From contig NZ_SOZD01000001.1 in assembly GCF_004519335.1 (NCBI RefSeq), positions 744,001 to 808,000 on the forward strand: a DNA stretch of 64,000 nucleotides, given 5' to 3'. Made by a program: the position numbers and the translations under genes. The DNA comes from Jiella endophytica. GTDB lineage: Bacteria; Pseudomonadota; Alphaproteobacteria; Rhizobiales; Rhizobiaceae. The notes beneath the pieces were generated by a model. That model was not told the origin of the DNA. It did not search any database and was given only the letters and a program-made list of their open reading frames with translations. Of this stretch, positions 1-64,000 are shown piece after piece; the stretch's first letter is position 1, and each line of letters begins with the position of its first letter.

Positions 1-155
1 TGATCGTTGCCGCGATCGGTGCGCAGCTGTGGTCCCGGCACCGCTTGAAGGCCCTCGCAGCAAGGGCCGTTGGGGCTGCCGCGCTACAGGATGACGCAGC
101 CGAGACTGGGCGCATCCGGCCGCTTGACTCTGCAGGAAGATATAGAACAAAATAG
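1..155 (+). CDS. C-terminal tail of an upstream protein (5' end outside window)
   Basis: One frame is open from the window edge to a TAG at 153-155 with mostly G/C third positions. It encodes about 50 residues beginning with a hydrophobic stretch (IVAAIGAQLW) followed by a basic, then polar tail. This could be the last membrane helix and cytoplasmic tail of a membrane protein, but the family cannot be recognised. The stop lies inside the LexA box of imuA, so this gene and the SOS cassette are packed tightly. Too little is present for a function; it may also be a chance open frame. Confidence 0.3.
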   Translation, partial: IVAAIGAQLWSRHRLKALAARAVGAAALQDDAAETGRIRPLDSAGRYRTK

Positions 156-159
156 GAAC
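145..159 (+). promoter_or_regulatory. LexA (SOS) operator of the imu cassette
   Basis: The sequence GAAC-AAAATAG-GAAC is an exact GAAC-N7-GAAC direct repeat, the LexA box of alphaproteobacteria. It lies about 55 bp before the preferred imuA start, and imuA-imuB-dnaE2 is a classic SOS target, so LexA repression with induction by DNA damage is a safe inference. Confidence 0.85.
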
Positions 160-212
160 AAGTGATCCATCCCGAAGCCTTTGAGCCGCGCGTGTCCTCC
201 GTATCCGCCCCC

Positions 213-971
213 ATGGCCGTTCCCATGGCCATCCAGTCCCTGCGTGCCCGGATCGACACGATCCAGAGCGGGCGAAGGCGCGCCAGGACGGCGCTCGCCT
301 TCGGGATTCGCCCGCTCGACGGACGGCTGCCCGGCGGCGGTCTCGAGCGCGGCGTTCTGCACGAGATCGCCGGCGGCGGTTCGGGCGCCGGCGACGGCCC
401 GGCGGCGGCGCTGTTTGCCGCCGGGATCGCGGCGCGCACCAGGGGCAAGGTGCTGTGGTGCCTGTCGCGGCCGGATCTCTTCGCCCCGGCGCTCGCCCAG
501 GTCGGCCTTCCTCCCGACCGGGTGATCTATGTCGAGGCGAAGGACGAAAAGACCGTGCTCTCCTGCATGGAGGAAGGGCTCGCCCATGGCGGCCCGACGG
601 TGGTCGTCGGCGAGGCGGCGCGGCTGTCGATGACCGCCTCGCGGCGGCTCAATCTCGCTGCCGAGAAGACCGGCTGCCTGGCCATTCTCCTGCGCCGCTG
701 GTCGCGGCCGAACGACGCCGCCGATTTCGGCCGTCCGACCGCCGCCGCGACGCGCTGGAAGATCTCCGCCCTCCCCGCCGCGCCCCTGCCGGTTCCCGGC
801 GTCGGGCGGGCGCGCTGGCGGGTCGAACTGATCCGATCCCGTGGCGGCGAGACCGCCGATCTCGAACTGGAGGCCTGCGATGAGACGGGTCGTCTCGCTT
901 TTCCTTCCGACCTTTCCGACCGATCGGCTGCGCCGCCTGCCGAACCGGCAAGGCGCAGAGCCCGGGCATGA
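213..971 (+). CDS. imuA: ImuA, RecA-like accessory protein of mutagenic translesion synthesis
   Basis: About 252 residues. The N-terminal part has the ImuA/SulA-like layout with a degenerate nucleotide-binding region (IRPLDGRLPGGGLERGVLHE), then a RecA-fold core with VLWCLSRPDLFAPALAQVGL and VIYVEAKDEKTVLSCMEEGL. ImuA works with ImuB and DnaE2 in damage-induced mutagenesis, probably by modulating RecA or polymerase recruitment. ATG 213 is preferred; GTG 162 (269 aa) directly abuts the LexA box and ATG 225 is also possible. The 3' end overlaps imuB by 92 bp, indicating translational coupling. Confidence 0.88.
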   Translation: MAVPMAIQSLRARIDTIQSGRRRARTALAFGIRPLDGRLPGGGLERGVLHEIAGGGSGAGDGPAAALFAAGIAARTRGKVLWCLSRPDLFAPALAQVGLPPDRVIYVEAKDEKTVLSCMEEGLAHGGPTVVVGEAARLSMTASRRLNLAAEKTGCLAILLRRWSRPNDAADFGRPTAAATRWKISALPAAPLPVPGVGRARWRVELIRSRGGETADLELEACDETGRLAFPSDLSDRSAAPPAEPARRRARA

Positions 972-2430
972 CGGGTCGGCGGCCACCGTCGATCTGCCGC
1001 TGGTCCTGATCGGCCGGCAGAAGAACCGCCGCGTGGTGACGGCTGCCGACGGTGCCGCCCGCGCCGGCGGCCTGCGCGTCGGCATGGCGGCCGCGACGGC
1101 GACGGCGCTGGTGGCGGAGCTCGCCGCCGAGGAGCATGACCCGGCTGCCGACGCCGAGGCGCTGGAAAAGCTCGCCTTCTGGGTGCTCGAACGCTTCTCG
1201 CCGATCGTCGCCGTCGACGGGACCGACGGCATCGTCATCGATTCCACCGGCGCCGACCATCTCCATGGCGGCGAGGCGGCGATGCTGGAGGCGCTCGTCG
1301 GGCGGCTCGCCGCGGCCGGGATCGCCGCCCGCGCCGCCGTCGCCGACAGCTGGGGCGCCGCCCATGCTTTGGCCCGCCATGGCGGCGATACGGTCGTCGT
1401 CGCGCCGAAGCGCCACGGCGCCGCGATCCTTGCAACGCTGCCGGTCGAGGCGCTGCGGCTTTTGCCCGAGACGGTCGAGGCGCTGCGCGATCTCGGGCTT
1501 GCCAGCATCGGCGACCTCCTCGCCGCTCCCCGTGCGCCGCTGGCGCTGCGCTTCGGCGAGGCGCTGACCCGCCGGCTCGACCAGGCCAGCGGCCGGCGCT
1601 CCGAGCCGATCGAGCCGCTGCGGCTTGCCGAGACCATCGCGGCGCGGCGCAATTTCGCCGAGCCGATCGGCGCTGCCGAGACCATCGCCCGCCATGTCGG
1701 CAGGCTGGTCGTCGCGCTCTGCGCCGATCTCGAGGAAAACGGCCTCGGGGTGCGAAGGCTCGACCTTCTCTGCCGCCGGGTGGACGACCGGATCGAGGCG
1801 GTGCGGGTCTCGACGGCGCGGCCGGTGCGCGACATTGCCCGGCTGACCCGGCTTCTCTGCGACAAGATCGAGACGATCGCGCCGGGCTTCGGCATCGAGA
1901 CGATGACCCTCCTTGCAACGCTCGCCGAACCGCTCACCCCGCATCAGAAGCTCGCAGCGCTGACCGAGGAGATCCTTCCCGACGTCTCGAGCCTCATCGA
2001 CACCATCGCCAACCGGGTCGGCGCCGAGCGGCTCTATCGCCTCGCCCCGGTGGAAAGCGACGTGCCGGAGCGCTCGGTCCGGCGGATTGCGCCGCTGGCG
2101 CCGGAGAACGGCGAAAGCTGGCGGCTCGACTGGCCCCGCCCCTCGCGGCTGCTCAAGCGACCGGAGCCGATCGAGACCATGGCGCTCCTGCCCGACCATC
2201 CGCCCGTCTCCTTCACCTGGCGCGGCGTCAGGCGGCGGGTGCGCAAGGCCGACGGGCCGGAGCGGATCTTCGGCGAATGGTGGAAGCGCGACGCCGAACT
2301 TGCCGCTGTACGCGACTATTTCCAGGTCGAGGCGGAGGACGGCGAGCGCTTCTGGATCTTCCGCGCCGGCAATGGCGAGGACATGGCCACCGGCTCGCAG
2401 CGCTGGTTCCTGCACGGGCTGTTCGGATGA
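880..2430 (+). CDS. imuB: ImuB, Y-family polymerase-like clamp-binding hub
   Basis: About 516 residues starting [19 protein letters not shown], with an AGG-type ribosome-binding site just upstream. The frame is open further upstream, but the Y-family fold begins here. It resembles DinB/UmuC in fold. Known ImuB proteins lack the catalytic acidic residues and act as a scaffold linking the sliding clamp, ImuA and DnaE2. Y-family palm, finger and little-finger regions are recognisable ([19 protein letters not shown] near residue 107; [21 protein letters not shown] in the helix-hairpin-helix area). The C-terminal extension (about 380-516) is typical of ImuB. Its stop overlaps the dnaE2 start as ATGA. 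Confidence 0.92.
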
Positions 2431-5400
2431 GCGGCGCGGCGCGGCTCCGCCGCCCAGCCGGCACCGCCTATGCCGAACTGCAGGTGACGACGCATTTCAG
2501 CTTCCTGCGCGGGGCGTCATCTCCTGAAGAGCTGTTCGCCACCGCCGCGATGATGGGGATCGGGGCGCTGGCCGTCGCCGACCGCAATTCGCTCGCCGGC
2601 ATGGTGCGCGCCCACGAGGCGGCGAAGACGGTGGGCGTCCGCCTCGTCGTCGGCTGCCGGCTGGACCTTCTCGGCAGCCTGCCGGTGATCGTCTATCCGA
2701 CCGACCTTGCCGCCTATTCCCGCCTCTGCCGGCTGCTCTCGCTGGGAAAGAGCCGCGCCGGCAAGGGCGCCTGCCATCTCGAATGGTCCGATCTCGCCGA
2801 CTATCAGGAGGGGCTGATCGCCATGCTCCTGCCCCGTTCGGCGGACGCTGCCTGCCGTTCGGAAGCCTTGCGGCTCGCCGCCACCTTCGGCGACCGCGCC
2901 TATCTGGCGCTCACCCTGCACCGCCGGCCCGGCGACCGGCTGCGGCTCTTCGACCTTGCGCAGCTCGCCGCCGAGACGGGCGTTGCGACGGTGGTCACCA
3001 ACGACGTGCTGTACCACGAGCCGGGCCGGCGCATCCTGCAGGACGTCGTCACCGCCATCCGCCACAACACCACCATCGACCAGCTCGGCTTTCGCCGCGA
3101 GCGCCACGCCGACCGCCATCTGAAACCGCCGCAGGAGATGCACCGGCTGTTCGCCGGCTATCCGGAGGCCCTCGCCCGCACCCTCGAGATCACGGAACGC
3201 TGCCGCTTCTCGATGGACGAGATCGCCTACCAGTATCCGGAAGAGCGCGACGACCCGGCGCTCACCCCGCAGGAGACGCTGGAAAGGCTGACATGGGAGG
3301 GCGCCGAGCGGCGCTATCCACAGGGCGTGCCGGAAACGGTCCGCAAGAGCCTGTCCCACGAACTCTCGCTGATCGGCCGGCTGAACTACGCCCCCTATTT
3401 CCTGACGGTGAATTCCATCGTCCGCTTCGCGCGGTCGCAGGACATCCTCTGCCAGGGCCGCGGCTCGGCGGCGAACTCCGCCGTCTGCTTCGTCCTCGGC
3501 ATCACCGCCATCGATCCTGCCCGCTGCGACCTCCTCTTCGAGCGCTTCGTCTCGGAGGAGCGGCACGAGCCGCCGGATATCGACGTCGACTTCGAGCACG
3601 AGCGGCGCGAGATCGTCATCCAGTGGATCTACGACACCTATGGCCGCGACCGGGCGGCGCTGTGCTCGACCGTCATCCGCTATCGCACCAAGGGCGCGCT
3701 GCGCGACGTCGGCAAGGCGCTCGGCCTGCCGGAGGACCTGATCGGGGCGATCTCCCGCCAGGTCTGGGGCTGGTCGGAAGGGCCGGTGGACCCCGACAAT
3801 CTGAAGGAGCTGAACCTCAACCTCGCCGACCGGCGGCTGAGGATGACGCTGGAACTCGCCGGGGAGCTGCGCGGCTTTCCGCGCCATCTGTCGCAGCATC
3901 CCGGCGGTTTCGTCCTGACCAACCACCGGCTCGACGACCTCGTGCCGATCGAGCCGGCGGCGATGGACGGGCGGCAGGTGATCGAGTGGGACAAGGACGA
4001 CATCGACGCCCTGAAATTCATGAAGGTCGACGTGCTCGCCCTCGGCATGCTCTCCTGCATGAAGCGGGGGCTCGATCTCCTGAAGGACCACAAGGGGGTC
4101 GATCTCGACCTTGCGACCATCCCGGCCGAGGATCCGAAGACCTATGCGATGATCCGCAAGGCCGACACGCTCGGCACCTTCCAGATCGAATCCCGCGCCC
4201 AGATGTCGATGCTGCCGCGCCTGAAACCGACCACCTATTACGACCTCGTCGTCCAGGTGGCGATCGTCCGGCCGGGGCCGATCCAGGGCGACATGGTGCA
4301 CCCTTATCTGCGCCGGCGGGAGGGCAAGGAAAAGGTCGACTATCCCAAGCCCGAGCTTCAGAAGGTGCTCGGCAAGACCCTGGGTGTTCCGCTGTTTCAG
4401 GAACAGGCGATGCGCGTCGCCATCGAATGCGCCGGCTTCACCCCCGGCGAGGCCGACAGGCTGCGCAAATCCATGGCGACCTTCAAGTTCACCGGCGGGG
4501 TCTCGGCCTTCAGGGACAAGCTCGTCGCCGGCATGATCGCCAACGGCTACGAGAAGGATTTCGCCGAGCGCACCTTCCGCCAGCTCGAAGGCTTCGGCTC
4601 CTATGGTTTTCCCGAGAGCCACGCCGCCTCCTTCGCCCTTGTCGCCTATGCCTCGTCATGGCTGAAATGCTGGCATCCGGACGTCTTCTGCGCGGCGCTT
4701 CTGAACGCCCAGCCGATGGGCTTCTACGCTCCCGCCCAGATCGTCCGCGACGCGAAGGATCACGGCGTTCCGGTCCGGCCGGTATCGGTCGCCCATTCGC
4801 GCTGGGATTCGACCCTCGAGCCCGTCGAACGGTCCGAGGCCTCGAGCGGCCATCTGGCGGTGCGGCTCGGCCTTCGCATGGTCAAGGGCTTCGCCAACCG
4901 CGATGCGGTGGCGATCGTCGCGGCACGGGGCGAGACGCCCTTCGCCTCGGTGGAGGATCTCTGGCGCCGGGCCGGGGTGCCGGTCGCCGCCCTCACCCGG
5001 CTCGCCGAGGCGGATGCCTTCCGCCCCGGCCTCAAGCTTTCCCGCCGCGAGGCGCTGTGGGCGATCAAGGGCCTGCGCGACGAGCCGCTGCCGCTCTTTG
5101 CCGCCGCGTGCAATGCCAGCGAGGGCGAAGGCGCGGCGCTTGCCCCGCCCGAGCTGGTCGAGCCGGAAATGCGGCTGCGCCGGATGGCGGCGGGCGGCGA
5201 GGTGGTCGGCGACTATCGCCATGTCGGCCTGTCGCTGCGCTCTCACCCGGTGAGCTTCCTGCGGCCTGAGCTCTCAAGGCGCCGCACGGTCCCCTGCGCC
5301 GAGGCGATGGCGGCGCGCGACGGGCGCTGGCTGGAGGCGGCCGGGCTCGTCCTGGTGCGTCAGCGGCCGGGCAGCGCCAAGGGCGTCATGTTCATCACCA

Positions 5401-5753
5401 TGGAGGACGAGAGCGGCATCGCCAATCTCGTCATCTGGCCGAAGACCTTCGAGAAATTCCGCCGCACCGTCCTGACGGCCACGATGCTCGGCGCCCATGG
5501 CCGCGTCCAGCGCGAGGGCGAGGTGGTGCATCTCGTCGTCCACAGGCTGACCGACCTCTCGGCTCTCCTCGCCGGGATCGGCGAGCGCGAGACGCCGTTC
5601 CCGCTGCCGCACGGGCGCGGCGACGAATTCCACCACGGACCGCCCTCGCCCGACCCGCGCGACCTGCCGCCGAAGACGGTCAGGACCCGCGACATCTACA
5701 TTCCCGACCTGCATCTCGACACGATCAAGGTGAAGCCGCGGAATTTCCGCTGA
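2427..5753 (+). CDS. dnaE2: DnaE2 (ImuC), error-prone DNA polymerase III alpha subunit
   Basis: 1108 residues, the usual DnaE2 size. It starts at the ATG of the ATGA overlap with imuB ([19 protein letters not shown]), followed by the PHP domain ([18 protein letters not shown], residues about 20-270). The polymerase C family palm contains [17 protein letters not shown] and the catalytic acidic motif PDIDVDF at residues 383-389. The fingers and helix-hairpin-helix regions follow ([20 protein letters not shown]), then an OB-fold ([18 protein letters not shown]). DnaE2 performs damage-induced mutagenic synthesis with ImuA and ImuB in the cytoplasm and has no proofreading exonuclease. The full cassette appears intact and SOS-regulated. 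Confidence 0.95.
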
Positions 5754-5765
5754 GGGAACAAGGCC

Positions 5766-7637
5766 TTATCGCCAAAGCCCGACGGTCATTTCCTCCTGGC
5801 GGCCGCGGATCGCCACCACCTCCCAGCGCTCCGGGCCTGTGAGGCCGGAGACGTCGGCGGCCTTCCACAGCGCCTCGGAAATGGCGATGCTCGCGTCGAA
5901 GGATTTCGCCACCTCCATCAGCCGGCTCGCCACATTGACGCTGTCGCCGGTGGCGGTGATGTGCTGCTCCTCGTCATGGCCGAGCCGCGACATGATCACC
6001 GGGCCGAAATGCGCTCCCAGCCGGACGCCGCCGAGCTTCGTCTCGGCGCCCTTTTCGGCGATCCAGCCGCGCACCGTCTCGATCATCGCCAGGCTCGCCC
6101 TCACCGCATTGGTGGCGTCCGCCGGGCCACCCTTCGGCAGCCCGAAGATCACCATCGCGCCGTCGCCCATGAAGTTCAGAACGACGCCGCCGCGCGGCAC
6201 CAGCTCCTCGACAACGAGGGTGTGGAACTCCTTCAGGACGTCGCGGGTGCGCGATGCGCCGAGCCGCTCGCTCATGCCGGTGAAGCCGGCGAGATCGACG
6301 AACAGGATCGCCACCAGGCGCTCCTCGGGCACCATCAGGAAATCCGGGTTCTCGGCAAGGTGGACGGCGAGCGCCCGCGGCTGGAAGCGCCGCAGCGCTG
6401 CCTCGGCGGCGGCGAGCGTGCGCGCCAGGCGCCGGTCCTGATAGAGCCGCACCGAGCCCGCCAGCGCCGCCGGCGGCAGCATCGCGGCGAGCGGCAGCAC
6501 CGAGGCGAGCCAGTAGCCGTCAAAGACGCCGAACACCGTGGTGCCGAGCCAGCCGAGGAGCAGCACCACCACGATCGACAGGGCGAGCGGCAGCGGCAGC
6601 AGCGCGATCAGCGCCACCGCGACGACCGCGAGAAGCACCGCGGCGGTGGCGTCGACCCGGCGCACATTGACGTCGCGGACGAGCGCGGTGCCGTCGATCA
6701 GGTTGGCCGCGCCCGTCGCGAGAACCTCGACGCCGGGCATCTGCGGATCGAAGAGGCTCGAGAAATTGTCGCCGATCGCCGTCGCGGTGACGCCGAGAAA
6801 GACCAGCTTGCCCTTCAGCCGCTCATCGGTCTCGCCCTTGATCAGCCGCTCGGCGCTGACCGTCTCGATCGTCCCCGCCGGGCCGTAGAAGCGCAGCGGC
6901 AGATACCAGCCATAGTCGAGATGCCGGTCCCGGTCGCCGAGACGCACGGCGTCGCTCGACAGCACCGGCTCGCTGTCTGTGCCAAGGCCTGCCGCGGCGA
7001 GCAGGATCGACGGCCGCGGGCCGTCCTTGGTGAGGATCAACAGCGGCATCAGCCGCGGCGTGCCGCCGGCATCGGTGGAGACGTTGACGAGCCCGACCCG
7101 CGCCGAGGCGGCAAACATCCCGGCCGGCGCGAGTTCGCCTTCGGCCGCCGGGATGAGGCTCGAGGCGGTCTTGTCGAAGGTCGCCGCGGCGGCGATCACC
7201 GAGGGCATTTTCCCGAGCACGTCGGCAAGGGCCCGGTCGGCCGGAGATTGCGGATCGCCGTCGGCGAAGAGGATGTCGATGGCGACGGCCTTGGCGCCGC
7301 TGCGCCGGATGGCGTCGACGATCCTGGCGGCGCGGTCCCTGGCTAAAGGATAGCCGCCTTCCGCGTCGACGGTGGGGTCGTCGATGGCGACGACCGCCAC
7401 ATCCTTCGGCGGCGGCAGCTGACCGGCGAGCAGCACCCGCCAGTCGAGCGTCGCCGTCTCGAGGCGATCGATGACGCTGCCGGCGCCGACGAAGTGGGTG
7501 TGCGCCAGCCAGCCGGACCAGGCGACGGCGACGATCAGCAGCCCGAAGGTGGTCAGCCAGGAGAGCCGGCTGGTCCAGCGCCTGCCCGTGGCAGGCCCCG
7601 CCCGCCGTGGGCGGGGAGCGCCAAATGTGGAGGTCAT
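5766..7637 (-). CDS. CHASE2-domain class III adenylate/guanylate cyclase
   Basis: 623 residues from an ATG preceded by AGGAG. The order is an N-terminal membrane helix (about 27-46), an extracytoplasmic CHASE2 sensor (about 60-325, with VAVVAIDDPTVDAEGG and AVAIDILFADGDP), three closely spaced membrane helices (about 340-420), and a class III cyclase domain. In the cyclase domain the metal-binding aspartates are visible as FVDLAGFT (D448) and MGDGAMVIFG (D492), with GDSVNVASRL further on. It should make cAMP or cGMP in response to a periplasmic signal. It lies 59 bp downstream of the FecR-domain gene on the same strand, a pairing seen repeatedly in alphaproteobacteria. Adenylate versus guanylate specificity cannot be decided from sequence. 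Confidence 0.88.
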   Translation of the reverse strand: MTSTFGAPRPRRAGPATGRRWTSRLSWLTTFGLLIVAVAWSGWLAHTHFVGAGSVIDRLETATLDWRVLLAGQLPPPKDVAVVAIDDPTVDAEGGYPLARDRAARIVDAIRRSGAKAVAIDILFADGDPQSPADRALADVLGKMPSVIAAAATFDKTASSLIPAAEGELAPAGMFAASARVGLVNVSTDAGGTPRLMPLLILTKDGPRPSILLAAAGLGTDSEPVLSSDAVRLGDRDRHLDYGWYLPLRFYGPAGTIETVSAERLIKGETDERLKGKLVFLGVTATAIGDNFSSLFDPQMPGVEVLATGAANLIDGTALVRDVNVRRVDATAAVLLAVVAVALIALLPLPLALSIVVVLLLGWLGTTVFGVFDGYWLASVLPLAAMLPPAALAGSVRLYQDRRLARTLAAAEAALRRFQPRALAVHLAENPDFLMVPEERLVAILFVDLAGFTGMSERLGASRTRDVLKEFHTLVVEELVPRGGVVLNFMGDGAMVIFGLPKGGPADATNAVRASLAMIETVRGWIAEKGAETKLGGVRLGAHFGPVIMSRLGHDEEQHITATGDSVNVASRLMEVAKSFDASIAISEALWKAADVSGLTGPERWEVVAIRGRQEEMTVGLWR

Positions 7638-7696
7638 GTCAACTCCTGGATTTTTCGACCGTCCCATCGGCGCATTGCCACGTCGTTCGGCGGAAA

Positions 7697-8311
7697 TTAC
7701 CGGCCGAAGCGTGCCAGCAGCTGAACGACCCGCGGCTGCGGCCACTGGCGGACGGTCAAAGGCTCGCCCTCCCGCACGTCGACGCCGTCACCCGGCCCGA
7801 GCAGCACCGGGTCCGACCCGTCGCGGCGGGTCACCTCGACCTTGCCCTTGACGACGAAGACGGAGGTGACGCCCTCCTGGGTATCGACGGCAAAGACCGT
7901 GCCGCGCACCGTCGCGATCGCATGGGGCGTCAGCACCTGGAAGGAGTCGCGCGGCGAGACCTCGATCAGGACTGCGTCCGATCCGAGCTCCAGCGAGCTC
8001 TGCGGCGTCTGGCTGGTCAGGCTGGCGGCGGCCTCCTTGTCGATGACGAGGCCATTGCCGCAGTCGAGAACCTGACGCTCGGGATCCTGCAGGGTGGTCG
8101 CCGTGCAGCCCGGCAGGCTCTGGGCCTGGACGGCGTGCGGCACGAGCGTCATGCCGACGATCATGCAGGTGGCGGCGAAGAGGCCGGCCCGTGCGGCGGC
8201 GATCGTCCTGCGGCGGCCGCCGGTGCCGCGGCGCATGGACGCCATTTCCGCAGCTCTGGACGACCGAGCGTGGCCTTCCGTCTTCGATTTGGGATTACGC
8301 TTGGAAAACAT
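7697..8311 (-). CDS. Exported FecR-domain protein
   Basis: 204 residues with a basic N-terminus and a signal peptide (AARAGLFAATCMIVGMTLV, likely cleaved after AVQAQ). The mature part is a FecR-type beta domain: SLELGSDAVLIEVSPRDSF, TPHAIATVRGTVFAVD, VFVVKGKVEVTRRDG and LLGPGDGVDVREGEPL. Unlike sigma-regulator FecR it has no cytoplasmic anti-sigma part and no sigma factor nearby, so it is probably a periplasmic ligand-binding or scaffold protein. It precedes the CHASE2 cyclase in the same operon and may feed its sensor domain (inference). ATG 8311 is used; ATG 8245 would give a shorter signal peptide. Confidence 0.75.
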   Translation of the reverse strand: MFSKRNPKSKTEGHARSSRAAEMASMRRGTGGRRRTIAAARAGLFAATCMIVGMTLVPHAVQAQSLPGCTATTLQDPERQVLDCGNGLVIDKEAAASLTSQTPQSSLELGSDAVLIEVSPRDSFQVLTPHAIATVRGTVFAVDTQEGVTSVFVVKGKVEVTRRDGSDPVLLGPGDGVDVREGEPLTVRQWPQPRVVQLLARFGR

Positions 8312-8637
8312 CGTCTTGTCCGCCTTCTTTCAAGTCCGGTATGCACGCGGCAAGGAACGCCGGGCGTTTGCTGAAGCCACCAAATCGCATGCTTTGCCGC
8401 AGCCCGAAGTGACCGGCGACACAGGGCGATCCACGCCGTTCCGCTGTTTCTGCGGGCAACGGGGAGATTCGCCCCTCCTGCGCTTGTGCCAAAATTCCTT
8501 CCCTAGACTTAGGATGCAACACTTTCTTAGCGCCTTTGCATGACAATCGCGCTCGCGCGTTGCCGAACCGCGCGGCCATCGCAGCAAATGCCGTACCGCC
8601 CGCGGGCAGGACCGGCGCCGACGGACGGGCAAGACCT
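8312..8637. other. Divergent intergenic region between fecR-like gene and sugar transferase
   Basis: About 326 bp without a convincing gene; it should hold both divergent promoters. Third-position bias is weaker here and the open frames crossing it are extensions or shadows of neighbours. The only visible symmetry is a short CCTA-GAC-TTAGG-like palindrome near 8511-8522. No clear RNA structure was seen. Confidence 0.5.
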
Positions 8638-10173
8638 ATGGAAGATTTCGAGGTGAGCCGTCCGCCGTTCGAGGATGCGGTCAGGCGCTCCGAGCGGGCG
8701 AGCCCGGCCGGGTCTGCGACGCAGGCGACGCTCAACGCCGAGGCGCTGAGGGCGCTCGCCCATCTCGACAACGACTTCATCAGCCCGCGCATGCTGTGCA
8801 GCCTCTGGCGGCTCGGCGAAGCCGCGCTGGTCTTCCTCCTCGGTGGCCTCGTCTGGGGCTTGCGCCAGGACGGCGGCGGGTGGCTGCTGCCGATCGGCAC
8901 CGCCCTTGTTGGCGCGGTGATCGCCGCGGCGATCCTGACGGCAGCCCATGCCTACGAACTGGCGTTCCTGCGCGCCTCGGCGCTGCGGCTCTGGCGCGTC
9001 GTCGCAGGGCTCGGCCTCGCCACCCTGCCGATCGCCGCCGCCTGCGACGTCATCTTGCCCGCTGGCGCGAACCCGTTTCCGGCGACCGGTTGGTATCTCG
9101 CCAGCCTCGCCGTCATCCTTCCGGCCCGGCTGATCCTCGGCTTCAATCTTCGCCGCTGGGCGCGCAACGGCCGGATGGAGCGGCGGGCGCTGATCGTCGG
9201 CGGCGGCAAGAATGCCGAGGCGCTGATCCGCGGCCTCGAGATGCAGCCGGGCAACGACATCCGCATCTGCGGCATCTTCGACGATCGCGGCGATCGCCGC
9301 TCGCCTCCGCTGGTCGCCGGCTATCCGAAGCTCGGCACCATCGCCGAACTCGTCGAATTTGCCCGGCGCACCCGCATCGACATGCTGATCGTCACCCTGC
9401 CGCTCTCGGCCGAGGAGCGGCTGCTGGCACTTCTGAAACAGCTCTGGGTGCTGCCCCTCGACATCCGCCTCGCCGCCCATGCGGGCGAGCTGAAGTTCCG
9501 CCCGCGCACCTATTCCTATGTCGGCTCGCTGCCGCTGATCGACGTCGTCGACCGGCCGCTTGCCGACTGGGACGCCATCGCCAAGCGCGTCCTCGACATC
9601 GCCGCCGCCTCCGCCGCGATCGTCCTGTTGTCGCCGCTGATGGCCGCGGCGGCGATCGCCGTGAAGCTCGATTCGCCGGGTCCGGTGATCTTTCGGCAGA
9701 AGCGCCATGGCTTCAACAACCAGGCGGTCGAGATCTTCAAGTTCCGCTCGCTCCATCATGCGATGAGCGACCCGGAGGCCCGCCAGATCGTCACCCGCAA
9801 CGACAGCCGCGTCACCCGCGTCGGCGCCTTCATCCGGAAGACCTCGATCGACGAACTGCCGCAGCTCTTCAACGTGTTGCGCGGCGATCTGTCGATCGTC
9901 GGCCCGCGGCCCCACGCCATCCACGCCAAGTCGAGCCGCGACGAGACCTTCACCGAGATCGTCGACGGCTATTTCGGCCGCCACAAGGTGAAGCCCGGCA
10001 TCACCGGCTGGGCGCAGATCCACGGCTGGCGGGGCGAGATCGACGAGCCGGAAAAGCTCGTCAAACGGTTCGAATTCGACCTCTATTATATCGAGAACTG
10101 GTCGCTGCTCCTCGACCTCTACATCCTCGCAATGACCCCGATCAGCCTGTTCCGCACCAAGGCGGCCTACTGA
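8638..10173 (+). CDS. Polyprenyl-phosphate sugar-1-phosphate transferase (exopolysaccharide initiation)
   Basis: 511 residues from ATG 8638; the frame is open back to a TTG at 8536. The N-terminal half has several membrane helices (about 60-170) followed by a CoA-binding-like Rossmann segment (ALIVGGGKNAEALIRGLEMQPG). The C-terminal third is the bacterial sugar transferase domain with KLDSPGPVIFRQKRHGFNN, KFRSLHHAM, RKTSIDELPQLFNVLRGDLS and VKPGITGWAQIHG. This is the WcaJ/ExoY-type enzyme that moves a sugar-1-phosphate from a nucleotide sugar onto undecaprenyl phosphate at the inner membrane, starting an exopolysaccharide repeat. No other polysaccharide genes are adjacent, so the sugar and polymer are unknown. 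Confidence 0.9.
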   Translation: MEDFEVSRPPFEDAVRRSERASPAGSATQATLNAEALRALAHLDNDFISPRMLCSLWRLGEAALVFLLGGLVWGLRQDGGGWLLPIGTALVGAVIAAAILTAAHAYELAFLRASALRLWRVVAGLGLATLPIAAACDVILPAGANPFPATGWYLASLAVILPARLILGFNLRRWARNGRMERRALIVGGGKNAEALIRGLEMQPGNDIRICGIFDDRGDRRSPPLVAGYPKLGTIAELVEFARRTRIDMLIVTLPLSAEERLLALLKQLWVLPLDIRLAAHAGELKFRPRTYSYVGSLPLIDVVDRPLADWDAIAKRVLDIAAASAAIVLLSPLMAAAAIAVKLDSPGPVIFRQKRHGFNNQAVEIFKFRSLHHAMSDPEARQIVTRNDSRVTRVGAFIRKTSIDELPQLFNVLRGDLSIVGPRPHAIHAKSSRDETFTEIVDGYFGRHKVKPGITGWAQIHGWRGEIDEPEKLVKRFEFDLYYIENWSLLLDLYILAMTPISLFRTKAAY

Positions 10174-10335
10174 GCCGGCGGCCGTCCTTTTTCCGAGCGA
10201 TGCGATGATCGCACGCCTCATTCGGGCGTGACGCGCGGCACAGCGGCAGAACCGCGTCTCATGGTTCCACTATCCCAACGTCTTCGATGACAGGGGCGGC
10301 CATCCGGGCCTCCGCGAAGACGGGGAGCCGAAGCG

Positions 10336-10533
10336 ATGAACCGCCGCAACCGCCTGCACCGCTGCTTCCTCGCGGTCTTCCTGCTGGCGCAGCTCGGCGG
10401 TTTCCACGGCGAAGACGTCAGCGGAACCCGCCGGGCCGTCGAAATCCTCTCCGGGCAGAAGTCCGTCGCCCTCGTTCCGAAGGCGAGAGGCGTGGTCGCA
10501 GCCTTCGGCAGCGACGTCACCGCCAACGCCTGA
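10336..10533 (+). CDS. Small exported or membrane peptide, unknown function
   Basis: A 65-residue frame starting at ATG 10336 with a possible GGGAG ribosome-binding site 8 nt upstream. About nine in ten of its codons end in G or C, as in real genes here, whereas the longer frame on the opposite strand is unconvincing. The N-terminus has a basic patch (MNRRNRLHR) and a hydrophobic run (CFLAVFLLAQLGGF), as in a signal peptide or single membrane helix; the rest is mildly basic. No family is recognised. It sits alone between the sugar transferase and dusA. Confidence 0.45.
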   Translation: MNRRNRLHRCFLAVFLLAQLGGFHGEDVSGTRRAVEILSGQKSVALVPKARGVVAAFGSDVTANA

Positions 10534-10598
10534 GGCGATCCCAGCCTTTCCACTCCACGAGATCGATCGGCGGTTCTTTCGACCAGGACGAGGCGGTC

Positions 10599-11636
10599 TC
10601 AGGCCGCGGCGCTCGCCGGCCCCTCCCCGACCTGACGATAGGCCTCGCGGATGAGTTCCGGCGCGGCCCCTGCCCGCGTCGCCCCCTCCGACAGCATCTG
10701 TCGCCAGCGCCTTGCCCCGGGCCGCCCCGAGAACAGGCCGGTCATGTGGCGGGTGACATGGTTGAGCTTGCCGCCCGAGGCGATGTGGCGGGCGGCATAG
10801 TCGATCATCGTCTCGATCAGCGCCCCGGTATCGAAGACCTCTGCAGGCTCGCCGAAGAAGGCGGCGTCGACCCCCGTCAGCACGTCCGGGGTCTGATAGG
10901 CGGCCCTCCCCAGCATCACGCCGTCAAGGCCGGCGGCCTCGTCGCGGGCCTGGTCGAGCGTCTTCAGCCCGCCATTCAGCCCGACGAACATTGCGCCGAG
11001 CCGGGCCTTCAGGCGGTGGACGCGGCCATAGTCGAGCGGCGGGATCTCGCGGTTCTCCCGTGGGCTCAGCCCCTGCAGCCAGGCCTTCCTCGCATGCACC
11101 CAGATGCCGGAGACGCCCGCCGCGACGGCGGCGTCGGCCAGCGCGTCGAGCGCTTCCTCGATGTCCTGCTCGTCGACGCCGAGCCGGCACTTGACGGTGA
11201 CCGGCACCCCGGCCGCCGCCTCGACCATCGCGGCGAGGCATTCGCCGACCAGCGCCGGATCGCGCATCAGGCAGGCGCCGAAGGTGCCGGACTGCACCCT
11301 GTCCGACGGGCAGCCGACATTGAGGTTGATCTCGTCATAGCCGAACCCGAGGGCCGTCCGCGTCGCGCGGGCGAGCTTTTCCGGGTCCGACCCGCCGAGT
11401 TGCAAGGCGAGCGGATGTTCGGCCGCGTCGAAGCCGAGAAGCCGCTCGACATCGCCGTGGAGGATCGCCTCGTCGACGATCATCTCGGTGTAGAGCAGCG
11501 CGCGGCGGCTGAGCTGGCGGTGGAAGAACCGGCAGTGGCGGTCGGTCCAGTCGATCATCGGCGCGACGGCAAAACGCGACCCCGCCGCCGGCTGCGGCGG
11601 TTCGTTCCCCACACTCTGAGACGGCGGTTTGGTCAT
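10599..11636 (-). CDS. dusA: tRNA-dihydrouridine synthase A
   Basis: 345 residues, the usual length. It is a TIM-barrel FMN enzyme that reduces uridines in the tRNA D-loop with NADPH. Family signatures are the start of the barrel SRFAVAPMIDWTDRHCRFFHR, LLYTEMI, LALQLGGSDPEKLA, and the catalytic-cysteine segment YDEINLNVGCPSDRVQSGTFGACLM. The KCRLGVDEQ and IWVHARKAWLQGLSP motifs are characteristic of DusA rather than DusB or DusC. It stands alone on the minus strand, about 140 bp from a divergent tRNA gene. Confidence 0.95.
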   Translation of the reverse strand: MTKPPSQSVGNEPPQPAAGSRFAVAPMIDWTDRHCRFFHRQLSRRALLYTEMIVDEAILHGDVERLLGFDAAEHPLALQLGGSDPEKLARATRTALGFGYDEINLNVGCPSDRVQSGTFGACLMRDPALVGECLAAMVEAAAGVPVTVKCRLGVDEQDIEEALDALADAAVAAGVSGIWVHARKAWLQGLSPRENREIPPLDYGRVHRLKARLGAMFVGLNGGLKTLDQARDEAAGLDGVMLGRAAYQTPDVLTGVDAAFFGEPAEVFDTGALIETMIDYAARHIASGGKLNHVTRHMTGLFSGRPGARRWRQMLSEGATRAGAAPELIREAYRQVGEGPASAAA

Positions 11637-11774
11637 CGATCCCGTGCCCGCGCTTCATTGCGCTGAGCTTTCCACTGGCAAATCATCGCGCGAACCGCTA
11701 TCGATTCCCCGTCCTCAGTTCAAGATCGGCCACGCGCACCAGTCGGTGCGGCGCCGCGTCCTTCGAACTGCGGC

Positions 11775-11850
11775 GGGCCTGTAGCTCAATGGTTAGAGCC
11801 GGCGGCTCATAACCGCTTGGTTGGGGGTTCGAGTCCCTCCAGGCCTACCA
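11775..11850 (+). tRNA. tRNA with CAU anticodon (probably Ile2, possibly elongator Met)
   Basis: A 76-nt cloverleaf can be folded by eye, with a 7-bp acceptor stem (first pair G-U), a D-arm with GTAGCTCAATGGTTAGAGC, a GCGG/CCGC anticodon stem around loop CTCATAA (anticodon CAT), a T-arm with GGTTCGAGTCC, and an encoded CCA. The short D-loop and the CTTGG variable region resemble E. coli ileX (lysidine-modified tRNA-Ile2) more than elongator tRNA-Met. The amino acid is therefore a preference, not a certainty. It is not initiator-like. Confidence 0.9.
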
Positions 11851-11960
11851 ATTGTCCGGCAAGTCATAAAAAATCTCGAGGCTGGGCATTGGCGCCCGCC
11901 GCGCGGGCCGGAGTCTCGCCCGGAGACCCCGTTCATTTCCCAAATCTTTCGTCGCGAGAC

Positions 11961-11974
11961 TTGATCCACCGCAA
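11961..11974 (+). promoter_or_regulatory. FixK/FNR-type box upstream of the universal stress gene
   Basis: TTGATCCACCGCAA fits TTGA-N6-GCAA, the FixK2-type consensus, though it is not a perfect FNR palindrome. A TAGATT -10-like hexamer at 11997-12002 places the start site about 41 bp from the box centre, the spacing of class II FNR/FixK activation. It lies 75 bp before the stress-protein start. Confidence 0.55.
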
Positions 11975-12049
11975 ATGGCGGCCCTTGGGATGCGGCTAGA
12001 TTGGCCTCACCGGCCAAGCGACCGGCAGCCCAGAAAGCGAGGTGTCGCC

Positions 12050-12886
12050 ATGCAATTCCGGACAATTCTCAGCGTCGTCGATGTCGATCACTGGAAAAGC
12101 GATCTCGAACTCGCCCGACGCCTCGGCGAGGAGACGGGAGCTCACCTGTCGGTCTTCGTGACGTCGGTCGCCGAGCCACCGCCGATCGCCGAATATGCCG
12201 CGATCGCCGATGTCTGGCTGCGCGAGCAGGACAAGGCGGCGCGCCGGCTGCACGAAGAGGTCGAGGCGATCAATGCCGTGATTGCCGCCGCCGACCTGTC
12301 GGCCGACGTCGACTCCGTCCATGCCGAGCGCCCGATGATCACCGGTGCGGTCGGCCGGCGCGGCCGCTATGTCGACCTCGTCATCGTCGGGCCGAAGATG
12401 ATCGCCGACCAGCGGCTGCGGGACGTCGTCCTCGAGGGCGCGCTGTTCGAAGCAGAAAGCCCGGTGCTGATGCTCCCCGAGGGTGCCGCCCCGACGCTGC
12501 GGCCGAAGCGGGTGATGGTCGCCTGGTCGTCGACGCCGGAGGCATCGAGGGCGGTCCGTCAGGCGGCGGAAATGCTCGGCTCCGCCGAAGCGGTCGACGT
12601 CGTCCTCGTCGATCCCCAGGCGACGTCGTGGGACGCCGGGCCCGAGCCGGGCGCCGACGTCGCCGCCTATCTCGTCCGGCACGGCGCGAAGGTGACCGTC
12701 GAAAGGCTGTCCAGCGAGCGCAACAAGACCGTCGAGGAGGTTCTGCGGCGGCACGCCGTCGACGCCGCGGCCGACATGGTCGTGATGGGCGCCTACGGCC
12801 ATTCGCGGCTGCGGGAGTGGCTGTTCGGCGGGGTCACCCAGTCGATGACCGAGAAGCCGCCGCTGCCGCTGTTCCTCGCCCGCTGA
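12050..12886 (+). CDS. Tandem-domain universal stress protein
   Basis: 278 residues made of two UspA domains (about 1-145 and 155-278). ATG 12050 is preceded by GAGG; the frame extends upstream without support. The second domain ends with the nucleotide-binding signature GAYGHSRLREWLFGGVTQSM, close to the G-x2-G-x9-G pattern; the first domain lacks it. Double Usp proteins are cytoplasmic and typical of starvation and low-oxygen regulons. A FixK-type box lies upstream and a DUF5335 gene, phasin gene and alcohol dehydrogenase follow, which supports a hypoxia role. Confidence 0.88.
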   Translation: MQFRTILSVVDVDHWKSDLELARRLGEETGAHLSVFVTSVAEPPPIAEYAAIADVWLREQDKAARRLHEEVEAINAVIAAADLSADVDSVHAERPMITGAVGRRGRYVDLVIVGPKMIADQRLRDVVLEGALFEAESPVLMLPEGAAPTLRPKRVMVAWSSTPEASRAVRQAAEMLGSAEAVDVVLVDPQATSWDAGPEPGADVAAYLVRHGAKVTVERLSSERNKTVEEVLRRHAVDAAADMVVMGAYGHSRLREWLFGGVTQSMTEKPPLPLFLAR

Positions 12887-13065
12887 CTTTGGCCACGAAG
12901 CCGCGGCAAAAAGGCGCCGGCAGGTTCTTTGCGCCTCGACGCTGCGATCCGCGCAGCGCCGGGGCGACAGGCCGGCCGAAGATCTGCAAGGCAAGAAGCC
13001 CTACAAGAACGTCGACATTCGATCCGAAGCATTGGCTCAACGCTCAGGCAAGGAGGCTTAACGCC

Positions 13066-13404
13066 ATGTCGTCCCGTCTTCTCCCGAAATCCGAATGGCA
13101 GTCCTATTTCGACCATCTCTCCCGGCATCTCTCGGTCCAGCAGGTGCGGATCGAAGTCTCGGGTCTCAGCCTCGGCAACCAGGTCGCGGCCGACAGGCTG
13201 ACGCTTCTCGGCATCACCTACGAGCCGAAGAGCGGGCTTCTCGAGGTCGCTCTCGAGGGTCTCGACCACATGATCCACGGCCCGGATGAGATCTTCGTCG
13301 AGGAGAGCGCCGACAGCCTGCAGGCAATGTCGGTGGTCGATGCGGAGGGTCAGCGTCAGCTCATCCAGCTGAGCGAGCCGCTGCGTCTCGCCAGCCGGCC
13401 CTGA
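13066..13404 (+). CDS. DUF5335 family protein
   Basis: 112 residues starting at an ATG with an excellent AGGAGG site. It resembles the DUF5335 family: an N-terminal KSEWQSYFDHLSRHLSVQQV segment, then VSGLSLGNQVAADRLTLLGITY and GLDHMIHGPDEIFVEE. The family is small, soluble and of unknown function, and its genes often sit next to universal stress and phasin genes. It lies 179 bp after the stress gene and may share its FixK-type promoter. The longer upstream frame lacks a ribosome-binding site and is ignored. Confidence 0.8.
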   Translation: MSSRLLPKSEWQSYFDHLSRHLSVQQVRIEVSGLSLGNQVAADRLTLLGITYEPKSGLLEVALEGLDHMIHGPDEIFVEESADSLQAMSVVDAEGQRQLIQLSEPLRLASRP

Positions 13405-13565
13405 CGCGGCAAGGCGGCGACCTCAAGGCTTCGTTGCGGGCGCCGCCAATGCCGTCGGCCCGACGATCGGTCGCGATTGTCGAAAGCTCGTTGCGCCGGT
13501 CCGAGTTGCGGCAGCGTCCGTGGCGCATCCCGTTGAACGGGCGATGCTCCGGAGGGCCGGCGCCT

Positions 13566-13979
13566 TCAGCCCGGGAAGGCGGGGCGCGTCAGCGCCGCAA
13601 GGTCACCGCTCTCGTCCGCTGCCGGGATGGTCCAGACGTCGGAGAGTTCGGAGGCCAGCCGGTCACTTGCCTCGCCGGAGAGCCGAGACAGCGTTTCGCC
13701 GAAGGCGGAATACTGCCGGATCGCGGTCTCCAGCCAGCTGCGCTGCAGCGCTTCGGCCGCAGAGGCATCGCGGCAGGTGGCAAGGCCGTTCAGGCTCTTC
13801 TGATCCTCGGCGAAACGCTCGGCCATGAAGCCGAACGTTCCGGCAGTCACTTCAGCCGCGCCCTGCCAGGCGAGTGTCGCCAGCCGCAGCGGAATGTGGA
13901 AGGCCTGATAGTCGAGGAAGATCAGTTCGGCGGGCTGCAGCAGGTCGCCGGTCAGCCCCTCGGTGGGTGTCGATTGCAT
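13566..13979 (-). CDS. Phasin-family protein
   Basis: 137 residues, an amphipathic all-helical protein with the phasin pattern (FHIPLRLATLAWQGAAEVTA, FGFMAERFAEDQKSL, and a helix ending SRLSGEASDRLASELSDVW). The start has a strong AGGAGG site. Phasins coat polyhydroxyalkanoate granules; no synthase or depolymerase is in the window, so it may serve granules made elsewhere or act as a general stress phasin. It is convergent with the DUF5335 gene and divergent from the alcohol dehydrogenase, with an FNR-type palindrome in the shared upstream region. Confidence 0.72.
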   Translation of the reverse strand: MQSTPTEGLTGDLLQPAELIFLDYQAFHIPLRLATLAWQGAAEVTAGTFGFMAERFAEDQKSLNGLATCRDASAAEALQRSWLETAIRQYSAFGETLSRLSGEASDRLASELSDVWTIPAADESGDLAALTRPAFPG

Positions 13980-14373
13980 CTTGGCCTCCTCCTGAATCGT
14001 GACATTGCCGTGGGCGATCCTGCAGCGCGCCGTGGCGGGTGGTGCCCGGCAGCCGCAGGGCCTTGCCGCGCGTCGCCAGCATCCTGGGCTGCGAATGCGG
14101 ATCTTGTTTGCCCATCGTCGATGATCCGATGACGGGGTGTGACTGCGCCTTGATATCGATCAACCGCGCCTAGACATCGCCGCTATTCTTCTTCTCACCT
14201 GCTGTTCTGACCGAACATGACGTTGTAGCAACGAGCCTGCGCGCGGCATTTGGAGCCAGCTGGAAGCCCCGCGGCTTTGCGGCAGATCAATTCCCGCCGG
14301 ATGACGGCGTGCGACCCTCGCCGGCGTCGGGGACGGCATGGCCTTCCCCAACGTTCGGCAGGAGGCGAGGCTC
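13980..14373. other. Divergent regulatory region between phasin and alcohol dehydrogenase
   Basis: 394 bp with no convincing gene. It contains the perfect FNR/FixK palindrome listed separately. A minus-strand frame from ATG 14114 has good third-position bias for about 30 codons, but then loses it and runs through the phasin start in another frame with no proper stop, so it is not called as a gene. Confidence 0.55.
14150..14163. promoter_or_regulatory. Perfect FNR/FixK palindrome
   Basis: TTGATATCGATCAA matches TTGAT-N4-ATCAA exactly. On the plus strand TATTCT at 14184-14189 puts a start site near 14197, about 41 bp from the box centre, ideal for class II activation of the alcohol dehydrogenase. 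On the minus strand GATCAT at 14126-14121 is a possible -10 for the phasin at a similar distance. One box may activate both genes when oxygen is low. Confidence 0.8.
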
Positions 14374-15357
14374 ATGAAAGCGATGGTCCTACACCAGATC
14401 GGCGAGCCCCTCGCTTGCGAGGAGCGGCCCGACCCGCTGCCCGGACCGGGGGAGATCCGCGTGGCGGTCGAGGCCTGCGCGGTCTGCCGGACCGATCTTC
14501 ACGTCGTCGACGGCGACCTGAAAGAGCCGAAACTGCCGATCATTCCCGGCCACGAGATCGTCGGCATCGTCGACGCGCTGGGTGATGGTGTCGAGGCGCC
14601 GGCGATCGGCACGCGGGTCGGAATCCCCTGGCTTGGACACAGCTGCGGCCAGTGTCCCTATTGCGCCGAGGGGCGGGAAAATCTCTGCGACCGGCCATTG
14701 TTCACCGGCTATACGCGCGACGGCGGCTTTGCCACAAAGGTCGTCGCGGACGCCGCCTTTGCCTTTCCGATGCCGGACTTTCCCGATCCCGTCGCGGCGG
14801 CGCCGCTGATGTGTGCCGGCCTGATCGGCTGGCGATCCCTGAAGATGGCCGGCAAGGCCCGCCGGATCGGCCTCTACGGCTTCGGCGCGGCGGCCCACAT
14901 CATCGCCCAGGTCTGCCGCTGGCAGGGCCGCGAGGTTCATGCCTTCACACGGGCGGGCGACGATGCCGCGCAGGCTCATGCGCTTTCGCTCGGCTGCGTC
15001 TGGGCCGGCGGCTCGAACGAAGCGCCGCCCGCGCCGCTCGACGCGGCCATCCTCTTCGCCCCGGTCGGGGCGCTCGTGCCGGCGGCGCTGAAGGCGGTGC
15101 GCAAGGGCGGCCGGGTGGTCTGCGGCGGCATCTACATGAGCGACATCCCGCAGTTTCCCTACAGCATCCTCTGGGAGGAGCGGAGCATCGTCTCGGTCGC
15201 CAATCTCACCCGAGAGGACGCCACCGAGTTCCTCGCGATCGCCCCGAAAGCCGGTGTCAGGACGACCACCACCGTCTACCCGCTCGACGCCGCCAACGAG
15301 GCGCTGTCCGATCTGCGGGCGGGCCGCTTTCAGGGCGCCGCCGTGCTGGTGCCCTGA
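14374..15357 (+). CDS. Zinc-dependent alcohol dehydrogenase
   Basis: 327 residues of the medium-chain MDR family. Catalytic zinc ligands are C38 (CAVCRTDLH) and H60 (PGHEIVG). The structural zinc lobe has four cysteines at 91, 94, 97 and 105 (CGQCPYCAEGRENLC). The Rossmann region is GLYGFGAAAHIIAQVCRWQG. It should interconvert an alcohol and aldehyde with NAD(P)H. This enzyme type is commonly induced with FNR-controlled stress genes, consistent with reductant disposal at low oxygen. The start is ATG 14374 with GAGGCGAG upstream. The 3' end overlaps the convergent ATPase gene by 28 bp. Confidence 0.88.
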   Translation: MKAMVLHQIGEPLACEERPDPLPGPGEIRVAVEACAVCRTDLHVVDGDLKEPKLPIIPGHEIVGIVDALGDGVEAPAIGTRVGIPWLGHSCGQCPYCAEGRENLCDRPLFTGYTRDGGFATKVVADAAFAFPMPDFPDPVAAAPLMCAGLIGWRSLKMAGKARRIGLYGFGAAAHIIAQVCRWQGREVHAFTRAGDDAAQAHALSLGCVWAGGSNEAPPAPLDAAILFAPVGALVPAALKAVRKGGRVVCGGIYMSDIPQFPYSILWEERSIVSVANLTREDATEFLAIAPKAGVRTTTTVYPLDAANEALSDLRAGRFQGAAVLVP

Positions 15358-17207
15358 GGGCCGCCGAGCGCCCGCAGCGCGTTGAGGATCACCGCGACGT
15401 CGATCGCCTCCTGCACCAGCGCCCCCTCGACCGGCGGCAAAAGGCCGGCGGCCGCGGCGAGCATTCCGAGACCGGATAGGCCGATACCGGCGACGACGCT
15501 CTGCAGGGCGATCCTGCGCGAGCGCCGGGCGATCGCCATCGCATCCGCCAAGCCGTCCAGCCTGTCGCGCAGCAGGATGCCGTCGGCCGCCTCGGCGGCG
15601 GCTGCCGTCCCGCGTGCGCCCATGGCGATGCCGAGGTCGGCCTCGACGAGGGCCGGAGCGTCGTTGACGCCGTCGCCGACCATCATCACCGAGCCCTGCA
15701 GCTTCTCCCGGCGCACCAGCGCGATCTTGTCGCCGGGACCAAGGTCCGCCGCGAGGCCGTCGAGTTCCACCTCCTTCGTCACGGCCCTTGCGACGTCGTC
15801 ACGATCTCCCGTCGCGAGCACGATCCGCCGGACACCGAGTTCGCGCATCCGCGAGAGTGCCCGGTGGGCGCCGTCCCGCAGCCCGTCGCGCAACAGCACC
15901 AGGCCGGCGAAGGCGCCATCCACGGCCACTGCGACGACGAGCGCTCCGGCCGGCACCGCCGCCCGCAGCCGGGCGGCCTCCTCGGGCGCCAGCACCGACG
16001 CGACATAGGACTTTCCCCCGACCCGGACGCGCTGGCGCCCCACCATGCCCTCGATCCCCTCGCCTGCCGCCTCGAGCGAGGCCGTCGGGACGTCGAGCCG
16101 CAGTCCCCGGCCGAGTGCGGCCGAAACGATCGCGGCCGCCACCGCATGGCGCGACGCCTGGTCGAGGCTCGCCGACAGCCGCAGCACGTCATCGCCGGTC
16201 CAGCCCGGCGCCGGGAGGATCTCGACCACCGAGGCCACGCCGTGGGTCAGCGTCCCGGTCTTGTCGATCACCATGGTGTCGATCCGCCCGAGGGTCTCCA
16301 GCGCGGCGCCACCCTTCAGAAGCACGCCGCTCCGGGCCGCGCGGGAGATCCCCGCGACGATCGCCACCGGAACCGCCAGGATCAGCGGACAGGGTGTCGC
16401 GACCACCAGCACGGCCACCGCGCGGACCGGGTCGCCCGCGAGCCACCAGGCGAGGCCCGCCAGAAGCAGCGTCGCCAGCATGAAGGCCAGCGCGAAGCGA
16501 TCGGCAAGACGGGTCATCGGCGCCTGCGACCGCGTCGCTTCCTCGACCAGCCGGATGATCCCGGCATAGGTGCTTCTCGCCGCCGTCTCCCTCGCGACGA
16601 GGTCGAAGGCGGCGCCGACATTGGTCGAGCCGCTCATCGCCGCTTCGCCGCCCCGCCGGGTCACGGGGAGCGACTCGCCGGTGATCGGCGCCTCGTCCAG
16701 GATGGCCGTTCCGAGCACCGTTCCGTCCACCGGCAGGACATCGCCGAGCCGGATCAGCAACCGGTCTCCGACCGCGATATCGGCAATGCCGACGGTCTGG
16801 ACGGCGTCGCCGCGGTATCGCAGGGCATCCCGCGGCTGGCGGTCGAGCAGCGCACGGGTGTCGCGGCTCGCCCGGTGCGCCGCGAAGGCCTCGAGCCCGC
16901 GGCCGCCGGCATACATCAGCGCGACGACCGCCGCGGCGAGCGTTTCGCCGACCGCCAGCGCCGACAGCATGGCGAGACCGGCGACGAGATCGAGCCCCAG
17001 TTCGCCGCGCCCGAGCCGCGTCACGATCTCGGCCGCCAGAACCACCAGGACAGGGACGGCGCCGGCAGCCCAGGCGATCGGGGCAAGATCGGCATGGCCC
17101 GCAAGATAGAGGACGGCACCGGCGAGGAGGCCGAGGCCGGCAGCAACGACCGGCAGGCTCGTCACAAGATCGTCGCGAGCCGGACTGGATCGGGACCGCG
17201 GGGTCAA
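15330..17207 (-). CDS. P1B-type heavy-metal ATPase with TPC motif
   Basis: 625 residues from a TTG overlapping the previous stop (TTGA); GTG 17165 would give 611. It has no N-terminal metal-binding domain. Visible motifs are TGESLPV (actuator), TPCPLILAVP in the transport helix, the phosphorylation site DKTGTLTHG, and GDGVNDAPALVEADLG. The TPC-x6-P motif places it near subgroup IB-5, proposed for nickel or iron, but the C-terminal hemerythrin-like domain of that group is absent. The usual HP pair of the nucleotide domain reads SRHAVA. The substrate is therefore uncertain. It is co-transcribed with the upstream P-type ATPase. Confidence 0.85.
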   Translation of the reverse strand: MTPRSRSSPARDDLVTSLPVVAAGLGLLAGAVLYLAGHADLAPIAWAAGAVPVLVVLAAEIVTRLGRGELGLDLVAGLAMLSALAVGETLAAAVVALMYAGGRGLEAFAAHRASRDTRALLDRQPRDALRYRGDAVQTVGIADIAVGDRLLIRLGDVLPVDGTVLGTAILDEAPITGESLPVTRRGGEAAMSGSTNVGAAFDLVARETAARSTYAGIIRLVEEATRSQAPMTRLADRFALAFMLATLLLAGLAWWLAGDPVRAVAVLVVATPCPLILAVPVAIVAGISRAARSGVLLKGGAALETLGRIDTMVIDKTGTLTHGVASVVEILPAPGWTGDDVLRLSASLDQASRHAVAAAIVSAALGRGLRLDVPTASLEAAGEGIEGMVGRQRVRVGGKSYVASVLAPEEAARLRAAVPAGALVVAVAVDGAFAGLVLLRDGLRDGAHRALSRMRELGVRRIVLATGDRDDVARAVTKEVELDGLAADLGPGDKIALVRREKLQGSVMMVGDGVNDAPALVEADLGIAMGARGTAAAAEAADGILLRDRLDGLADAMAIARRSRRIALQSVVAGIGLSGLGMLAAAAGLLPPVEGALVQEAIDVAVILNALRALGGPQGTSTAAP

Positions 17208-20017
17208 GCAAGGCTCCGCAAGAACGTCGCCCGCGAGACACTCCGCCGACGCTCCCGCACGGAGCGCAGCGCCTTGTCCGCCTCCATCACCAGGAGCACC
17301 GAGAGTGCGATCGGGATCAGCATCAGCCATTCGGCGACCGGCAGCGGCCGCATTTCCAGAAGCTCGGACAGGCCCGGCGTGAAGGCCGCGCCGACATGCA
17401 CCGCCTGGGCTGCGAAGACCGCGACGATCAGCGGCCAGTTCGCCGAGAACGGAATGCGGAACGCCGAGCGCGTCTCCGAGCGGCAATTGAAGACATGGAC
17501 GTTTTCGAAGGCAACCATCAGGAAGAGCAGCGTGTTGCGCGCATCGAACTCGCTCCAGCCATGGCCGATCAGGTATCCGAAGACGGCCGTCGAGACGAGG
17601 CCGATGATGGCGCCGGAGAGCAGCGTCTCGCGGATCAGCAGCGCGTCGATCAGCGGCTCCCTCGGCGAGCGCGGCGGGCGCGCGAGCAGCCCCGGCTCCG
17701 ATGCTTCGGCAGCGAGGGCGGCGTGCTGGCCGCCGTTGGTCACGAGGTTCAGCCAAAGCAGCTGCACGGCGGTCAGCGGCAACGGCAGGCCGCTCGCCAG
17801 CGCCAGCAGGAACATCAGCGCTTCGGCAGCGCCGGTCGAGACCGACAGGTAGATCACCTTGCGGATATTCGCATAGGCGGCGCGCCCCTCGTCGATCCCC
17901 GCGACGACCGAGGCGAAATTGTCGTCGGTAAGCACAAGGTCGGCAGCATCGCGTGCAGCGTCCGTGCCATCGCGGCCCATGGCAACGCCGAGATCGGCGC
18001 GGTGGAGGGCCGGCGCGTCGTTGACGCCGTCGCCGGTCATCGCGACGATGTGCCCCGCCTGCTGCAGCGCCTCGACGATCCGGACCTTGTGGGCCGGTTC
18101 GACCCGAGCGAAGACGCTGGCCGCATCGATGCGCGCTGCGAGGCCGGTGCCTGCCGCGGCGATCTCGCGGCCGGTGACGACGTCCTGCGGCCCGTCGGCG
18201 ATCCCGAGTTCGCGGGCGATGGCGAGCGCGGTGGCGGCATGGTCGCCGGTGATCATCTTCACCGCGACGCCTGCCCGCCGGCACTCGGCAACGGCGGCCT
18301 TCGCTTCCGGACGCAGCGGATCGATGAAACCTGCGAGCCCAAGAAGCGTGAGGCCGGCAAGCTCGCCGTCGAGGGGATGCGACAGCTGCGCGCGGTCCGG
18401 GTCGAGACGCTTTGCCGCGACCGCGAGAACCCGGTAGCCGCGGCTCGCCATCCCCTCGGCAAGCGTCAGGACGCTTCCCTGGTCGACGCCCGAGCAGAGC
18501 GGCAGGACGACCTCCGCCGCGCCCTTGATATGAACGACGTGCCCGTCACCGTGGTCGTGGAGGCTCGCGGCATATCGGCGCTCGGCGGAAAACGGCCGGT
18601 CGGCGATCCTGCGCGCCTGCTTGCGCAAGGTGCCGGCATCGAGACCGGCCTTCACGGCAAGGACGAGGAAGGCGAGATCGACCGTGTCGCCGCTGCGGCC
18701 GTCGGCGCCGCCGACGGGGTCAAAATCGGCGTCGTTGCAGAGCGCCGCGGACCGGGCGAGCGCCTGCGCGGCGAAAGACGCCTCACTGCCGAGCCCGGTG
18801 CCGTTCTTATGGATCGCGCCGCCGGTGTCGAAGCCGACGCCCTCGATGTCGACGAAACCGTGATCCGGCAGCCAAAGACGCCGGGCGGTGAGCTGGTTCA
18901 TCGTCAGCGTGCCGGTCTTGTCGGTGGCGACCACCGTGCAGGCGCCGAGGCCTTCGACCGCCGGCAGATGGCGGACGATGACGTTGCGCTGCGCCATGCG
19001 GCGGGTGGCGATCGACAGGGCGATCGTCACGGCGACCGGCAGGCCCTCCGGGATGACCGAGACGGCGAGCGCGATGGCGACGAAGAAGGTCTCTTCCAGC
19101 GGCGCGCCCAGCGCCAGCTGGAGAAGGATCACCACGCCGACAAGACCCAGTGAGGCAAGGCCGAGAAGCCGGGTGAAGCGGTCGAGCCGCCGGGTCAGTG
19201 GCGGCGGAGCGGCGGGCGTCCCCAGCGCCCCGGCAATCGCGCCGAGCTCGGTGCCCGCGCCGGTCGACACCACCAGCCCCCGGACCCGTCCGCCCTGCAG
19301 CATCGAGCCCGCAAACAGCATGGTCAGCCGTTCTGCAAGGGGCGTTTCGATCGCCAGCGCCGCCCCGGCGGCCTTGTCGACCGGCAGCGATTCCCCGGTC
19401 AGCGAGGATTCGTCCGCGCGCGCCTCGGTGGAATCGAGGATCCGAATGTCGGCCGGAACCCGGTCGCCGCCTTCCAGCAGCACCACGTCGCCGGGAACGA
19501 GGCGGGCAGAGTCCAGCCGACGCACGCCCTCCGGCCGGACGACCCGGACGATGGTGGCGATCGCTGACCGCAGCGCCGCGGTGTTCGTCTCGGCGCGCCA
19601 TTCCTGCGCGGCGCCGACGGCGGTGTTGATGGTCAGGACGAGGAAGATGAAGCCGGCATCGTCATATTCGGCGAGGACCAGCGCGACGGTCGCGGCGGCG
19701 AGGAGGAGATAGATCAGCGGGCTCCGCAACTGGCCGAGCACGATGGCGACGAGCGAGCGTCCCGGCGCCTGCGGCAGCGCGTTGGGGCCGACGAGCTCCA
19801 GCCGTCGCCCGGCCTCGGCCGCGGCAAGGCCTGCGGATGAGGACGCCAACCGCGCGAGAGCGTCGTCGCGCGAGACCGCATGCCAGCCGCCCGAGGGAGG
19901 CGAAAGCAGCGCAGCCCCCTCGTCGCCACCGACCGGCGACGCTCTGCCGCCGGCCGCAGGCCGCCGATCGGCCGGATCGAGAGAGCCAGAGGATCGGGTC
20001 TCGAAGTCGTCCTGCAT
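17204..20017 (-). CDS. P2-like cation-transporting P-type ATPase
   Basis: 937 residues with the layout of Ca2+/Na+ pumps: an N-terminal cation-ATPase domain (GWHAVSRDDALARLASS), actuator motif LTGESLPV, PEGLPVAVTIAL in membrane helix 4, phosphorylation site DKTGTLTMN, and TGDGVNDAPALHRADLGVAMG. A C-terminal block of four to six membrane helices follows. In helix 6 the usual VTDG reads LVTNGGQHAALAAE, so the acidic ligand of true Ca2+ pumps is replaced; related bacterial proteins read VTNG and their ion is unknown. ATG 20017 is preferred. It heads a two-ATPase operon and is divergent from an ABC membrane protein, with an FNR-type box between. Confidence 0.87.
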   Translation of the reverse strand: MQDDFETRSSGSLDPADRRPAAGGRASPVGGDEGAALLSPPSGGWHAVSRDDALARLASSSAGLAAAEAGRRLELVGPNALPQAPGRSLVAIVLGQLRSPLIYLLLAAATVALVLAEYDDAGFIFLVLTINTAVGAAQEWRAETNTAALRSAIATIVRVVRPEGVRRLDSARLVPGDVVLLEGGDRVPADIRILDSTEARADESSLTGESLPVDKAAGAALAIETPLAERLTMLFAGSMLQGGRVRGLVVSTGAGTELGAIAGALGTPAAPPPLTRRLDRFTRLLGLASLGLVGVVILLQLALGAPLEETFFVAIALAVSVIPEGLPVAVTIALSIATRRMAQRNVIVRHLPAVEGLGACTVVATDKTGTLTMNQLTARRLWLPDHGFVDIEGVGFDTGGAIHKNGTGLGSEASFAAQALARSAALCNDADFDPVGGADGRSGDTVDLAFLVLAVKAGLDAGTLRKQARRIADRPFSAERRYAASLHDHGDGHVVHIKGAAEVVLPLCSGVDQGSVLTLAEGMASRGYRVLAVAAKRLDPDRAQLSHPLDGELAGLTLLGLAGFIDPLRPEAKAAVAECRRAGVAVKMITGDHAATALAIARELGIADGPQDVVTGREIAAAGTGLAARIDAASVFARVEPAHKVRIVEALQQAGHIVAMTGDGVNDAPALHRADLGVAMGRDGTDAARDAADLVLTDDNFASVVAGIDEGRAAYANIRKVIYLSVSTGAAEALMFLLALASGLPLPLTAVQLLWLNLVTNGGQHAALAAEASEPGLLARPPRSPREPLIDALLIRETLLSGAIIGLVSTAVFGYLIGHGWSEFDARNTLLFLMVAFENVHVFNCRSETRSAFRIPFSANWPLIVAVFAAQAVHVGAAFTPGLSELLEMRPLPVAEWLMLIPIALSVLLVMEADKALRSVRERRRSVSRATFLRSLA

Positions 20018-20089
20018 GCTGCGCCGACCTTTCCCGCCGAGCGGCATTTTCCGCCAGCCTCGAGACAACCCGTTCCGGCCCGCGGCGCC

Positions 20090-20103
20090 TTGATCCTTGT
20101 CAA
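20090..20103. promoter_or_regulatory. FNR/FixK-type box between P-type ATPase and ABC membrane-domain gene
   Basis: TTGATCCTTGTCAA fits TTGA-N6-TCAA, the core FNR/FixK palindrome. CATGAT at 20128-20133 is a possible plus-strand -10 at class II spacing. The box also lies about 75 bp before the ATPase start on the minus strand, so it could serve either or both genes. Confidence 0.65.
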
Positions 20104-20194
20104 GGCAAGGGACGGTCGAGGATGTCCATGATCGTCGGATCGGCCGCGTGGCGTGCCGCCCATCGGCCAGACGATCGCCGGAAACCGAAGCACC

Positions 20195-21217
20195 ATGGAG
20201 CCGCGACAAACTGGCAGCAAAACCCGACCGGCGAGATGCATCGAATGGCCTGTTCCGTCGACGCTCTGGGGCGTCGTCTGGCGATGCGGATGCTTCGAGC
20301 AGCTCTGGCTGGTCACCCTGTCGATCGCCGTCTTCCTCGTCAATCTCGCACCGCTCGAACTGCAGCGGCGGATCGTCAACGGCGCCACCGAGGGCAGCGC
20401 ACTGGACGAGATCCTTCTCCTTGCGGCGCTCTATGGCGCAGTTGCCGTCTGTCTCGGGCTGCTCAAGCTCGGCATGAACGTCTTTCGCGGCAGGGTCAGC
20501 GAGAGCGCCGTCCGCTGGCTGCGCGGCGCCATCCTCCACGCGGCGGAAAACGATGCGGGCGTCGCCGCCCGGTCGATCGCGCCCGGCATCGAGGTGTCGC
20601 TCGTCCTCAGCGAAGTCGAGCCGATCGGCAGCTTCGCCGGCGTCAGCCTGTCGGAACCGCTGCTGCAGGGCGGCATCCTGGTCTCCACCTTCGCCTATCT
20701 CGCCTATCTGGAGCCGATGATGGCGCTGGTCGCGCTCGCGGTCCTGTCGCCGCAATTCGTCTTCGTTCCGATCCTGCAGAAGGCGATCAACAACCGCGTC
20801 AGACGGCGCATCGCGACGCTCCGCAACCTCAGCAGCGAGATCGTCGAGCTGCCTCGAGCCGAAGGCGAGGCCGCCTATGATCAGGAGATCGCGACGGTGT
20901 TCGCGCTCAACATGGGCGTCTTCAAGCTGAAATACTCGATGAACTTCCTGATGAACCTCATGTATCACCTGGGGGTCGCTTCGGTGCTGGCGCTCGGCGG
21001 CTTCTACGTGGTCGCCGGCGACACCAAGATCGGCACCGTCGTCGCCTTCATCTCCGGGCTCTCCCAGATCAACTCGCCCTGGGGCGACGTCGTCGACTGG
21101 TATCGCGAGCTGTGGGTCACCCGGACGAAATACGCCATGATCACACGCGTCCTCTCGGCGCTGAGCGAGCCGCTTCCTGCGGCCGAGCCGGCAACGGCGG
21201 CCATCAGCCGGGCCTGA
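20195..21217 (+). CDS. ABC-exporter transmembrane domain protein without ATPase domain
   Basis: 340 residues. The first about 25 are polar and basic, followed by a type I exporter membrane domain with five to six helices (QLWLVTLSIAVFLVNLAP, ILLLAALYGAVAVCLGLLKL, GGILVSTFAYLAYLEPMMAL, YHLGVASVLALGGFYVVAG). The protein ends soon after the last helix with no Walker A, signature or Walker B sequence, and the next gene is not an ATPase. It is thus a stand-alone membrane half, either needing a partner encoded elsewhere or with a non-transport role. The start is not certain (weak ribosome-binding site). It is divergent from the ATPase operon across an FNR-type box. Confidence 0.75.
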   Translation: MEPRQTGSKTRPARCIEWPVPSTLWGVVWRCGCFEQLWLVTLSIAVFLVNLAPLELQRRIVNGATEGSALDEILLLAALYGAVAVCLGLLKLGMNVFRGRVSESAVRWLRGAILHAAENDAGVAARSIAPGIEVSLVLSEVEPIGSFAGVSLSEPLLQGGILVSTFAYLAYLEPMMALVALAVLSPQFVFVPILQKAINNRVRRRIATLRNLSSEIVELPRAEGEAAYDQEIATVFALNMGVFKLKYSMNFLMNLMYHLGVASVLALGGFYVVAGDTKIGTVVAFISGLSQINSPWGDVVDWYRELWVTRTKYAMITRVLSALSEPLPAAEPATAAISRA

Positions 21218-21280
21218 CAGTGCCAAGGGTTGCAAGACGGCGACCGGGCAGTTTGCGGCTCGAAGCCCTCGCTGTCAGGC
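21212..21280. repeat. 9-bp inverted repeat spanning the end of the ABC membrane gene
   Basis: GCCTGACAG at 21212-21220, containing the stop codon, is exactly complementary to CTGTCAGGC at 21272-21280. The loop is 51 nt and there is no T-run, so a terminator role is uncertain. Confidence 0.4.
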
Positions 21281-21405
21281 ATGGCGATGGAGAGAGATCG
21301 GCGGAACCTCCGTTGCGGACCTGAAAAATCTCGAAAATGGTCTGAGACGACGCGGCGGGGCGCCGTCTACAAACCCGCCGTCGAAGATCCGCCAAGAGTA
21401 TCCCG

Positions 21406-23046
21406 ATGGTCGAAGCGTTAGCGAAAGAGGCCGACTACGTCGTCGTCGGTGCAGGATCGGCAGGCTGCGTCGTCGCCGCGAGGCTGACGGAGGATCCCTC
21501 GACCGACGTCGCACTGCTCGAAGCCGGCGGTTCCGGCCGGAGCCTGTGGGTGCAAATGCCGATCGGCTATGGCGGCGCGTTCTACCATCCGAAACTCAAC
21601 TGGCGCTACTACAGCGAGCCTGACGAGGGGTTCGGCGGACGCAAGGCCTACTGGCCGCGCGGCCGGGTGCTCGGCGGGTCGAGCGCGATCAACGCGATGG
21701 TCTATGTGCGCGGCCAGGCCGGGGATTTCGACAGCTGGGCGGAAGCCGGCAATCCCGGCTGGTCCTACGCCGATCTGCTGCCGTTCTTTCGGCAGATGGA
21801 GGACTATGTCGGCCGTCCCAGCGAATGGCGCGGCCGCGGCGGGCCGATCGGCGTGCGCGACATCGACAGCGCCGCCCATCCGCTTGCCCACGCCTTCCTC
21901 GCCGCAGGCTCGGCTGCGGGCTACCGCGTCAATCCGGATTATAACGGCGCCGATCAGGAGGGCGTCTCGTTCTTCCAGATCACCACCCGGGGCGGGCTGC
22001 GCTCTTCGGCGGCGTCCGGCTATCTGCGCCCTGCCCGCCGTCGCCGCAATCTGCGGGTCGAGACCGATGCGCTGGCCACCCGGCTGCTCTTCGAGGGGCG
22101 GCGCTGCGTCGGCGTCGAATATCGCCGGCATGGCAATGTCCACCGGATCCACGCCCGGCGCGAGGTGATCCTTTCCGCCGGTGCGGTCAACTCGCCGCAG
22201 ATCCTGCAGCTGTCCGGCATCGGCGATGCGACGCGCCTCGCAGCGCTGGGAATCGAGGCCGTTCTCGACCGGCCCGGCGTCGGCGCCAATCTCCAGGACC
22301 ATATCGGCTTCGACTACATCTACGAGGCCAACCGCCCGACGCTGAACGATATCCTGCGGCCGTGGTCGGGGCGGATCGGCGCCGGCCTTCGCTACCTCGC
22401 GACCCGCGACGGGCCGCTGAGCCTGTCGGTCAATCAGGCCGGCGGCTTCGTCAGGTCAGACCCAGATCGCGACCGCCCGAACATCCAGCTGTATTTCTCG
22501 CCGCTCTCCTATACCCGTGCGGCGCCGGGCAAGCGCCGGCTGCTCTCGCCGGACGTCTTTTCCGGCTTCATGATCGGGGTTTCCAATTGCCATCCGAAGA
22601 GCCGCGGCTGGCTGCATGTGAAGAGCGCCGACCCCACCGTGGCGCCGGAAATCCATCCCCGCTATCTGTCGGCTCCCGAAGACCTCGACGAACTGGTGGC
22701 GGCGACCGCCATCATCCGGCGGATCGCCGAACAGCCGCAGATCGCCTCGGCCATCGCCCGGGAAATCCGCCCCGGCCCCGAGACGACCACCCGCGAGGCG
22801 ATCGTCGAGGACATCCGGCGGCGGGCGACCTCGATCTACCACCCCTGCGGCACCTGCCGGATGGGCCCGGACCCGGAGGCCGTCGTCGATGCGCGGCTGC
22901 GGGTCAAGGGCATCGCCGGGCTGCGGGTCGCCGACGCGTCGATCTTTCCGACGATCACCGCCGGCAACATCAACGCCCCGTCGATCATGACCGGCGAAAA
23001 GGCCGCGAGCCTGATCCGCGAGGATCAAGGGCTGCAGAGCGGCTGA
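21406..23046 (+). CDS. GMC-family flavin oxidoreductase (choline dehydrogenase-like)
   Basis: 546 residues with the full GMC layout: FAD-binding YVVVGAGSAGCVVAARLTED at the N-terminus, GRVLGGSSAINAMVYVRG (first signature), ILSAGAVNSPQILQLSGIG (second signature), and the active-site end HPCGTCRMG, then DASIFPTITAGNINAPSIM. It oxidises an alcohol, probably membrane-associated and passing electrons to quinone. It resembles choline dehydrogenase and alcohol dehydrogenases of this family, but the substrate cannot be read from sequence. It ends 6 bp from the convergent MocR gene and may belong to the amine cluster beyond it. Confidence 0.9.
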   Translation: MVEALAKEADYVVVGAGSAGCVVAARLTEDPSTDVALLEAGGSGRSLWVQMPIGYGGAFYHPKLNWRYYSEPDEGFGGRKAYWPRGRVLGGSSAINAMVYVRGQAGDFDSWAEAGNPGWSYADLLPFFRQMEDYVGRPSEWRGRGGPIGVRDIDSAAHPLAHAFLAAGSAAGYRVNPDYNGADQEGVSFFQITTRGGLRSSAASGYLRPARRRRNLRVETDALATRLLFEGRRCVGVEYRRHGNVHRIHARREVILSAGAVNSPQILQLSGIGDATRLAALGIEAVLDRPGVGANLQDHIGFDYIYEANRPTLNDILRPWSGRIGAGLRYLATRDGPLSLSVNQAGGFVRSDPDRDRPNIQLYFSPLSYTRAAPGKRRLLSPDVFSGFMIGVSNCHPKSRGWLHVKSADPTVAPEIHPRYLSAPEDLDELVAATAIIRRIAEQPQIASAIAREIRPGPETTTREAIVEDIRRRATSIYHPCGTCRMGPDPEAVVDARLRVKGIAGLRVADASIFPTITAGNINAPSIMTGEKAASLIREDQGLQSG

Positions 23047-23052
23047 CGGGCC

Positions 23053-24540
23053 TCAGGGAGCGAGCCGGTCGATCACCGCCGCAAGCGCCTTCACCCCCCG
23101 CTCGATCTCGACCGGCGGCACGGCGCTGAAACCGAGGGCGACGCCGCGCCGGGCGATCGGCTCCAGGGCGTAGCGGGACAGCGGCGTCAGAGCGAGGCCG
23201 GCATCGCCGGCAGCCTTCGCCAGCGCCCATTCCTCCGGGCCGCCGTCGGCGATCATCGCCACGGTGTGGAAGCCGGTCTCCGTCCACCTGACCGCCAGCC
23301 GCCCGGCAAGGTCGCGGGCGGCGGCATCAAGAAGGGCGTCGCGGCGTGCAGCGTAGATGCCGCGCATCCGCCGGATATGGGCGGCGAAATGTCCCTCGGT
23401 GATGAACCGGGCGACGATCCCCTGGACCGAATGGGTGACGCCATGGGCGATTGCCGCAAGCGTGCGCTCGATCATCGGTGCGAGCGCCGGGGGCATCACC
23501 GCAAAACCGAGCCTGACGGCCGGGAACAGCGTCTTGGAGAAGGTTCCGACATAGATCACCCGCTGGCCGCCATCGAGAGTCTTCAGCGGCGGCAGGGTAG
23601 TCTCGCCATAATGGAACTCGCCGACATAGTCGTCTTCGACGATGAAGGCGCCCGCCCGGTCGGCGGCGTCGAGAAGCTGCATCCGCCGCTCGAGCGACAT
23701 GGTGACGCCGAGCGGGTGCTGATAGGCGGGGGTGACGAAGGCGATGCGGAAATCCGGCGCGGCGGAGAGGCCTGCCTCGACATCGATCCCCTCCTCGTCG
23801 ACCGGCACGGCCACCGGCTCGGCGCCGCAGGACAGAAAGGCGTTGCGCGCGCCGATCGCGCCGGGATTTTCCAGCCAGACCCTGTCGCCGGGATTGACCA
23901 GCATGCGGGCGAGCTGGGTGAAGGCGTCCTGTGCTCCGGAGAAGATGAAGACGTGCTCCGGCTCGCAGACGAGGCCGCGATTGGCGCTGAGATGCTGACA
24001 GATCGCCTGGCGCAGCTCGTGAAGGCCGGCGGCATCGGGATAGGACATGATGCTGGCGCGGTTCTCCCGCCAGTATTGCGACGAGATCCGCGACCAGAGC
24101 GCCACCGGAAAGGCGTCGAAGGCCGGCATGCCGGTGACGAAGGCGCGCGGCACCGGCGGGTGGCCGAGGCGCGGCGCAAAGGGCTCGCGCACCCCGGCGC
24201 CGAGCCTTGCGAGATGCGGCAGTTCCTCGACCGGGCGCGCCTCCTCAACCGTAGTCTGCCGGGGCGTGCGAAGCCCGGCACTGACATAGGTGCCGGCGCC
24301 GATGCGGCTGTCGAGGAGGCCCTCGGCGGCGAGCTGCTCGAAGGCGCTGATCACCGTCGTGCGGGAAACGCCCTGGTCGCGGGCGAGCGTGCGGCTCGCC
24401 GGCAGCCGCGTGCCGGTGGCAAGATCGCCGGACAGGATGAGGTTGCGCAGCGCCACGGTCAGCTGGAAGGCGAGATTGCTGCGGTCGCCGCGATCGATCT
24501 TCAGCGTCGGGATCAGCGCCCCACCGACATACTTCGACAT
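23053..24540 (-). CDS. MocR-type regulator (GntR HTH plus aminotransferase domain)
   Basis: 495 residues starting MSKYVGGALIPTLKIDRGD. Residues about 15-85 are a GntR winged helix (LRNLILSGDLATGTRLPASR, GVSRTTVISAFEQLAAEGLL). Residues about 130-490 are a class I aminotransferase fold with PDAAGLHELRQAICQHL and the PLP-lysine segment YVGTFSKTLFPAVRLGF. MocR proteins bind PLP or amino compounds and often control divergent amine or amino-acid genes. It is divergent from the enolase-aldh-flavoprotein-ABC operon with about 95 bp between starts, so it is the likely regulator of that operon and its ligand may be an amine. Confidence 0.92.
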   Translation of the reverse strand: MSKYVGGALIPTLKIDRGDRSNLAFQLTVALRNLILSGDLATGTRLPASRTLARDQGVSRTTVISAFEQLAAEGLLDSRIGAGTYVSAGLRTPRQTTVEEARPVEELPHLARLGAGVREPFAPRLGHPPVPRAFVTGMPAFDAFPVALWSRISSQYWRENRASIMSYPDAAGLHELRQAICQHLSANRGLVCEPEHVFIFSGAQDAFTQLARMLVNPGDRVWLENPGAIGARNAFLSCGAEPVAVPVDEEGIDVEAGLSAAPDFRIAFVTPAYQHPLGVTMSLERRMQLLDAADRAGAFIVEDDYVGEFHYGETTLPPLKTLDGGQRVIYVGTFSKTLFPAVRLGFAVMPPALAPMIERTLAAIAHGVTHSVQGIVARFITEGHFAAHIRRMRGIYAARRDALLDAAARDLAGRLAVRWTETGFHTVAMIADGGPEEWALAKAAGDAGLALTPLSRYALEPIARRGVALGFSAVPPVEIERGVKALAAVIDRLAP

Positions 24541-24635
24541 TGCCGCTCCGATTGGCCTGCGAAACTCTGGAAAGTGGACCTTATCGACAGACCAGTTTGC
24601 AACCATTCTTTTCGGCAGAAGATGGGAGGACGGCA

Positions 24636-25754
24636 ATGCGCCTCGTGAAGATCGAAACCTTCGCCAACGAATTCGTCGGTTTCGTCCGCGTCACCGACGA
24701 GGCGGGGCACACGGGCTGGGGCCAGGTCTCGACCTATCACTCCGACATCACCTGCGAGATCCTGCACCGGCAGGTGGCGCCGCATGTCCTCGGTGTCGAG
24801 ATGATCGACCAGGACGACTGCTTTGCCCGGGTCTTCGAGCGCGAGCACAAGTTTCCCGGCTCCTATGTCTGCCGCGCCGTCGGCGGTGTCGAGACGGCGC
24901 TCTGGGACCTGCGCGGCAAGGCCGAGGGCGTGCCGGTGACGGTGCTTCTCGGCGGCACGCCCGGCCCCTTGCGGGCCTATGCTTCGTCGATGAAGCGGGA
25001 CATCACCCCAGAGGACGAGGTCGAGCGGTTTCGCCGGGTGCGGGGTGAACAGGGCTTCACCGCCTTCAAATACCGGATCGGCGCCGAATGCGGCCGCGGC
25101 CTTGACGAATGGGAGGGCCGCACCGAGGCGATCATCCCGGCGATCACCAATGCCTTCAAGAGCGAGGACGTCAGCCTCCTGGCCGACGCCAATTCCTGCT
25201 ACGCACCCGAGGCGGCGATCCATTACGGCCGCATGCTCGCCGACCACGGCGTGACGCATTTCGAGGAGCCTTGCCCTTACTGGGAACTCGAGCAGACCCG
25301 CGAAGTCCGCGAGGCGCTGGCGGGTATCGACATCGACGTCACCGGCGGCGAGCAGGACTGCTGGCTGCCGGTCTGGCGCCGGATGATCGAGATGCGCGCG
25401 GTCGACATCGCCCAGCCGGACATTCTCTATCTCGGTGGCATCGGCCGCACCCTCGAAGTCGCCAGGATGGCCGAAAAGGCGGGAATGCCGGTGACGCCGC
25501 ACTGCGCCAATCTCGGCCTGGTGACGCTCTTCACCATGCATCTTCTGAGGGCCATCCCGAACGCCGGCAAATATCTCGAATTCGCGATCGAGGGCCTGGA
25601 CTACTACCCCTGGCAGACCGGCCTTTACGCCAACGACCCCTACCGGATCGAGGACGGTATGGCGACGGTGACGGACGCACCCGGCTGGGGGGTCGAGATC
25701 TCGCCGGAATGGCTGGCGAAGTCGATCTACAAGGCAAGCGAAGTGGAAGCCTGA
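24636..25754 (+). CDS. Mandelate racemase/muconate lactonizing (enolase superfamily) enzyme
   Basis: 372 residues, starting at an ATG with GGGAGG upstream. It has the N-terminal capping domain (to about 115) and a TIM barrel. Visible metal and acid-base positions are FKYRIG (a lysine with Y and R where many members have KxK), LLADANSCY, HFEEPCPYW, TGGEQDCW and TPHCANLG. The family abstracts a proton next to a carboxylate, giving dehydration, racemisation or cycloisomerisation of acid sugars or related compounds. It is the first gene of an operon with aldehyde dehydrogenase and an amine-oxidase-like protein, and the substrate is unknown. Confidence 0.85.
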   Translation: MRLVKIETFANEFVGFVRVTDEAGHTGWGQVSTYHSDITCEILHRQVAPHVLGVEMIDQDDCFARVFEREHKFPGSYVCRAVGGVETALWDLRGKAEGVPVTVLLGGTPGPLRAYASSMKRDITPEDEVERFRRVRGEQGFTAFKYRIGAECGRGLDEWEGRTEAIIPAITNAFKSEDVSLLADANSCYAPEAAIHYGRMLADHGVTHFEEPCPYWELEQTREVREALAGIDIDVTGGEQDCWLPVWRRMIEMRAVDIAQPDILYLGGIGRTLEVARMAEKAGMPVTPHCANLGLVTLFTMHLLRAIPNAGKYLEFAIEGLDYYPWQTGLYANDPYRIEDGMATVTDAPGWGVEISPEWLAKSIYKASEVEA

Positions 25755-27241
25755 TGAGCCTCGACCGCGACATCGCGAACTATCTCGAACGCGGCGAACT
25801 GCCGGACCTGCCGTCGCAGCATTTCATCGCCGGCGCCTGGGCGGCGCCCTCCTCCGGCGAACGGATGGAGAGCTTCGATGCCGGCCGCGCGGCGCCGTTC
25901 CACGCCTTCGCTGCCGGCGACGAAGCCGATGTCGACCGGGCGGTCGCGGCGGCGAACGCTGCCCAGCCGGGCTGGGGCCGAACGAAGCCCTCCGCCCGCG
26001 GCGCGATCCTTGCCGAGGCGGCCCGACTTCTGAGAGCGGAGAAGGAGCGCTTCGCCTTCGTCGAGAGCCTCGACAGCGGCAAGCCTCTGCAGGAAGCGCT
26101 CGGCGACGTTTCCGGCGCGGCACGGGCCTTGGAATATTACGGCGCCTGCGCCAACACCATCGAGGGTGCGACCTTCCCTCTCGGCCCCGATCATCTCGGC
26201 TATTCGGTGCCGGAACCGGTCGGCGTGACGGCCCATATCATTCCGTGGAACTATCCTCTCTCGACGGCGGCGAGAGGCATCGCACCGGCGCTGGCGGCGG
26301 GTTGCACGGTGGTCGCCAAGCCGGCAGAGACGACGCCGCTGACCATGCTGATGCTCGCGGAACTGCTGTCGCGGGCCGGCCTGCCGGACGGCGTCTGCAA
26401 CGCCGTGACCGGGACGGGACCTGCCGCCGGCGCGCCGCTCGTCGCCGACAGGCGGGTGCGCCACGTCACCTTCACCGGCTCGGTGCCGACCGGCATCGGC
26501 GTCATGGAGGCAGCGGCCCGCAACGTTGCGACCGTCGTTCTCGAACTCGGCGGCAAGTCGCCGCTGGTGGTCCTTGCCGACGCCGATCTCGATGCCGCGG
26601 CGAATGGCGCGATCGGTGCGATCTTCGAAAATGCCGGCCAGATCTGTTCGGCAGGCTCCCGGCTGATCGTCGAACGCGGCGCCCATGACGCCCTGCTCGA
26701 ACGGGTGATCGAAAGGGCCGCGGCCCTGAAGATGAGTCATGGCCTCACCCGGCCGACCCTCGGGCCGCTGAATTCGAAGGCCCATCTCGGCCGCGTCGCT
26801 GAAAAGGTCGAGGCCGCCAAGGCCCGCGGACTGGCTCCCGCAATCGGCGGCCGGGCCGCCACCGATCCGGAAACCGGCAAAGGGTGGTTCTTCGAGGCGA
26901 CGATCTTCGACGCGGTCCCCGAGACCGATCCTCTGGTCAAGGACGAGATCTTCGGCCCGGTGCTGACAGTGCAGCTGGCCGAGGACGAGGCCCATGCGCT
27001 CGCCCTTGCCAACGGCACCGACTACGCCCTTGTCGCCGGCGTCTACACCCGCGATTTCGGCGCGGCGCACCGCCTCGCCCGCGAGATCGACGCCGGACAG
27101 GTGTTCCTCAACGAGTATTTCGCCGGCGGCATCGAAGTGCCCTTCGGCGGCAACAGGCAATCCGGCTTCGGCCGCGAAAAGGGCATGGCGGCGCTGCGCA
27201 ACTATCTGCGCGTCAAGAGCGTCGCTGCGAGGATCGGCTAG
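25754..27241 (+). CDS. NAD(P)-dependent aldehyde dehydrogenase
   Basis: 495 residues; the ATG overlaps the previous stop (TGATG). Classic ALDH layout: IPWNYPLSTAARGIAPALAAG in the cofactor fold, FTGSVPTGIGVMEAA, the general base E264 in LELGGKSP, and nucleophile C298 in NAGQICSAGSR, 34 residues apart as in the family, then KDEIFGPVLTVQ. It oxidises an aldehyde to an acid. Closest in style to betaine-aldehyde/aminobutyraldehyde dehydrogenases, fitting a polyamine-like path with the flavoprotein next door, but specificity is inferred from context only. Confidence 0.92.
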   Translation: MSLDRDIANYLERGELPDLPSQHFIAGAWAAPSSGERMESFDAGRAAPFHAFAAGDEADVDRAVAAANAAQPGWGRTKPSARGAILAEAARLLRAEKERFAFVESLDSGKPLQEALGDVSGAARALEYYGACANTIEGATFPLGPDHLGYSVPEPVGVTAHIIPWNYPLSTAARGIAPALAAGCTVVAKPAETTPLTMLMLAELLSRAGLPDGVCNAVTGTGPAAGAPLVADRRVRHVTFTGSVPTGIGVMEAAARNVATVVLELGGKSPLVVLADADLDAAANGAIGAIFENAGQICSAGSRLIVERGAHDALLERVIERAAALKMSHGLTRPTLGPLNSKAHLGRVAEKVEAAKARGLAPAIGGRAATDPETGKGWFFEATIFDAVPETDPLVKDEIFGPVLTVQLAEDEAHALALANGTDYALVAGVYTRDFGAAHRLAREIDAGQVFLNEYFAGGIEVPFGGNRQSGFGREKGMAALRNYLRVKSVAARIG

Positions 27242-28513
27242 ATGCAGACTGCCGGCCCCCTCGCCACGCCCTATTGGTGGGACGCCTCGCCGCTCCGAGC
27301 GATCGAGCGCCCGGCATCGCTGCCGAAGCAGGTGGACGCCGTCGTCATCGGTTCCGGCTACACCGGCTGCCATGCTGCGCTGGTGCTGGCGCGGGCCGGC
27401 CGCAGCGTCCTGATGCTCGACAAAGGCCGCATCGGCGAAGGCTGCTCCACCCGCAATGGCGGGCAGATCAGCCATTCGATCAAGCCGGGTCTCGCCACCC
27501 TCACCCGCCGCCACGGCGCCGAGACGGCAGCAGCGATCCTCGCCGAGGGCGTCGCCTCGCGAGGCTTCGTCGAGCGCTTTGTCGACAACGAAGCGATCGC
27601 CTGCGATTTTCGCCCCTGCGGCCGGTTCCATGCCGCTGCGACGCCGCGCGCCTTCGAGGATCTGGCAAGGCTCGCCGACGGCGACCGCATCACCCTCGTC
27701 CCGCGCCATCGCCAGCGGGAGGAGCTCGGCACCGACGCCTATCACGGCGGCGCAGTGTTCCACGATCACGCCGCGCTCGATCCGGGGCGCTATCACGCCG
27801 GGCTCGTCGAGCGCCTGATCGGCGCCGGGGTGACCTTCGCGCCCCATACCGAGGCCCTGGCTCTGGAGGAGCGGCCGAACCGGGTGGCGGTCAAGACGCC
27901 GCACGGCGATGTCGCGGCGCGCGACGTGATGCTGGCGACCAACGGCTATTCCGGCAGGCTCTCGCCGTGGCATCGTGCCCGCATCCTGCCGGTCGGCAGC
28001 TACGTCATTGCGACCGAGGCGCTCGATCCGGCGCTCGTCTCGCCGCTGTTTCCGACCGGGCGCATCGCCTCCGACAGCCGCCGGGTGATCTACTACTATC
28101 GCCCCTCGCCGGACGGTCGGCGGGTGATCTTCGGCGGCCGGGTGAGCGCCGGCGAGACCGATCCGCAGAGCGCCGCACGACGGCTGCGATCGGTCATGGT
28201 CGGGCTGTTTCCCGAGCTTGCGGGCGCGAAGATCAGCCACTCCTGGATGGGTTATGTCGGCTACACCTTCGATGCCCTCGCCCATGCCGGGCAGCGCGGC
28301 CGCGTCCACCACGCCATGGGCTATTGCGGCTCCGGCGTCGGCATGGCCTCCTATCTCGGCCACAAGGCGGGGTTGCGGATCCTTGGCCGTCCGGAGGGCG
28401 AGACAGCCCTGTCGCGTCCCGACTTCCCGACCCGGCCGCTCTATCTCGGACGGCCATGGTTTCTTCCGGCTGCCGTCGAGACATACCGTCTGCTCGATCG
28501 GCTCGGCGTTTGA
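27242..28513 (+). CDS. FAD-dependent amine oxidoreductase (PuuB-like, DAO family)
   Basis: 423 residues starting directly after the aldehyde dehydrogenase stop. The N-terminus has YWWDASP as in gamma-glutamylputrescine oxidases, then the FAD motif DAVVIGSGYTGCHAALVLARAG and GCSTRNGGQI. Later segments ATNGYSG, PVGSYVIATEAL and GYCGSGVGMASYLGHKAG are typical of the family. It should oxidise an amine to an aldehyde with oxygen or another acceptor, and the adjacent ALDH would use the product. No glutamyl-polyamine synthetase (PuuA) is in the window, so a free amine or an imported conjugate may be the substrate. Confidence 0.87.
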   Translation: MQTAGPLATPYWWDASPLRAIERPASLPKQVDAVVIGSGYTGCHAALVLARAGRSVLMLDKGRIGEGCSTRNGGQISHSIKPGLATLTRRHGAETAAAILAEGVASRGFVERFVDNEAIACDFRPCGRFHAAATPRAFEDLARLADGDRITLVPRHRQREELGTDAYHGGAVFHDHAALDPGRYHAGLVERLIGAGVTFAPHTEALALEERPNRVAVKTPHGDVAARDVMLATNGYSGRLSPWHRARILPVGSYVIATEALDPALVSPLFPTGRIASDSRRVIYYYRPSPDGRRVIFGGRVSAGETDPQSAARRLRSVMVGLFPELAGAKISHSWMGYVGYTFDALAHAGQRGRVHHAMGYCGSGVGMASYLGHKAGLRILGRPEGETALSRPDFPTRPLYLGRPWFLPAAVETYRLLDRLGV

Positions 28514-28739
28514 CGGGCGGCGACGGCGATGGGCGTTGCATGCCGGAGCAAAGCGGCTGGTCGGAACATCCGATAGGCGGGCGCCCGGCGATCTGCCAAA
28601 GTCGGACCGGCATGCCGATTGGTTTGCCACAACGCAGAAAATGGCTCTTTGTGAAAGACCGTTTCGACGCTTCATTTTGCGGATTGGCCGAAAGCAAGGA
28701 CCTTCGGAAGAGAACTTCGTTCAACCTGGGAGACTGATC

Positions 28740-29813
28740 ATGGCATCGACGTTACGCGCATTACTTGCTGCATCGGCACTCGCCCTGACCATCGGCAGCG
28801 CCGAGGCGGAAACGCTGCGGCTGCTGACCTGGGGCGGCTACGCGCCCGAGGAACTGATCAAGAAGTTCGAGGCCGAAAACCCCGACATCGACGTCGAGGT
28901 GACGCTTTCCAACAACGAGGAGATGATCGCCAAGCTGCGCGCCACCGGCGGCACCGGCTACGATCTCGCCCAGCCGAGCCACGACCGGATCTTCGCCGCG
29001 CAGAAGGAATACCGGATCTACAAGCCGCTCGACCTGTCGAAGATCGACACCGACGCGATGACGCCGAACCTTCTCGAAGGCGTCAAGGCCAACACCACGA
29101 TCGACGGCGAGGTCTATGCCGTGCCGCATCAGTGGGGCACGTCCGGCGTCATGGCCAACATGAAGGAGACCTCCGGCGTCACCGGCTTCGGCGATCTGTG
29201 CGATCCGAAATACAAGGGCCGCACCTCGATGCGCCTTCGCCGCACGATCCTCCTCGGCACGGCCTTCTCGATGGGGATGAACCCGTTCGAGCTCTATGCC
29301 GACAAGGCCGCCTATCAGGACATGCTCGACAAGGTCACCAAGAAGCTGATCGACTGCAAGCCGATCGTGAAGACCTACTGGACGGGTGGCGACGATCTTT
29401 CGGCGCTGATGCTCTCCGGCGAGGTGGTGGTCGCCGAGACGTGGGATTCCACCGCCTACAAGATCTACAACGAGAACCCCGACATCGTCTTCGTGCCGCC
29501 GAAGACCGGCGCCCTCGCCTGGATCGACACCTTCGCCATCCCGCGCGGCGGCGAGGCGGACGATGCCGCCTACAAGTGGATCAACTTCGTCCTGAAGCCC
29601 GAGAACGTAAAGATCATGTCGGCATCGACCGGCGCGATCGCCGCCGTGCCGAACGGCATCGATCTCCTGCCCGAGGACAAGCAGAAGGCCGTGAAGGCCG
29701 CCTTCACCCAGGCCGATCTCGACAATCTGAAGTTCTTCGCGAACATCCCTCCGGGGCTGGAAGACATGGAAGGCATCGCGCTCGAGCGGATCAAGGCGGC
29801 GAGCTCGGAGTAA
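28740..29813 (+). CDS. Polyamine-type ABC transporter substrate-binding protein
   Basis: 357 residues with a cleavable signal peptide (LRALLAASALALTIGSAEA) and the PotD/PotF fold: LRLLTWGGYAPEELIKKFE, YDLAQPSHDRIFAAQK, VPHQWGTSGVMANM, VVVAETWDSTAYKIY. It is periplasmic and captures spermidine/putrescine-like or other compounds for the importer encoded next. A GGGAG site precedes ATG 28740. The aspartates that bind polyamines in PotD cannot be confirmed by eye, so the ligand may be another amine. A strong stem-loop follows the gene. Confidence 0.88.
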   Translation: MASTLRALLAASALALTIGSAEAETLRLLTWGGYAPEELIKKFEAENPDIDVEVTLSNNEEMIAKLRATGGTGYDLAQPSHDRIFAAQKEYRIYKPLDLSKIDTDAMTPNLLEGVKANTTIDGEVYAVPHQWGTSGVMANMKETSGVTGFGDLCDPKYKGRTSMRLRRTILLGTAFSMGMNPFELYADKAAYQDMLDKVTKKLIDCKPIVKTYWTGGDDLSALMLSGEVVVAETWDSTAYKIYNENPDIVFVPPKTGALAWIDTFAIPRGGEADDAAYKWINFVLKPENVKIMSASTGAIAAVPNGIDLLPEDKQKAVKAAFTQADLDNLKFFANIPPGLEDMEGIALERIKAASSE

Positions 29814-29845
29814 CCGCCGCCTCCGTCAGACCCGACGAGACAGTT

Positions 29846-29870
29846 GCCGGGGCGGCCCGCTCGCCCCGGC
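29846..29870 (+). other. Intercistronic stem-loop after the binding-protein gene
   Basis: GCCGGGGCG at 29846-29854 and CGCCCCGGC at 29862-29870 form a perfect 9-bp stem with a 7-nt loop between the binding-protein and ATPase genes. There is no T-run, so it more likely stabilises the upstream transcript or causes partial termination than ends the operon. Confidence 0.7.
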
Positions 29871-29899
29871 CGGATGCCCATCCATCACCGGAACCGCCC

Positions 29900-30970
29900 A
29901 TGTACGATCTGAGCTGCGACCGCGTCACCAAGGCCTTCGGCAAGTTCGTCGCCGTCGACGAGGTCTCGCTCGACATTCCGTCCGGCTCGTTCTTCTCCAT
30001 CCTCGGGCCGTCGGGCTGCGGCAAGACCACCCTGATGCGGATGATCGCCGGCTTCGAGACGCCGAGCGGCGGCGACATCAGGATCAAGGGCGAGAGCGTC
30101 CTTTCGCTGCCACCCAACAAGCGCAATGTGAAGATGGTGTTCCAGCACCTGGCGCTGTTCCCGATGATGAATGTCGGCGAGAACATCGCCTACGGCCTCA
30201 GATGCCGGGGCGACGCCAAGGCGGAGATCCCGGCGAAGGTCGCCCGAGTACTCGAGCGGGTCGGGCTGCCGGGGGTCGAGGAAAAGCAGATCGGCCAGCT
30301 CTCCGGCGGCCAGCGCCAGCGGATCGCGATCGCCCGCTGCATGGTTCTCGAGCCGGACGTCCTCCTCCTCGACGAACCGCTCGGCGCGCTCGACCTGAAG
30401 CTGCGCGAGCACATGAAGATCGAGCTGAAGCAGCTGCAGCACCAGTTCGAGACGACCTTTCTCTATATCACCCACGACCAGTCCGAGGCGCTGGTGATGT
30501 CCGACCGCGTGGCGGTGATGAATCGCGGCCGCTTCGAGCAGATTGGAACGCCCCGCGAGCTCTATGACGATCCGGTCTCGGGCTTCGTCGCAGGCTTTGT
30601 CGGCGACGCCAACTGCCTTGCCGGCAAGATCGCCGAGATCCGCGGCGGCGAAGTCCGGGTCGAACTCGACGGCGGTGGCGCGGTCGAGGCGCGCCGCGCC
30701 GACGACAGCGCGGTGGGCGATGCGGTCGAGGTGTTCGTGCGCCCCGAGGCGATGCGGATCGGCGAGACGGCAGAGGGAACGCGGATCGCCGGCACGGTCG
30801 ACAGCCTCCTCTTCAACGGCGCCAATTCCCGCATCCTCGTCAAGGCCGAGCGCGGCCAGCTCGTCGAGGTCGCCGATCCCGGCCAGAGCGGCGAACTCAC
30901 GCCGGGCGCGAGCGTTTCCGTCGGCTTTTCCCCGGCGCGGGCGCGGGCCTTCGCCCGGAGGACCGCCTGA
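29900..30970 (+). CDS. Polyamine-type ABC transporter ATP-binding protein
   Basis: 356 residues of the PotA type. Walker A is GPSGCGKTT, the Q-loop FQHLALFP, signature LSGGQRQRIAIAR, Walker B VLLLDEPLGALD and the H-loop YITHD. The C-terminal 110 residues form a TOBE regulatory domain (EVFVRPEAMRIGE; FNGANSRILVKAE). It powers the importer on the cytoplasmic face of the inner membrane. The stop overlaps the next ATG (TGATG). Confidence 0.93.
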   Translation: MYDLSCDRVTKAFGKFVAVDEVSLDIPSGSFFSILGPSGCGKTTLMRMIAGFETPSGGDIRIKGESVLSLPPNKRNVKMVFQHLALFPMMNVGENIAYGLRCRGDAKAEIPAKVARVLERVGLPGVEEKQIGQLSGGQRQRIAIARCMVLEPDVLLLDEPLGALDLKLREHMKIELKQLQHQFETTFLYITHDQSEALVMSDRVAVMNRGRFEQIGTPRELYDDPVSGFVAGFVGDANCLAGKIAEIRGGEVRVELDGGGAVEARRADDSAVGDAVEVFVRPEAMRIGETAEGTRIAGTVDSLLFNGANSRILVKAERGQLVEVADPGQSGELTPGASVSVGFSPARARAFARRTA

Positions 30971-31836
30971 TGGGGCGCGATGCCGGCAAGCTGTCGCTGA
31001 CCCTCCTGATGACGCCGTTCCTATTGTGGATCGGCCTTCTGATCATCCTGCCGCAGATCGGCATCGGCTACGTCTCGCTGCGCGAGAAGGTCAGCTACGA
31101 CGAGTTCCACTACGGCCTGAAGAACTACGTCGACTTCATCTCCGAGCCGGTCTACCGCAATACGCTGTTTCGCACCGCCTGGATGTCGATCGTGGTGACG
31201 GCGCTCGCCCTCGTCGTCGGCTTTCCGGTCGCCTATTACATCGCCAAGATCGCCCGGCAGAAGAGCCGCGCCGCGCTGTTCCTGATGTGCCTGATCCCGC
31301 TCTGGGTGTCGGACCTCGTGCGCGCCTATGGCTGGATCGTTCTGCTGCGCGAGACCGGCGTCGTCTCGCGGACGCTGGTCGCGCTGGGGATCATCGGCCA
31401 GCCGGTCGAGATGCTCTACAACGACGCGACGGTCGTCATGGGGCTGGTCTATACGGTCGTCCTGTTCATGATCGTGCCGCTCACCTCGACGCTGCAGGGG
31501 ATGGACGATGCCCTGCTGGAGGCAGGCTACAATCTCGGCGGCAGCCGCCTCACCGTGTTTCGCCGGATCATCGTGCCCTATGCGATGCCCGGCATCGTGT
31601 CAGGCTGCATCATCACCTTCATGCTGACGGCGGGCAGCTATCTGACGCCGGTGCTTCTCGGCGGCAAGAACTCCAGCTGGTTCACCGAGCAGATCTACAA
31701 CCAGTTCATCACCCGCTACAATTGGGAGGCCGGCGCGACCTTCGGCGTGACGCTGCTCGTCTTCACCTCCTTCGTCGTCTGGCTCGGGCTGAAGCTCACC
31801 GGCCAGAGTCTTGCGACCACCGTGGCGAAGGACTGA
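30970..31836 (+). CDS. Polyamine-type ABC transporter permease (PotB-like)
   Basis: 288 residues with six predicted membrane helices (first LTLLMTPFLLWIGLLIILPQ) and the EAA loop DDALLEAGYNLGGSRLTVFRRIIVP, which docks to the ATPase. It forms the inner-membrane channel with the next gene product. It overlaps the ATPase gene by 1 bp and is followed 4 bp later by the second permease. Confidence 0.92.
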   Translation: MGRDAGKLSLTLLMTPFLLWIGLLIILPQIGIGYVSLREKVSYDEFHYGLKNYVDFISEPVYRNTLFRTAWMSIVVTALALVVGFPVAYYIAKIARQKSRAALFLMCLIPLWVSDLVRAYGWIVLLRETGVVSRTLVALGIIGQPVEMLYNDATVVMGLVYTVVLFMIVPLTSTLQGMDDALLEAGYNLGGSRLTVFRRIIVPYAMPGIVSGCIITFMLTAGSYLTPVLLGGKNSSWFTEQIYNQFITRYNWEAGATFGVTLLVFTSFVVWLGLKLTGQSLATTVAKD

Positions 31837-31840
31837 GCCG

Positions 31841-32689
31841 ATGCAGAGCTCCACCGGCCTTCGCCTCGTCTACCGCGCCTATATGGTCGTCTTCTTCCTG
31901 TTCCTGGTGGCGCCGCTGGTTGCCGCCGGGGTGTTCGCCTTCAACGACTCGCTGTTTCCCTCGCTCCCCTGGAACGGCTTCACCCTCGACTGGTTCTTCT
32001 CGCCGGTCGAGCCGAAGCTCGGCCTGTTCCACGACGAGAGGCTGCTGCGGGGCCTCGAGAATTCGCTCTATATCGGCGTCATCGTCGCCGCCCTGTCGGT
32101 CGCCGCCGGCACCTGCAACGCCTTCCTGTTCGAGCGGCGGGCGTTCCCGTTAAAGGGCCTTGCCTACATTCTTCTGATCATCCCGCTGGTCATTCCGGGG
32201 GTCATTCTCGGCATCTCGATTCTCGTCCTCGCCTCGATGATCGCCAACTGGATCGACCTGAACTTCGGGCTGTTCATCACCTGGCTGCGGCCGGGCATCC
32301 CGCTGATCGTGCTCGGCCAGTTCTCCTTCCTGACGACGATCACCTCGCTGGTCATCGCCGCAAGGCTGCAGAAGTTCGACATGGCGCTGGAGGAGGCCGC
32401 GCTCAATCTCGGCGCCGGAAAGCTGCGCGTCCTTGCGACGGTCACCCTGCCCTTCCTCTATCCGGCGATGTTCTCGGCCTTCGTCGTCGCCTTTCTCGTC
32501 TCTTTCGAGAACTTCAACACGACGCTGATGCTGGTCGGCTCCGACGCGCCGCTGACCATCACCATGTACGACCGCATGGTGAAGGCCGGCTCGACGCCGG
32601 TGCTCAACGCGGTCTCGGTAGTGCTGATGCTCGGATCGGGGCTGCTGGCGCTCGCCTCGGTGCTGGTCCAGCGCGAACCGAAAGCCTGA
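31841..32689 (+). CDS. Polyamine-type ABC transporter permease (PotC-like)
   Basis: 282 residues, six membrane helices, and the EAA loop DMALEEAALNLGAGKLRVLATVTLP. It pairs with the PotB-like permease. As the last gene of the amine operon it is followed by a long inverted repeat and then the convergent fmdB gene. The PotD-PotA-PotB-PotC order here is binding protein, ATPase, two permeases. Confidence 0.92.
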   Translation: MQSSTGLRLVYRAYMVVFFLFLVAPLVAAGVFAFNDSLFPSLPWNGFTLDWFFSPVEPKLGLFHDERLLRGLENSLYIGVIVAALSVAAGTCNAFLFERRAFPLKGLAYILLIIPLVIPGVILGISILVLASMIANWIDLNFGLFITWLRPGIPLIVLGQFSFLTTITSLVIAARLQKFDMALEEAALNLGAGKLRVLATVTLPFLYPAMFSAFVVAFLVSFENFNTTLMLVGSDAPLTITMYDRMVKAGSTPVLNAVSVVLMLGSGLLALASVLVQREPKA

Positions 32690-32739
32690 CGCGGGCGCCT
32701 CGCCGCTCTCAACGCCGCGACGCGATCGAAGGCAAAACG

Positions 32740-32794
32740 CCGCGGGACAGGGAGAGGGCAGGCTTCTGTCGCCAGTTCCCTCCCCGCCCCGCGG
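32740..32794. terminator. Probable bidirectional terminator between convergent operons
   Basis: CCGCGG with a following purine-rich arm from 32740 pairs imperfectly with the pyrimidine-rich arm CCCTCCCCGCCCCGCGG ending at 32794. It lies between the convergent permease and fmdB genes. There is no clear T-run. Confidence 0.5.
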
Positions 32795-32823
32795 TTCTCT
32801 GGTTCTGCGCGGCAGACGATCGA

Positions 32824-33171
32824 TCAGTGACTGATCATCCAGGGCCGCTTGCCCGGAAAAGTCTTGGCGGCGCCGGCTGCCGCTGCGGCGGCGCCGGCCT
32901 TCGGTCGGGAGGGCGAGCAGCAGCCGCAGCCCGCCCCGTGCTTGCCGCCATGGCCTTGCGAGGCGAACTTCGGCGCGTTGGCGCTGCGCTCGTTGGTGGC
33001 GAAAGCCGAGCGCCGCCCGGCATCCATGGTCGAGAGCCACGGCGCGGTGAGGATCACCCGCCGGGCGCTCGTGCCGCATGCCGGGCAGTCGCAGGGCTCC
33101 GCAGCCTGCGCCATCGGGCGCAGGCTGGTGAAGGTGCCGCAATCCTTGCAGGCATAGTCGTAGAAGGGCAT
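32824..33171 (-). CDS. fmdB: FmdB-family zinc-ribbon protein
   Basis: 115 residues starting MPFYDYACKDCGTFTSLRPM, with the CxxC...CPxCG zinc ribbon of FmdB (cysteines of KDCG and DCPACG). The C-terminal half is low complexity with a GAGCGCCSPSRP cysteine cluster and an alanine-rich run. FmdB accompanies formamidase genes; it is a putative regulator or assembly factor without a proven role. It starts 4 bp after fmdA and ends the amide/urea operon. Confidence 0.85.
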   Translation of the reverse strand: MPFYDYACKDCGTFTSLRPMAQAAEPCDCPACGTSARRVILTAPWLSTMDAGRRSAFATNERSANAPKFASQGHGGKHGAGCGCCSPSRPKAGAAAAAAGAAKTFPGKRPWMISH

Positions 33172-33175
33172 CGGA

Positions 33176-34405
33176 TCAGACGTCCTCGGCGATCGGCATG
33201 TCGACGGAGCCGTCGAGGAACTTCGTCGGCCCGTCATTGCCCGGCATGATGTCGAATTCGAAGACGTCGGTCGGCAGCCACAGCGTCGCGCAGGCATTCG
33301 GCACGTCGACGACGCCCGAGATGTGCCCCTGGACCGGCGCGGTGCCGAGGATCGAATAGGCCTGGGCACCGGAATAGCCGAACTTCTTCAGATACTCGAT
33401 GGCGTTGAGGCAGGCCTGGCGATAGGCGACATGGACGTCGAGGAAATGCTGCTTGCCGGCCTCGTCGACCGAGATGCCCTCGAAGATCAGGAAGTCGTCG
33501 TATTTCGGGGCAATCGGCGACGGCTTGAAGATCGGGTTCTTGATCCCGTATTTCGCCATGCCGCCCTTCAGGAGCGACACCCGGATATGCAGCCAGCCGG
33601 CCATCTCGATGGCGCCGCAGAAGGTGATCTCGCCGTCGCCCTGGCTGAAATGCAGGTCGCCCATCGAAAGCCCGGCGCCGTCGACATAGACCGGGAAATA
33701 GACCTTCGAGCCGCGCGACAGATCCTTGATGTCGCAGTTGCCGCCATGTTCGCGCGGCGGCACGGTGCGCGCGCCCTCGAGCGCGGCCTTCTCCTTCGCC
33801 TCGCCCTTCAGCTTGCCCATATGGGCGGACTGGGTATTGGGCAGGGCCGCCAGCGTCGGCACGCGCTCGGGGTCGGTGTCGAACAGCGCCTTCTCACGGC
33901 TGTTCCAGGCATCGAGCATCTTGCGGTCGGGCAGGCAGCCGATGAGACCGGGATGGATCAGGCCGGCATAGCGCACGCCGGGCACGTGGCGGGACTTGGT
34001 AAACATGCCCTCGAAGTCCCAGATCGACTTCTGCGCCAGCGGGAAGTGCTGGTCGAGGAAGCCGCCGCCGTTCTTCAGCGAGAAGAAGCCGTTGAAGCCC
34101 CAAAGGCTGTCTTCGAAGGCGCCGATGTCGAGGATGTCGACCACCAGGAGATCGCCGGGCTCGGCGCCCTTCACCCCAATCGGGCCGGACAGGTAGTGCA
34201 CCTGCTCCAATTCGACGTCGCGGACGTCCTCGGCGCTGTCGTCGTTCTTGATCTGCCCGCCCGTCCAGTCGTGGGTCTCGACCTTGAAGTCGTCCCCGGG
34301 GTTGACCCAGCAGGCCATCGGAATGTCCGGATGCCAGCGATTGTGGACCATTTCGTTGGCGTGGGGCGACTGCGAGAGATCGACCTTGATCAGCGTATCG
34401 GTCAT
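33176..34405 (-). CDS. fmdA: Formamidase
   Basis: 409 residues, the full length of FmdA/AmdA formamidases. Visible are the start MTDTLIKVDLSQSPHANEMVHNRWHPDIPMACW, EPGDLLVVDILDIGAFEDS, the GGNCDIKDLSRGSKVYFPVYV core and the GDLHFSQGDGEITFCGAIEMAG metal/substrate segment. It hydrolyses formamide to formate and ammonium in the cytoplasm. A GGAG site precedes the ATG. It follows urtE by 57 bp, so imported amides would be used at once; the importer may carry formamide or urea. Confidence 0.95.
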   Translation of the reverse strand: MTDTLIKVDLSQSPHANEMVHNRWHPDIPMACWVNPGDDFKVETHDWTGGQIKNDDSAEDVRDVELEQVHYLSGPIGVKGAEPGDLLVVDILDIGAFEDSLWGFNGFFSLKNGGGFLDQHFPLAQKSIWDFEGMFTKSRHVPGVRYAGLIHPGLIGCLPDRKMLDAWNSREKALFDTDPERVPTLAALPNTQSAHMGKLKGEAKEKAALEGARTVPPREHGGNCDIKDLSRGSKVYFPVYVDGAGLSMGDLHFSQGDGEITFCGAIEMAGWLHIRVSLLKGGMAKYGIKNPIFKPSPIAPKYDDFLIFEGISVDEAGKQHFLDVHVAYRQACLNAIEYLKKFGYSGAQAYSILGTAPVQGHISGVVDVPNACATLWLPTDVFEFDIMPGNDGPTKFLDGSVDMPIAEDV

Positions 34406-34462
34406 GCCGTTTCACTCCTTCGGCTTTTTGGATCTGGCAGGGATGGTCGGGCCGAGGACGGC

Positions 34463-35152
34463 TCAGACCGACAGGAACTTGGCGACCTTCGCCTCGTCGA
34501 CGGCGGCGATCGGCTCGTCATGGACGAGGTCGCCGTTTTCGAGCACCAGCACCCGGTCGGCGATGTCGAGGGCGAAGGACAGGACCTGTTCGGAGACGAC
34601 GATGGACAGGCCCTTCTCGTCGCGGATCTTCTTCAGCGTCCGCGCCATGTCGCGGATGATCGATGGCTGGATGCCCTCGGTGGGCTCGTCGAGGAGCAGC
34701 ACCTTCGGCCGCGAGGCGAGCGCCCGGGCGACCGCCAGCTGCTGCTGCTGGCCGCCCGACAGGTTGCCGCCGCGGCGCTTCCTCATTTCGAGGAGCACCG
34801 GGAAGAGTTCGTAGATGTCGCCGGGCACGGACTTCTCGCCGGTGACGGTGAGCCCGGTCTCGATGTTCTCGCGCACCGTCATGGTCGAGAAGATCATCCG
34901 CCCTTGAGGCACGTAGCCGACACCGCCCTTGACCCGTTCGTGGCTCTTCGACCCGGTGAGATCGGCGCCGTCGACGGTGACCCGGCCGGATTTCGTCGGC
35001 ACCAGCCCCATCAGCGACTTCATCAGCGTGGTCTTGCCCATGCCGTTGCGGCCCATGATGGCGACGATCTCGCCCGGCGCGACGTTGAAGTTGAAGCCGT
35101 GCAGCACCTCGCTCGATCCATAGGCGACGTGGAGGCCGGAGACGTTGAGCAT
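34463..35152 (-). CDS. urtE: Urea/short-amide ABC transporter ATP-binding protein UrtE
   Basis: 229 residues of the LivF/UrtE type. Walker A is GRNGMGKTT, signature LSGGQQQQLAVARALA, Walker B VLLLDEPTEGIQPSII, and the H-loop contains a serine-glutamate VVSEQ instead of the usual histidine region, as in many UrtE proteins. With UrtD it drives the permease pair. In Methylophilus the equivalent fmdDEF genes transport short amides and urea; here either is possible. Confidence 0.9.
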   Translation of the reverse strand: MLNVSGLHVAYGSSEVLHGFNFNVAPGEIVAIMGRNGMGKTTLMKSLMGLVPTKSGRVTVDGADLTGSKSHERVKGGVGYVPQGRMIFSTMTVRENIETGLTVTGEKSVPGDIYELFPVLLEMRKRRGGNLSGGQQQQLAVARALASRPKVLLLDEPTEGIQPSIIRDMARTLKKIRDEKGLSIVVSEQVLSFALDIADRVLVLENGDLVHDEPIAAVDEAKVAKFLSV

Positions 35153-35163
35153 GGCGCTTGTCC

Positions 35164-35910
35164 TCAGTGACCGAGATAGACTTCGACGACCTTCGGGTCG
35201 GCCTTGACGTGGGCCATCGGCCCTTCCGAGATCACCCTGCCCTGGTGCAGCACGGTCACCTTGTGGGCGATGTCCTCGACGAACTTCATGTCGTGCTCGA
35301 TGACGATGACCGACCGGCCTTCGATGATCCGGTGCAGGAGTTCGGCGGTCTTGATACGCTCCGAGACGCTCATGCCGGCGACCGGCTCGTCGAGCATCAA
35401 CAGCTCCGGGTCCTGGATCAAAAGCATGCCGATCTCCAGCCACTGCTTCTGGCCGTGGCTGAGATATTCGGCCCGCTCGCCAAGGAGATCGGAGAGGAAG
35501 ATCATCTCGGCGATCTCCTCGACGCGCTCCATCACCTCGGCATCGCGCTTGAAGGCCAGGGCGCCGAAGACGCTGCGGCCGCGCGGGAAGGAGATCTCCA
35601 GATTTTCGAAGACCGTCAGGTCCTCGTAGATCGAGGGGTTCTGGAACTTCCGTCCGACCCCGGCATGGACGATCTGATGTTCCTTCAGCTGGGTCAGTTC
35701 CTTGCCGCGGAAGCGGATCGAGCCGGAGGTGGCGCGGGTCTTGCCGCAGATCAGGTCGAGGGCCGTGGTCTTGCCGGCGCCGTTCGGGCCGATGATCACC
35801 CGGATCTCGCCGGGATCGACATAGAAGGAGAGATCGTCCACCGCCTTGAAGCCGTCGAAAGAGACGGTCAGGGCCTCGACGGCGAGGAGGAAGTCGGTCG
35901 GGTGGGTCAT
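35164..35910 (-). CDS. urtD: Urea/short-amide ABC transporter ATP-binding protein UrtD
   Basis: 248 residues. Walker A is GPNGAGKTT, the LivG/UrtD-type signature reads LSHGQKQWLEIGMLL, Walker B is LLMLDEPVAGMSVSE and the H-loop VIEHDMKFVEDIA. The SHGQKQWLE signature is characteristic of UrtD. It starts 10 bp after urtC with a GAGGAGG site and ends 11 bp before urtE, so the ATPase pair is tightly coupled. Confidence 0.92.
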   Translation of the reverse strand: MTHPTDFLLAVEALTVSFDGFKAVDDLSFYVDPGEIRVIIGPNGAGKTTALDLICGKTRATSGSIRFRGKELTQLKEHQIVHAGVGRKFQNPSIYEDLTVFENLEISFPRGRSVFGALAFKRDAEVMERVEEIAEMIFLSDLLGERAEYLSHGQKQWLEIGMLLIQDPELLMLDEPVAGMSVSERIKTAELLHRIIEGRSVIVIEHDMKFVEDIAHKVTVLHQGRVISEGPMAHVKADPKVVEVYLGH

Positions 35911-35920
35911 GGCGTCCTCC

Positions 35921-37057
35921 TCACTCGGCGATCGCGGCGGGGGCTTCGGCCGGCGCGTCGCGCCGGTCGGAGTTCCGGGTGGCGAGCCGCTTGAACAGCG
36001 GCTGGACGTGGGACTTGTAGATGCCGGCAAGACCGTTCGGGAACGCCATCACCACGGCGATGAACAGGGCGCCCATGGCGAACAGCCAGAGCTCCGGGAA
36101 GCTCTCGGAAAAGGTCGTCTTGCCCCAGTTGACGAGCAGCGTGCCGTAGACCGCGCCGATCAGCGAATAGCGGCCGCCGACGGCGCAGTAGATCACCATC
36201 TCGATCGACGGGACGATGCCGACGAAGGAGGGCGACATGAAGCCGACCTGCAGGGTGAACATGGCGCCGCCGATGCCCGAGATCGCCGCCGCGAAGCAGA
36301 AGACGAAGATCTTGTAGGCGGCGACGTCGTAGCCGGAGAAGCGGACCCGGTCCTCCTTGTCGCGCAGCGCGACGAGGATGCGGCCGAGCTTCGACGAACG
36401 CACCAGCATCGACAGGGCGATGACGCCGAGAAGCAGGAAGGCATTGACGAAATAGAGGATCGTCTTCGCCGTATCCGTGCGGATGTCCCAGCCGTGGAGC
36501 GTCCTGAGGTCGGTGATGCCGTTGACGCCGCCGGTATAGCCCTGCTGGCCGATGATCAGGATGGTCAGGATCGCCGCGATCGCCTGGGTGATGATGGCGA
36601 AATAGACGCCGCCGACCCTTCGCGTGAACATCGCGAAGCCGATGACGAAGGCGAGGATCGCCGGCACCGCGACGACGGCGAGAAGCGTGAAGGCGAAGGA
36701 GTGGAACGGCTCCCAGAACCAGGGCAGCTCGGTGACCTGGTTCCAGTCCATGAAATCCGGGATGCCGGGCGTCGACTGGATCTTGGTGGCCTCCGGCGTC
36801 GAGGCCTCGAGCTTCAGGAACATCGCCATGCAGTAGCCGCCGAGGCCGAAGAAGATCCCCTGCCCGAGGGAGAGGATGCCTGCCGAGCCCCAGCACAGCA
36901 CCAGGCCGACCGCGACGAAGGCGTAGGTGAGATACTTGCCGACGAGATTGAGGCGGAAGGCATCGGTCACCGCGGGCAACAGGATGACGATGATCGCGGC
37001 GAGGATGACGAAGCCGATCAGCTCGGTCTTCTTCAGAGGGTTGAGTAGAGGTGTCAT
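35921..37057 (-). CDS. urtC: Urea/short-amide ABC transporter permease UrtC
   Basis: 378 residues with about ten membrane helices in LivM/UrtC style. Notable are VLCWGSAGILSLGQGIFFGLGGYCMAMFL near residue 55 and the ATPase-docking loop RILVALRDKEDRVRFSGYDV. A long periplasmic loop (about 85-115) is typical of UrtC. It pairs with UrtB in the inner membrane. The start has GAGGAG upstream. Confidence 0.93.
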   Translation of the reverse strand: MTPLLNPLKKTELIGFVILAAIIVILLPAVTDAFRLNLVGKYLTYAFVAVGLVLCWGSAGILSLGQGIFFGLGGYCMAMFLKLEASTPEATKIQSTPGIPDFMDWNQVTELPWFWEPFHSFAFTLLAVVAVPAILAFVIGFAMFTRRVGGVYFAIITQAIAAILTILIIGQQGYTGGVNGITDLRTLHGWDIRTDTAKTILYFVNAFLLLGVIALSMLVRSSKLGRILVALRDKEDRVRFSGYDVAAYKIFVFCFAAAISGIGGAMFTLQVGFMSPSFVGIVPSIEMVIYCAVGGRYSLIGAVYGTLLVNWGKTTFSESFPELWLFAMGALFIAVVMAFPNGLAGIYKSHVQPLFKRLATRNSDRRDAPAEAPAAIAE

Positions 37058-37067
37058 GACGGGCTCC

Positions 37068-37994
37068 TCAGCGGCGGACTTTGAGGACGAAAAGCCCCTG
37101 CGGACGCAGCATCAGGATGCCGACCACGGTGAGCAGCGTGAGGACCTTGGCCATCGAGCCGGAGAGGAAGAACTCCATGGTCGACTGGGCCTGGGAGATG
37201 GTGAAGGCCGAGGCGACCGTGCCGATCAGGCTGGTGGCGCCGCCGAAGACGACGACGAGGAAGGTGTCGACGATGTAGAGCTGGCCGGAACTCGGGCCGG
37301 TCGAGCCGATCATCGTGAAGGCCGAGCCGGCGACGCCGGCGATGCCGCAGCCGAGGCCGAAGGTGAAGCGATCGACCCTTTCGGTGTCGATGCCGACGGC
37401 GCCCGCCATCTGGCGGTTCTGCACCACGGCCCGCACCTTCGCGCCGAAGCGCGAGCGGAACATGATGAGATAGACCGCAAGGGTGATGGCAAGGGTGATC
37501 GCCATGACGATCAGTCCGTTGATCGGGATCTCGATGATGTCGGTGAGCGGCAGCGAGCCCATCATCCATTCCGGCAAGGTCACGCCCACCTCGCGCGCGC
37601 CGAAGATCGTGCGGTAGGCCTGCTGCAGGATCAAAGACAGGCCCCAGGTGGCGAGCAGCGTGTCGAGCGGGCGTTTGTAGAGGAAGCGGATCAGCCCCAT
37701 CTCGACCAGCATGCCGAGGGCGCCGGAGGCGAAGAAGGCGAGCACCATGGCGATGAAGAAGGAGATCGGCATCAGCGCCGGCGCCGTGCTCTGGAAGAAG
37801 TTCGAGCACAGATAGGTGACGTAGGCGCCGAGGATCATGAACTCGCCATGCGCCATGTTGATCACGCCCATCTGGCCGAAGATGATGGCGAGGCCGAGGG
37901 CCATGAGCACGAAGACCGAAAACAGCACCAGGCCGGCGAAGCCCTGCATGGCGAAGATCGATCCGAGCTCGCTCCAACTGTAGTCCGCGAACAT
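37068..37994 (-). CDS. urtB: Urea/short-amide ABC transporter permease UrtB
   Basis: 308 residues with about eight membrane helices, of LivH/UrtB type: LGLAIIFGQMGVINMAHGEFMILGAYV, ATWGLSLILQQAYRTIFG, and the ATPase-docking loop KVRAVVQNRQMAGAVGIDTERVD. It forms the translocation path with UrtC. It is separated from urtA by 120 bp containing a stem-loop. Confidence 0.93.
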   Translation of the reverse strand: MFADYSWSELGSIFAMQGFAGLVLFSVFVLMALGLAIIFGQMGVINMAHGEFMILGAYVTYLCSNFFQSTAPALMPISFFIAMVLAFFASGALGMLVEMGLIRFLYKRPLDTLLATWGLSLILQQAYRTIFGAREVGVTLPEWMMGSLPLTDIIEIPINGLIVMAITLAITLAVYLIMFRSRFGAKVRAVVQNRQMAGAVGIDTERVDRFTFGLGCGIAGVAGSAFTMIGSTGPSSGQLYIVDTFLVVVFGGATSLIGTVASAFTISQAQSTMEFFLSGSMAKVLTLLTVVGILMLRPQGLFVLKVRR

Positions 37995-38039
37995 CGGGAG
38001 GCTCCGAATTCGAGCAAAGGTCGGGGATGGACGTGCGCC

Positions 38040-38058
38040 GGGCCGGCCGAACCGGCCC
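38040..38058 (-). other. Intercistronic stem-loop between urtA and urtB
   Basis: GGGCCGG (38040-38046) and CCGGCCC (38052-38058) form a 7-bp perfect stem with a 5-nt loop in the 120-bp urtA-urtB gap. There is no T-run. It could protect the urtA message or partly stop transcription, giving excess binding protein. Confidence 0.55.
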
Positions 38059-38114
38059 CGGCTGGAGGCGCTGGCCGCGCGCCCGCCAGGGACACGCGAC
38101 CCGATTAAGCCGGC

Positions 38115-39386
38115 TTATTGGTAGCCTTCCGGGAACGGATCCGGCTCCATCAGCTCCTTGGTCTCGTAGACGACCTCGTACTGGCCGTCGGCCTTGGCGT
38201 GGCCGACGCGGGTCTTCGACCAGAGGTGATGGTTCTCGTGGATGCGGACATAGCCTTCCGGCGCGGTGGTCAGCTCGATGCCCGGCGAGGCTTCCTTGAT
38301 CTTGTCGATGTCGAAAGAGCCGGCCTTCTCGACGGCGGCCTTCCACAGCCAGGGACCGAGATAGGCGGCCTGGGTGACGTCGCCGATGACGATGTCCTGG
38401 CCCCACATGTCCTTGAAAGCCTTGACGAACGCCTTGTTGTTGTCGTTGTCGAGGGACTGGAAGTACTTCATCGTGGCATAGGCGCCCTCGATGTTTTCGC
38501 CGCCGATGCCGCGGATCTCGTCCTCGGTGACCGAGATGGTCATCAGCAGCGGCTTTTCCTTCGTCATGTCGATGCCGGCAGCCTTCAGCTGCTTGTAGAA
38601 GGCGACGTTCGAACCGCCGACGACGATGGCGTAGATGACGTCCGGCTTGCGCAGCTTGATCTTGTTGATCACCGAATTGAACTGGGTGTGGCCGAGCGGA
38701 TAGTACTCCTCGCCGACCACCTTCAGGCCGAGGTGATCCTCGATGTGCTTGCGGGCGATCTTGTTGGAGGTGCGTGGCCAGATGTAGTCGGAGCCGAGCA
38801 GATAGAAGCTCTTGGCTCCCTTCTCCTTGGCCACCCAATCGAGGCCGGCGAGGATCTGCTGGGTGGCTTCCTGGCCGGTATAGATGACGTTGGGGCTCTC
38901 CTCGAGGCCCTCGTAGAAGGTCGGGTAGTAGAGCATGCCGTTATACTGCTCGAACACCGGCAGCACGGCCTTGCGCGACGCCGAGGTCCAGCAGCCGAAG
39001 ACCGCCGCGACCTTGTCCTCGACGAGCAGCTTCTTGGCCTTCTCGGCGAAGGTCGGCCAGTCGGACGCCCCGTCTTCCTGGGTGAACTCGATCTTGCGGC
39101 CGAGGACGCCGCCCATGTCGTTGATCTGCTTGATCGCGAGCTTTTCGGCCTGCACCGAGCCGGTTTCCGAGATCGCCATCGTGCCGGTGATCGAGTGGAG
39201 GATGCCCACCTTCACCGTGTCGTCGGTGACGGCGAGACCGGTGGTATTGACCTCGCTCGTCGGCGGCGTCTGGGCGAGGCCGAGCCGCGGCATCGCGGCC
39301 ATGCCGAGCGCCAGAGCGGCGGCGCCGATCATCAGTTTGCGACGCTGCATCGAGCGCGGGGCCGCGCCATTCTTGTCGGTTTGCAT
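38115..39386 (-). CDS. urtA: Urea/short-amide ABC transporter substrate-binding protein UrtA
   Basis: 423 residues. The N-terminus SMQRRKLMIGAAALALGMAA looks like a twin-arginine-type signal. The mature protein is the UrtA/FmdD periplasmic fold: VKVGILHSITGTMAISETG, FGCWTSASRKAVLPVFEQYNGMLYYPTFYEG, YLLGSDYIWPRTSNKIARKH. The LYYPTFYEG and GSDYIWPRT segments are diagnostic for urea/amide binding proteins. It is the first gene of the urtABCDE-fmdAB operon, divergent from the permease-kinase fusion that probably controls it. Confidence 0.94.
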   Translation of the reverse strand: MQTDKNGAAPRSMQRRKLMIGAAALALGMAAMPRLGLAQTPPTSEVNTTGLAVTDDTVKVGILHSITGTMAISETGSVQAEKLAIKQINDMGGVLGRKIEFTQEDGASDWPTFAEKAKKLLVEDKVAAVFGCWTSASRKAVLPVFEQYNGMLYYPTFYEGLEESPNVIYTGQEATQQILAGLDWVAKEKGAKSFYLLGSDYIWPRTSNKIARKHIEDHLGLKVVGEEYYPLGHTQFNSVINKIKLRKPDVIYAIVVGGSNVAFYKQLKAAGIDMTKEKPLLMTISVTEDEIRGIGGENIEGAYATMKYFQSLDNDNNKAFVKAFKDMWGQDIVIGDVTQAAYLGPWLWKAAVEKAGSFDIDKIKEASPGIELTTAPEGYVRIHENHHLWSKTRVGHAKADGQYEVVYETKELMEPDPFPEGYQ

Positions 39387-39708
39387 GAAAACCCCCTGTC
39401 GAATTGGATTGCCGGGACGGGTGCCGGCCGAGCGACGCCCGGCGATTGACAGGGCCGAGGATGGGGGCGGATGCTGCACGGCAACAATACGTCAAATGGC
39501 GTATGGTCGCAGTGCACAAATGCGGCGACACTCCCGCATGCACGTACGGTAAGGCCGGGGATGCGCGCCGCGCATACTCGGGCGTAGGGGCGTGCGCGCA
39601 GTCGTTCGAACGTAGTCAGGTGGAGTCTTTGACCGGATCCAGCGGCCCCGATGTCCAGTCCGGACCAGGCCTCGTCCTCTGCTCGGGAACCGGGCGGGAG
39701 ACCGCCTC
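39387..39708. other. Divergent promoter region between urtA and the sensor kinase
   Basis: 322 bp with no gene. It contains the palindrome at 39487-39504 and several related short words (GTACGGTA near 39545, GCGTA near 39590). It should hold the urtA and kinase promoters, though no convincing -35/-10 pair could be chosen by eye. Confidence 0.5.
39487..39504. promoter_or_regulatory. Palindrome, candidate operator of the LuxR-type response regulator
   Basis: ATACGTCAAATGGCGTAT has arms ATACG/CGTAT, extended by a T-G and a C-G pair, around a 4-nt centre. It lies about 100 bp upstream of urtA on the divergent side. The two-component genes next to it encode a LuxR-type regulator, so this is a plausible binding site; nothing further supports it. 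Confidence 0.4.
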
Positions 39709-42700
39709 GTGACGGCGCCGCAGCGCATCCTCAGGGTCAGGCGAAACTACAATCAGTGGGTCGCCGACGAGACGCTGGAGGACTACGCGCTGCGCTTCAC
39801 CGCCAAGCGCGCCCGGCGGTTCACGCCGTTCCAGATCGCCTCCACCGCCTTCGGCGGCATCTCCTTCCTGGCGCTCGAGGCGATCGGCGGCTCGCTGATC
39901 CTCGGCTGCGGCTTCGCCAACATGATCCCTGCCCTTCTCGTCACCGGGATCCTGATCTTCGGCGCGGCCCTGCCGATCTGCTACAACGCGGCGAAATACG
40001 GGGTCGACATCGATCTCCTCACTCGCGGCGCCGGCTTCGGCTATCTCGGCTCCACCGTCACCTCGCTGATCTACGCCTGCTTCACCTTCATCTTCCTCGC
40101 CATCGAGGCGGCGATCATGGCGATGGCGCTGAAGATGCTGTTCGGCCTGCCGCTGTGGATCGGCTACATCCTGTCGGCGGTGATGGTCATTCCGATCGTC
40201 ACCCTCGGCATCGGCCTGATCAGCCGCTTCCAGGCCTGGACGCAGCCGCTGTGGCTGGCCCTCAACTTCCTGCCCTTCGCGATCCTCGGCTCGCAGGGCG
40301 GCCTGCCGGTGGCGGAGTGGACGGAGTTCCAGGGCAGCCGCGGCGACGGCCATTTCGACCTGCTGCTGTTCGGCGGCGCCTCGGCGATCCTCTTCGCCCT
40401 CATGGCGCAGATCGGCGAACAGGTGGACTATCTGCGATTCCTGCCCCGCCGCACGCCGGGCCACCACGCCTCGTGGTGGGCGGCGCTGATCGCCGGCGGG
40501 CCAGGCTGGATCGTCATCGGCGCGATCAAGATCCTCGCCGGTTCGCTGCTCGCCGTGATGCTGATCGGCAATGGCTTTCCGGCCTTTGACGCGCATCAGC
40601 CGACGGTCATGTATGCGGCACTCTACGAGCGGCTGTTCGGCAGCCCCGAGCTCGCCGTCGTGGTGATGGGCCTCTTCGTCGTCATCGCCCAGACGAAGAT
40701 CAACGTCACCAACGCCTATGCCGGCTCGATCGCCTGGTCGAACTTCTTCTCCCGCCTCACCCACAGCCATCCCGGCCGGGTGGTCTGGCTGGTCTTCAAC
40801 GTCGCGATCGCCGTCCTTCTCATGGAGATGGGGATCCTCCAGGCGCTCGAAGAAATCCTCGGCCTCTACGCCATCCTCGCGGTCTCATGGGTGGCGCCGC
40901 TGGTCGCCGACCTCGTCGTCAACAAGCCGCTGCAGCTTTCGCCCCGCCACATCGAGTTCAAGCGCGCGCATCTCTACGACATCAACCCCGTCGGCTTCGG
41001 CGCGATGGGGGCCGGCATCCTGGTCGGTCTGACGCTGCATACCGGGATCTTCGGCGCGGTGCCGGCGGCGCTTGCAGTCTATGCGGCGCTTCTCACCGCC
41101 TTCGTCGCCTCGCCGCTGATCGCCATTCTGACCGCCGGACGCTTCTACATCGCGCGCCATCCGCGACAGGACTGGGCCGGCATCGAGACGATCGCCTGCG
41201 CGATCTGCGAGCACGAATTCGAGCGCGAGGACATGGCCTTCTGCCCGGCCTATTCCGGTCCGATCTGTTCGCTCTGCTGTTCCCTCGACGCGCGCTGCCA
41301 CGACCTCTGCAAGACCGGCAGCCGGGTGCGCGAGCAGATCGTCGGTGGCCTGCGATACAAGATCTCCGAGCGCCTCGCCCGCTTCGTCGATTCCCCGCAA
41401 GGGCATTATCTGGCGATCTTCTCGATCCTCATCGGCCTCAGCGCCGCGGCGCTGTCGCTCATCCATTTCCAGACGCGGCTGTCACGGCACGCCGATCCGG
41501 ACACCTCGGCGCTGGTCCTCGTCCAGGTCTTCGTCGTTCTCGTCATCCTGATCGGCATCGCCTCCTGGCTGCTCGTGCTTGCGCATGAGAGCCGCCGGGT
41601 GGCGCAGGAGGAATCCAGCCGGCAGACGCTGCTTCTCACCCAGGAGATCGAGGCGCACCGGGCGACCGACGCCGAACTGCAGCTCGCCAAGGAGAAGGCC
41701 GAGGCGGCGAGCCTTGCCAAGACCCGCTTCGTCGTCGGCATGAGCCACGAGCTCAGGACCCCGTTGAACTCGATCCTCGGCTTTGCCCAGATCCTCGACG
41801 AGGACAGCGACATCGACCAGAAGCGCCGCGAGGGCCTGCGCGTCATCCGCCGCTCCGGCGAGCACCTTGCCGGTCTGATCGACGGCCTCCTCGACATCTC
41901 GCGGATCGAGGCCGGCAAGATCGAGATCTATCACGACGTCTTCGCGCTCGAGCCGCTGCTCACCCAGATCGTCGAGATGTTCCGGCTGCAGGCGGGCAAT
42001 GCCGGCCTCGCCTTCGTCTACGAGGTCGACGACCCGCTGCCCAAGCATGTGCGCGGCGACGAGAAGCGCGTCCGGCAGATCCTGATCAACCTGCTATCCA
42101 ACGCCATCAAGTTCACCGCCAAGGGGCGCATCGTCTTTCGCATCCGCTACCGCAACCAGATCGCCACCTTCACCATTTCCGATACCGGGCCCGGCATCTC
42201 GCCGGACAATCTGGAGCGGATCTTCGAGCCGTTCGAGCGCCTGGAAGGCTCGACGGCGGCGCCCGGCATGGGGCTCGGCCTGACGATCACCAAGCTGTTC
42301 AGCGAGATCCTCGGCGGCGACATCCGCGTCGAGAGCGATCTCGGGCGGGGCAGCCGCTTCCATGTCCGGCTGATGCTCGCTGCCACCGCCGAGGACAAGG
42401 CGGCGCCCGAGGCCAGGCGCCGGATCTGCGGCTACGAAGGCCGCCGGATGACCATCCTGTCGGCCGACGACGAGCCGGTGCATCGCCAGCTGATCGAGGA
42501 GATCCTCGGACCCCTCGGCTTTACCGTCCTGACCGCGGACGGCGGCGAGACTTGCCTGCGAATGGCCGATCTCTGCGAACCCGACCTCTTCCTCCTCGAC
42601 ATCAACATGCCGGGGATCGACGGCTGGGGCGTGGCCCGCACAGTGCGAAAGAAGGGCCTCGCGGCGCCGGTGGTGATGATCTCGGCAGGTGCCAGGCCGC

Positions 42701-43059
42701 CCTCGCTCGACCGGCATCTCTACGACGACTGGGTGGCAAAGCCGCTGTCGATCGCGGCGCTGGTCGACGTGATCGGCCGGGCCCTCGCCCTCACCTGGCG
42801 GTTCGAGGGCGACGACGTCGAAACCGTCCCGGCGCGGCACCAGGAATACCGCGGCGAAACGCTGTCACACGGCGAGCGGGCCGAACTCGCAAGGCTGCTC
42901 GACATTGGCTATGTCAGGGGGATCAATGCAAAGCTCGATGAAATTGCGGCCCGCAGACCGGGCACACGGGACGTCGTCGCGCGCTTTCGCCAGCACATGC
43001 TCCGCTTCGACTACGAGGCCTGCCGGCGCGATCTCGACGGGCCGCCCCATGGCTCCTAA
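39709..43059 (+). CDS. NCS1-permease / 8-Cys cluster / histidine kinase / receiver fusion sensor
   Basis: 1116 residues. Residues about 25-480 form a complete-looking purine-cytosine permease (NCS1) domain with about 12 helices (DYALRFTAKRARRFTPFQI, AAKYGVDIDLLTRGAGFGYLGST, TQPLWLALNFLPF). Eight cysteines follow at 497, 500, 512, 520, 523, 524, 530 and 534, suggesting a metal or redox site. Two further helices (about 565-630) and a coiled coil lead to the HisKA H-box MSHELRTPLNSILGF (H680), an HATPase domain (NLLSNAIKF, DTGPGISPDN, GMGLGLTITKLF) and a receiver with D964 (LLDINMPGIDGWG). It probably senses an amide, urea or purine-like compound through the permease fold and phosphorylates the regulator encoded next, which it overlaps by 11 bp. 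Confidence 0.92.
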   Translation: MTAPQRILRVRRNYNQWVADETLEDYALRFTAKRARRFTPFQIASTAFGGISFLALEAIGGSLILGCGFANMIPALLVTGILIFGAALPICYNAAKYGVDIDLLTRGAGFGYLGSTVTSLIYACFTFIFLAIEAAIMAMALKMLFGLPLWIGYILSAVMVIPIVTLGIGLISRFQAWTQPLWLALNFLPFAILGSQGGLPVAEWTEFQGSRGDGHFDLLLFGGASAILFALMAQIGEQVDYLRFLPRRTPGHHASWWAALIAGGPGWIVIGAIKILAGSLLAVMLIGNGFPAFDAHQPTVMYAALYERLFGSPELAVVVMGLFVVIAQTKINVTNAYAGSIAWSNFFSRLTHSHPGRVVWLVFNVAIAVLLMEMGILQALEEILGLYAILAVSWVAPLVADLVVNKPLQLSPRHIEFKRAHLYDINPVGFGAMGAGILVGLTLHTGIFGAVPAALAVYAALLTAFVASPLIAILTAGRFYIARHPRQDWAGIETIACAICEHEFEREDMAFCPAYSGPICSLCCSLDARCHDLCKTGSRVREQIVGGLRYKISERLARFVDSPQGHYLAIFSILIGLSAAALSLIHFQTRLSRHADPDTSALVLVQVFVVLVILIGIASWLLVLAHESRRVAQEESSRQTLLLTQEIEAHRATDAELQLAKEKAEAASLAKTRFVVGMSHELRTPLNSILGFAQILDEDSDIDQKRREGLRVIRRSGEHLAGLIDGLLDISRIEAGKIEIYHDVFALEPLLTQIVEMFRLQAGNAGLAFVYEVDDPLPKHVRGDEKRVRQILINLLSNAIKFTAKGRIVFRIRYRNQIATFTISDTGPGISPDNLERIFEPFERLEGSTAAPGMGLGLTITKLFSEILGGDIRVESDLGRGSRFHVRLMLAATAEDKAAPEARRRICGYEGRRMTILSADDEPVHRQLIEEILGPLGFTVLTADGGETCLRMADLCEPDLFLLDINMPGIDGWGVARTVRKKGLAAPVVMISAGARPPSLDRHLYDDWVAKPLSIAALVDVIGRALALTWRFEGDDVETVPARHQEYRGETLSHGERAELARLLDIGYVRGINAKLDEIAARRPGTRDVVARFRQHMLRFDYEACRRDLDGPPHGS

Positions 43060-43933
43060 GCCCGCCGACGCCCGCCTCGTCGTCCTGGCGGTGGAAGACT
43101 CGCCCGAGGCCGCGGCCTTCCTGGTCGAGGCGCTGGAGCGGGAGGGGATGACGGTGCTCGTCGCACCGGACGGCTCGCGCGCCGTCTCGATCGCCGAAAG
43201 GGTGACGCCCGACGTCATCCTGATGGACGCGATCATGCCCGGCAAGGACGGTTTCGAGACCACCGAATGGATCAAGGCCAACGAGAAGCTCGCCGACATC
43301 CCGATCATCTTCATGACCGGCCTCAGCGAGACCGAACATATTGTGCGCGCCTTTGCCGCCGGCGGCGTCGACTACGTCACGAAGCCGATCAAGCCGGAGG
43401 AACTCGTCGCCCGCATCGGCGTCCACAACCAGATCGCCAAGGCGAGCCGCGGCGCCAAGCAGGCCCTCGACACCGCCGGGCGCTATCTCTTCGCGGTCGA
43501 CGGCGCCGGCGCGCTTCTCTGGGCGACGCCGCAGGCGCGGCAACTCCTGGCACTCGACGATCCGCGGGCGTTGAAGCTGCTTCCCGTGCCGGCGGAGATG
43601 CTGAGGGCGGGCGGATCGAAGATGCTCGCCTCCGGGCTGACGGTGACTGTGGTCGGCCAGCCGGACGAGAGCGAGTTCCTTATCCGCATCACCCGCGAAA
43701 GCATGGAGGAGGACATCGCCAGCCTGCAGCGCAGCCTCCATCTCACGGCACGTGAAGCCGAGGTCGTGCTCTGGCTTGCCAAGGGCAAGGCCAATCGCGA
43801 CATCGCCGACATCCTGGCGCTCAGCCCGCGCACGGTGAACAAGCATCTGGAGGTGATCTTCCGCAAGCTCGGCGTCGAGAACCGCGCCGCGGCGACGGCG
43901 ATCGCCGTGCGCCACCTCTCCGGCAACGGCTGA
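43049..43933 (+). CDS. LuxR-family response regulator
   Basis: 294 residues. The receiver domain (about 8-130) has the acidic start AVEDSPEAAAF, phosphoacceptor D60 in ILMDAIMPGKDGFE, the threonine in FMTGLSE and the lysine in VTKPIKPEEL. A middle PAS-like stretch (about 150-215) precedes a C-terminal LuxR helix-turn-helix (LTAREAEVVLWLAKGKANRDIADILALSPRTVNKHLEVIFRKLG). It should bind DNA when phosphorylated by the permease-kinase fusion, whose gene it overlaps. The divergent urt-fmd operon is the likely target. Confidence 0.92.
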   Translation: MAPKPADARLVVLAVEDSPEAAAFLVEALEREGMTVLVAPDGSRAVSIAERVTPDVILMDAIMPGKDGFETTEWIKANEKLADIPIIFMTGLSETEHIVRAFAAGGVDYVTKPIKPEELVARIGVHNQIAKASRGAKQALDTAGRYLFAVDGAGALLWATPQARQLLALDDPRALKLLPVPAEMLRAGGSKMLASGLTVTVVGQPDESEFLIRITRESMEEDIASLQRSLHLTAREAEVVLWLAKGKANRDIADILALSPRTVNKHLEVIFRKLGVENRAAATAIAVRHLSGNG

Positions 43934-44002
43934 GCAAGACGAGGAGCCCGCCGAGGCATCGGCGCAGAGTTTGAGCGCCGTCAGCCACAGAGGGCCGGAC
44001 GC

Positions 44003-44027
44003 GCCGGGCGAAAGTCCTCCGCCCGGC
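44003..44027. terminator. Stem-loop between convergent response-regulator and dioxygenase genes
   Basis: GCCGGGCG (44003-44010) and CGCCCGGC (44020-44027) make a perfect 8-bp stem with a 9-nt loop in the 119-bp convergent gap. It probably terminates one or both transcripts, although a T-run is missing. Confidence 0.6.
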
Positions 44028-44052
44028 CGCAACGCCCCAGGAAGGCCGATGC

Positions 44053-44937
44053 TCAGATCGCGTCGATCGGCACCTTGAGGTAGCGCTTGCCGTCGCTCTC
44101 CGGCTCGGGCAGCGCGCCGGCCTTCATGTTCACCTGCAGCGACGGAATGATCAGCTTCGGCATGTCGAGCGTGGCATCCCGCTCGGTGCGGAACCTGACG
44201 AATTCCTCCTTCGTCTTGCCGCCGCCGACATGAATGTTGTGGGCCTTTTCCTCGCCGACCGTCGTTTCCCAGCGGATGTCGCGGCCGTTCGGCCCGTAGT
44301 CGTGGCACATGAAAAGCCGCGTCTCGTCCGGCAGCGACAGCACCTTCTGGATCGAATCGTAGAGCGTCGCGGCATCGCCGCCCGGAAAGTCGGCGCGGGC
44401 CGAGCCGCCGTCGGGCATGAACAGCGTGTCGCCGACAAAGGCGGCATCGCCCATGACATGGGTCATGCAGGCGGGCGTGTGGCCCGGCGTGTGGATCGCG
44501 ACGCAGTCCATCGCGCCGACCTTGTAGGTGTCGCCGTCGTCGAACAGCCGGTCGAACTGCGAGCCGTCGCGCTGGAATTCGGTGCCCTCGTTGAAGATCT
44601 TGCCGAAGGTCTCCTGCACGACCGTGATGTTCCGGCCGATGCCGATCTTGCCGCCGAGGCGGCCCTGGATATACGGCGCCGCCGACAGATGATCGGCATG
44701 GACATGGGTCTCGATCAGCCAGTCGACCTCGAGGCCGGTCGCCTCGACATAGGCGATGATCTCGTCGGCATGACCGTAGCTGATCCGGCCTGCCGCATAG
44801 TCGATGTCCATGACGGAATCGACGATGGCGCAGGCATTCGAGGCCGGGTCCTTGACGACGTAGCTGATCGTGTTGGTGGCGGGGTCGAAGAAGCCCTTCA
44901 CGGCGGGCTTGACGTCGAGATGGACTGGGTAGGTCAT
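44053..44937 (-). CDS. Persulfide dioxygenase-like metallo-beta-lactamase fold protein
   Basis: 294 residues of the ETHE1/Blh type. The metal site is THVHADH (residues 77-83), with further ligands in HTPGHTPACMTH, FVGDTLFMPDGG and the late MCHDYGPNG. Unlike standard Blh, there is no fused N-terminal DUF442/rhodanese-like domain; that domain is fused to SQR in this locus instead. It should oxidise glutathione persulfide to sulfite using iron and oxygen. It is divergent from the peroxiredoxin-repressor genes across an AT-rich region that probably carries the repressor's operators. Confidence 0.9.
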   Translation of the reverse strand: MTYPVHLDVKPAVKGFFDPATNTISYVVKDPASNACAIVDSVMDIDYAAGRISYGHADEIIAYVEATGLEVDWLIETHVHADHLSAAPYIQGRLGGKIGIGRNITVVQETFGKIFNEGTEFQRDGSQFDRLFDDGDTYKVGAMDCVAIHTPGHTPACMTHVMGDAAFVGDTLFMPDGGSARADFPGGDAATLYDSIQKVLSLPDETRLFMCHDYGPNGRDIRWETTVGEEKAHNIHVGGGKTKEEFVRFRTERDATLDMPKLIIPSLQVNMKAGALPEPESDGKRYLKVPIDAI

Positions 44938-45041
44938 CGGACATTCCTCCTCTTCGCGTTGGATTTTCAGAGCCGCCGTCGCCCATCAGCCGGACCGGTT
45001 GAGGCCGGCAGCGGTCGGCTGGAGTGACGACGGGCAGTCTT

Positions 45042-45057
45042 TATATCTTTCTATATA
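45042..45057. promoter_or_regulatory. AT-rich inverted repeat, candidate operator near the dioxygenase gene
   Basis: TATAT-CTTTC-TATATA is an imperfect inverted repeat in very AT-rich DNA, standing out from the GC-rich surroundings about 110 bp upstream of the dioxygenase start. It could be an ArsR-type operator or a -10 region on the minus strand. Confidence 0.4.
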
Positions 45058-45130
45058 TTCATCAGAAACGCTGTGACACAGGCGCCTGCGCCGTTGCATG
45101 GGACACTTCCCGCGTGCCTCCGTCCTCTCG

Positions 45131-45156
45131 CTATATAATTAGTTAATTCACATATT
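45131..45156. promoter_or_regulatory. AT-rich candidate operator upstream of the peroxiredoxin-repressor operon
   Basis: A block starting CTATATAATTAGTTAATTC contains AATTAGTTAATT symmetry and directly abuts the TTGACA promoter element. It shares the words CTATATA and ATTC with the AT-rich block 80 bp away, as expected if one ArsR-type repressor binds both. Confidence 0.4.
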
Positions 45157-45182
45157 GACAAGGGCTGCAGTTTGCATATTTT
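45155..45182 (+). promoter_or_regulatory. Sigma-70-type promoter of the peroxiredoxin gene
   Basis: A consensus TTGACA at 45155-45160 is followed after 16 bp by TATTTT at 45177-45182, 24 bp before the peroxiredoxin ATG. The leader would be short, and the adjacent AT-rich repeat could block the promoter when the repressor is bound. Confidence 0.55.
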
Positions 45183-45206
45183 TGAAATCAACCACACGGA
45201 GTTCGC

Positions 45207-45848
45207 ATGTCGCAGTCGTCCCCGCTTTCGATCCAGCAGCCGCGTATCGGCGACACCGCGCCGGAGTTTTCCTGCCGCTCGACCAGGGGCGAGGTTTCGC
45301 TGCCCGACTATCGCGGCCGCTGGCTGGTGTTCTTCTCCCACCCGGCGGACTTCACGCCCGTCTGCACGTCCGAGTTCGTCGCCCTGGCGCGGGCGGCGGG
45401 CGAGTTCGAGGCAATCGGCTGCGAGTTGCTTGGCCTCTCCGTCGACAGCCTGTTCTCGCATCTCGCCTGGATCCGGGCGATCGAGGAGCGCTTCGATCTG
45501 ACCGTGCCCTTTCCGGTCTGCGAAGACCCGTCGATGGTTGTCGCTGCGGCCTATGGCATGCTGGACGCGGCGGCCGGGTCGAGCGCGACGGTGCGCGGTC
45601 TGTTCGTCATCGATCCGCAGGGGATCGTGCGGATGAGTTCGTTCTATCCGATGTCGACCGGCCGTTCCGTCGCCGAGATCCTGCGGACCGTCCGGGCGCT
45701 GCAGCTCTCCGACAGCCACGACGTGGCGACGCCTGAGGGCTGGCAGCCAGGCGACGAGATCATCGACTTTGCCGACATGGCCCGCGAAGACGGCCTCGGC
45801 GTCTCGGACTGGCTCTACCGTACCCGCCGGCTGGAGACCTCGAAATGA
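45207..45848 (+). CDS. 1-Cys (Prx6-type) peroxiredoxin
   Basis: 213 residues, AhpC/TSA superfamily. The peroxidatic cysteine is C53 in FTPVCTSEFVALAR. The C-terminal half, including VRGLFVIDPQGIVRMSSFYPMSTGRS and the long tail DMAREDGLGVSDWLYR, is of the Prx6 type. It reduces peroxides in the cytoplasm and may also act on persulfides. Its last codons overlap the ArsR-type repressor start (ATGA), so the two are co-translated. Placement between the dioxygenase and SQR suggests protection during sulfide oxidation. Confidence 0.9.
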   Translation: MSQSSPLSIQQPRIGDTAPEFSCRSTRGEVSLPDYRGRWLVFFSHPADFTPVCTSEFVALARAAGEFEAIGCELLGLSVDSLFSHLAWIRAIEERFDLTVPFPVCEDPSMVVAAAYGMLDAAAGSSATVRGLFVIDPQGIVRMSSFYPMSTGRSVAEILRTVRALQLSDSHDVATPEGWQPGDEIIDFADMAREDGLGVSDWLYRTRRLETSK

Positions 45849-46300
45849 CTATGCCAACGCATAGCGCACGGCCCCTGCCCGATCCGGAGGTCATCGAGGA
45901 TGCGGTGGCGCTTCTGAAGCGCCTCGGCCATCCGATGCGACTTGCCATCGTCTGCCGGCTCATCGAGGGCGAGATGTCGGTGGCCGAGATGGAGAGCGAG
46001 CTCGGGCTGCGTCAGCCATCGCTCTCGCAGCAGCTCGGCGAGCTGCGCAACGGCGGCATCATCGAGCCGCGGCGGGAAGCGAAGAACGTCGTGTACAGCC
46101 TCGCCGATCCGAAGGCCGCCAGCATCGTCGCGACGCTGCACGCCTTGTTCTGTGCCGGCGGCACGCCGGCTCCGGTGACGGCACTGCCGCGCAAGGGGCT
46201 CGGCCGGCTGAACGGCGCGGCGGTGTTCGCACGCGTCGGCGCGGTCGCGCGGCTGGCCGGGGACGATCCGAGTGAAGGGACGCCGGCGACGCCCGGCTGA
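45845..46300 (+). CDS. ArsR-family persulfide-responsive repressor (SqrR/BigR-like)
   Basis: 151 residues with a winged helix (RLGHPMRLAIVCRLIEGEMSVAEMESELGLRQPSLSQQLGELRNGGIIEPRREAKNVVYSL, too long a run to be other than ArsR-type). The two cysteines C37 and C103 (LHALFCAGG) are 66 residues apart, exactly the spacing of the C41/C107 pair of SqrR that forms a tetrasulfide bridge with persulfides. There is no classic metal-site CVC motif. It therefore probably represses the flanking sulfide genes until persulfide accumulates. A low-complexity tail (about 115-151) has no known role. Confidence 0.88.
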   Translation: MTMPTHSARPLPDPEVIEDAVALLKRLGHPMRLAIVCRLIEGEMSVAEMESELGLRQPSLSQQLGELRNGGIIEPRREAKNVVYSLADPKAASIVATLHALFCAGGTPAPVTALPRKGLGRLNGAAVFARVGAVARLAGDDPSEGTPATPG

Positions 46301-46520
46301 CCGCAAGACCCCGGGAACGCCCGGCCGCATCGAAACATGAAGGCAGACAGCAGCGATCGAGTGCCGCTCCCGACAGACGAGGCGGCGTTCGGGCGGCCGG
46401 CCCGGCTATGGATCCGGTACCCCAACCACCGGCCGGGCCGGCTTGCCGACATTGAGAGCGCCATGCTTCCGAACGGACGCACGAACGACGCTCCAAGTTG
46501 TTGAATCACAACGCCGTTCT

Positions 46521-46556
46521 TTCCGAAAATCAAATCCGGTTTTCGGGCCGATGCTG
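46521..46556 (+). repeat. Dispersed palindromic element, copy 1
   Basis: A 36-bp unit beginning TTCCGAAAATC, with a stem made by CCGAAAATC and GGTTTTCGG (one T-G pair) and ending GGCCGATGCTG. A second copy, differing at about five positions, occurs at 50090-50125. It resembles the extragenic palindromes scattered in Rhizobiales genomes. This copy lies 22 bp upstream of the rhodanese-SQR start. Confidence 0.65.
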
Positions 46557-46578
46557 TAGTGACAGGAGGAGCGAAGGA

Positions 46579-48258
46579 ATGGACACCAGGCAACTCACCG
46601 ACCGGATCTCGGTCCGCGACCAGGTTTTCCCGGACGAGATCCCGGGTCTCAGGGCGGCGGGCTTTCGCGCCATCATCGTCAACCGGCCGGACGGCGAAGG
46701 CGCCGACCAGCCGACCTTCGCCGAGATCGAACGGGCGGCAAAAGATGCTGGAATGGAGGCCCGCTATCTCCCCGTCGAAACCGGCAAGGTGAGCGACGCG
46801 GACGCGGCGACGTTCGGCGCGGCCATGGAGGAGCTGCCGAAACCGATCGTCGCCTTCTGCCGTTCCGGCATGCGATCGACGACGCTCTGGGCGCTCTCCC
46901 AGGCCGGCCAGCGGCCGCTGCCCGACATTCTCGCCCGTGCCAAGGCGGCCGGCTACGACATGTCCGGCGTCACCCGGCGCATCGCCAATGGCGGCCAGGT
47001 GCCGACCGACGAGGCGGAAATCAGCCACGACATCGTCATCGTCGGTGGCGGCGCCGGCGGCATCGCCGCGGCGGCGAGCCTGCTCGCCCGGATGGGCAAT
47101 CTCGACATCGCGATCATCGACCCGGCCGACATCCACTACTACCAGCCCGGATGGACGCTGGTCGGCGGCGGCGTCTTCACGCCGGAGGAGACCCGCCGGG
47201 ACATGGCCTCGCAGATCCCGGGCGGCGTGCGGTGGATCCGCGCCGCCGTCGCGGCCTTCGAGCCCGAGGCGAAGGCCGTCATCCTCGAAGGCTGCCGGGT
47301 GGTGAAATACAAGAAGCTGATCGTCGCGCCGGGGCTGAAGCTGAACTGGGCGGGGATCGAAGGTCTCGAGGCGACACTCGGCCGCAACGGCGTCACCTCC
47401 AACTACCGCTACGATCTTGCCCCCTACACCTGGGAGCTCGTCAGGGGCATGTCCGGCGGGACCGCCCTCTTCACCCAGCCGCCGATGCCGATCAAGTGCG
47501 CCGGCGCGCCCCAGAAGGCGATGTATCTCTCCTGCTGCGAATGGGAGCGCCGGGGTACCCTCAAGAACACCCGGGTCGAGTTCCTCAATGCCGGCGGCGT
47601 GCTCTTCGGCGTCAAGGACTATGTCCCGGCGCTGATGGAATATGTCGGCCGCTACGGCATCGATCTGTCCTTCCATCATGAACTGAAACGGATCGACGGG
47701 CCCGCCAGGACCGCCTGGTTCGAGCGCACAAACGCCGATGGCGGCCGCGAGATCGTCGAGAAGTCGTTCGACATGATCCATGTCGTGCCGCCGCAGACCG
47801 CGCCCGATTTCGTCCGCGTCTCGCCGCTCGCCAACGCGGCGGGCTGGGTGGAGGTCGACCAGGCGACATTGCGGCACGTCCGCTATCCGGACATCTACAG
47901 CCTCGGCGACGTGATGAGCGCGCCGAACGCCAAGACCGCGGCGGCCGCCCGCAAGCAGGCGCCGGTGGTCGCCGAGAACCTGCTTCGCGATCTCGGCCTC
48001 ATCGCCGAGCCGCACGAGGCGATCTACGACGGCTACGGCTCCTGCCCGCTCACCGTCGAGCGGGGCAAGGTGGTGCTGGCGGAATTTGCCTATGGCGGAC
48101 GGCGCGTGCCGAGCTTTCCGAAATGGTTCATCGACGATCTGAAGCCGTCGAAGACCGCCTGGCTGCTGAAGGAGAAGATCCTGCCGCCGGTCTACTGGCA
48201 GGCGATGCTGAAGGGCCGCGAACCAATGGCCAAGCCTCACCACCAGACGGCGGCCTGA
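46579..48258 (+). CDS. Rhodanese-like (DUF442) domain fused to sulfide:quinone oxidoreductase
   Basis: 559 residues, starting at an ATG with AAGGA upstream. Residues 1-140 are the DUF442/TIGR01244 domain with active loop AFCRSGMRST (C94), a C-x4-R rhodanese-type loop. Residues about 150-555 are an SQR-like flavoprotein: IVIVGGGAGGIAAAASLLAR (FAD), IHYYQPGWTLVGGGVF, PIKCAGAPQKAMYLSCCEW (C307, C319, C320) and SLGDVMSAPNAKTAAAARKQ. It should oxidise sulfide at the membrane, pass electrons to quinone and hand sulfur to a thiol carrier via C94. In classic Blh the same N-domain is fused to the dioxygenase instead. Confidence 0.9.
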   Translation: MDTRQLTDRISVRDQVFPDEIPGLRAAGFRAIIVNRPDGEGADQPTFAEIERAAKDAGMEARYLPVETGKVSDADAATFGAAMEELPKPIVAFCRSGMRSTTLWALSQAGQRPLPDILARAKAAGYDMSGVTRRIANGGQVPTDEAEISHDIVIVGGGAGGIAAAASLLARMGNLDIAIIDPADIHYYQPGWTLVGGGVFTPEETRRDMASQIPGGVRWIRAAVAAFEPEAKAVILEGCRVVKYKKLIVAPGLKLNWAGIEGLEATLGRNGVTSNYRYDLAPYTWELVRGMSGGTALFTQPPMPIKCAGAPQKAMYLSCCEWERRGTLKNTRVEFLNAGGVLFGVKDYVPALMEYVGRYGIDLSFHHELKRIDGPARTAWFERTNADGGREIVEKSFDMIHVVPPQTAPDFVRVSPLANAAGWVEVDQATLRHVRYPDIYSLGDVMSAPNAKTAAAARKQAPVVAENLLRDLGLIAEPHEAIYDGYGSCPLTVERGKVVLAEFAYGGRRVPSFPKWFIDDLKPSKTAWLLKEKILPPVYWQAMLKGREPMAKPHHQTAA

Positions 48259-48314
48259 GTGGCTGCGGGGTGCGGCGTGATCCGCGCCCCTTCATCGCCC
48301 GCCGAGGTTCCACG

Positions 48315-49100
48315 ATGACACTCGACCCGTTCCAGTATCTGCTCGGCGCCTTTTCCGGATCGCTGGTGGGGCTGACCCTCGGCCTCTTCGGCGGCGGCGG
48401 CTCGATCCTCGCCGTGCCGCTGATGGTCTATCTCGTCGGCGTGCCGAACGCCCACATGGCGATCGGCACCAGCGCTCTTGCCGTCGCGGCCAATGCCGGC
48501 ACCAATCTCGTCAGCCATGCGCGGCTCGGCAATGTCAAATGGCGCTGCGCCGCCGTCTACAGCGTCGCGGGGATCGTCGGAGCGTTTCTCGGCTCGACCC
48601 TCGGCAAGGCGATCGACGGTCAGAAGCTCCTGTTTCTCTTTGCACTGCTGATGGTCGTCGTGGGCGTCCTGATGTTCCGCAACCGCCGTCAGGCCGGCAA
48701 TCCCGGCGCCGAGTGCAATCGCGAGAACGCCCCGAAGGTGGTCGGCTTCGGAGGGCTGACCGGCATCTTCTCCGGATTTTTCGGCATCGGCGGCGGCTTT
48801 CTCATCGTGCCGGGTCTCGTCGCATCCACCGGCATGCCGATGATCAACGCCATCGGCTCGTCCCTTGTCGCCGTCGCCGCCTTCGGTCTGACGACCGCGC
48901 TCAACTACGCCTTTTCCGGCTTCGTCGACTGGCCGCTGGCTTTCGTCTTCGTCGGCGGCGGCATTGCCGGCGGCCTGATCGGTACCGTCGTCGCAAGGTG
49001 GCTGTCGGGAAGGAAGGGCGCGCTCAATGTCGCCTTTGCCGGCCTGATCTTCGTCGTCGCACTCTACATGCTCTACAAAAGCGCCGCCGCCTTCGCCTGA
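48315..49100 (+). CDS. TauE/SafE-family sulfite/sulfur-compound exporter
   Basis: 261 residues, about eight membrane helices in two repeats, each beginning with a glycine-rich segment: LTLGLFGGGGSILAVPLMVYL and GIFSGFFGIGGGFLIVPGLV. The family moves organosulfonates, sulfite or similar anions across the inner membrane. It follows the SQR gene by 56 bp and would remove the sulfite made by the dioxygenase. Confidence 0.88.
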   Translation: MTLDPFQYLLGAFSGSLVGLTLGLFGGGGSILAVPLMVYLVGVPNAHMAIGTSALAVAANAGTNLVSHARLGNVKWRCAAVYSVAGIVGAFLGSTLGKAIDGQKLLFLFALLMVVVGVLMFRNRRQAGNPGAECNRENAPKVVGFGGLTGIFSGFFGIGGGFLIVPGLVASTGMPMINAIGSSLVAVAAFGLTTALNYAFSGFVDWPLAFVFVGGGIAGGLIGTVVARWLSGRKGALNVAFAGLIFVVALYMLYKSAAAFA

Positions 49101-49127
49101 CCACCGGCCGCCATCAGGACACCTGCC

Positions 49128-49562
49128 ATGCCACTCGACACGATCACCCCTTTCACGCCCTTCGCCTCCGCCCTCGGCGGTGTCCTCATCGGCCTTTCCG
49201 CGGTGATGGTCATGGCGCTGTTCGGGCGGATCGCCGGGATCTCCGGCATCACGACCGGCGCCTTTCCCATGCGCCTCGACGACTGGGACTGGCGCCTCGC
49301 CTTCGTCCTTGGTCTGATCGCTGCGCCGCTCGTGGTTCTCCTCGTCGCCGGGACGCCGGTCTTGCAGACCGTGCCGGGCAACCTGCCGGCCATGGCGGTC
49401 GCCGGCCTGCTCGTCGGCCTCGGCACGGTGACCGGCTCCGGCTGCACCTCCGGCCACGGCGTCTGCGGCCTGGCCCGCCTTTCACCGCGCTCGCTGGTCG
49501 CCGTCCTGACCTTCATGGCCTTTGGCTTCGCCACCGTCTTCCTGCTGCGCCACGTCTTCTGA
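49128..49562 (+). CDS. YeeE/YedE-family membrane protein (PmpA-like)
   Basis: 144 residues, four membrane helices, with the family's conserved cysteine segment GSGCTSGHGVCGLARLSPRS. YeeE/YedE (PmpA/TsuA) proteins are implicated in moving thiosulfate or other sulfur species, with cysteines in the pore. It is half-size and works with the next gene, together matching one full-length YeeE. It starts 27 bp after the exporter gene. Confidence 0.85.
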   Translation: MPLDTITPFTPFASALGGVLIGLSAVMVMALFGRIAGISGITTGAFPMRLDDWDWRLAFVLGLIAAPLVVLLVAGTPVLQTVPGNLPAMAVAGLLVGLGTVTGSGCTSGHGVCGLARLSPRSLVAVLTFMAFGFATVFLLRHVF

Positions 49563-49579
49563 TCGAGGATATCTTTCCC

Positions 49580-50005
49580 ATGCGCATCCTCCTCGGCTTT
49601 GCCAGCGGCCTCATCTTCGGGCTCGGTCTCCTCCTCGCAGGCATGTCGGATCCGGCGAAGGTCCTGAACTTCCTGGACCTCTTCGGAACGTTCGATCCCT
49701 CGCTCGCCTTCGTCATGGGCGGCGCGGCGCTGACCACCTTCGTCGGCTACCGCCTCGTCTGGCGGCGCGAGCGGCCCTTCGTCCTGTCGGACTTCCAGAT
49801 CCCCGGCCGGCGCGACATCGACGCCGAACTGGTGGTCGGCGCGGCGCTCTTCGGCATCGGCTGGGGGATCGGCGGCTTCTGCCCCGGCCCGGCCTGGACG
49901 GCGCTGCCGCTGATGACGCCCGGCATCCTCGTCTTCCTGCCGTCGATGCTCGCCGGCATGGCGATCGCGCTCTGGGCGAAAGCCTTCCGCGCCGCGAGAG
50001 CCTGA
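49580..50005 (+). CDS. YeeE/YedE-family membrane protein (PmpB-like, DUF6691)
   Basis: 141 residues, four membrane helices, with GLGLLLAGMSDPAKVLNFLDLFG near the start and the conserved cysteine in GIGGFCPGPAWTAL. It is the second half of the split YeeE/YedE pair. It ends the plus-strand sulfide block and is followed by a strong stem-loop. Direction of transport is not known. Confidence 0.85.
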   Translation: MRILLGFASGLIFGLGLLLAGMSDPAKVLNFLDLFGTFDPSLAFVMGGAALTTFVGYRLVWRRERPFVLSDFQIPGRRDIDAELVVGAALFGIGWGIGGFCPGPAWTALPLMTPGILVFLPSMLAGMAIALWAKAFRAARA

Positions 50006-50031
50006 CCCGCTCAGCCGCCCCGTAGCACGCC

Positions 50032-50051
50032 GTGCGTCCGATAGGACGCAC
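50032..50051 (+). terminator. Stem-loop terminator after the sulfide operon
   Basis: GTGCGTCC (50032-50039) and GGACGCAC (50044-50051) form a perfect 8-bp stem with a GATA loop, 26 bp after the last stop. The following sequence is pyrimidine-rich (CTATCTCTTTC from about 50062) but not a clean T-run. Confidence 0.65.
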
Positions 50052-50089
50052 AAGGGCCGTACTATCTCTTTCATTCTACGCATCGTGCG

Positions 50090-50125
50090 TTCCGAAAATC
50101 GCTTCCGATTTTCAGGCCGATGCTG
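50090..50125 (+). repeat. Dispersed palindromic element, copy 2, overlapping the tetR 3' end
   Basis: Second copy of the element at 46521-46556. GAAAATCG and CGATTTTC form a perfect 8-bp stem with a CTTC loop. The GGCCGATGCTG end supplies the stop codon and last residues (AAASA) of the TetR gene on the opposite strand, so the element has become part of the coding end. Confidence 0.65.
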
Positions 50126-50804
50126 CGGCGATCCGGTCGAGGGCTTCGCTGTCGAGGGGCCTGCGCGGCAGGTGCTCTGGGAGGAACCTTCGCAGATAGG
50201 CAATCGAGGCCGCCGTCGCCTCGCGCCGCAGCTCGTCGGTGATGTGACCGTGCTTGCCGTAGGACATCGCCCAGATCCCGTCGAGGCTGGCACCGGCGAC
50301 CTCCAGCCGGGTGACGAAGTCCGGGATCAGCGGCATGTGAAAATAGGCTTCGAACATCCGTGCCCTGCCGGCGGCGATCCGGGCGTTGCCGGAAAAATCG
50401 GCATTGCGGACGGCGACGCTCACCCCGGCGCCGAGAAACAGCCGCAGCGCCGCCGGGCGGGAATTCTGGAAGGCCGCGGCGCGGGCGTGCTTCATCTCGA
50501 GGAGCTCCTGCCAGCTTTGAGGCTCGGGATCGCGAAGCGGCGTGATCGACAGCGCGTAGATTTCTTCGTTGAAGCGATGGGCGAGCGCGACGAAGGCAGC
50601 GTTGCGGTTGGGAAAGAAGTGATAGACCGAAGCGAGCGGCACCCTCGCGGCCGCGGCGATCTGGGCGAGGCTGACATCCTCGTCGGCATGGCCGGCCAGC
50701 AGGGTCTCGGTGGCATCGAGCAGCAGCTGGTAGCGCTCGATCCCGCGCCGCCGCATCGGGCGGCCGTTCGTGCCGCCGCCCTTCCCCTGACCTCTCTGCT
50801 CCAT
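50112..50804 (-). CDS. TetR-family transcriptional regulator
   Basis: 230 residues. The N-terminal helix-turn-helix (RYQLLLDATETLLAGHADEDVSLAQIAAAARVPLASVYHFFPNRNAAF region) is typical, with VYHFF as the recognition-helix end. The C-terminal ligand domain is not assignable to a subfamily. The last residues are encoded by a dispersed repeat. It lies 46 bp downstream of the four-carbon acid sugar kinase gene on the same strand and may regulate it, or the sulfide genes beyond the terminator. Confidence 0.85.
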   Translation of the reverse strand: MEQRGQGKGGGTNGRPMRRRGIERYQLLLDATETLLAGHADEDVSLAQIAAAARVPLASVYHFFPNRNAAFVALAHRFNEEIYALSITPLRDPEPQSWQELLEMKHARAAAFQNSRPAALRLFLGAGVSVAVRNADFSGNARIAAGRARMFEAYFHMPLIPDFVTRLEVAGASLDGIWAMSYGKHGHITDELRREATAASIAYLRRFLPEHLPRRPLDSEALDRIAAASA

Positions 50805-50850
50805 GCCGATGCCTCGCCAAATCGTCGAGAGCAGCGCTCTCCCTCAAATC

Positions 50851-52110
50851 TCAGTTGCACATAGCAGTCAGCGCCCGCAACATCGCGTCCTCGCCGCCGA
50901 GCTTGCCCGACTTGAAGAACAAGGACAGCGGCTGCGGGTCGGTCGCGATGCAGAGGCCGCCGCCGAAGCCGGCGTCGGGGAGCGTGCGCAGCGAGGCGAT
51001 GCCGAGGCCCATCGCCACGGCGCCCGATGTCTCGCCGCCGGAGACGGCGAGCCTCCTCACGCCCCGTTCGACGAGGCCGGATGCAACGCCGGCGAGGATG
51101 GCTTCCGCCCGCCGGGCAGCACCGAGAATGCCGAAGGCCGCCTGGGCGGCCGTGATACCGGCCTCGGTGGCGGGGGCGGTGGTGAAGCCGAGGGGCGCTG
51201 CGCCGATGCGCCCTGCCGCCCATTGCAGCGCATCCACGACGAGCGCCTCGACCGGACGGTGATCCAAGAGGTCGATCCGCAGCAAAGGGCAGGTTTGCTC
51301 GAATGCCGAGACCTGCCCATCGGCCACCGGCCCGACACTGCCGAAGATCGCCGCCGCCGGGCCTCTGGCATGGGCGGGGCGCGGCACGGCCGGTCTCGCT
51401 ACGCCCTTGAGCCTGACATCCGCGAGGGCCATGAGATGGGCGTCGCTGCCGATCGTCGCGCGCCGCTGAAGGGTCACTTCGGCGCCGATCCGCGCGTCGT
51501 CGTCGTCGGAGCAGTCGAAAAGCACCAGCGCCTTGCCTTCGGCCCGAAGCGCTTCGACGGCCTCTGCTGCGCGAGACGCTCCTTCCTTCAGGACGCCATG
51601 GGGCACCAGGCCGATGGCGTGCCGGGTCTGACGGGAAATGGTGCGGACGAGATCGGGATCGGTCATCGGCGTCAGCGGATCGTGGCGCTTGGTCGATTCG
51701 GACACCAGCCGGCCGCCATAGAAGAGATAGCCCTGATGCACCGTGGTCGCGTATTTCGGATAGCCGGCGCTCATCAGCAGCGGCGCATCGCCGAAACGCT
51801 CGAGCAGGAGGTCTGCGACCGGTCCGATATTGCCCTCATCGGTGGAATCGAAGCTCGCGCAGACCTTGTAGGCCACCTGCGGGACCGGCGGACGCTCTGC
51901 CAACCGGTCGAGGATCCCGGCGACGGTGGCGACCGCCTCTGCCGCCGGCGCGAAGCGCGTCCGCGTCGCAAAGACGACGGCGGGTGCGGCGCCATCGCTT
52001 TCGCCGAGAGTCGCGCCGAGCACCACCGGACAGGCGATGCCGGAGGCTTCGATCGAGGCGGCGATGAGGATGCCGCCGGTCAGGTCGTCGGCAATGATGG
52101 CAAGATCCAT
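50851..52110 (-). CDS. Four-carbon acid sugar kinase family protein (DUF1537, OtnK/DtnK-like)
   Basis: 419 residues with an N-terminal DUF1537 sugar-binding domain (MDLAIIADDLTGGILIAASI, YKVCASFDSTDEGNIGPVADLL, SAGYPKYATTVHQGYLFY) and a C-terminal nucleotide-binding domain (VSGGETSGAVAMGLGI, FKSGKLGGEDAML). Such kinases phosphorylate four-carbon acid sugars (threonate, erythronate and relatives), with partner dehydrogenase and class II aldolase. Only a decayed aldolase remains next to it, divergently placed, so the pathway here is incomplete. Some long members act on other substrates. Confidence 0.85.
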   Translation of the reverse strand: MDLAIIADDLTGGILIAASIEASGIACPVVLGATLGESDGAAPAVVFATRTRFAPAAEAVATVAGILDRLAERPPVPQVAYKVCASFDSTDEGNIGPVADLLLERFGDAPLLMSAGYPKYATTVHQGYLFYGGRLVSESTKRHDPLTPMTDPDLVRTISRQTRHAIGLVPHGVLKEGASRAAEAVEALRAEGKALVLFDCSDDDDARIGAEVTLQRRATIGSDAHLMALADVRLKGVARPAVPRPAHARGPAAAIFGSVGPVADGQVSAFEQTCPLLRIDLLDHRPVEALVVDALQWAAGRIGAAPLGFTTAPATEAGITAAQAAFGILGAARRAEAILAGVASGLVERGVRRLAVSGGETSGAVAMGLGIASLRTLPDAGFGGGLCIATDPQPLSLFFKSGKLGGEDAMLRALTAMCN

Positions 52111-52281
52111 GGTGCTCACTTCCTGTTTGCCGAATGGCGCGGTCCCGATGGACGCACAGATGGTCCTGCATCGATTGCGCAAGTGACAGAACATTCCAGC
52201 AAACACGTCATCTGCCAGATCATACATCGATTTTGCAGATTGATAATCGAAATTTTTCTCACTAGAAGTGATGTCGAGAGG

Positions 52282-52650
52282 ATGTTGGCAGGGCCCATGT
52301 TTACCGAGACGGACAAGCGGCATTCGGTCGTCGAGGCGGTTCGCGCTCTCGACGAAAAGGGCTTCAACCATGGCAGTTCGGGCAATGTGAGCATCCGCTG
52401 CGAAAGCGGGCTGCTGATCACCCCGACGGGCGGCAGGGCCGCCAGCCTGACGCCGGAGGCGATCGTCCGGCTCGATTTCGACGGCCAGGTCGACGGTCCC
52501 GGCACGCCTTCCAGCGAATGGCGCCTTCACGCCGAGATCCTGCGCCGCCGGCCGGAAATCGAGGCCGTCGCGAGGGCACGGAGACAGTCCGACCACAGCG
52601 ATGAAGTCAGCCTCGTCGACGTGGCGAGCGAACGCCCCGCGCACATCGGC
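52282..52650 (+). pseudogene. Decayed class II aldolase/adducin-family gene
   Basis: The frame encodes about 95 residues that match the start of class II aldolases (VVEAVRALDEKGFNHGSSGN, VSIRCESGLLITPTG, SSEWRLHAEILRRRPEIEAV). After EAV the expected zinc-ligand stretch (normally like VHTHS) reads ARARRQSDHS, and similarity stops. A full enzyme has about 215-230 residues; the remaining frame runs only to 52773 and crosses the next gene. It is divergent from the DUF1537 kinase, its usual partner, so this is probably a remnant of a lost four-carbon acid sugar pathway. Confidence 0.6.
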
Positions 52651-52669
52651 GCGGTTGGGACCGCACATG

Positions 52670-52703
52670 GCAAGGCCCGCGCCGGAAACGACGCGGGCCT
52701 TGC
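52670..52703 (-). terminator. Strong stem-loop downstream of the siderophore-interacting protein gene
   Basis: GCAAGGCCCGCG (52670-52681) pairs perfectly with CGCGGGCCTTGC (52692-52703), a 12-bp stem with a 10-nt loop, 21 bp after the stop of the minus-strand ferric reductase gene. It also lies just beyond the aldolase remnant. Confidence 0.75.
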
Positions 52704-52724
52704 TGCTTGTCGATCGGGCCGGCG

Positions 52725-53501
52725 TCAGTCGTCGAACTTTTCCGTCGTATCCGCCTTGCCGCGCACCCAGTAGCCCGCAGCCTTGAACCAGCCCCGCGGA
52801 TGGCCGCGCTCCTCGAGGATCACCTGCCGCAGCGCCCGCACGACAGACGCTTCCGCGGCGATCCAGACATAGGTGTCCGGCGCGATCGCGACGTCACGAA
52901 GGGCCGCGACCAACGGTCCGGCATCGTTCGCCGCTTCGAGCGGGCGATGAACCCAGCGGGCATCGAGCTCTGCGCTGGTCTCGAAGGTCTGCTCGTCGGC
53001 CTTGGCCGGCACTGCGACGAGGCTGGTGATCGCGACGCCTGGCCCGGCTTCCTCGATGCGCCTGCCGATCGCCGGCAGGGCCGTCTCGTCGCCGATCAGC
53101 AAATAGCGTTTCACGCTCGGGTCGACGACCAGCGAGCCGCGCGGACCGCCGAGGGTGAGCGTGTCGCCGACCCTGGCGTTCAAAGCCCAGGCAGTGGCGG
53201 GGCCGGCATCGTGGACGGCAAAATCCAGCGTCAGTTCGTTGCGCCCGGCGTCGTGGCGGCGGGGCGTATAGTCCCGCCGCTCCGGCTCGCTTTCGCCGGG
53301 CACGAAGATCTTCACGTGGTCGTCGGCGCCAAGGCTGGTGAAGCCGTCGAGCTCCGGCCCGCCGACGACGATGCGCAGCATCGCCGGGCTGAGGCGCTCG
53401 ATGGCAGTCACGGTGAGATCGCGCCGCTTCAGCTCGTGACGGACGCGGCGGGTCGGCGCCGCATCCGTCAGGAATGCGGCGTCGCTATCGTGCATTGTCA
53501 T
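52725..53501 (-). CDS. Siderophore-interacting protein / NADPH-dependent ferric reductase (YqjH-like)
   Basis: 258 residues of the SIP family. The FAD-binding beta-barrel contains the signature RRDYTPRRHD (about 82-91) followed by LTLDFAVHDAGPATAWALNARVGDTLTLGGPRGS. The NAD(P)-binding end has YLLIGDETALPAIGRRIEEAG, YVWIAAEASVVRALR and the terminal GYWVRGK. It reduces ferric iron in siderophores or similar chelates in the cytoplasm. It lies 38 bp after a PadR regulator gene, matching the YqjI-YqjH pair of enterobacteria but in one operon. Confidence 0.92.
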   Translation of the reverse strand: MTMHDSDAAFLTDAAPTRRVRHELKRRDLTVTAIERLSPAMLRIVVGGPELDGFTSLGADDHVKIFVPGESEPERRDYTPRRHDAGRNELTLDFAVHDAGPATAWALNARVGDTLTLGGPRGSLVVDPSVKRYLLIGDETALPAIGRRIEEAGPGVAITSLVAVPAKADEQTFETSAELDARWVHRPLEAANDAGPLVAALRDVAIAPDTYVWIAAEASVVRALRQVILEERGHPRGWFKAAGYWVRGKADTTEKFDD

Positions 53502-53539
53502 TTCGTGTGTCCTTGTCTGGCGGCCTTCGCCGCCACCCC

Positions 53540-54187
53540 TCACTCCGGATCGCTGATCGTCCGGGCGGCATTGCGGATGGTCTCGGCAAAGCGCGCGATG
53601 TCATCCTGCGACGGCCGCGAGCCGGACAGGCGGGAGCGCAGGGCGCGCTTCAGATCGCCCATCGCCGAGACGATCTCTTCCGGAACGTCGCCGCGGCCGA
53701 TCTCACCGCTGGCGACCCGCTGCAGGATGGCGTCGACCCTTTCGCGCTGCTCCTCAAGGAAGGCGCGCCCGGCTTCGGTGATCTCGTAGCTCTTGCGGCC
53801 GCCGACGGCGGGCGAGAGCGCGATGAGGCCCATGTCCTCGAGCCAGGACAGCGTCGGGTAGATGAGGCCCGGACTCGGCGAATAGCGGCCCTCGAAGCGT
53901 TCCTCGATGGTCTTCATCAGCTCGTAGCCGTGGCTCGGCTTCTCGGCCAGCATGGCGAGGACGAGAAGCCGCAGATCGCCGTAGTCGAACGGGCCGCCAT
54001 GGCGCCCTCGCCCACCGCCGCGGCCGCGCCGCTCGCCACCCTGATGGCCGCCGAAGCGGCCGGCTTCCCGGCCGAAGCCGCGGCCGTGCTCGCCCATGGC
54101 GCGCAGCCAGCCAATCTCCATCATCGTCCGGAAACCATCCGGTCGCTTTGGGCCGCCGGGCCCGAATCCTCGTGCAAATCGATGCAT
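53540..54187 (-). CDS. PadR-family regulator with Gly/His/Arg-rich N-terminus (YqjI-like)
   Basis: 215 residues from an ATG with AAGGAG 8 bp upstream. Residues 1-72 are a Gly/Arg/His-rich extension (HGRGFGREAGRFGGHQGG). Residues about 73-150 are the PadR winged helix (LRLLVLAMLAEKPSHGYELMKTIEERF, YSPSPGLIYPTLSWLEDMGLI). E. coli YqjI has a comparable His-rich extension that binds nickel and represses the ferric reductase gene yqjH; here cysteines are missing from the extension. It probably represses itself and the following SIP gene through the palindrome upstream. Confidence 0.87.
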   Translation of the reverse strand: MHRFARGFGPGGPKRPDGFRTMMEIGWLRAMGEHGRGFGREAGRFGGHQGGERRGRGGGRGRHGGPFDYGDLRLLVLAMLAEKPSHGYELMKTIEERFEGRYSPSPGLIYPTLSWLEDMGLIALSPAVGGRKSYEITEAGRAFLEEQRERVDAILQRVASGEIGRGDVPEEIVSAMGDLKRALRSRLSGSRPSQDDIARFAETIRNAARTISDPE

Positions 54188-54201
54188 CGTGCATCTCCTT
54201 T

Positions 54202-54239
54202 TCGTATTCCCGATATGTCGCGATATAACACGAATACGA
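54202..54239. promoter_or_regulatory. Operator-like palindrome upstream of the PadR-ferric reductase operon
   Basis: TCGTATTC (54202-54209) and GAATACGA (54232-54239) are perfect 8-bp inverted arms. Inside lies a second near-palindrome ATATGTCGCGATAT with the repeated word CGATAT. The site starts 15 bp upstream of the PadR start codon, in locally AT-rich sequence, fitting an autoregulatory PadR operator over the promoter. Confidence 0.65.
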
Positions 54240-54404
54240 GCGGATGCCAGTATCAAAATCTTTCCGCGCGCCGATCCGGCCTCCGGCCACGGCGATATGA
54301 CCGACGGCAGGGCGGCGACTGTCTGAAAACTCAGCGGTGATCGGAAGCGACGACGGGCTGCCGGGATCGCCCGACAGGCCGGTGCCGGCGTCGAATCGGG
54401 ATGG

Positions 54405-55331
54405 TCAGGCGATGAGGCGGTTGCGGCGCAGCCAGCCGGTCATCCCATCGGCCCAGTTGGCCGACGGCGTGCCGGCGCGGCCCATGCCGAAGCCATGGCC
54501 GCCGCCGGGCAGGAGATGCAGCTCGGCGGGAATTCCGGCAGCACGGCAGGCCTCGGCCATGATCGTCGCATTGGCCGGATCGACGATCGGATCGTCGGCC
54601 GCCTGGAGGAGGAACATCGGCGGGCAGCCGCGCCGCACATGACTGTCCACCGACCAGAGGTCCCTCGCCGCCTGGCTCGGATTGTCGCCGACGAGCGAGC
54701 GCCGCGTGGCGGTGCGGTCGTAGGGCGGCTCCAGCGTGATGACGGGGTAGATCAGCGCCGCGGCGTCCGGCCGCGCCGAGAGTTCGTCGGCCGCGTCGAC
54801 CGCCGGATAGGAGTTTTCGCCGGACCAGGCGGCGGCCATGCCGAGGAGGTGACCGCCAGCGGAAAAGCCGAGGACCCCGAGCCGCTCGGGATCGATCCCG
54901 GTGGCCATGGCTCCCGCGCGGATCACCCGGATGGCGCGCTGGGCATCCTGCAGCGGTGCCAGCGGCCCGACATCCCAGCCCTCACCGGGCAGGCGGTAGG
55001 TGAGGATGTAGGCGGTAATGCCCCGGGCAGCGAGCCAGCGGGCGGCCGGAAAGCCTTCATTGCCGATGGAGATGCGCTTGTAGCCGCCGCCCGCCGCAAT
55101 GAGGATCGCCGCGCCGTTCGGCCGCTCGGGCAGCACCCGGTCGAGCCGCGGCTGCGAGATGTTGCTGACCGCGCCCTTCCGGCTGACGTCCTCGGGCCCG
55201 GTCGGGCCGCCGCCGCCGGGCGGCTTGCCGGGCCAGAGCGCGATCCGGTCGATGCGCGGCTCGGCCCGGGCGACAGGGACGAACAGCGTCGCTGCAGACT
55301 GGAGCAGAAGGGAACGTCGGTCGATCATCAT
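54405..55331 (-). CDS. Exported alpha/beta-hydrolase (acetyl esterase-like)
   Basis: 308 residues. MMIDRRSLLLQSAATLFVPVARA is a signal sequence with a twin-arginine-like DRRSLLLQ. The hydrolase fold shows ILIAAGGGYKRIS (oxyanion region), nucleophile motif GFSAGGHLLGMAA, the acid in QAADDPIVDP and the catalytic histidine in PGGGHGFGM. The family includes xylan and pectin acetyl esterases. It lies 145 bp downstream of kduD on the same strand, so it may deacetylate plant polysaccharide fragments before uronate uptake. Confidence 0.82.
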   Translation of the reverse strand: MMIDRRSLLLQSAATLFVPVARAEPRIDRIALWPGKPPGGGGPTGPEDVSRKGAVSNISQPRLDRVLPERPNGAAILIAAGGGYKRISIGNEGFPAARWLAARGITAYILTYRLPGEGWDVGPLAPLQDAQRAIRVIRAGAMATGIDPERLGVLGFSAGGHLLGMAAAWSGENSYPAVDAADELSARPDAAALIYPVITLEPPYDRTATRRSLVGDNPSQAARDLWSVDSHVRRGCPPMFLLQAADDPIVDPANATIMAEACRAAGIPAELHLLPGGGHGFGMGRAGTPSANWADGMTGWLRRNRLIA

Positions 55332-55476
55332 CGGGACTTGCGATCTCACCGCCTCGCCGGCGCCACATGAATGGGAGCTTCGGCGGGGATTCGCAAGATA
55401 GACGAAGGAATGCCTCGTTCACGATGGCGCCAGAGGCTCTGCGCCAGACCTGGCGGGCGGGCGCCGGCCCACGCCG

Positions 55477-56235
55477 TCAGCGCGCCAGCCAGCCGCCATC
55501 CACCGGCAGCACCGCGCCGTGGACGTATCGCGCCGCCTCCGAGGCGAGGAAGACCGCGGCACCCCCGATGTCGGAAGCCTCGCCCCAGCGCCCGGCCGGG
55601 ATGCGGGCGAGGATCGCGGCAGAGCGGTCCTCGTCGTCGCGCAGCGCAGCGGTGTTGTTGGTGACGATATAGCCAGGCGCAATCGCGTTGACATTGACGT
55701 TGCGGCCCGCCCATTCGCAGGCGAGCAGCCGGGTGATGCCGGCGATGCCGTGCTTGGAGGCGGTGTAGCTCGCCACCCGGATCCCGCCCTGGAAGCTCAG
55801 CATCGACGCGATGTTGACGATCGAGCCGTGGCGGCCGTCGGCGATGGCCGAGCGGCCGAAGGCCTGCGCCAGGAAGAACGCGGTCTTCAGATTGACGTCG
55901 ATGACGTCGTCCCAGTCGGCTTCGCTGAAGTTGGTGGCGTCGGCCCGGCGGATGATCCCGGCATTGTTGACCAGGATGTCGAAGGGCCCGTGTTTCTTCG
56001 CTGCCGCCTCGAAGGCCGCGACGGCGGCGTCCCTGTCGGCGAGATCGACGAGATGCTCGCAAGACGTGCCCCCCGCAGAGGCGATCGCCGCCTCGGTCTC
56101 GGCCATCGACGAGCGGCCGACGCAGGCGACGGATGCGCCGGCCCTGGCCAGCGACACGGCGATCCCCTGCCCGATGCCGGTATTGGCGCCGGTGACGAAG
56201 GCCCGCTTGCCGGTCAGGTCGAAGGGCGAGGTCAC
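55477..56235 (-). CDS. kduD: 2-dehydro-3-deoxy-D-gluconate 5-dehydrogenase (KduD-like SDR)
   Basis: 252 residues of the classical short-chain dehydrogenase family: TGANTGIGQGIAVSLARAG (cofactor), NNAGIIRRADATNFSEADWDDV, catalytic serine in VNIASMLSFQGG and YTASKHGIAGITRLLACEWAG (Y-x3-K). The RRADATNFSEADWD and SMLSFQGGIRVASYTASK segments are characteristic of KduD. It reduces 5-keto-4-deoxyuronate-derived diketogluconate to 2-keto-3-deoxygluconate with NADH. The GTG start overlaps the kduI stop (GTGA). Confidence 0.92.
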   Translation of the reverse strand: MTSPFDLTGKRAFVTGANTGIGQGIAVSLARAGASVACVGRSSMAETEAAIASAGGTSCEHLVDLADRDAAVAAFEAAAKKHGPFDILVNNAGIIRRADATNFSEADWDDVIDVNLKTAFFLAQAFGRSAIADGRHGSIVNIASMLSFQGGIRVASYTASKHGIAGITRLLACEWAGRNVNVNAIAPGYIVTNNTAALRDDEDRSAAILARIPAGRWGEASDIGGAAVFLASEAARYVHGAVLPVDGGWLAR

Positions 56236-57056
56236 TTGAGATCCTCCATTCCCACCATGTCGACATCCTTGTAGTCGACATTGTCGCCGGCCATCGCCCA
56301 GATGAAGGTGTAGGAGGCGGTGCCGGCGCCGCAATGGATCGACCAGGGCGGCGACAGGATGCCCTCCTCGTTCCTGACGACCAGATGCCGCGTCTCGCCG
56401 GGCTCGCCCATCATGTGGAAGACGCGGGCATCCTCGGGCAGGCCGATATAGAGATAGGCTTCCGAGCGACGGTCATGGACATGGGCGGGCATGGTGTTCC
56501 ACACCGAGCCGCCGTGCAGCGTCGTCATGCCGACGACGAGCTGGCAGCTCTCCATGACGTCGGGATGGACGAACTGGAAGATCGAGCGGTCGTTGGAGGT
56601 CTCCGCCGCGCCGAGATCGACCCGCTTGGCCGCGTCGATCGTCACCAGCCGGGTTTCGAGCTTGCGGTGGGCGGGCGCCGAGAGGATGTAGAAGCGAGCA
56701 TGGCCGCCGGAAAAGCCGAGCGGTCCGTCGCCCATGCCGACATAGAGCATGTCGCGATGACCGAGGTCGTAAGTGCCCGAGCCGGTGGTCACCGTGCCGG
56801 CCTCGCCGATATTGACGAGCACCGCCTCGCGCCGGTCGAGGAAGCCGGGCGTACCGGTTTCCTTGGCTGCGGAGAGTTCGAGCGTTCCCTTCGAGGGGAC
56901 TGCGCCGCCGACGATCAGCCGGTCGTAGTGGCTGTAGACGAGGCTGACCTCGCCGGGTTTGAACAGCCCCTCCATCAGGAATTCGGCCCTCAGAGCCGCG
57001 GTGTCGAAGGTCTTGGCGTGGCGCGGGTCGATCGCCTGGCGGGTTTCGATCTTCAT
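56232..57056 (-). CDS. kduI: 5-dehydro-4-deoxy-D-glucuronate isomerase
   Basis: 274 residues with the KduI bicupin fold. It starts MKIETRQAIDPRHAKTFDT as in other KduI proteins, and the zinc-binding segment reads WNTMPAHVHDRRSEAYLY. The C-terminus PWSIHCGAGTASYTFIWAMAGDN is diagnostic. It isomerises 4-deoxy-5-keto-uronate, made from unsaturated pectin or other uronate oligomers, to the diketo acid used by KduD. It is translationally coupled to kduD. Confidence 0.95.
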   Translation of the reverse strand: MKIETRQAIDPRHAKTFDTAALRAEFLMEGLFKPGEVSLVYSHYDRLIVGGAVPSKGTLELSAAKETGTPGFLDRREAVLVNIGEAGTVTTGSGTYDLGHRDMLYVGMGDGPLGFSGGHARFYILSAPAHRKLETRLVTIDAAKRVDLGAAETSNDRSIFQFVHPDVMESCQLVVGMTTLHGGSVWNTMPAHVHDRRSEAYLYIGLPEDARVFHMMGEPGETRHLVVRNEEGILSPPWSIHCGAGTASYTFIWAMAGDNVDYKDVDMVGMEDLK

Positions 57057-57133
57057 GGGATCCGTCTCCGTTTCGAGCGTGGCGGTTCTGCCGGAGGGCA
57101 AAGTGCGATCCAGCTAATGGGCGAAGGTCGGCC

Positions 57134-57481
57134 TCAGGCGGGAAGAAAGTCCTCGCGGGCCGGCGTAAAGACGTCGATCAGGCTGCCGCCCGTGGCGGTC
57201 TCGGCGGAATGGCGGGCATTCGCCGGAACGACGACGCCGTCGCCTTCGGTGAGTGTCTGCGTCTTGCCGGCGATCGTGTAGGTGAAGGTGCCGGATTTGA
57301 CGTAGGAGGACTGGAGGTGCGGGTGCGAATGTTCCGCCCCGACACCGCCCGGCTGGAACTCCACCTCGACCACCATCATCTCCGGCGTATGGGCAAGAAT
57401 CCTCCGGCGCGTCTGCGCATCGACCGTCACCCATTCGCCTGCAGTGTCCGTCGTCTCGCCCATGGGCCCGCCTTTCTCCAT
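57134..57481 (-). CDS. kdgF: KdgF-like cupin, unsaturated uronate linearising protein
   Basis: 115 residues; GTG 57487 would overlap the uxuB stop (GTGA) and add two. A single small cupin with metal ligands in AEHSHPHLQSSYVKSG and ARHSAETATGGSLIDVF. It matches KdgF, which converts cyclic 4,5-unsaturated galacturonate to the linear ketouronate before KduI. Its position between uxuB and kduI supports that role over a generic cupin. Confidence 0.85.
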   Translation of the reverse strand: MEKGGPMGETTDTAGEWVTVDAQTRRRILAHTPEMMVVEVEFQPGGVGAEHSHPHLQSSYVKSGTFTYTIAGKTQTLTEGDGVVVPANARHSAETATGGSLIDVFTPAREDFLPA

Positions 57482-57483
57482 CG

Positions 57484-58962
57484 TCACGTCGCGAAGTCCT
57501 TCACCGTGGCCGCCGCGCCCTTGGATAGCAGCGCCGCCAGCGCCCGCGTCACAGGCTCCACGAAGGCCGGATCACCGCTCAGGTCTCGCCCGAACACCTC
57601 GGCGACGCCGAGATAGGCGGCAGCAAGGCGTTGCGGGTCGCCGCCGGCCTCCGCGCCGATCGCTTTCAGCCGGTCTGCCAGCGGATCCTTCACGTCGATC
57701 GGCGCGCCGTTCTCGTCGGTGCCGATGACGTAACGCATCCAGGCGGCGATCCCGAGGGCGAGACGGTCGATCGGCTGGCCCGCGGCCAGGCGGTCGCGCA
57801 CCGTCCCGAGAAAACGCTGCGGCAGCTTCTGCGAACCGTCCATGGCGATCTGCCACGTGCGGTGCTTCAGCGCCGGATTGTGGAAGCGGGCAATGAGCGC
57901 GTCGCGATAGCCGCCAAGGTCGGTGCCCGGCATCTCTAGCGTCGGCATGATCTCGTCGGTCATCATGTCGCTCACCAGCCGCTCATAGGCGGGATCGGCC
58001 ATCGTCTCGGAAACCGTCTGGTAACCGGCGAGATAGCCGAGATAGGCGAGCGTCGAATGGGAGCCGTTGAGCATTCTGAGCTTCATCCGCTCGTAAGGCT
58101 CGACGTCGGCGACCATCTCCGCCCCGAAGGCGCCGAAGTCCGGACGGCCGGTCGGGAAGCGATCCTCGATGACCCACTGGGTGAAGGGCTCGGTGACAAC
58201 CGGCCAGGCATCGGCGACGCCGAGCGCCGCGGCGATCTCGGCCGTGTCGGCATCGGTGGTCGCCGGGACGATCCTGTCGACCATGGTGCCGGCGACCGCG
58301 ACGTCGCGCTCGACGAAGCGGGCAAGGCCGTCGTCGAGAAGCGCGGCATATTGCGCCATGATCCGGTGCACCGTCGGACCGTTGGCCGGAAGATTGTCGC
58401 AGGGCATCACCGTGAACGGCACGATCTTCGCCTCGCGGCGGCGGCGCAGGGCCTCGACGAGGAGGCCCGGCGCCGACGTCGGCGCGCGCGGATTCTGGAG
58501 ATCCGCTTTAACGTCGGGATGATCGGGGTTGAGATCGCCGGTCGCCGGATCGTGGCAGTAGCCCTTCTCGGTGACGGTGAGCGATACGATGCGGATCGCC
58601 GGCTCGCACATCGCCTTGAGCAGCGTCTCGGGGTCCTCCGGCGCGACGAGGATCTGCCGGATCGAGCCGACGATGCGCAGTGCCGTCCCCTCGCCGGAGC
58701 GCACCGCGACTGTGTAGAGATCGTCCTGCGGGGCGAGCGCGTCGCGCATGTCGGCCCGCCGCAGCGAGGCGCCGACGATCCCCCATTGCGGATCGGTGGC
58801 GAGGATGTCGTCGAGGGTGACGGCCTGATGCGCCCGATGGAACGCGCCGACGCCGAGATGGACGATGCCCGGCCTGACGGATCGCGGATCATAGGCCGGC
58901 GTCTGAACGGTCTCGGGGAGACCGGACAGGGTTTCGAGGGACAGTCGGTCGGGTGAACTCAT
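57484..58962 (-). CDS. uxuB: Fructuronate reductase / mannitol dehydrogenase family protein
   Basis: 492 residues, polyol-specific long-chain dehydrogenase. The NAD-binding start is IVHLGVGAFHRAHQAVTLDD; the catalytic lysine region is MKLRMLNGSHSTLAYLGYLAG. Family members include mannitol dehydrogenase, but with uxaC and a uronate transporter in the operon, fructuronate reductase (to mannonate) is the best call. The mannonate dehydratase UxuA is not in the window. Its start overlaps dctM by 4 bp. Confidence 0.88.
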   Translation of the reverse strand: MSSPDRLSLETLSGLPETVQTPAYDPRSVRPGIVHLGVGAFHRAHQAVTLDDILATDPQWGIVGASLRRADMRDALAPQDDLYTVAVRSGEGTALRIVGSIRQILVAPEDPETLLKAMCEPAIRIVSLTVTEKGYCHDPATGDLNPDHPDVKADLQNPRAPTSAPGLLVEALRRRREAKIVPFTVMPCDNLPANGPTVHRIMAQYAALLDDGLARFVERDVAVAGTMVDRIVPATTDADTAEIAAALGVADAWPVVTEPFTQWVIEDRFPTGRPDFGAFGAEMVADVEPYERMKLRMLNGSHSTLAYLGYLAGYQTVSETMADPAYERLVSDMMTDEIMPTLEMPGTDLGGYRDALIARFHNPALKHRTWQIAMDGSQKLPQRFLGTVRDRLAAGQPIDRLALGIAAWMRYVIGTDENGAPIDVKDPLADRLKAIGAEAGGDPQRLAAAYLGVAEVFGRDLSGDPAFVEPVTRALAALLSKGAAATVKDFAT

Positions 58963-60239
58963 TTGAAGACGCTCGGCAGCCAGAGGGAGATCGCCGGAAC
59001 GTAGGTCACCAGCATCAGAACGACGAAGGCCGCGAAATAGAACGGCCAGATCGTCTTGATCGCCTCGGCGACGCGGATTCTCGCCACGGCGCAGCCGACG
59101 AAGAGCACGGCGCCGACCGGCGGCGTGCAGAGGCCGATGCCGAGATTGAGGACGAGGATGACGCCGAAATGCACCGGGTCCATGCCGAAGGCCTTCACCA
59201 CCGGCAGGAAGATCGGCGTGGTGATGATGATCAGCGGCGACATGTCCATGAAGGTGCCGAGGAAGAGCAGAAGCACGTTCAGGAGCAGGAAGATCACCAG
59301 CGGCGAGTCGGTCATCGACTGCATGAAGTCGATCATCTGCGCCGGCACCCGCAGATAGGCGAGCAGCCAGCCGAAGGCCGCCGCCGCGCCGATGATCAGG
59401 AGCACCATCGCCGTGGTGCGCACGGCGCCGAGGGTCGCCGCGACGAAGTCGGTCCAGCCCATCGACTTGTAGACGAAGAGGGTGATCAGCAGCGCATAGA
59501 CGATGGCGATGCAGGAGCTTTCGGTCGCCGTGAAGACGCCGGAGCGGACACCGCCGAAGATGATGCCGATGAGGATGATACCCGGGATCGCGCCGAGCGC
59601 CCGGCGGCCGATATTGCCCCAGCCCTCGAAGGCGGTGATCGGATAGCCTCGCTTGTTGGCGACATACCAGGCCGCCGCGGCGAGGCCCATCGCCAGCAGG
59701 AAGCCCGGCAGGATGCCGGCGGTGAAGAGGTCGGCGATGGAGATCTGGCCGCCACCGGAGATCGAATAGATGATCATGTTGTGGGACGGCGGGATCATCA
59801 GCGCGATGATCGACGAGGTGACCGTGATATTCACCGCGTAATCAACGTCGTATCCGCGTTGCCTCATCTGAGGGATCATCAGCCCGCCGATCGCCGAGGC
59901 GTCGGCGACGGCCGAACCCGAGATGCCGCCGAACAGCGTCGAGGCGGCGATGTTGACCTGGCCGAGGCCGCCGCGGAAATGCCCGACGAGGCTTGCCGCG
60001 AGCGCGACGAGGCGGGCGGCGATGTCGCCCCGGACCATCAGGTCGCCGGCATAGATGAAGAACGGGATCGCCATCAGCGCGAAGACCGAGATGCCGGCAT
60101 TCATCTGCTGGAAGACGATCAGCGGCGGGATGCCGAGATAGGCGACCGTCAGGAACGACGCGATGCCGAGGCAGAAGGCGATCGGCGTGCCGATGAGGAG
60201 CAGCAGGACGAAGCTGCCGAAGAGAATGGTGAGAGCCAT
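58959..60239 (-). CDS. TRAP transporter large permease (DctM-type)
   Basis: 426 residues with about 11-12 membrane helices. Typical segments are NIAASTLFGGISGSAVADASAIG, SSIIALMIPPSHNMIIYS and LGTFMDMSPLIIITTPIFLPVV. It is the main ion-coupled permease of the TRAP importer. It starts 1 bp after the small permease stop. With the binding protein it should carry hexuronates or unsaturated uronates. Confidence 0.93.
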   Translation of the reverse strand: MALTILFGSFVLLLLIGTPIAFCLGIASFLTVAYLGIPPLIVFQQMNAGISVFALMAIPFFIYAGDLMVRGDIAARLVALAASLVGHFRGGLGQVNIAASTLFGGISGSAVADASAIGGLMIPQMRQRGYDVDYAVNITVTSSIIALMIPPSHNMIIYSISGGGQISIADLFTAGILPGFLLAMGLAAAAWYVANKRGYPITAFEGWGNIGRRALGAIPGIILIGIIFGGVRSGVFTATESSCIAIVYALLITLFVYKSMGWTDFVAATLGAVRTTAMVLLIIGAAAAFGWLLAYLRVPAQMIDFMQSMTDSPLVIFLLLNVLLLFLGTFMDMSPLIIITTPIFLPVVKAFGMDPVHFGVILVLNLGIGLCTPPVGAVLFVGCAVARIRVAEAIKTIWPFYFAAFVVLMLVTYVPAISLWLPSVFK

Positions 60240-60240
60240 G

Positions 60241-60756
60241 TCAGGCGACCGAGTCAGCTGGGTCCGCTTCGAGATGCGGTTCCGGAAGGCCGGCAAGCCG
60301 GCGCAGGATGCGTTCGAGAGAGAACAGGACGATGAGGACGCCGCCGACGATCAGCGGCGTGTAGCTGATGCCGACGGGAATCTTCAGCGCCGGCGAGACG
60401 TTGTTCCAGGTGCCTGCGGCGAGCTGGTAGCCGTACCAGGCCATGGCGCCGCCGAAGCCGGTCACGGCGATGTCGCTGATCGTCACCAGCACCCGGCGCG
60501 GCGTCTCGGGCAGCACGACGACGAGGATGTCGAAGCCGAGGTGATAGCCCTCGCGCACGCCGACGGCCGAGCCGAGCAGGATGAACCAGCCCATCATCAG
60601 GACCGAGGCCGGCTCGGTCCAGCTCGGGGAATCGTTGACGACGAAGCGCCCCCAGACCTGCCAGGCGGTGAAGGCGGTCATCAGGACGAGGCCGAGCCCC
60701 GACAGCCACAGGGCGGCGGTCGCCAGGCGGCCGAACCAGATCGCGACGATGCGCAA
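60241..60756 (-). CDS. TRAP transporter small permease (DctQ-type)
   Basis: About 171 residues with four membrane helices (LWLSGLGLVLMTAFTAWQVWGR, SWTEPASVLMMGWFILLGSAVGVREGYHLGFDIL). A TTG start at 60756 with AAGGA 8 bp upstream is preferred; ATG 60822 would add 22 residues lying over a stem-loop and would begin 4 bp after the dctP stop. It stabilises the large permease. Confidence 0.88.
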   Translation of the reverse strand: MRIVAIWFGRLATAALWLSGLGLVLMTAFTAWQVWGRFVVNDSPSWTEPASVLMMGWFILLGSAVGVREGYHLGFDILVVVLPETPRRVLVTISDIAVTGFGGAMAWYGYQLAAGTWNNVSPALKIPVGISYTPLIVGGVLIVLFSLERILRRLAGLPEPHLEADPADSVA

Positions 60757-60786
60757 GGCGGATTTCCTTCTGAGCGCGCCGGATAT

Positions 60787-60812
60787 GCGGCCCCGCGAGG
60801 GCGCGGAGCCGC
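60787..60812 (-). other. Intercistronic stem-loop after the TRAP binding-protein gene
   Basis: GCGGC-C-CCGCG (60787-60797) pairs with CGCGG-A-GCCGC (60802-60812), ten base pairs with one internal mismatch. It lies between dctP and dctQ, as in the other binding-protein operons of this window. Confidence 0.65.
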
Positions 60813-60826
60813 CTTGGCACACGGGA

Positions 60827-61816
60827 CTATTTCTGGGTGTCGCGGATGCGCTTCACCAGATCCTTCAGTTCCGGGGTGTCGGCGTATTTCTCGTAGATCG
60901 GGTCCATCGCCTTGACGAAGGGCGCCGGGTCGACCTCGTTGATCTCGACGCCGGCGGCCTCGACGATCTTGCGCGACTTTTCCTCCTGGGCGTCCCAGAG
61001 CTCGCGCATCTTGGTCACCGACTGCTTGGCGGCGTCGCGCACGGCCGTCTGATCCTCCGGCGACAGCTTGTCCCAGGAGACCTTCGACATCATCAGCACC
61101 TCGGGGCACTGGGAATGCTGATCGAGCGAATAGTATTTCGCGACCTCGAAGTGCTTGGAGGACTCGTAGCTCGGCCAGTTGTTCTCGGCGCCGTCGATCA
61201 GCCCGGTCTGCAGACCGGAATAGACCTCGCCATAGGCCATCGGGGTCGCATTGGCGCCAAGCGCATTGACCATGTCGACGAAGAGGTCGGACTGGATGAC
61301 GCGGAACTTGAGGCCCTTGAGGTCCTCCAGCGTCTTGATCGGATGCTTGGAATTGTAGAAGGAGCGCGCACCGGAATCGTAGACGGCAAGACCGACATAG
61401 CCTGCCGGCTCGAAGGCCTTGAGGATGTCCTCGCCGATCGGGCCGTCCATGACCGAGCGCATGTTCTCCTTGGAGGTGAAGATGTAGGGCATGCAGGGGA
61501 CGATCGTCGCCGGAACGATGCCGTTCATCGGCGCGAAGTTGACGCGGTTGAGGTCAATGACGCCGAACTTGGTCTGCTCGATCGTCTCTTTTTCCTCGCC
61601 GAGCTGATGCGAATCGAAGACCTGGATGGAGATCCGCCCGTCGGTCTCCTTCTTCAGGACGTCGCTCATGAACTTGACCGCCTCGACGGTCGGATAGCCG
61701 TCCGGATGGGTGTCGGCCGAGCGCAGGACGACTTCCTGCGCATTGGCGGCGACGAGACCTCCGCCAAGAACCGTCGCGACGGCGAGCGCCGCCGTCAGTC
61801 TTTTCATCATGCCCAT
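60827..61816 (-). CDS. TRAP transporter substrate-binding protein (DctP-type)
   Basis: 329 residues with signal peptide ([23 protein letters not shown]) and GGGAGG upstream of ATG 61816. DctP-family landmarks are [48 protein letters not shown] (with the ligand-binding arginine), [21 protein letters not shown]. The last motif is typical of sialic-acid/uronate-type TRAP binders. It captures uronates in the periplasm. Confidence 0.93.
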
Positions 61817-61851
61817 GTTTTCCTCCCAGAAAATGGCGGCGATGCCGCCCG

Positions 61852-63258
61852 TCAGAGCCTGTAGGCCTCCTTGGCCAGGCGATAGGTCAGATCCCGCGCG
61901 AGCTCGAACGCCTCGTCCTCCTCGAGGCGGCCGGTGGTCACGAGATCGGCGAGATAGGCGCAGTCCACCCGCCGCGCGACGTCGTGCCGGGCGGGGATCG
62001 AGCAGAAGGCGCGGGTGTCGTCGTTGAAGCCGACGGTGTTGTAGAAGCCGGCGGTCTCGGTCGCCGTCTGGCGGAAGCGCAGCATCCCCTCGGCGGAATC
62101 GAAGAACCACCATGGCGGGCCGAGCCGCAGGCACGGATAGACGCCGGCGAGCGGGGCGAGCTCGCGGGAATAGACCGTCTCGTCCAGCGTGAAGAGGATC
62201 AGCGTGAAGCTCTTTTCCAGCCCGCAGACGTCGAGCAGCGGCTTCAGCGCGGCGACGTAATTGGTCGGCTGCGGGATGTCGAAACCCTTGTCGCGGCCGA
62301 AGCGCTCGAAGATCGAGGCGGAATGGTTGCGGACCGAGCCGGCATGGATCTGCATCACCATGCCGTCCTCGACCGAGAGCCTGGCCATTTCGGTCAGCAT
62401 CTGGGCCCGGAAGAGTTCACGATCCTCGGGCGAACCGGCACCGCCCTTCACCCGGCCGTAGAGTGCCGATGCCTCGGCGGGCGACAGGTTGGCCGTCCGC
62501 GCCGTCGGATGGCCGTGGTCGGTCGCCGTGGCGCCGTGGTCGCGGAAGAACGCCCGCCGGCTGCGATGCGCATCGATATAGCCGGTGAAGGTCCCCGTGT
62601 CGCAGCCGGTGATCTCGCCGAAGCGTTTAAGGTTTTCGGCAAATCCGGCGAAGTCCGGATCGACGACGGCGTCAGGCCGATAGGTGGTGACCACCTTCCC
62701 CTTCCAGCCGCTGTCGCGGATCTGGCGATGCCAGGCGAGATCGTCGAGCGCGCTTTCGGTCGTCGCGATCGCCTCGACATTGAAGCGCTCGTAGAGCGCG
62801 CGGGGACGGAAGTCGTCCTGCCGCAGCTTTTCGGCGATGGCGTCGTAGGCCGCATCGGCGGTCTCTGCCGACAGCCGGGTCTCGATGCCGAAGAGGTTTT
62901 CGAAGGTGTGGTCGAGCCACAGGCGGGTCGGCGTGCCGCGGAAGAGATAATAGTTTTCGGCAAAGCGCCGCCAGATCTTCCGCCCGTCGGTCTCGACCGG
63001 CGAGCCGTCGACCGAGGGAACTCCCAGTTCCGCGAGGCTCACCCCCTGCGAGACCAGCATGCGGAAGATGTAGTGGTCCGGAACGACGATCAGATGGGCG
63101 GGATCCGGGAAGGCGGCGTTCTCGGCGAACCAGCGCGGCTCGGTGTGCCCGTGCGGCGAAATGATCGGCAGCGAGCGGATGCTGTCATAGAGCGAGCGCG
63201 CGATACGGCGCGTCGTCGGCTCGGCTGGAAACAGCCGATTGTCGTCGAGCAGCGACAT
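61852..63258 (-). CDS. uxaC: Glucuronate isomerase
   Basis: 468 residues, standard UxaC length. Signatures are [24 protein letters not shown] (metal HxH), the [26 protein letters not shown] core and [17 protein letters not shown]. It converts glucuronate and galacturonate to fructuronate and tagaturonate. It is the first gene of the long minus-strand uronate operon and is divergent from a GntR regulator with 75 bp between starts. The very long upstream frame is antisense to that regulator and is not real. Confidence 0.95.
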
Positions 63259-63296
63259 GATCGTCCTCCCGTCACGCGTTGCGATTGCCAAAATTC

Positions 63297-63312
63297 TGGT
63301 ATGGTAGTATCC
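63297..63312. promoter_or_regulatory. Candidate GntR operator between uxaC and its regulator
   Basis: TGGTATGGTAGTATCC repeats TGGTA twice and lies in the 75-bp divergent spacer, the only place such an operator could act on both genes. The symmetry is imperfect, so this is a weak call. Confidence 0.35.
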
Positions 63313-63333
63313 GAAACCTGTCAAGAGGAGTTC

Positions 63334-64000
63334 ATGACCATCCCGCTCGACCTCAGCCCACCCCCTGCCCCGACGCGATCGACGATGGCCGACGCGGTCT
63401 ATCAGGACCTGCGCCGGGCCATTCTCGAACTGCGTCTGAAGCCGGGAATGCGGGTCTCGGAAGCCGAGATCGCCCGGCAGATGGGCGTGTCGCGCCAGCC
63501 CGTGCGCGAGGCCTTCATCCGGCTCGCACGCATCGGCTATCTCAACGTCCAGCCGCAGCGGCGCACCGAGATCGTCAAGATCTCCGTCAGGGAGGTGCTG
63601 AACGCCCGCTTCATCCGCGAGGCGCTGGAGGTGGCGGTGGTGCGCCGGGCCTGCGAGGGCGATACCCGAGCGCTGGTCGAACAGCTCACGGCCAATCTCA
63701 CGGCGCAGCGCGCCGCGCAGGAGGCGGACGATCGCCGCGAGTTCCACCGGCTCGACGACATGTTCCACCGGCTGATCGCGGAAGGCGCCGGCTGCGGCTT
63801 CACCTGGGCGCTGATCGACGAACAGAAGGCGCAGCTCGACCGGATGCGGTTCCTCACCCTCTCCTACGGCCAGCCCGACGTCTATGACGACCATCTGGCG
63901 ATCTTCGAGGCCCTGAAGGCCCGTGACCCGGCCAAAGCGGAAGCCGCGATGCGGGTCCATCTCGGCCGGATCATCCGGCATCTGGAGCGGCTGCGGATGG
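63334..64000 (+). CDS. GntR-family (FCD) regulator, 3' end outside window
   Basis: At least 222 residues from an ATG with AAGAGGAG. The winged helix (MADAVYQDLRRAILELRLKPGMRVSEAEIARQMGVSRQPVREAFIRLARIGYL region) is followed by an FCD ligand domain with conserved histidine and acidic positions (FHRLDDMFHRLIAEGAG; YDDHLAIFEALKARD). FCD regulators often bind uronates or related acids with a metal. It is divergent from the uronate operon and is its probable repressor. The reading frame runs off the window end with only the last residues missing. Confidence 0.92.
   Translation, partial: MTIPLDLSPPPAPTRSTMADAVYQDLRRAILELRLKPGMRVSEAEIARQMGVSRQPVREAFIRLARIGYLNVQPQRRTEIVKISVREVLNARFIREALEVAVVRRACEGDTRALVEQLTANLTAQRAAQEADDRREFHRLDDMFHRLIAEGAGCGFTWALIDEQKAQLDRMRFLTLSYGQPDVYDDHLAIFEALKARDPAKAEAAMRVHLGRIIRHLERLRM

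Follow-up and report, generated by a model that had tools for sequence, protein, structure and literature searches.

In the SLC5/STAC kinases, such as CrbS/CrbR, RpuS/RpuR and CbrA, an SSS-type transporter of the LeuT fold is fused to a histidine kinase, and CrbS and RpuS also possess a C-terminal receiver domain and a LuxR-type partner (available sections of PMC5715377, PMC9100948, PMC13022988). In the same sections, CrbR is described as acting on target promoters by way of an inverted repeat. Similar to these systems, the locus of this study combines a LeuT-fold permease, a kinase, a receiver and a LuxR-type partner. It lies in a 64,000-nucleotide stretch of the genome of Jiella endophytica (NZ_SOZD01000001.1, positions 744,001 to 808,000; hereafter the window). 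This genome also encodes an SSF-PAS-HK-REC protein (L205), which matches PF00474. The features of the locus are as follows.

39709..43059, + strand: NCS1-type permease/Cys-domain/hybrid histidine kinase, GTG start, 1116 aa
39811..41166, + strand: NCS1-type (LeuT-fold) permease domain, about residues 35-486 (AF2 model, Foldseek, hhalign to PF02133 relatives)
41197..41310, + strand: eight-cysteine segment C497-C534, treble-clef-like by our reading
41395..41622, + strand: pair of helices, residues 563-638, between the Cys segment and the kinase (AF2 model)
41716..41916, + strand: HisKA (H680), residues 670-736 (Pfam)
42055..42378, + strand: HATPase_c, residues 783-890 (Pfam)
42454..42771, + strand: receiver domain Response_reg (D964), residues 916-1021 (Pfam)
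43049..43933, + strand: LuxR/NarL-type response regulator (REC + GerE), ATG start
39488..39503, no strand assigned: inverted repeat TACGTCAAATGGCGTA, predicted operator of urtA for the response regulator
38115..39350, - strand: urtA, likely start ATG 39350 (NCBIfam 556 vs cut-off 493 bits)
37068..37994, - strand: urtB (NCBIfam 393 vs cut-off 250 bits)
35921..37057, - strand: urtC (NCBIfam 448 vs cut-off 296 bits)
35164..36030, - strand: urtD, as ORF, true start further in (NCBIfam 370 vs cut-off 304 bits)
34463..35443, - strand: urtE, as ORF, true start further in (NCBIfam 328 vs cut-off 286 bits)
33176..34405, - strand: fmdA, formamidase (NCBIfam 767 vs cut-off 500 bits)
32827..33171, - strand: fmdB-like zinc-ribbon protein (matches the FmdB zinc-ribbon model)

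The signalling half is that of a hybrid histidine kinase, with HisKA, HATPase and receiver domains carrying the H and D residues and with a cognate regulator. An initial annotation of this DNA had placed a complete kinase core (H680) and a receiver (D964) in one polypeptide; both domains were recovered by Pfam, and both residues were invariant in all 142 different sequences longer than 1100 residues, the window's protein included. The two helices that it had placed beyond the cysteines were present in the predicted model as long helices at residues 563-591 and 597-638. Neither an Hpt nor a PAS domain was found by Pfam in the 1116-aa protein, and Pfam models detected no domain between the transporter half and the kinase, where STAC would stand. 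The C-terminal tail contained no invariant histidine, the commonest being that at position 1056 (83 of 142 sequences). The regulator gene most likely starts at ATG 43049, and its overlap with the kinase gene, noted initially, is 11 bases long; the TTG at 42905 is the start of an over-extended ORF. Of 125 kinase loci, 118 had a similar regulator gene as a neighbour, the exceptions being six fmdA-amiS loci and L051, which is cut by the contig end. The divergent orientation relative to urtABCDE-fmdAB also holds, with urtA-E and fmdA above their NCBIfam cut-offs and fmdB identified by its zinc-ribbon match.

Residues 1-630 matched no Pfam family even at E≤10, PF02133 included, and the "full NCS1-type domain" of the initial annotation is therefore unprovable by Pfam. 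The NCS1 assignment itself stood, by fold and by intermediate homologues. Foldseek with an AF2 model of residues 1-640 (mean pLDDT 77) returned CodB and Mhp1 as the first five of 585 matches. The permease half was aligned by hhalign with four kinase-less relatives over 442 columns (probability 99.9, E 2.3e-34), of which only the distant L161 and L169 pass the PF02133 cut-off, and a profile comparison with L161 (G465:C40) gave E 2.5e-30. Sequence searches of the PDB gave no match for the permease half and one chance match only for L161. PF00474 (SSF/SLC5) was not matched by Pfam in the 1116-aa protein. Thus, the permease half is of the NCS1 type, as judged from its predicted fold and its profile links to PF02133 proteins.

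Six pocket residues (E133, Q234, E237, Q238, N332 and N335) were invariant in 152 of 152 sequences. R243 and Y337, which match the two residues constant across NCS1, were also invariant. The comparison with CodB used a low-identity alignment, in which hhalign covered residues 24-209 only and the register of TM8 was ambiguous. On this alignment, W108 of CodB was replaced by F or L in the kinase-fused family, F204 by M, V or I (83, 32 and 23 of 152 sequences, respectively) and the Na2 threonine ligands T278/T279 by K330/I331 or V333/T334, depending on the register. The side-chain ligands of the sodium site were not conserved on it, and the lysine K330 in the sodium-site helix was invariant. In the substrate-site comparison with NCS1 structures that had been proposed initially, the constant R and Y are kept, and the aromatic sandwich and the Na2 threonines are lost on this alignment. 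As aligned, the pocket is without the aromatic pair that holds nucleobases. By our reading, the invariant acid E133 would lie where Mhp1 has its substrate-binding Gln121.

The eight cysteines are located at residues 497, 500, 512, 520, 523, 524, 530 and 534, within the limits first reported (497-534), and were kept in 156 of 156 kinase-core sequences (152 different, the window's included); the variable cysteines that would have spoken against a conserved site did not appear. All seven kinase-less relatives possess at most four of the eight, and four are already present in two of them. The remaining three cysteines of residues 1-640 (67, 91 and 124) were not conserved. A fold search with the Cys domain yielded none of 256 matches at E≤0.001 (best E 0.28); many of the 50 matches listed were PHD, RING, FYVE and other zinc folds by title. 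In the model, the cysteines look treble-clef-like and therefore structural, and this Cys-rich link probably binds zinc. A redox input through this site, as suggested initially, is made less likely by the treble-clef-like predicted fold, whose matches were not significant, and by the four cysteines of the two kinase-less relatives.

Strong relatives were found in 84 of 297 genomes of the order. At 116 of 125 kinase loci, urt, fmdA, amiE, amiS or ure genes were present within the stretch of the locus, and at 105 of the 125 the stretch encoded the urt ABC importer. Among the other nine loci, seven had urtA 8-26 kb away, and the contigs of two (L067, 7.3 kb; L160, 4.8 kb) were too short to show neighbours. 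These are counts of loci and not of independent events, genomes may repeat among them, and they lean on Rhizobiaceae; 80 of the loci come from a single search, as the best 80 of its 211 relatives. L001, L131 and L171 were excluded from the neighbour table; L171, a kinase without permease and with a degenerate Cys remnant, is outside all counts. At least four switches between amide-type and urea-type neighbourhoods were found on a 74-row tree, which was built by a quick method with one support value and is the sole handle on the independence of the loci. Counted gene by gene, partner switches numbered at least seven for urease and at least six for fmdA, and these counts lean high because the stretches are short. 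Moreover, two kinase-less homologues directly adjoin a urease operon and an aliphatic amidase gene, respectively. The fusion, the eight cysteines and the urea/amide linkage thus recur together, random neighbours did not appear, and the tie of the sensor to formamidase and urea genes proposed initially is tight and recurrent.

The TACG-N8-CGTA element is a new inverted repeat that goes with urtA across the loci. It was found upstream of urtA at 84 of 101 kinase-linked loci, where shuffled sequences would give about 0.5, its strict core being absent from the other 17, and where urt is distant from the kinase gene (L065, L077, L144 and L157) the element sits at urtA. The motif was derived from the same loci in which it was mostly counted. 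Free of this dependence are 29 held-out loci, 25 of which contained it (0.12 expected), and 30 urtA regions from kinase-less genomes, none of which did. L126, the same place as L103, is in the neighbour table and was dropped from the motif counts, and L161 and L169, without a true UrtA neighbour, belonged to an earlier set of 103 and not to the 101. The J. endophytica genome (5.25 Mb) contained one site with up to two mismatches allowed. An exact 16-mer scan of 297 genomes gave matches in four, one at a kinase locus, and is uninformative on linkage. Inspection of urtA by eye found no match to a sigma-54 promoter. The strict element was absent from all six fmdA-amiS loci, and TACG-N8-CGTA was absent from the stretches of nine urease-linked loci that show no urtA there (L054, L083, L140, L149, L150, L155, L156, L158 and L159). 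Among the 10 urease-linked loci of group C (nine after dereplication, including L157 with a lone urtA), a search for dyads found none. The element therefore does not cover the whole family, and the operator claim is limited to urt-linked members. In these, an element common to the urt-fmd genes suggests that the sensor turns them on.

Given the domain order, conservation, gene linkage and cis element observed here, we consider it likely that the gene pair is a two-component system in which a former NCS1 carrier serves as receptor for urea or short amides and switches on urt-fmd through the putative TACG-N8-CGTA operator. The permease pocket would bind urea or a short-chain amide such as formamide or acetamide, and the resulting conformational change would reach the kinase by way of the Cys module, probably with Zn, and the final pair of helices. 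The kinase may then phosphorylate the receiver that it carries, the LuxR-type regulator or both; the regulator would bind the element upstream of urtA and, more plausibly than repressing them, activate urtABCDE-fmdAB.

Alternatively, the permease half could transport, with kinase activity set by turnover (movement of protons or solute) and not by occupancy. The invariance of the NCS1-constant R243 and Y337 is consistent with such flux sensing, CbrA transports histidine (available sections of PMC7918813, PMC13022988), and the kinase-less homologues by urease and amidase genes may themselves transport. However, the urt importer is already encoded in the stretch at most loci and the sodium-site side-chain ligands are not conserved, and we regard flux sensing as unlikely. 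General nitrogen limitation, or ammonia as the common product, might also be the cue instead of an amide, since the formamidase, amidase and urease partners all release ammonia. Ammonia represses the fmd operon of Methylophilus methylotrophus, but formamide and urea also induce it (available sections of PMC10781810); moreover, the input here is a solute-carrier fold and not a Pfam-known sensor domain, and this reading seems quite improbable.

The eight cysteines, complete in every kinase-fused sequence and incomplete in all seven without a kinase, could themselves form a metal or redox sensor for which the permease half is a mere membrane anchor; an adjacent cysteine pair, as in this motif, is unusual for zinc. 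The pocket residues, however, are equally invariant, the predicted fold resembles structural zinc fingers (match not significant) and the recurrent neighbours are urea/amide genes, and a sensor of this kind is very unlikely. The ligand might finally be a ring of the kind that ordinary NCS1 carriers handle: a nucleobase, hydantoin or another product of purine breakdown, the last of which the initial annotation had allowed for. This would fit the NCS1 ancestry and the hydantoinase/oxoprolinase-type genes a few genes downstream at L126, one of ten annotated neighbourhoods, but purine-catabolism genes are named in none of the ten. Because both nucleobase-sandwiching aromatics of CodB are replaced, F204 mostly by non-aromatic residues, on the low-identity alignment, a purine-breakdown ligand is made less likely, and we find a ring ligand scarcely credible.

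A broader form of the preferred reading, the urea/short-amide receptor, is offered tentatively. The fusion may represent a widespread, unnamed family of NCS1 "transceptors", in which the aromatic sandwich was removed, E133 and K330 became invariant in a receptor for urea or short amides, and a four-Cys carrier tail was turned into an eight-Cys coupling module where the kinase attached. This family would drive the urt and fmd genes, and possibly those of urease, by way of a dedicated operator, TACG-N8-CGTA. The natural kinase-less relatives and the defined Cys module make the question of binding versus flux in transporter-kinases directly testable. The permease-fused kinases also provide concrete, putative candidates for the sensor, regulator and operator of urea/amide uptake.

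Similar to NarX/NarL-type systems, the locus combines a LuxR/GerE output with a 7-2-7 inverted repeat geometry (available sections of PMC7419079), whereas the sensor architecture and target genes differ. In the Amt-fused ammonium sensor kinase of anammox bacteria, the fold of a nitrogen-compound transporter likewise serves as kinase input (available sections of PMC5764959), but its transporter family and ligand are unrelated to those proposed here. The NCS1 carriers CodB and Mhp1 share the fold, the constant R and Y and the location of the binding site (available sections of PMC9379551); different from them, the kinase-fused proteins have lost the aromatic sandwich, carry an invariant K330 in the sodium-site helix and have gained the Cys module and the kinase. 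Different from the SLC5/STAC kinases, the transporter is of the NCS1 type and not SSF, the eight-Cys module and two helices lie at the position of STAC and PAS, and the predicted targets are urea/amide genes. The NCS1-type kinase would be a second LeuT-fold family serving as kinase input.

The sensor gene encodes 1116 residues, in which Pfam detected HisKA (670-736), HATPase_c (783-890) and Response_reg (916-1021) domains and no other domain at E ≤ 0.001. Residues 1-630 matched no Pfam family, even at E ≤ 10. The adjoining regulator gene encodes a receiver and a GerE (LuxR/NarL) domain and overlaps the kinase gene by 11 bases if it starts at the ATG at 43049. Divergent from the kinase gene are urtA, urtB, urtC, urtD, urtE and fmdA, each of which exceeded its NCBIfam cut-off. 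Urease is present in the same genome, away from this locus.

Features of the sensor locus
32827-33171, divergent side: FmdB-type zinc-ribbon gene
39488-39503: inverted-repeat element, one mismatch to the full form
39709-43059 (+): sensor kinase gene
43049-43933 (+): LuxR/NarL-type regulator gene

The window also encodes an MBL-fold protein (44053-44937, -) that matches the Blh sulfur transferase/dioxygenase model over the model's C-terminal part, with a score under the cut-off. Elsewhere, the genome encodes a further transporter kinase, of the SLC5 type, with the domain order SSF-PAS-HK-REC (G000:C11:992483-996010).

Structure prediction and profile comparison identified the permease half as NCS1-type. 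A model of residues 1-640, built from 26 aligned sequences, had a mean pLDDT of 77.3 and a pTM of 0.76. Foldseek gave 585 PDB matches for this model at E ≤ 10. The five top-ranked ones were CodB and Mhp1 chains, from the two NCS1 carriers of solved structure (best E 5.6e-9; target-normalised TM 0.66-0.74), and other LeuT-fold proteins came next. The same alignment gave no match to PDB sequences by profile, and matched a profile of four kinase-less relatives with a probability of 99.9 over 442 columns. Three of these four were scanned with PF02133, of which L161 and L169 scored above the cut-off and L167 just under it; PF02133 matched nothing in the J. endophytica genome.

With the N-terminal 640 residues as query, 87 of 297 genomes of the order were matched, or 84, own genome counted, after the weak-only matches (G248, G055 and G121) were set aside. 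The phylum sample gave matches in 58 of its 398 genomes, or in 52 once six weak or fragmentary cases were discounted. The best 80 of 211 relatives were from Alpha- and Gammaproteobacteria by record titles. Moreover, 529 of 72,556 plasmid records were matched, of which 342 were from Klebsiella, on whose plasmids permease-half relatives are common; the single one inspected (L121) contained the kinase, urtABCDE and a gene annotated as formamidase. Several members vary in architecture. L171 (G550:C6, 8857-10713), a natural permease-less variant, is a family kinase of 618 residues in which the two helices, kinase and receiver are retained together with a degenerate remnant of the cysteines, and its regulator gene is convergent. 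In the clade of L162-L166 and L122, the kinases (877-916 residues) lack the receiver and lie beside fmdA and an AmiS/UreI channel gene; a Paracoccus member has two separate response-regulator genes downstream. Finally, the urease-linked L156-L159 (G636, G624, G646 and G313) are open reading frames of 1216-1365 residues, whose match is broken between residues 484-487 and 493-496 by extra residues just ahead of the cysteine segment.

Genes for urt, fmdA, amiE, amiS and urease were sought by similarity in the relatives' stretches, mostly of 15-32 kb. The 125 kinase-fused loci comprised 124 that passed the kinase-core cut-off and L122, which was just under it and has HisKA and HATPase_c by Pfam; L103 and L126 are the same place. 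Urea/amide genes were found in 116 of the 125 loci and the regulator gene in 118.

Urea/amide genes at kinase-fused loci (low kind, the divergent urt, with UrtA mostly about 40% identical; high kind, more similar)
Low-kind urt alone: 47 loci
Low-kind or kind-unassigned urt with urease: 20 loci
High-kind urt with fmdA: 25 loci
High-kind urt with fmdA and amiE: 11 loci
High-kind urt alone (contig end): 1 locus
High-kind urt with an AmiE-like gene (36% identity, annotated formamidase): 1 locus (L121)
Urease alone: 5 loci
fmdA with amiS: 6 loci

Of the nine loci left, L067 and L160 are on very short contigs. All seven others are from Ensifer and have a UrtA of 94-95% identity 7.8-25.8 kb upstream by coordinates; for L077, on a single 6.1 Mb scaffold, this is certain, and for the rest it is deduced from fitting coordinates. 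On a tree of 74 rows, built from permease columns only, the minimum number of changes was 7 for urease as neighbour and 6 for fmdA, counts that lean high since the stretches are short. When loci were split coarsely into an amide type (fmdA, amiE or high urt) and a urea type (low urt or urease), at least 4 switches were found. Thus, the partner enzyme varies while the urea/amide theme persists. Two kinase-less relatives lie directly ahead of a urease operon (L119) and an aliphatic amidase gene (L120). In low-urt rhizobial loci (e.g. L126, 11738-13369), UrtB reaches about 540 residues, compared with 308 in the window.

Among 163 aligned homologous frames, the 156 with a kinase core (152 different, window counted) all kept the eight cysteines, and none of the seven kinase-less frames had the full set. 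L119, from Acinetobacter, has C-x2-C...C-x2-C at the positions of C497, C500, C520 and C523, the tail of L169 is similar, L120 has one, and L161, L167, L168 and L170 have none. L169 (G150:C132, 6922-8562) is an ordinary NCS1 carrier that has a C-terminal CxxC...CxxC tail of its own and lies beside a gene for a distant UrtA-like protein, which suggests that cysteine tails on NCS1 carriers are older than the kinase fusion. Residues 484-558, modeled from 45 sequences (pLDDT 84.7), were predicted to form four strands and then a helix. In this model, strands one and two flank the first C-x2-C, and the second starts at the end of strand four and extends into the helix, an arrangement that we read as a treble clef. 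None of the 256 Foldseek matches was significant (best E 0.28); among the 50 listed, many were PHD, RING, FYVE or other zinc domains by title. Given this predicted fold and these matches, structural zinc seems the likelier use of the eight cysteines.

A dyad search without preset sequence, in the 450 bases ahead of the kinase gene in dereplicated regions of two urt groups, returned TACGT-N6-ACGTA in 15 of 35 and 18 of 45 regions (shuffle maximum 3 for any dyad). The full element, TACGTCA-N2-TGACGTA, is a 7-2-7 inverted repeat, an arrangement described for NarL sites in the accessible text of PMC7419079. The window copy is the only site with ≤2 mismatches in the 5.25 Mb genome, where a reversed control pattern had 5. 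At ≤3 mismatches, the element was found in 90 of 101 kinase-linked urtA upstream regions (high 32/38, low 58/63) and in 0 of 103 shuffled regions, L161 and L169 having been removed from the real count only. The strict core, TACG-N8-CGTA, was in 84 of the 101 (about 0.5 expected from shuffles). In loci outside the discovery set (L010-L038, scored upstream of the kinase gene), the core occurred in 25 of 29 (0.12 expected); the full-length element was weaker there (16/29 at ≤3 mismatches; shuffles 1/29). No core was found in 30 urtA regions of kinase-less genomes, the loci returned from 50 genomes hand-picked out of 210 without a family match; a UrtA match, of at most 46% identity, was found in 38 of these 50 genomes, which makes them comparable with the low kind. 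At loci whose urt genes are separate from the kinase gene (L065, L077, L144 and L157), the element sits at urtA, so that urtA rather than the kinase gene is its likely target. Two results count against the element. The core was absent from the six fmdA-amiS loci and from nine loci linked to urease whose stretch has no urtA, and an exact-motif scan of 297 genomes found matches in 4, of which only G237 had one beside a kinase gene.

The ligand pocket was mapped by MAFFT alignment with E. coli CodB, whose residues fit the Proteus structure numbering in the accessible text of PMC9379551 at 18 of 18 positions checked; hhalign against CodB (probability 89) covered residues 24-209 only, and TM6 and TM8 were placed by MAFFT and motifs. 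In CodB, W108 stacks on the base and F204 forms the other side of the sandwich. Among 152 sequences, the W108 position is F in 81 and L in 71, and the F204 position M in 83, V in 32, I in 23 and others in the rest. The NCS1-constant R216 and Y285 of CodB correspond to R243 and Y337, both invariant, as are E133, Q234, E237, Q238, N332 and N335 in the pocket. E133 aligns with G112 of CodB, which we take to be the place of Gln121 of Mhp1 by its offset from Trp117. L129, M232 and M334 mark the low-urt group (54/60), and F129 and T334 the high-urt group (37/37). A small non-aromatic ligand fits the pocket better than a nucleobase. Whichever register is used, K330/I331 (gapless, the one we prefer) or V333/T334 (MAFFT), the sodium-binding Thr pair lacks at least one member, and ligand binding is perhaps without sodium coupling.

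We propose that the permease pocket is a binding site for urea or a short amide, from which the signal would travel by way of the cysteine module and the final pair of helices to H680. From there, phosphate would be transferred to D964 and/or the regulator, which may activate urtA. This model builds on the observed architecture, conservation, gene linkage and promoter element; its ligand, phosphate transfer, binding steps and sign of regulation are inferred. No canonical HPt is visible in the sensor protein.

Among the papers listed in searches of open PMC text, none was found to describe an NCS1-kinase fusion. The accessible part of one report mentions, in its text and in the legend of a figure, a two-component LuxR regulator and a hybrid kinase beside urtABCDE, where locus tags place fmdA next to them (PMC13296017). 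That of another describes urtABCDE-fmdAB-amiE without the sensor, with 'histidine kinase' and 'two-component' occurring 0 times in the text (PMC13209695). The permease half shares with CbrA a Lys in the sodium site, here K330 in the gapless register, as the accessible text on CbrA places a Lys side chain there too (PMC13022988). Similar to the SLC5/STAC and Amt proteins, in which transporter-kinase fusion is already known, the window protein follows this general design, of which the NCS1-type version appears to be new.
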